A stretch of DNA of 64,000 nt. It comes from Arctopsyche grandis (taxonomy: Eukaryota > Arthropoda > Insecta > Trichoptera > Hydropsychidae). The first letter of the stretch is position 1. Each line of letters begins with the position of its first letter. The stretch is from positions 11,078,001 through 11,142,000 of the forward strand of contig NC_135365.1 of NCBI RefSeq assembly GCF_051622035.1, in the 5' to 3' direction. A program made the position numbers and the translations under genes. The notes under the pieces were generated by a model. It had not been told where the DNA came from. It saw only the letters and a list, made by a program, of their open reading frames with translations, and made no database searches. Of this stretch, positions 1-64,000 are shown in pieces.

Positions 1-1146
1 CGCTGAAATTTTGCTTAATTTAATCTGTTTCCTGAAACCACCTAATTTCTTACCTGTTGAGGTTAGAACCGAACTAATTACAGTGTTCAATTCCTCGATG
101 TCTGCTTCTGGGTTTAATTTCCCGTATCGATTTCCAAGTTCGAGTTCGAATTCCTTTTTCCTAGACCTTAGTTGAGCGAAATCTGGAGAGTTACTGCATC
201 CTTTTATTAATTTCCTACGTTCGCAATTTATATTAATGGCCATCTTGGCACGGACTAATCTGTGATCGCTGCCTATATCTACTTTACTTAAAACACTAAC
301 GTCTTTAACGGAGTGCAGGGCATTTGTTAGGATGAAATCGATCTCGTTTCTGTCTCCTTTAGGACTCTCCCAAGTCCACTTATTGTTGGTGTTTTTCCTG
401 AAAAATGAATTAGTGATGAAGAGCCTGTTGTGTTCTGCGAATTCTATGAGGCGATCGCCTCTGTCGTTTCTTTGGCCGGTACCAAAATTGCCTACTGCTC
501 TTTCTGTGTTTGCCTTTTGTCCTATTTTTGCGTTAAAGTCGCCCATGATTATTTTAAAGTGGTGGCGGCTATTATCGTATGCGCCCTGTAGTTTTTCGTA
601 GAAGTCTTCTATTTCCTCGTCTGGGTGGCTAGATGTGGGGGCGTACACTTGGAAGATTTGACAAGTGTACCTGCTCGAGATTCTTAATACTACATAGCAT
701 ATACGTTCCGATATGTCGTTTATTTCTATAATATTTCTTTCTATTCTCTTATTGATAAGAAACCCTACTCCTCCTATTCTACCATTTGGTAGCCCTCTCC
801 AGTAGAGACAGTTACCACTTTTTAGGATTATTTGGTTTTCCTGTTTTCGTCTTACTTCGCTAAGTCCTACTAAATCCCATTTGATACTTTCTAGTTCATT
901 CTCTAATGCAAGCACACTTCCTTCACTCGATAACGTTCTTACATTGTACGTGGCTAAATACAGGTTTCTATTAGCTAAGCTATCATCCATCGTCACTCTT
1001 ACCTTGTTGGAGGTTTGGATATTATTTTTCTCGCATTTATCCAAGATGTGTTGAGAAAAAGGCGGTACTTGAGAGAGATTTCCATTCAAGGAGTGAGTTC
1101 TTACCGCCATAAACTCTTCTCTGTGGTCAGCTTTGACATATAGTCA
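1..1146 (-). mobile_element. RTE-type non-LTR retrotransposon, 5' part with endonuclease
   Basis: On the minus strand a frame is open from a stop near 1147 to the window edge; the first ATG is at 1108-1110, giving about 370 codons with no stop. It encodes an apurinic-like endonuclease (EEP fold), which nicks target DNA for target-primed reverse transcription. Visible motifs in order: ATYNVRTL, the strand with catalytic Glu (GLSEVRR), QVYAPTS, the catalytic MGDFNAKIG block, and the C-terminal IGSDHRLVRAK with the catalytic Asp-His pair. This layout is that of RTE/BovB-like elements, often annotated as craniofacial development protein 2-like. The reverse transcriptase would lie to the left, outside the window. 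The uninterrupted frame suggests a fairly young copy; the 5' end may be truncated. Confidence 0.88.
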
Positions 1147-1150
1147 TTCT

Positions 1151-3123
1151 AGGTATCACTTGGATCACTTATGAGTTATTACATGCCATTTAACAGGGTT
1201 ACTTTGTAAGTGAAAGTAGTTAGTTATGATAATAATAGATTAGCAATTGTTATACTACTTTTTTACAGATCTTTATCGTGAGACGCCTCTTTGGAGACAA
1301 CGGATTTATATATGTGAGTGCGGTTTGCAATTTAATATTTTAATAATAACTTTAGTAAAGTATATAAAATTACACGAATTACTTTAATATAATTTAAATA
1401 TGAAAAAGAACTGATAGACAGTTGGGAAACACCGTTTCTGTTTGCTATTATTCTATTAAGTAAAGTTCGTTAAAGATTTTTGGCTGGAAGCAATTATGTG
1501 GAAGATTTATTGCTTCTGTGGGACCGACTTGGCTGGCGAAGGACCCTTTTTTTGTATTCAGGTAGGGAGATGTATCTCGTTTGACACCGATTTGACACAA
1601 AAATTAGCACAAAATTTTTCGAAATAACTGATATAAAACCGCTTTTTACGACCGATTTGCTGTTTATTTTTACACATAAATTATACTAGGATGCAATTAG
1701 TAAAATAAGTGATTAGATGGTTAAGTTAAATTTCGTGCAATAGCCGGGTTTAAGCGAGTAATAGCGGGAGGAACGCAGAAGCACGTCCTCCTCACATGAC
1801 ACGAAAGACCGAACTCCGGAAAGTGAATAAGCGGAGATAAATAGAGAGATCGCGCATCATCATCACGAAAGTATGCAGAGCGGGGTGGCGGGTGGCGAAT
1901 GGCCGGCTCACACACGTGCCACAACACAACACACCTGTCTGATGTGTGCTCGTGTTCGTGTTCGTGTTCGTGTGCATGCCTTGTGGAGTGTAGTGTTGTG
2001 TTGTGTTGTGTTGTTTGCATTCGCATCGGTATTCGTGGTCGACTGGTCTCGCTCGCTAGTTCAGGTGTGAATTTGCCGGTACGCGTGTACGAGTCACGGG
2101 GTTGGTACACGTGTCTGCCAATGCACCCAACGCTAAAACCAAATAAAAAGTATTATGTGAAGTGCAAACAAGTTCAAGTGATATTTTTTTCTTAGTAGTG
2201 TGTTTCGTTTTCGGGCATGGAAGTGAGTTCACTGGGAAGTGAAACATCCAAACATGGTTGGTAAATTAATTAACGTATGAAAAGTGTTTTAAACACCGTA
2301 TAAAATAGCATTTCTCCGTTAATCGTGTCGTTGTATTTCCAACAGTAAAATGGATATGAATTCGCATCAAATTTACATATTTTCGTTGTTCATATAGATT
2401 TTTTTTAAATGATTAAAATATAAACTTGATAAAGATATTGTTACCTTTACATGCTATAAAAGACAAATGTAAAAACTATCAAAACCGCTCGAAACGAACA
2501 GTTGCAAATCTGTTCCACGAAAATAAGGTGCTAGTGATTTTATCTTCATAGCACTTGTAAGAACCAAAACTAACGAGTGCGTAAGACAAGTGAAAAGATC
2601 AAGCACAAAGACTGAAATTACTGCATGTGTAGGTAGTAATTTCAGTCTATGTGCTTGATCCAATATTAAAAAATAAATAAAACAAAGAGTAAATATATTT
2701 GTCGTTATCGTTCTGTACGTAAGTTTGAGCGTTCGACGACTAAATACGGATACATTTAGCTTCGCAGCTAGTCAATTTTTATTACATACCTCCTTTACGT
2801 TTCACTTACGATTACAATTCAGAAAAAAGTTTACTTCTTATCCGATCGTTTTCATACTTTGCCATATTGCTCATTTAGGTCATCAATATAAGTAAATGGG
2901 AGCCTCCGCCATTACGATACAGATAAAATATCGTATAAGAAGCATTTCAGGTCCGAAGATTTTTAATCTCGGTGACAGTTAATAGTCATTAATTTTATAC
3001 ACAGATGGCAGTAACAAAATAAAAAATTTATATACAAACTATACAAGAGGTATGTTTTAAAAAAACTATTTTTTTATGGAATTGTTTTAAGATAATTTTT
3101 TACAAACCTCTTTTACGTTTAAC
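1151..3123. other. Upstream flank of Btk29A, no gene seen
   Basis: I see no supportable coding frame here. 1735-2110 is richer in GC and has short tandem GTGTTC and TTGTG runs (about 1949-2012). It could be a transcription start region or 5' UTR exon of the downstream kinase gene, but no core promoter motif stands out. 2580-2660 holds a short hairpin around a pair of inverted TTTCAGTC-type arms. Confidence 0.35.
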
Positions 3124-3307
3124 TTAGGGCCGGGACGCACCGTTCAACTCGCGAACAACTTGGTTGAGGGCGACCAGACCCATGCAATGCAGATAGATGG
3201 GACATGCCACACTCGTCAATTTGTTTGTCGTACACATTTCCATACATTTTTTCGTGTCGCGCAACAAGTCGGCCGACAAAGTTGCACGGTGCGCGGCCCG
3301 GCCCTAA
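3124..3307. mobile_element. Short inverted-repeat element (MITE)
   Basis: The ends are inverted copies: TTAGGGCCGGGACGCACCG on the left, and the reverse complement of the right end reads TTAGGGCCGGGCCGCGCACCG. The 184-bp unit is GC-rich at its ends, has no coding capacity and sits in AT-rich DNA, as expected for a non-autonomous DNA transposon. The outer bases suggest insertion near TTA/TAA, but the target duplication is not clear enough to name a superfamily. Confidence 0.6.
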
Positions 3308-3782
3308 CGATTATTACAAGGTTTTTATTAGTTTCATTACAAACTCGACTTTACGACTATAAATCCCCACATGCACGAGTAGAACACTATATAAACACAA
3401 TGGGCGAACACTGTTAATCTTATACATATATAAAACCATATTTTTAAATATAAAACCGAAACGGCGTCTGTAATTTGTCTCTGATTGGCTGTCGTCAAAG
3501 TCGTTTCTGATTGGCTGGATTAGTCAAAGACGTTTGTGATTCGTCGGTCGTTAAATAATATTATTTTTTTCCGAATTAATTAAATAAAAAACACAAATGA
3601 AGAATTTTTTTCATGATTCGACGGTATTCTCAATAGACTGCATTTCCATTTTCTATTTACCGAGCGAAGCCAGGTAGCACCACTAGTAGGGAATAAACTT
3701 GAAATATAAACAAGTAATTCTGTGTCGCCTTCGATACAATCCTGGTTTATTAAAATGAGAGTGCTGATGAAGAGGAGGTGGG

Positions 3783-3989
3783 ATGAGGAGACGAGGTGTT
3801 GGTGGTGGTGGTGGTGATGATGATGATGATGATGGTGATGATGATGGTGGTGGTGGGTCAGTGTGGTGTTGGCTGCAGTGTCGGATGGTGATGCCGGCTG
3901 TGTGCGGCGGTGGCGGCGGTGGCGGAGGCGGCGGTTCGGCGGGAGCTCCGGCCGCCCCCCCCACCCCTCTCGCGGCGCCCCCCCCTCAG
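3783..3989 (+). CDS. Candidate upstream exon, low-complexity N terminus of Btk29A
   Basis: From ATG 3783 a frame of 69 codons runs to a CAG|GTCAGC splice donor at 3989/3990 and ends in phase 0. The acceptor before Btk29A exon 1 (TTATTTCAG, exon from 4680) also starts in phase 0, with no stop before the known start ATG at 4698. Joining the two would give an N-terminal extension of Gly/Asp runs followed by an Ala/Pro-rich tail. Against this, the DNA is simple GGT/GAT, GGC and CCC repeat, the frame is open largely because of that repetition, and the phase match has a one-in-three chance. A plain 5' UTR exon is equally possible. Confidence 0.25.
3793..3858 (+). repeat. GGT/GAT microsatellite
   Basis: Runs of GGT and GAT triplets directly precede a GGC-rich run (3904-3937) and C-rich DNA (3953-4016). 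Composition switches abruptly from the AT-rich flanks. Confidence 0.9.
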
Positions 3990-4074
3990 GTCAGCCCTCC
4001 CCCTCCCCCCGCCCGCGCGCCTGCGCCCTTCTTTCAGCCCCCCATTCACCATCTGTGTGATGACGTTTGAACGA

Positions 4075-4679
4075 ATTCCACAATAGAGCCTTTCCGCTAC
4101 TAAATAAAGTAAACAATCTCAAATACAACCATCACAACATTCCCCGAGTGCCGCCTTTTCCTCTCTGCCTCGTTTCCTACTGTTCTTCTATTCGGTTTCG
4201 ATTCATTTGTTTCGTCTTTAAATTATTTCACTTTTATTTCAATTTCTTTATTAAAAGACAAAGGAATTAAGTTTTATTATTTGTCATTTATTTCCGATAT
4301 GAAAAAATCAAAATGGATGCTGATTTCTTTTTAATATTTTTATATGCAAAATAATAAATAAATCAAAAATGCGTCAACATTTTACTAATATTTTTTTTTG
4401 TTTCAAAAATTACGAAAAATGATTTTATAAAGTATACATATACATATGATATAATAGAAATGATTTACTACCGAACCTAAAGGAATAAAAAATCATACCT
4501 TAGAAACGTTTCATATTCAATTTTTATTGACAATCATAAATATTACTGACATAAAGGAAAATATAAATTGTTTATTATTTTACATCTGGTTTACGTGTCT
4601 AAAATAGGTTTAAATCTGATCTATGCTTATTGTAACTAATCAGGATTCCGTTTCTTATTTTATATTTTCTTTATTTCAG
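4075..4679 (+). other. Non-coding AT-rich stretch before Btk29A exon 1
   Basis: AT-rich, with no coding frame. It ends in a pyrimidine tract and TTATTTCAG at 4671-4679, a good splice acceptor, so it is probably intron between a 5' UTR exon and the first PH-encoding exon. Confidence 0.5.
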
Positions 4680-4697
4680 AGTTTGATTTTGCAAAAT

Positions 4698-43195
<38,498 letters not shown>

Positions 43196-43198
<3 letters not shown>

Positions 43199-43873
43199 CT
43201 ACCAGCTACGCGTAACTCAGCTTCCTCCCACGATAACACCCCCGTTAGAGAAACAACATCCAAATACAGAGAAGAAATACATTCGCACGACATTCCAAGC
43301 GTGAATTCCAAACAACCTTTGCTCAAGCATAAAGAAGAAAGTCATTCGCAAGATACTTTAGTATCGCACTCGAAGCAAACAATGCAAAAATTGAAAGAAG
43401 AGAGTTACTCTCACGACACCCTGTTGCCGAATTCGAAACATCAACCGCCGAAGCACAAGGAAGACACCCACTTGCTCAACATGATTCAGACGAATTCAAA
43501 GGAATTGAAATACAAAGACGATTGCCAAACGCTCGACACGCTCTCCAGAAGCCATAGGGAGACGTTGCTCCGTCTGCTGAAGCAGTATTCTAACGAATCT
43601 GTGTTGCTCAGAGAACTAGTCACACATTGCCTTTCGGAGAAAAGCAATGGCAGTAAGGTGAATCAATCTGGTCAGTCGCCGGCTAGCAGTAAGATTATCG
43701 ACAGTCCCAGCATTCCGCAATCGCAGTCGCCGCCGCGCACCACTCTGCCCAGGACCAAGAAAAATTCCAACGTGGCGAAGGATTCGTGCGATGTTTGTAT
43801 ATCGTCGTCCCGTCAGCCGCCGTGGCTTATCGATATATGTAAACTAATAGCAGAAAATGCCAAAAAGAAATGA
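43196..43873 (+). CDS. In-frame C-terminal extension of Btk29A (stop-codon readthrough candidate)
   Basis: After TGA-CTA the kinase frame stays open for 224 codons to TGA 43871-43873. The region is visibly richer in GC than the following 3' flank and changes composition exactly at the second stop. It encodes four 21-residue-type repeats (from 43307, 43370, 43433 and 43496, plus a short unit from 43259) with consensus SKxxxxKxKEExHSxDTLxxN, then a helix-like ETLLRLLKQYSNESVLLREL, a Ser/Pro/Gln linker and a Cys/Trp end (CDVCISSSRQPPWLIDICK). Repeats agree in residues while codons differ at silent positions. There is no in-frame ATG near the start (GTG at 43301), and the nearest possible acceptor, CCAG at 43205, gives the wrong phase from exon 13. 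Readthrough is the simplest route; an unseen splice form is the alternative. Confidence 0.75.
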
Positions 43874-44262
43874 TACCTATCATAAGTCATTTAAATGTTT
43901 TAAAATAGTTTGATTTCTTATGTAATGCCGTGCAGTGCGAGTGTTACACCACTCGTCTAACACTCTCCATTGCGTACGTATTGATTAATAAGATAGCTGT
44001 GTGTGTAATATATTTATGTGATTCATTGGTATTTTCATTCCTAATTAATTTTACTTTTCATTTGTTCTTAGGTTTAAATTTGGCGTTTTTCGATTGTTTT
44101 TTTTTTTTTACACCTATACATATATGATTCCAAAATAATAGTATTATCTACTTTGATTCTTGTAAAGATATGTATGATAATTAGACATTGTCCCTAGCAA
44201 TTTTAGTGAAATCTCTTTTCAATACATTTTTATTCTTTTTAGTTTTTATTCCTTTTATATTA
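43874..44262 (+). other. Btk29A 3' UTR, proximal
   Basis: AT-rich, no frame. No AATAAA is seen before the inserted element at 44263; the nearest signals are past it at 44779 and 44796, with another near 45559. Confidence 0.5.
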
Positions 44263-44764
44263 GGTTGTGGCTATTTGCAGGTACTATATCTGCGACAGGC
44301 GCAAAGCCTTCTGCGCATGCGCGTGAACTTATAATCCGATTATAATTTCTTACATTTAATGTATGCTAGACTTGTTAAATCAATCGTTTTCATTATACAT
44401 GAGGCAAATAAACTTTGCACGTTATTATAATAGATTTATATCATTTAGCTAGTTCGCGGCTTGTAAGACTTGTATGTAGTTATTATACGTTGTATATGAT
44501 AATAATTTTCTAACAATTAATAATATCAACTAATTTGGATTATATTTTTTAGTCTACGTAACTTTACGAGTTCGAACTAAATTCTAAGAGGCTTAAAACA
44601 AAATTTTAACCGTAAACACGCTGACAGTGACAGTTCACGCGCATGCGCAGAAGGCTTTGCGCCTGTCGCAGATATAGTACCTGCAAATAGCCAATAATTC
44701 GCAGATATAGTACCTACAAATAGCCAATAATTTGCAGATATAGTACCTGCAAATAGCCACAACC
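44263..44764. mobile_element. TIR element, family A copy 2
   Basis: 502 bp, starts GGTTGTGGCTATTTGCAGG, ends ...AAATAGCCACAACC, perfect 9-bp duplication TTTATATTA (44254-44262 and 44765-44773). The right end has three copies of the 33-bp subunit and the left end one. It lies in the probable 3' UTR of Btk29A and contains its own AATAAA (about 44406). Confidence 0.9.
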
Positions 44765-44773
44765 TTTATATTA

Positions 44774-46725
<1,952 letters not shown>

Positions 46726-46726
46726 G

Positions 46727-47065
46727 CTTCATTTTAAATGCCAAATATTTTAAAAAACAATGTTCATTTGTTTTATTTTCAGCCAAATATATATATAAAA
46801 AAAACATAGAAGAGGCTTGTAAATAAAAACAATGTTCTTCATTTTAAATGCCAAATATTTTAAAAAACAATGTTCATTTGTTTTATTTTCAGCCAAATAT
46901 ATATATATAAAAAAAAACATAGAAGAGGCTTGTAAATAAAAACAATGTTCTTCATTTTAAATGCCAAATATTTTAAAAAACAATGTTCATTTGTTTTATT
47001 TTCAGCCAAATATATATATAAAAAAAAACATAGAAGAGGCTTGTAAATAAAAACAATGTTCATCT
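46727..47065. repeat. Three-copy ~112-bp tandem repeat
   Basis: Three nearly identical units with TTCATTTTAAATGCCAAATA, GTTCATTTGTTTTATTTTCA and ACATAGAAGAGGCTTGTAAA, differing mainly in the length of a TATATA-A run. The frames across it are artefacts. Confidence 0.9.
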
Positions 47066-47069
47066 GTTT

Positions 47070-49225
47070 TATTTTAAATTAATCTCTTGAATAACACTAC
47101 AATATGGTACATTAAAACGGAGCTCGCTCACAACTTAAAAAATTAGAACACGGATACAGACGCGTTAGCCATTTTCTAAATCATTCACAATACAATTTCA
47201 TCATCGACGATGATCCAATGACTAAAGCATACTTTACAAATTGACAATAACAGAATCTTAAATACATTTAACATACAAATTAAAATATTCTTCACGGCGT
47301 TTCCCGACTTGTACTCCGTAACTATGAGAAAGGTGCTCTGATTACATACATATAATATATTAGTTTTGAAGAAAATTTCGTTTACAAAATGTTGAATTAC
47401 GCACAGAATCACTTTGGAACAACTCGCCCACCGCAGTCATAGTTTCTCCAATTAAATAATTAATGCATTATATTTAGTTTAAGATTAGATATATTCCTGT
47501 TGAAGATTCTGATACTCTTATGTGGACGTACAGCCTCACATAGTCTCATAAAATTTAGCTGTCCAAATAAATAAACGACTTTTTAAATACAAAAATGCCA
47601 CAGCAGCACTGGTATCCACATAATAATGAGACCGTTGCTCTCCTTTTCTGCCAAATCTTGTGTTAAATCGGACTCAAACTGAGGACGGATCCCCCATGTA
47701 TGGGAATTAAATTTCAACGAGTGGATAATTATAAGAAGCTTCCAAATTTACCTCCATGTTTTATTGATCTTTCAGCTTATGATTTATTCCTGTGAGGATA
47801 TCAGAAAGAGCAGGTATATGTATATTCTCATCGAGTAGCTCAAAGAGAAATTCAAACGTTGGGGCCTCAAAAATTAAATATTGTTATGAAAAATCATGGA
47901 TTTGGAAATGTACCTTATTTAATATATAGATATCGTTTTCTACCTGATGAAACAAATCTCCTTACGTTCGATATTTATTGTATATGTTACAGTCTAAGTG
48001 TACATTTCGTTTGTTCATGAACTTAATAGAACTAAACTGGCCAGTTATAATGTATACAAAAGAACAAATTGACAAACGAACTAGTTTGCTCATGCACTAT
48101 AAGTATTCATAGCCACTTGTCCCATCTTCTATGTATGTATGTTTGCTTTCCTTGGGTTGCAGTATTTAAAAAATTAGCGCAAACGGTAATTATAGCAATG
48201 TGTATATTTGAACATAGCTTTTGACTGTTTGCACTTATACTAAAACCAATAGTCCGTGTATGAACAAATTGGAGTGAACACTTGGACTATAACATATATA
48301 TTATATAACATGGAAATTATTTTATTAATAAAAAAAAGTCATTGATTCCTTAACCCTTTGCCCGCGGCAGTAAATATAGCGAACAAGCCCTGCACCTTTT
48401 TCGCGAATTTGGCAATCGAGTTTTCGACCTTAAATACAGATTTTAATATTTACTCAAGTAACCAGATATGTTAATTAAGTATTATTTTAAACAATAAAAT
48501 ACATAATATATCTCGTAGTTTTGGCTTAATTGTCAAATAATTATTCTTCATACAATTGAGACGTATCGTCACCATTGTTCAACAGACGTGACGTCACATA
48601 ATGTTCAGTATGGTTCCACAAAAAACTAATTTTGACTGGTATATATTCATTTTAAGCAAATTGAATAGATGGCATTCAACTCTAAGTAATATATTCAACC
48701 AATTTTGAACCTTAAAACAGTTGAAATAGGCACATATAAGACTCAAAATCCCATGCCAAGTTTAGAAATTCTATGGAAGACAGCCGCGGGCAAACGGTTA
48801 GCATTTATGTACTATGATATTTGTCCCATCATGTAAATATATAAAGTTTGTATAGCATTTAATTCATTTTATCAAAAAAAAAATCTCCCGTTCATTGAAA
48901 AATTTCTGGATCCGTCATTGGCTCAAACTGTCCGATGTGCTAGAAGTAATCATCGCCTCTCATCTCTCAGCATATTTTGAATCCGACTTGCAACATGTTT
49001 TCCAATATGGCTCATAACTGACAACGGTCTCGGTTAAAGCCATTCATTGATATAATTTGTACACAATTTTCGACGCATTTCAAACGCTTCAAACTTTCAG
49101 TAATGCTGTTTTACATTTCACTGAGATTAGTGGCAATATTCGAAATGTTTCTATCTACTAAAATCTATACAGACTGAATTCGGATAAGTACATACAAAAT
49201 AAAAGAATAAAAATTACATTATGAC
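47070..49225. other. Intergenic DNA between the two genes
   Basis: The two genes converge here. No coding frame is supported. It contains family D element 47984-48297 and a Lys/Asn-poor frame fragment near 47800-47950 that I could not assign. Confidence 0.45.
47984..48297. mobile_element. Inverted-repeat MITE, family D
   Basis: Ends ATGTTACAGTCTAAGTGTAC and the inverse of GTGAACACTTGGACTATAACA...T, with inner GTTTGTTCATGAAC-type inverted repeats as at 31087-31291. Confidence 0.7.
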
Positions 49226-49322
49226 CTACATATCTATAGGCAATATATCAGGTATCAGGTGAGCACACAATTCCATCTCCGAGTTGACAAACGTAACCTT
49301 ACTCGACGTGTTTTCATCCAAC
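49226..49322 (-). CDS. CRAL-TRIO gene exon 4
   Basis: 97 nt; acceptor GATGTTTCAG on the minus strand, enters in phase 2. Encodes LDENTSSKVTFVNSEMELC and a short tail ending HLIPDILPIDM, stop TAG. Confidence 0.88.
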
Positions 49323-51754
49323 CTGAAACATCCCAGCATTTACATGTATCATATAGCATTAAATGTGTCGTAATATTCGTATGATTGAGACGCGTAAGCT
49401 TACCAGGCTTTGATAACGGTCCAACAACCGGAAAATATTGTAGGCGAATTGATAATGAGGCAGATTCCAAGTCTTTCCGGATAGTGACGACTGAGCAACC
49501 ATATCAAATTCTTAATCACCTGATAGTCCATGCAGTTCATACTGAAGTTGGCGAGGTCGAATATGATGCACAGATTGTCTATCACTTCTTCGAAACATTT
49601 TTTACAAGCCTCTTCCTATAAACACAACTAAAATTTATCAATACAATACAATATTTTGCATTCTATGTATGTAAATTTGCACATACCAAGCAATAGACGA
49701 TGAATTTGGTGAGTTCGTCGATGCTGCGTTCGCTGGCGTTGTGATTCTTCGCCGGAATGTAAATGACGGGTCTGCCGTTCATGTCTCTATGTCTTAGTAC
49801 TCTGCCTTTATTGCCCAATAGATGCTTTTTAACCTCCTCGGAATCCTTAGTCAGGTTGGCGACTCCGTATTCTTGCCGCCATTTGTTAGTTTTCAATATC
49901 GCCTGGAATTAGAAATATCAGTATTACATTTCTACATCTGAACTTACGCAAATATATTGTCAATTGAATATTTTTGAACATAGAAAGTATAGAAAATATT
50001 ATTCAATAATTACACTATTCGACAAATGACGACTTTTAAAATGTTTCAGAGACGGGATATGACTTTTCTTATAGGTCTATGCCCAGTGAACACGAATCTG
50101 GTAATAAAAAGTGTTGATTGGCTCGAGATTCGGAGATATATGTGTTTTTTAAATCGCGCGATTTTTCTATATCTTGGTGTTGTTCGGTCGATTTCTCAAA
50201 ATCTGTTAATTTTCTGTTCAAAATGAATATTGGAATCTACAGTCGGGTATTCTATCTTTCATTTGTAGTACTTTTCAGCTTTCAAATCTCTCTAAGTAGT
50301 CGTCCAGTTCAAATCAAAAGACAAAATTACGTATTTTCACTTGAGATTTTTTCCCACTGTTAATACTATATTATATTGAGTATTTTCTATTGAAACATGT
50401 TTATTAGGATAGTGTTCTGACCACACTATTTTTTGTTTTCGTTTAAAAGGGTTAACTGGAAGTATGCTGAACTTTAAATCGGTAAAATTGCGAGCAAAAA
50501 GTTCGTACTAGTGTTTACTCGTATTTACACGAATCTGAATTGAATTAATAGGGATAATATATCGAATTATCTTTATATGAGAATTAAATAAAATTCCACT
50601 TAGAAAAATCATATTTCGACTATTCTTGTGGATTAATAACAAAAATTCTATTGATAACTGGCTTACCTCGATAAAATAAACGAATTTTTGCTCGCAATTT
50701 TACCGATTTAAAGTTTAGCATACTTCCAGTTAACCCTTTTAAACGAAAACAAAAAATAGTGTGGTCAGAACACTATCCTAATAAACATGTTTCAATAGAA
50801 AATACTCAATATAATATAGTATTAACAGTGGGAAAAAATCTCAAGTGAAAAAACGTAATTTTGACTTTTGATTTGAACTGGACGACTACTTAGAGAGATT
50901 TGAAAGCTGAAAAGTACTACAAATGAAAGATAAAATACCCGACTGTAGATTCCAATATTCATTTTGAACAGAAAATTAACAGATTTTGAGAAATCGACCG
51001 AACAACACCAAGATATAGAAAAATCGCGCGATTTAAAAAACACATATATCTCCGAATCTCGAGCCAATCAACACTTTTTATTACCAGATTCGTGTTCACT
51101 GGGCATAGACCTATAAGAAAAGTCATATCTCGTCTCTGAAACATTTTTCGTGCCGAACAGTGTTATTATATATGCAAAAGAGTACATAAACATAAAACGG
51201 AGAAAGTGTGTTAAACTGTGTGAAAGTGAGACGATACACGTCACATACAAGAAAATCTGAAACTATACATGAACATATACCACTTCAATTGCCATCTTAC
51301 ATAAAAACTTTGTTTACATTCAACGCCTTTCAACCATAGCATATTCTCCCAAAAAATGATACTTTGTCTACAAACCATACATATATAGACAAAATCAATA
51401 GTTAAAATAAACATTAGTAGCATTGAGCAAACATTACGAACCATATGGTGAACAAGTTCGATAGATAACGCTCCATATGATATTTATTAATACAATATAA
51501 ATCGAATTAACTAAACAATTCAACAGGTCGAAGTATGATAAGTGGAGACAAAGGTCAAATGTGCACGAAATATCGTTGCATATGGTAACTGTATTTGTAT
51601 ATAGGTCTGAAATTACCTGAAAAGCCTTGTCGACGTCCTTGAAGGCTCTCAGGTAGCGCTTCAGGGAGAACTCGTTGTGGTATTGGGAGGGATCCGCATC
51701 GGCTATCAGCTTCATGCGAGATCGCAAGTCGACCAGATCCTCTTCGCTGGTCAT
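49226..51754 (-). CDS. CRAL-TRIO (Sec14-like) domain protein, 220 aa
   Basis: Four exons on the minus strand (51754-51617, 49902-49687, 49615-49404, 49322-49226) join in phases 0, 0 and 2 to give 663 nt. The protein is a small Sec14-type lipid-transfer protein: a CRAL-TRIO N-terminal helical part (FSLKRYLRAFKDVDKAFQ, KTNKWRQEYG, about 25-60) and the CRAL-TRIO lipid-binding fold (about 75-215) with RVLRHRDMNGRPVIYIP, the gate-helix region, DNLCIIFDLANFSMNCMDYQ and YPERLGICLIINSPTIFSG. It is short for the family and has no GOLD or MSP domain, so it should be cytosolic. The lipid cargo is unknown. Similar short insect proteins exist; I do not assign a symbol. Confidence 0.92.
49404..49615 (-). 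CDS. CRAL-TRIO gene exon 3
   Basis: 212 nt, phase 0 to 2; acceptor GTGTTTATAG, donor TG|GTAAGC. Encodes the central beta strands and gate helix, with YPERLGICLIINSPTIF as the diagnostic Sec14 block. Confidence 0.93.
49687..49902 (-). CDS. CRAL-TRIO gene exon 2
   Basis: 216 nt, phase 0 to 0; acceptor CTAATTCCAG, donor TTG|GTATGT. Encodes AILKTNKWRQEYG through the first CRAL-TRIO strands (GRPVIYIPAKNH). Confidence 0.93.
50013..51162. mobile_element. 1.15-kb palindromic TIR element in the CRAL-TRIO gene intron
   Basis: Two arms of about 470 nt (50036-50503 and 50688-51146) are near-perfect reverse complements around a ~185-nt loop. Outer ends CACTATTCGACA / (reverse complement of the right end) CACTGTTCGGCA, flanked by TTA on both sides. 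CACTR ends with a 3-bp duplication suggest the CMC (CACTA/EnSpm-like) group. It encodes no transposase; the mirrored short frames in the arms are by-products. The element occupies most of the 1.7-kb first intron. Confidence 0.8.
51617..51754 (-). CDS. CRAL-TRIO gene exon 1
   Basis: 138 nt from ATG 51752-51754 (G at -3) to donor CAG|GTAATT, phase 0. Encodes MTSEEDLVDLRSRMKLIADA and the start of the N-terminal helices. The frame is also open upstream without an ATG. Confidence 0.9.
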
Positions 51755-51889
51755 GTCGAGGGTTTTCGGGGGTTGAAGGGCTGGGGCTGGGGCTGGGGTG
51801 GGGGTTGAGAGCTCGAAGGGGGCTTTGAAGCTCTCTGGAGGGACTTTAGAGCGAGGAGGGGGAAATCTCGGCTGCGGGGGCGACGGCTC
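51755..51889 (-). other. In-frame proline-rich extension upstream of the CRAL-TRIO start
   Basis: 45 stop-free codons lie in frame directly before the ATG, back to a TGA at 51890-51892. They read as a Pro/Ala-rich segment (FKAPFELSTPTPAPAPALQ). There is no ATG in this frame. A C-rich acceptor-like CGCCCCCGCAG ends near 51873, so this may be the start of an exon spliced from further upstream, or initiation may be non-AUG, or it may simply be GC-rich leader. Confidence 0.35.
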
Positions 51890-52030
51890 TCATAACCTCA
51901 CAAGAGAACGCGTATCTCTGACTGAGCCGCTGTCACTTTGGCATTTAGAGCTTGAGTGATCGCGAACGAGTCTTCACGAACGCGTGTTCGTGATCATCGC
52001 TCGCGTTTTTACTTTGGGGAAATTGGGGCA
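51890..52030 (-). promoter_or_regulatory. Presumed promoter/leader of the CRAL-TRIO gene
   Basis: GC- and CpG-rich DNA directly upstream of exon 1, fading to AT-rich by 52030. Contains a perfect 7-bp stem with a 4-nt loop (CACGAACGCGTGTTCGTG, 51974-51991) beside TGATCGCGAACGAG. No TATA box recognised. Confidence 0.35.
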
Positions 52031-52180
52031 TTTAAATGATTTTTTCGGGTCTGTTTGTGTAATATGTATTTTTACTAATGTTTTATATGCTTTTGAATAC
52101 TTGTTTGCTATTTAGCCATTTTTCTCATGCTCGAGTAAATTTGTATTGCTTTGACATTGCACTAAGCCAAACTGCATATA

Positions 52181-52620
52181 GCCAGCAGTTTGGCTTAGTG
52201 ATAGCGTATATATTTAGCATCACTGAGGTCATAAGTTCGTGTCCTCGCCACTGCTGGTTAGATTTGGGGGTTTTGTGACTCCAAATCGATCGTTTCTCTA
52301 TCAGAGTTTGCCAATTTTATTTTATCATTGCTGAAACGGTTCCTGAAAATTGGTATTAAAAAATCTAATCCTGTTGTCACAAAAATCTGCCTGTGTATAA
52401 TTTGTATTAATTATACACAGTAATCTGAAATCCATACATGTCACTATGATTATTATTTCTGATTAATTGTTATATTCTATATATTCTGATTGTATATGTA
52501 TGTATTACTGTATTTCTGATTTCTGATTGTTTATGTATTTCATTAACGTACACCCGTCGCATTGGAGCAAATCTGTAATGGCGAGTGTGTATTGATTTGT
52601 GACAATAAAATAAAATATGA
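52181..52620 (+). mobile_element. tRNA-derived SINE, full length
   Basis: Same subfamily as 21253-21700: A box TGGCTTAGTGATAGCG, GTGACTCCAAATCGATCG body, CGTCGCATTGGAGCAAATCT 3' module and a terminal AAAATAAAATA. The 16 nt before it are an inverted copy of its own head (CACTAAGCCAAACTGC at 52158-52174), a sign of a foldback insertion. Confidence 0.85.
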
Positions 52621-52667
52621 ATAAACCAATGTATTGTAGGAATACATGGTCGGAGAGATGTAATAAG

Positions 52668-52800
52668 TAGTCACCGGACCCAGAAGGTGACGCGTATTGT
52701 TCAAAGGTTGTAAATGCATTGTTAAAGGTTTGCCGAACCTTTTTTACAAAGGATTTACAACAATGGAACAATGGATAGCACTGTGACTATCCTACCTCTA
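52668..52800. mobile_element. Hairpin MITE, family C
   Basis: GTCACCGGACCCAGAAGGTG ... GTTAAAGGTTTGCCGAACCT ... CACTGTGACTATCC. The ends and the two flanks of the core are imperfect inverted repeats (TTGTTCAAAGGTTGTAAATG against ATTTACAACAATGGAACAAT). Confidence 0.75.
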
Positions 52801-52904
52801 TTAATAAGAATAGAGGGGCCCTTACGAATAAATAATTGCTGTCAATTTTACGCGGTACGTCTCTATAAATACGCTACATCGCACGGAATACAATCGGATC
52901 AATT

Positions 52905-53175
52905 TTTTCAATTTTTCTGATTTCATTGTTGAAACGGTTCCCGATTAAAATTGGCTAAAATCCTTCCTACCTACTGTGTCACCACTATTTGAGTATGATT
53001 ATTGATTAATGTACAATAAAATTTATATACAATTCATAGATGTCTCGTTAATTTGCGAGTTTTTCAGTGTCTCGCAATTCAGCGACTTGTATAATAAAAA
53101 TGCTGCATTGTTTGTAATTGGCCAGGAAGGCGCATTGGGATTACCTGAAAGGCCTTCCTGGTATATGTATGCATA
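52905..53175 (+). mobile_element. SINE 3' half
   Basis: CATTGTTGAAACGGTTCCCG body and GGCCAGGAAGGCGCATTGGG tail without the tRNA head. Nearly identical to 56390-56640. Confidence 0.8.
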
Positions 53176-53224
53176 TGTAAAAAAATAAAAATATATATAT
53201 GAATCATGTATACATAGTAGGCAG

Positions 53225-53380
53225 AGAGATGTAATAAGTAGAGGTAAGATAGTCACAGTGCTATCCATTGTTCTATTGTTGTAAATCCTTTGTAAAAAAG
53301 GTTCGGCAAACCTTTAACAATGCATTTACAACCTTTGAACAATACGCGGCACCTTCTGGGTCCGGCAACTAGTAATAAGG
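53225..53380. mobile_element. Hairpin MITE, family C (inverted)
   Basis: Reverse orientation of the 52668 copy: GATAGTCACAGTGCTATCC ... AAAGGTTCGGCAAACCTTTA ... CACCTTCTGGGTCCGG. Confidence 0.78.
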
Positions 53381-53639
53381 ATAGAGGGGCCCTTACGAAT
53401 AAATAATTGTTGTAAATTTTACGCGGTACGTCTCTATAAATACGCTACATCGCACGGAATACAATCGGATCAATTTACTTATAAAAATGTATCCCATGTT
53501 GTTAATTGTGTGTTTTTTAATGTATTGTGAAATTTTTATCGATGCTTGTCTATCTTGCGAGTAATATAAACAAACAGAGAAGTTTTTATCGGACATACGT
53601 CGAGCACCAAGCGTCAAATACGACTAATGCTAAAATTAT

Positions 53640-54690
53640 TTAGATCTGTCCGTGGACAGAATGTCACTTGACAACAAAAGAACACCTAAAGCCAACTATT
53701 AATATTACATTTCTCTGTACATGGTCATTATCAAATACATTGTCAACCTACGCACCGAGGATAAGTCTACCTCTAAACACAGCTACAGGACGCGACCTCT
53801 AGAGAAATACAAATCGACCTCTAAACACAACTGCAGGACTTTTATTTTATTTTTTTACATAAATATATACCAGGAAGTCTTGACAGGAAGACCCCAATGC
53901 GCCTTTCTGGACAATTAATTACAAACAATGCAGCATTATTATTATTACATAAATCACTATATTTCCAGAAGCTGAAGAACAAGAAAAAACAATTAATTAA
54001 TTATTTACAAAATTAATCCATTGAGACATCTATGGATTTAGATTTTGTACATAATTTTTACAAATTGTACACACAATAAATACAGAAGATTTTTGACAAC
54101 AGGAAAGATGATTTTTTGCCAATTTTGAGGAACCGTTTCAACAATGATCAGATAAAATTGCCAAACTGATAAGAAACGATCGATTTGGAGTCACAAATAC
54201 CCCCAAATCCTATCAGCAGTATGGCGGATCGAACCCACTGATCACTTAGTGCTAAACATATACGCTTCCATTAAGCCATACTGCTGGCTAGAGAAAGAGA
54301 AAGTCTGGTGATCTCCAGAGAAAATCAAGTTGACCACTAAACAGGTACAGGACGCGACCTACAGAGAAGGACAAGTCAACCCCTAACCAGCTGTAGGACG
54401 CGACCACCAGACAAGGACATTTAGACTATATAAACCCCCCACAGTGAACTCAACAGCCAGTGAATAGTTGACCCCCCACAGTGGACTCTTCATCCAGCCA
54501 CGCCACCATGAGCAGAACAACACAGTTCAGTCAGACCTTCCATCGAAGACAAGCAACTAGCCTTCTTCGCTGCAATTACACTTGTAGTACTTGTTAAACA
54601 CTTGTATTAACTATACAATAAAGATTTTATTCAAAACCCAACCGAGTTTCCATAGTTTGCCGGGAAATGGTCAAAACCCTATACCCTATC
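53640..54690 (+). mobile_element. Probable solo LTR, split by a SINE
   Basis: The stretch has an LTR-like layout: repeated U3-like units (ACAGGACGCGACC and CAAGTCGACC types at 53758-53838 and 54330-54415), TATATAAA at 54427-54434, AATAAA at 54617-54622 and a CA-ended 3' side (TATACCCTATCA). A minus-strand SINE (53855-54295) interrupts it. A clear target duplication and internal coding sequence are absent, so the boundaries and superfamily are uncertain. Confidence 0.5.
53855..54295 (-). mobile_element. tRNA-derived SINE, full length, inside the LTR
   Basis: Reversed tail (CCCCAATGCGCCTTTCTGG), body (ACTGATAAGAAACGATCG, TTTGGAGTCACAAATACC) and head ending in the reverse of CCAGCAGTATGGCTTAATGG (A box) with B-box GGTTCGATCC. 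Confidence 0.83.
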
Positions 54691-54691
54691 A

Positions 54692-54832
54692 CTAGAGGTA
54701 GGATAGTCACAGTACTATCCATTGTTCCATTGTTGTAAATCCTTTGTAAAAAAAGGTTCGGCAAACCTTTAACAATGCATTTACAACCTTTGAACAATAC
54801 GCGGCACCTTCTGGGTCCGGTGACTACCTATC
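54692..54832. mobile_element. Hairpin MITE, family C (inverted)
   Basis: Near-identical to the 53225 copy (GTAGGATAGTCACAGTACTA ... AAAGGTTCGGCAAACC ... CTTCTGGGTCCGGTGACTA). Confidence 0.78.
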
Positions 54833-55017
54833 ACCCACCCCTATAGTATATTCAGATTTTAAAGGAGTTTTTCTGGTTCGTTTGTGTAATAATTTTCAAA
54901 ATTTCAAAATGTTCAAGTTAAATATATTAATTTATCATTACGATAAGTTCAAGGACGTCATTTTAGCGTTTCCCAGAGGGGAGTAAAAGTTGACTACAGT
55001 CGATCCGATGAGCGTGA

Positions 55018-55340
55018 GGGCGAAAACACAGAGATGAACGGCACGGCACGCGGTCTTAGTTTCGAGTCAAGAAAGGGCGTTCCCAGTTCATTGTTAATTC
55101 ATACTATCTTATTATTTCGACAAGTTTCTTCTACATTTCTTCAAATATGGGGTTGGTCGTTATCAATCACTGTCATGTTTATATCAATACAAGGACAAAA
55201 TATTACCCAAAACACTCCAGGGGGTAATTTTTGGAACTGTGTGCCATGAAAATGTGCTAGGCGTGCTGCATCTTTTCCGCATGTTTAAAAGTATCTAAAA
55301 AAAACCAAGTGCCGTGTGCCTTTCCGTGTGATTTCGCCCT
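55018..55340. mobile_element. TTAA-family MITE, diverged copy
   Basis: AGGGCGAAAACACAGAGATG at the left and the inverse of CGTGTGATTTCGCCCT at the right, with shared inner ATTTCGACAAGTTTCTTC and CAAAACACTCCAGGGGG. The TTAA flank is not retained. Confidence 0.72.
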
Positions 55341-55759
55341 GAGACTTAGGAGAACCGAGCATACTGTCGCATTCGTGCAATGTGTTGTAACATTGTAAGG
55401 ATGACGAATTAATTTCTTTATTTTTTTTAATTATTTCATATTCAACTGCAATATAATATTATTACAATATAATTCAATGCAAGGTCTTTAACAAACAAAG
55501 ATCACATAATTATTTTATAAATATCCTGTATAATTTTTTTATGTAAATGTGCAGACAGATAGAAGTACACAGTCACGCCCTATCCTGGGCTAGTATTAGT
55601 AGGGTTGCCAGATTTATTCTAAATCAAACCCTCCCCCCCCCCCCCGGCCGACAAAATCAACAATATTAGACCACTTAGTTTTTTAAAATAAATACATTTG
55701 GAAAAAATTGAAATGATAGACTTCAATGCACTGTAGAATATAACTACATCTATAGAAAG

Positions 55760-56335
55760 TCTACTTCTTTCATTAGTTCATTAAATCTCCATTAACGAGA
55801 ATATTCTCTCCGCATTACCATTATGCCCTGGTATGGAGAAAATATACTTGCACATGCGATATAAATCTTTATATTGTTCGGGAAACCCCATTTTTATTTG
55901 TGAAGATTTAGCTACCCATTTTTCTACGGCTATTTTTCCATTCGAATTTCGAGATTGTAATTCTCTTTTTAATAAATTTTTAATGCAACAAATTGATTAT
56001 ACAAATGTAGGTCATTTATTAAAAAATGTATATTTCGTATTTAAAATTTCAACTGTTTTTTCAATATCTAGCCATTCTGGTATTTTTTCCGAGCTCATCC
56101 AGGAAAACACAGAATATTTTTACAACCCTCTTATTATTTTGTTTTCGCAAAAGATTGAGCTAAAATTCCTACAGTCTTCAAATCGTTTTGAAACTTTAAC
56201 ATTTTGCGCGGTTTGGTCATTTTAATGGTATTGTCCATTGTTTCAAATAATCTGCCAATGTTTCATAAAACTTTGCTACTTCTTTATGAAATGCATCAAT
56301 TTGTCCCTTTAAAATTGCTTAAAAAGTATGCATAA
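55760..56335 (-). pseudogene. Decayed hAT transposase, C-terminal part
   Basis: Minus-strand translation in shifting frames shows AFHKEVAKFYETLADYLKQW (from 56315) and, near 55800, the hAT C-terminal dimerisation signature RMCKYIFSIPGHNGNAERIF then SLME. Several stops and frame breaks separate them, so the gene is dead. The open plus-strand frame 55833-56225 is its shadow. Confidence 0.78.
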
Positions 56336-56389
56336 CAGAAAAATTTGAAAACTGGGACTTTTAATCGTTTCCTATCAGAGTTTTCCAGT

Positions 56390-56960
56390 TTTTCCGATTT
56401 CATTGTTGAAACGGTTCCCGATTAAAATTGGCTAAAATCCTTCCTAACCTACTATGTCACCACTATTTGAGTATGATTAATGTACAATAAAATTTATGTA
56501 CAATTCATAGATGTCTCGTTAATTTGCGAGTTTTTCAGTGTCTCGCAATTCAGCGACTTGTATAAAAAAATGCTGCATTGTTTGTAATTGGCCAGGAAGG
56601 CGCATTGGGATTACCTGAAAGGCCTTCCTGGTATATGTATGCATATGTAAAAAAATAAAAATATATATATGAATCATGTATACATAGTAGGCAGAGAGAT
56701 GTAATAAGTAGAGGTAAGATAGTCACAGTGCTATTCATTGTTCGGCAAACCTTTAACAATGCATTTACAACCTTTGAACAATACACGGCCCCCTCAGGCT
56801 CCGGTGACTAGTAATAAGTAGACACCGGATAGTCACAGTGCTATCCATTGTTCCATTGTTGTAAATCCTTTGTAAAAAAGGTTCAGCAAACCTTTAACAA
56901 TGCATTTACAACCTTTGAACAATACGCGGCACCTTCTGGGTCCGGCAACTAGTAATAAGG
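56390..56960 (+). mobile_element. Duplicated SINE tail and two family C MITEs
   Basis: 56390-56700 repeats 52928-53235 almost base for base; 56705-56815 and 56820-56960 are two adjacent family C hairpins, the first lacking one arm. This shows that the cassette was copied after its parts had assembled. Confidence 0.75.
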
Positions 56961-57221
56961 ATAGAGGGGCCCTAACGAATAAATAAGTTACGAATAATAT
57001 TTATGTACAATATGTAAAAATGTATGCACAACTCTAAATCCATAGATGTCTCTATGGATTAATTCATTAATTAATTTATTGTTAATTTTGTGTTCATCAG
57101 TCTCCCAAAATACAGCGATTTATGTAATGAAAATGCTGCAATGTTTGTAAATAGTTGTCTAGGAAGCCGCTTTGGGGTCTACCTGTTAGACCTTCCAGGT
57201 CAGAGAGATGTTATAAGAATA

Positions 57222-57520
57222 GAGGGGCCTTTACGAATAAATAATTGTTGTAAATTTTACGCGGTACGTCTTTATAAATACGCTACATCGCACGGAATAC
57301 AATCGGATCAATTTACTTATAAAAATGTATCCCATGTTGTTTATTTTGTGTTTTTGAATGTATTGTGCAATTTTTACCGATGCTTGCCCATCTTGCGAGT
57401 AATATAAACAAACAGAGAAGTTTTTATCGGACATACGTGGAGCACCAAGCGTCAAAATACGACTGATGCTAAAATTATTTAGATCTGTCCGTGGACAGAG
57501 TGTCACTTGACAAAAATATA
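57222..57520 (+). repeat. Second copy of the 53384-53670 segment
   Basis: AAATTTTACGCGGTACGTCT, CGCTACATCGCACGGAATAC, CAAACAGAGAAGTTTTTATC and TGTCCGTGGACAGAGTGTCA align in order with 53384-53670 with few differences. A truncated third copy is at 52800-52910. It is preceded by a SINE tail (57160-57205). Probably part of an LTR or other retroelement. Confidence 0.8.
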
Positions 57521-57524
57521 ACAC

Positions 57525-58230
57525 CTAAAGCCACTTCTATTAATATGACATTTCTCTGATAGTAGGTATCTAATAAAACAACAAATTTATTTTTTAAAGT
57601 GTGTTCCTCCCCAGTGAAACAAACATCTCGAATGGCACACCCAGCTAGGAAATAATGTCACATAAACTCAAATTTGTGAAAATGTTCGCAAATGAAAGTT
57701 ACGCTGTGAATCGGAGTGGGTTGGCAGAAGGGAGCGAGCAGTTTCCCTAATCAAATGTCGAGGCAATTTAATATTTGAATGTAGAGGGTGGGCCGTAAAT
57801 CAAGCGGCGAAACCGCGCCGCGGCCTGTTAACTGAACCTTAGGGACCCATAACTTACGGCCCAAATGTATTTCGGCGGCGTTACACTATAAAAATTCAAT
57901 GGTGAAATAAACATTGTTGCAAGAGGTGGTCTCCTTCACTCCCTCGATTTAATTATATATCGAACGTTTGATAGCTTTAACGGCCAACAATTACATTTAC
58001 TGCTCCAATTATGTATGTATGTATGTACGTGTACGATAATCCAGATGCGAAAGAATGAACGGAGACACTCGATGATATCTACATATTATTTGAAATAATA
58101 TTAGGCAACGCTATTCCGTGGAAAATTTATTATCAATCTTTCAATATGGAACTGTAAGAATCTCGTAAGCCGCATTGAATAATAAAATATTAAAGAAATG
58201 GCTGTGCTTGTTTGATGATCGACGTGAAAT
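57525..58230. other. Unassigned DNA
   Basis: 57640-57900 is moderately GC-rich (AAATCAAGCGGCGAAACCGC region) with no frame that I recognise. No gene called. Confidence 0.4.
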
Positions 58231-58239
58231 GTACAGATA

Positions 58240-59570
58240 ATACATAATGGAGTGCGAATTAATATCAATAAAAATTATTTATGACTTTTCGATTTTCAAT
58301 TCGATCAATAGTACTAAAGCCTTTTTATCTGAATTTATTTCAGGCAAACGTTATTTTTAGATTATTTTTCATTACATATATACATGTTCAAGTTTATATG
58401 TATATTTAAATAAAAATTATCGAAACAAATGAAAATTTAATTGTTTTCAACAAAATATTAAATGTAGTTTCTTTATAGATATGTGTGTTTTGCATTATTG
58501 ATTGTTTACTTAAAAATTATTTAATTTTCAATTCGATCAATACTAAAGCCTTTTTTATCTGAATTTATTTCAGGCAAACGTTATATTTAGATTATTTTTA
58601 ATTATATACATAATCAGGTTTGTATGTATGTAGGTATATTTAAATAAAAAAATATTGAAACGAATGAAAATTCAATTGCTTTTTTTTGTTTTCACGCAAA
58701 ATATACGAGTAGTTTCTTTATATATGTATGTTTTGCGTTATTGATTGTTTATTTAAAAAATATTTATGACTTTCCAATTTTCAATTTGATCAATATCTTT
58801 TCATCTGAATTTATTTCAGGTAAATTCTATTTTTTTTTTAGTTTCTTTTTCATTATATATGTTACAGTAAGAGTGTCAAATCTCTAATTAGTATACAGTA
58901 TACACTGACTAGTTTGTACACTATCTTTGGTTTTTAGCTAAAGTTTACGAGTCGTAAGAGTATACACTGATACGCAAATTCATGCACTGCTGTGCACTAG
59001 CAAATCTGCTAACGAATGAAATTTAACTGGTTTGACGTTGCTCTTCCAATGAATTTTATGCTCAAGATTATAACTGGTTGTGTTCAAATAATTCATTTAT
59101 TGTTGAATTGATACGAAATAGACAATAATCGAATCCACTGTAGAAGTTTTACAATTGCATACATCCGTATTACCTATGATTTTATTTTGTTCATTCAATA
59201 ATATGTTCTTCGACATTTCAGTTTTTAGTTTAATCCGTCTTAGGACGACTATATACTTGTTAAGATTGTCAACTTTCGTAAACAAATACTGCGTACGGAT
59301 AACTAGTGTATGAATTTACTAGTAAACGTGGTCATTCATTCTCCCGTGTATCCTGTTACTGGGTGATTTTGATGATACATAGACTTACGAGTCAGAGTAT
59401 CGAGCTTTACACTCTTACTGTAACATATGTATGTATAATATACATGTTCAAGTTTGTATTTTTAAATAAAAAAATATTGAAAAAAACAAAAATTCAATTG
59501 TTTTCAATAAAATATACAACGTAGTTTCTTTATACACATGTATGTTTTGCATTATTCATTGTTTTAAACC
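58240..59570. repeat. ~245-bp tandem repeat, split by a MITE
   Basis: Units with TTTTCAATTCGATCAATA, CTGAATTTATTTCAGGCAAA and TTTTGCATTATTGATTG at about 58277, 58524 and 58770, and a continuation at 59440-59570 after the 58859-59426 insertion. Confidence 0.82.
58859..59426. mobile_element. Inverted-repeat MITE, family D (long copy)
   Basis: Starts TGTTACAGTAAGAGTGT and ends with its inverse ACACTCTTACTGTAACA, interrupting the tandem repeat. Inner inverted ACTAGTTTGTACAC-like segments. Confidence 0.75.
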
Positions 59571-60369
59571 AAAATACATAGAATAAAATTCTAGATAAAT
59601 ACTAAAATGCGTAAGTAAAATAAAAGGGTATCCTATCTGTTTATGAATAATTTGTTTGGAAATATACATTTTTTTTTAATTGATCGGTAGATATCTACTT
59701 CAAAAGAACCTTCTGGGAAAATGACTGCCAGAAACAGAACAATACGTCGGCATTTGGCAGAGAAGTTTTAAATACAAAATTCAACAAATGCAGGTATAAA
59801 AAAGGAGCATTTAGTTTAGTTCTGTAGATAAGGATATTTCGAAAAAAACGGCTTAAATTATTTTTTCTGAAAATGCGAAAAAATATTTTCCCATGTAATT
59901 GGTACCTACCCATACAATATTTATGTAGTTCAATTAGGCCGCAGCAATTACTTGGTCGATAACGGATACACTTTGAGAAGGTTCCAATTCTGATTTTCTC
60001 ACTTAGACTTATCTGGTTGTAAGATTTGTATATTATTAAATGCAAATTGGTCAACAAATCTCATGTCAAACGTGCCAATATTAAAAATGAACTCGTAGTT
60101 ATTAATATAACTTGAAACAAAAATTAGAATCATACATTAGAACCTACATACACACTTTATTTATAAATCCAAGTATGTATAAATTGTAATCATCAATCAT
60201 TTCTTGTTTATATTTTATATAGAAGGAAAACGGAGAAATCCTTTAACAGGACAAATTTTTTTCATAGTTATAAACTATATAAAAAACTTTTAATATGATG
60301 CAAAAGTTACGCAACCTCTACTACGATAGTTTTTGGGGTTATATATACATAATCATCATTTAAAGCCAT
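59571..60369. other. AT-rich DNA, no gene supported
   Basis: The longest frame (60057-59695, minus, 120 codons) shows no recognisable domain and no coding-like composition. Confidence 0.45.
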
Positions 60370-60960
60370 TCACCATCCAATGCTGTATAAAGACATATTC
60401 AACAAGCTTCCATTCGTTTCTGTTTTACGCAACTCTCATCCATCTCATCCCTCATATTGTTCTAATTTGATCAACCCATCTTCCTTGCGGCCTTCCTTTC
60501 ACCCTTTTACACTCTCTTGAGTGCCATTCCTGCACTTGCTTTATTCACCTTTCGTCCATCTACGTGACCCACTTATTGCCATTTCAATCTCTTTACTCTC
60601 TGCACTATATCAACTACCCTTGTCATATTTCTCACTCACATATTCCGTTTCCTTTCTCTCCTCGTTATGCTGAGCATACAGCGTTCTATACTTCTTTAAG
60701 TGCATTGGACTTTGCTTAACATTTTGGCATACAATGTTCAAGTTTCACATCCATACGTAAGGATTGTAAATAGGTTTTTGAGCTCTTTTTCCTATTATGC
60801 TGTAGATTAACATTAGAATAATATAATATTATGATTACTAACCAAATTAAATTAAATTTTAAAATAGAAAATGATCAGTAGATCAGTAGCTATTAAAATA
60901 GATATAAGATATATTTTGAACATAATTTCGTAATAATAAAAAGCTTTTAAAAATCAAACA
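60370..60960 (-). pseudogene. RTE retrotransposon 3' remnant, minus strand
   Basis: Reverse complement carries FTSYGCET-like, GHV(A)RR, and terminal GRP/RW-type segments with stops, plus the 3' flank seen inverted at 37145-37330 (TAGATCAGTAGCTATTAAAA). Confidence 0.7.
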
Positions 60961-62049
60961 TCCATACGTCATCAATGGCAAAACACATTGATCGAAAATT
61001 TTCCTATTCAGAACATAATGCATCAACCCATGTATGTACATATCTATTAAGATAAAAGAGGATATAATTTTTCAATTGATAAATTTGTTTTTAGTTTTTT
61101 TTTTTAAATACTTTTACATGTAATTAATATGTATGTCTTTTACTTTATTACAATCCCTTTCAATATACCGTGTGTAATTTATTTGTCAGACCGAAATCGA
61201 TACGTTTCTCTGAAAGCGTCCAGATTTATGCGGCGTCGCGTGATTTATGACCTTCGGTGTTTGATAAATTGTTAAACTTTATAGTTGAGCCATTACGTCG
61301 TAAAGTCATATATTTAAATTTATTATTATGTCGTTTGGAAGCTAAATATTTTTCATTGTTTCCGCACTTTTGCGCAGAAAACGACAAATTTGCACCACGC
61401 CTTCAAACATGCACCAAAGCTTGAACACGATGATATGTACATATATTATATTAAAAAATGAACCAATTTATAAAATGTGCATTTGGTGGGATATAAGTTT
61501 GTTATGCGTACTCAAATACAATTATAATATAATCGAGTGTGTAAAAATGCAACAAATGTGTATTGGATGCCGATATATCGATTCTAAAATGGCGGATAGG
61601 TGTAGCGTGACCAAATTGAGATACCCTGTATTTGATATTGATATTTTTTATGTGTATTCAAAGGTGCCGCCGTGTTTGTGCCGTGATGTTTGACATTAGA
61701 GCGTTTCTTCTAATGTTTAATGTCAATATCAAATCCTGCGGGTTCGTTCGCATTGTCCTCGTGTTTGAAATTCATTTGAAGGCTGTTTATAATGTTTATT
61801 ATTCAATTCGATGGAATATTTTCCTTCTGGGTTAGTTTACCGTTGCGTGAGATTTTATTTCGTGAGGTGTGTTGTCTCGGTCAATTTGAAATACCCTTTG
61901 TAAATAATCAATCGATTAAATTTCACAGGATATGTAAACGTGTATAGAAACTAATTAAATTACATACATAACTATTTATGACGAGGATTCGGAATAAAAT
62001 CATTTTAAAATTAACTAACTTGATTACATAATTAGATTGATTACTTGAT
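60961..62049. other. No gene supported
   Basis: AT-rich. Open frames such as 61370-61693 have no domain. I see no RNA gene or repeat family here. Confidence 0.45.
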
Positions 62050-62625
62050 TATCCAGCAGCATGGATCGGTGGTTGCGTTGATACTAAGCACCGAGAGGTC
62101 GACGGGTTCGATCCCGTGAGTTGGCCTCGATCAAAAATAATTTGATCGAGACTGCGATTGAAGACTGCAGAGCAGACTGCGATTGAAAAGAATAATCTTT
62201 AATGCTGCTGGTCAGACTTGGATATTTGTGACTCGATCGTTTCCTATCAGAGTTTGCCAATTTATCAAATTTCATTGTTCCATCAAATTGGCAAAACCAT
62301 CCTACCCACTATGTCACCACTATGTGAATATGATTTCAAAAATTTATTATTTATAACTAGAGGCCGGATAACCAAGGTGCCGTTTATTGTTCAAATGTTG
62401 TAAATGCATTGTTAAAGGTTTGCCGAACCTTTTTTACAAAGCATTTACAACAATTGAACAATGAGCGGCACTTTGGCTATCCGTACTCTATTTATAACAT
62501 AGATGTCTCACTAATTTTCTCATGTCTAGTATTTGTATTATGCTTATATCTATATGTCTGGTTACATTGACGCGTTAGAATAATCTGTAATGACACTGTG
62601 GCTAATATCTAAATAAATAAATAAT
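62050..62625 (+). mobile_element. tRNA-derived SINE carrying a family C MITE
   Basis: A box (TGGATCGGTGGTTGCG), B box (GGTTCGATCCC), a duplicated GACTGCGATTGAA segment and body TTTCCTATCAGAGTTTGCC. A family C hairpin (62355-62500, GGTTTGCCGAACC core) is inserted near the 3' part, and the SINE 3' end resumes with TCTGTAATGACACTGTGGC and (AAAT)n. Confidence 0.82.
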
Positions 62626-64000
62626 AATTTGAAATGTGTACAAAGCATACGTATTAAGTATAATGTCTACTTATACTAAGTACTTAATAGTCCAAATATT
62701 CATTCGATATTTGACGTGACCTCTAGGGTAAGGCCTCTATGAAAAACGTTTAATTCCTTTCATCATTAATCAAATGCGTATTTAATGTCGATTAATTTAT
62801 CATAATATGGTAAAAGTTGACGCAACGTAAGTTTATATCAATAATTCAGTAGTAATAGGTACTAATCAATCAATTGGGGTGTCAATTTAAATTAATCAAA
62901 CCAAATTAATAAATAAAAATGTGTTTTAACAATATCGATCTACAATCTATGTATGTATGTACATATGTCAATGATTGATTAGGTACTTGAAAATTTACAT
63001 ATGTTCTATCAGACCAGAATGTGAAAATGATTCATTTTTTTATAATACATATATCTACGTATATACATATTATTATTGGTCTTTCTGATTGTAATAAAAT
63101 ACATCGTCTATTAAAAATAAATATGCATACCTAGATATGCTTAGTGGTGAGAAATTTCTTCATACTTTTTTTTTTGTAGAAATAATTACATTAAATTATT
63201 AATGATGATGATGATTACGTATGGTTCACTATTCGTAATCATCATCGGTGACAAAATAAAGTATTGAATCATAAGATAATGCATAAAAAAATATTGTTTC
63301 ATCTGCCGTTTGTTACAATATAGATCGCTAGAAAAATATAATCGAAAAGCTACAGATAATTAGAACAACCACAATGAAATGAAAATATTAAAAATATTGG
63401 AATCATTCACATATCGGAAATAACATCTTATTTTTTCAGAGATTCTTCTTAAATTATTTAATTTTTTTTTAGCGACGCACAACCATAGACCTAAGAGATT
63501 TGTCGCCTAAATATAGATGAATAAACTAAATATAAACGACGAAAGGTTAAATTCAAAATATATACATTAAATCGATGATGAAAATACGCATAGAAGGAAT
63601 GCATTTAATTGGAGGTCGTTTTTGAAAAGTATTAATTCTTATCCCTATAATTGAATATTTGACTACTATTAAAAAAAATCCCTATATATATATTTTTTTT
63701 TTTTAAGTTTATCAAATCGCCTCTTCATTTTCTCATATACATATGTACAATAAAAAAGACATTCATCTACCTCAATAAGGTATATGTTCTTCTAAGGCAA
63801 TTCTTGTCTATTCTTATAATTTTTCTTCTATTCTTATAATTTTTCTTCTATTCTTATAATTTATCATCTCTCTCTCAATAGATATTTTTCCTTTTTTAAA
63901 GAATAAACACAGTGGCTTTCAACCATTTTACCCAAACGAACTTCTGAAATATAAAAAGATATACCTATACATATTTCATGTACTGGAAAAGAATAAATAA
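62626..64000. other. Window end, no gene supported
   Basis: AT-rich DNA with short GATGAT (63202) and triplicated TTCTATTCTTATAATTT (63806-63860) repeats. No coding frame. Confidence 0.5.

Follow-up and report, generated by a model that had tools for sequence, protein, structure and literature searches.

The kinase gene and its surroundings

The window, a 64,000-nucleotide stretch of Arctopsyche grandis contig NC_135365.1, carries the exons of a Tec/Btk kinase, which we take to be Btk29A, following the name used in the first-pass annotation and what is known of insect genomes. Its terminal coding exon (43097–43198, + strand) closes in TGA, and a gene model of ten joined exons, starting at 39714, encodes 452 residues up to that stop, followed by 224 residues beyond it. 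The features concerned, all on the + strand, are as follows:

4620–4865: stop-to-stop ORF with the first part of a PH domain (Pfam PH at 1.3e-5, scoring 26.1 bits where the cut-off is 25.1)
39714–43198: SH3-SH2-kinase coding region, ten exons, 452 residues to the stop (joined translation open to TGA)
39714–39803, 39888–39952, 40051–40116, 40928–41056 and 41136–41329: exons 1–5 of the gene model
41406–41577, 41709–41877, 41966–42203, 42273–42406 and 43097–43198: exons 6–10 of the gene model
43196–43198: kinase stop TGA followed by CTA, the proposed leaky stop (W and then LPA at the same position in two relatives, P0002 and P0005)
43199–43870: candidate readthrough region, an open tail of 224 codons (672 nt) with five homologs (E 6e-47 to 3e-128)
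43871–43873: second stop TGA, where the extended product is predicted to end (KKK is also the C-terminus of three relatives, and W stands there in two)

The modelled kinase exons match Pfam SH3, SH2 and PK_Tyr, and their top solved-structure match is BTK (4xi2, E 8e-161), which stops at residue 445 of 452, near the kinase TGA. Tec is the top solved match of the 4620–4865 ORF and BTK entries are found among those that follow; this ORF would be an exon of the long Btk29A form, belonging to one gene with the SH3-SH2-kinase exons. The predicted PH, SH3, SH2 and tyrosine kinase domains are those that characterize the Tec family.

A 307-nt unit forms a tandem array of 5.8 copies with 94% matches upstream of the kinase exons (26230–28010), and the last kinase intron holds a 609-nt stretch (42428–43036) bounded by perfect 13-nt inverted repeats and containing a hairpin with 32-nt arms (42699–42775); the stretch and its hairpin are perhaps mobile elements. 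At the edge of the window (1–1143, minus strand) an open-ended ORF of 381 residues matches the Pfam endonuclease/exonuclease/phosphatase and endonuclease-reverse transcriptase families and is perhaps a piece of a retrotransposon. Downstream of the kinase gene, ORFs on opposite strands (44181–44345 and 44577–44765) share one 15-residue peptide, perhaps as parts of an inverted repeat element.

The kinase stop and the open frame beyond it

The first-pass annotation had proposed that the kinase stop is leaky, and the arrangement that it described is present in the sequence: the TGA at 43196–43198 is followed directly by CTA (TGA CTA C, with CCA as the next codon) and no in-frame stop occurs over the 224 codons up to the TGA at 43871–43873. 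The TGA-C context is that of conserved readthrough genes, and of the 1119 TGA triplets that the + strand of the whole window contains, 14 have CTA next. An open frame of this length is not reproduced by shuffling, as dinucleotide shuffling of the tail gave no open frame in 20,000 trials, with an average of 9.3 stops per shuffle in 500 further ones, and none in 5,000 shuffles of the 672 nt located 3' of the second stop. Each of the other five frames of the tail, antisense included, contains 6–10 stops. The AATAAA motif is absent between the two stops and first appears downstream at 44407.

The proposed switch in composition at the second stop was also borne out, the GC content being 46.4% in the tail vs 29.6% in the 500 nt beyond it. 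Period-3 power amounts to 4.56 for the tail and 4.47 for the kinase coding sequence, vs 0.53 for the next 672 nt; the value of the tail was reached by 1.05% of 2000 random 672-nt windows, among which windows overlapping the tail itself were counted.

A TGA with coding sequence downstream would also be expected of a selenocysteine codon, for which a SECIS element should be found. A search of the region 42900–46500 against Rfam yielded four matches at E ≤ 10, all under their gathering scores and none of them a SECIS, and we consider selenocysteine insertion at this TGA to be the next thing to negligible. In ten stretches of at most 150 nt each, folded around the stop, no significant RNA structure was found (lowest z −1.57); in the seven of these that begin at 43199 or 43205, z ranged from −1.57 to −0.13.

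Relatives of the tail and the pattern of conservation

A search with the tail against ∼ 5.8 billion proteins produced 196 candidates, of which five matched at E ≤ 1, all of them strongly (E 3e-128 to 6e-47; 93, 77, 75, 65 and 55% identity). The homologs come from assemblies labelled lgn, one being found on four contigs and each of the rest on a single contig, and represent five sequences, not necessarily five species. A profile search with the six tails, taken up to E 10, recovered the same five only among 2,409 candidates. The database contains predicted ORFs only and relatives with a broken frame could be missing from it for that reason. A search for proteins with the combined length of kinase and tail gave 704 candidates, none of which matched the tail at E ≤ 1, and scans for the tail in genome_contigs and viral_contigs gave 191 and 29 pattern matches, respectively, none of which was confirmed.

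Two of the five relatives reach the kinase. In P0002 and P0005 the ORF begins in the kinase exon and proceeds through MRKCW...QGLLAD/TD-W-LPA into the tail with unchanged spacing, W taking the position of the kinase stop and LPA following it, and the frame runs on across the stop position in three sequences. A second W follows the final KKK in both, at the place of the window's second TGA. There the window reads TGA TAC CTA TCA, which under translation table 4 is WYLS, exactly the end of P0002; at least P0002 was therefore translated with TGA as W. Most simply, the W at the kinase stop of P0002 and P0005 also stands for TGA, although TGG is conceivable in principle. The other three ORFs (P0003, P0004 and P0006) start at a Met inside the tail and stop exactly at KKK, which would fit an in-frame stop upstream and a shared second stop. 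Frame breaks in close relatives had been named at the outset as an outcome that would count against readthrough; the tail is open in all five, with W-LPA at the stop in both that reach the kinase, and its conservation as an open frame, seen at the protein level in predicted ORFs, supports the readthrough interpretation. The second ORF lies in frame 0 relative to the kinase, is open and appears to be under protein-level constraint across the five homologs.

Conservation is unevenly distributed along the tail. The following stretches, all on the + strand, stand out:

43262–43513: four 21-codon repeats of the type K.KEES.S.DTL...SK, compared in six pairs
43517–43636: tail residues 107–146, the most conserved block (38/40, 38/40, 37/39, 37/40 and 28/40 identical in the five relatives)
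43727–43762: SPPRTTLPRTKK, tail residues 177–188, 12 residues in a row that are invariant in all six sequences
43781–43870: C-terminal block DSCDVCISSSRQPPWLIDICKLIAENAKKK, tail residues 195–224 (identities in the five relatives: 29, 27, 26, 25 and 22 out of 30)

Residues 107–146 are 92.5–95% identical to the window in four relatives and 70% identical in the fifth. The first 18 residues of the tail are identical to the window at 18/18 positions in P0002 and 10/18 in P0005. In the distant relatives conservation drops in segments 19–43, 65–106 and 147–170. P0006 is a poor match where its sequence begins, with 3/9 identities over residues 1–18 and 2/21 in segment 19–43, and has 21/42 and 6/24 identities in the other two segments. 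Over the 32 residues at the end of the kinase, 31 are identical in P0002 and 27 in P0005, and in P0005 the best block of the tail (37/40) equals or exceeds the kinase end in conservation. Differences between the repeats are mainly synonymous (pS 0.65–1.17 vs pN 0.19–0.36 over 18 codons in six pairs), which is supporting rather than decisive evidence, because the copies were recognized at the protein level and the comparison is biased towards synonymous differences. Copies 2 and 3 differ at 6 first, 1 second and 13 third codon positions.

These data bear on two further explanations of the tail. It might be a separate small protein translated from an internal ATG, given the in-frame Met codons at tail residues 62 and 95 and the database ORFs of three relatives that open at an internal Met. 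However, no Met column is common to all six sequences and conservation begins right after the kinase stop, upstream of the first Met of the tail in the window, which makes an internal start highly improbable; neither a downstream ATG nor an antisense gene explains the tail. Alternatively, a once longer kinase could recently have been truncated by a nonsense mutation, with the tail as its fading relic, a scenario favoured by the fact that the relatives are known from protein and not from DNA. Against it stand the end of the solved BTK match so close to the stop, the W at both stop positions of P0002 and P0005, which points to TGA in the relatives, and the fully open state of the tail, and we regard a recent mutation as a most unlikely origin of the stop.

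By sequence, no convincing domain was found in the tail in comparisons with Pfam, NCBIfam and PDB. The best match, to Cas_Csm6_HEPN (0.032), was at chance level and appeared in one of the six members. The AlphaFold2 model of the tail has a mean pLDDT of 47 and contains helices only, located between residues 93 and 147 and at residues 208–221, all at low confidence, with pLDDT of 44–62 in the block 107–146. On this model the tail is probably mostly disordered, and its conserved stretches would probably bind partners or set the location of the protein.

Proposed readthrough at UGA-CUA and known parallels

Taken together with the context of the stop, these observations make it very probable that the TGA of Btk29A, with its UGA-CUA context, acts as a conserved leaky stop and yields a kinase with a tail of 224 residues. 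We infer that the bypass takes place in translation rather than through a splice or an edit, and the same applies to its rate and to the function of the tail. In this mechanism the majority of ribosomes would terminate at the TGA at 43196–43198 and release the ordinary kinase. In a fraction of them a near-cognate tRNA would place an amino acid at UGA, and these ribosomes would continue to the second TGA, producing the kinase with a tail composed of four degenerate repeats followed by the conserved stretches. The first-pass annotation put this product at about 894 residues in a long form and 734 in a short one, totals that would include N-terminal exons beyond the ten modelled here. Since no significant structure was found after the stop, the local context is the likely cause of readthrough.

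The first-pass annotation had called this the strongest known leaky context in animals. As far as the consensus is concerned this holds, as UGA CUA was the high-readthrough consensus in a human study (PMC4359377, extract); it is less apt for the rates, as the top published ones occur with G as the next base, where Btk29A has C. Readthrough at three human UGA CUA sites was measured at 0.61, 0.99 and 2.29% in HeLa cells, with the top rates where G comes next (PMC4359377, extract). A fungal study found CUA following UGA to be sufficient (PMC4207609, extract), and UGA CUA G sites were reported to differ more than 15-fold, so that the motif alone does not set the rate (PMC12233894, extract).

The readthrough interpretation has to be weighed against a minority transcript spliced around the TGA, in which the tail would be translated without any bypass. 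The variants proposed are a short intron at 43182–43250 or a splice from the donor at 42406 to an acceptor at 43328, 43376 or 43403. Seven GT dinucleotides precede the TGA in its exon and 19 AG dinucleotides follow it as far as 43420, which together allow 43 in-frame donor–acceptor combinations with an intron of at least 50 nt. Of the possible donors, the most plausible is that at 43181 (GTTTGC), which is similar to two of the nine in the model (GTTTGT after 39952 and 42406). Six of the 19 acceptors have 9/15 pyrimidines, as do the two weakest acceptors among the ten in the model, whereas the other 13 fall below the model range of 9–13/15. Moreover, splices that remove the TGA drop all or part of the first tail residues, which are in the kinase frame and conserved (18/18 in P0002 and 10/18 in P0005), and a splice from 42406 into the tail would remove the last segment of the kinase (VMRKCW...RPSF). 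Such a transcript seems unlikely to us.

A-to-I editing would turn UGA into UGI, read as UGG, in some transcripts; the stop would become a Trp codon, and a conserved stop followed by coding sequence would look identical at the DNA level. However, no significant structure was seen in the stretches of at most 150 nt folded around the stop, a span that covers nearby pairing partners, and editing needs no CUA after it, although CUA is found after some TGA triplets of the window in any case. We hold editing to be very improbable.

If the stop is leaky as proposed, a long conserved readthrough tail is attached to a signalling kinase where ordinary annotation would stop at the first TGA, Btk29A would join a readthrough class counted in hundreds of insect genes, and the annotation of some insect proteins may end too early. 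The presence of a conserved block without a recognized domain makes this a clear case for probing the function of a readthrough tail. More tentatively, a Tec kinase might be switched by translation termination throughout an insect clade, where the isoform with the conserved tail would alter the site or the substrates of the kinase and leakiness would tune its output; this is a possibility that we would entertain without favouring it. If true, kinase output would be set by the leakiness of a stop codon, possibly by tissue.

Conserved readthrough was reported for 353 regions in mosquito and 333 in fly (PMC5100048, extract), and bumblebees have 851 candidate readthrough stops, of which at least 306 were estimated to be functional (PMC7826183, extract). 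A single-genome test placed honeybee and Tribolium below the abundance threshold; according to its authors the test may underestimate (PMC5100048, extract). Btk29A is not mentioned in the main texts of PMC5100048 and PMC3840789, and none of the papers searched names both Btk29A and readthrough; two naming Btk29A and a stop codon looked unrelated, judged by their titles and the first lines of their abstracts. The bumblebee candidates (PMC7826183, table S21) may already include Btk29A.

Like the conserved readthrough genes of Drosophila, Anopheles and bumblebee, Btk29A has a TGA-C stop and in-frame protein conservation directly after it. SECIS elements, a downstream ATG and antisense coding were checked here as in the insect screen (PMC5100048, extract); unlike in the insect readthrough screens, conservation is known for Btk29A from the proteins of relatives and not from PhyloCSF on DNA. 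According to the extracted literature, Btk29A shares CUA after UGA with LDHB, AQP4 and fungal tpi1, but LDHB and AQP4 have G after CUA where Btk29A has C, and the LDHB extension comprises 18 nucleotides, compared with 672 nt without a recognized domain in Btk29A. Drosophila headcase, kelch, Synapsin and vvl/dfr likewise carry C-terminal readthrough extensions in an insect, those of headcase and dfr being functional (PMC8417969, extract). According to the same extract, headcase uses a stem-loop and dfr is predicted to have one, in contrast to the Btk29A stop with no significant one, and the dfr stop is UAG-C whereas that of Btk29A is UGA-C. Btk29A also differs from this set of four in being a tyrosine kinase.
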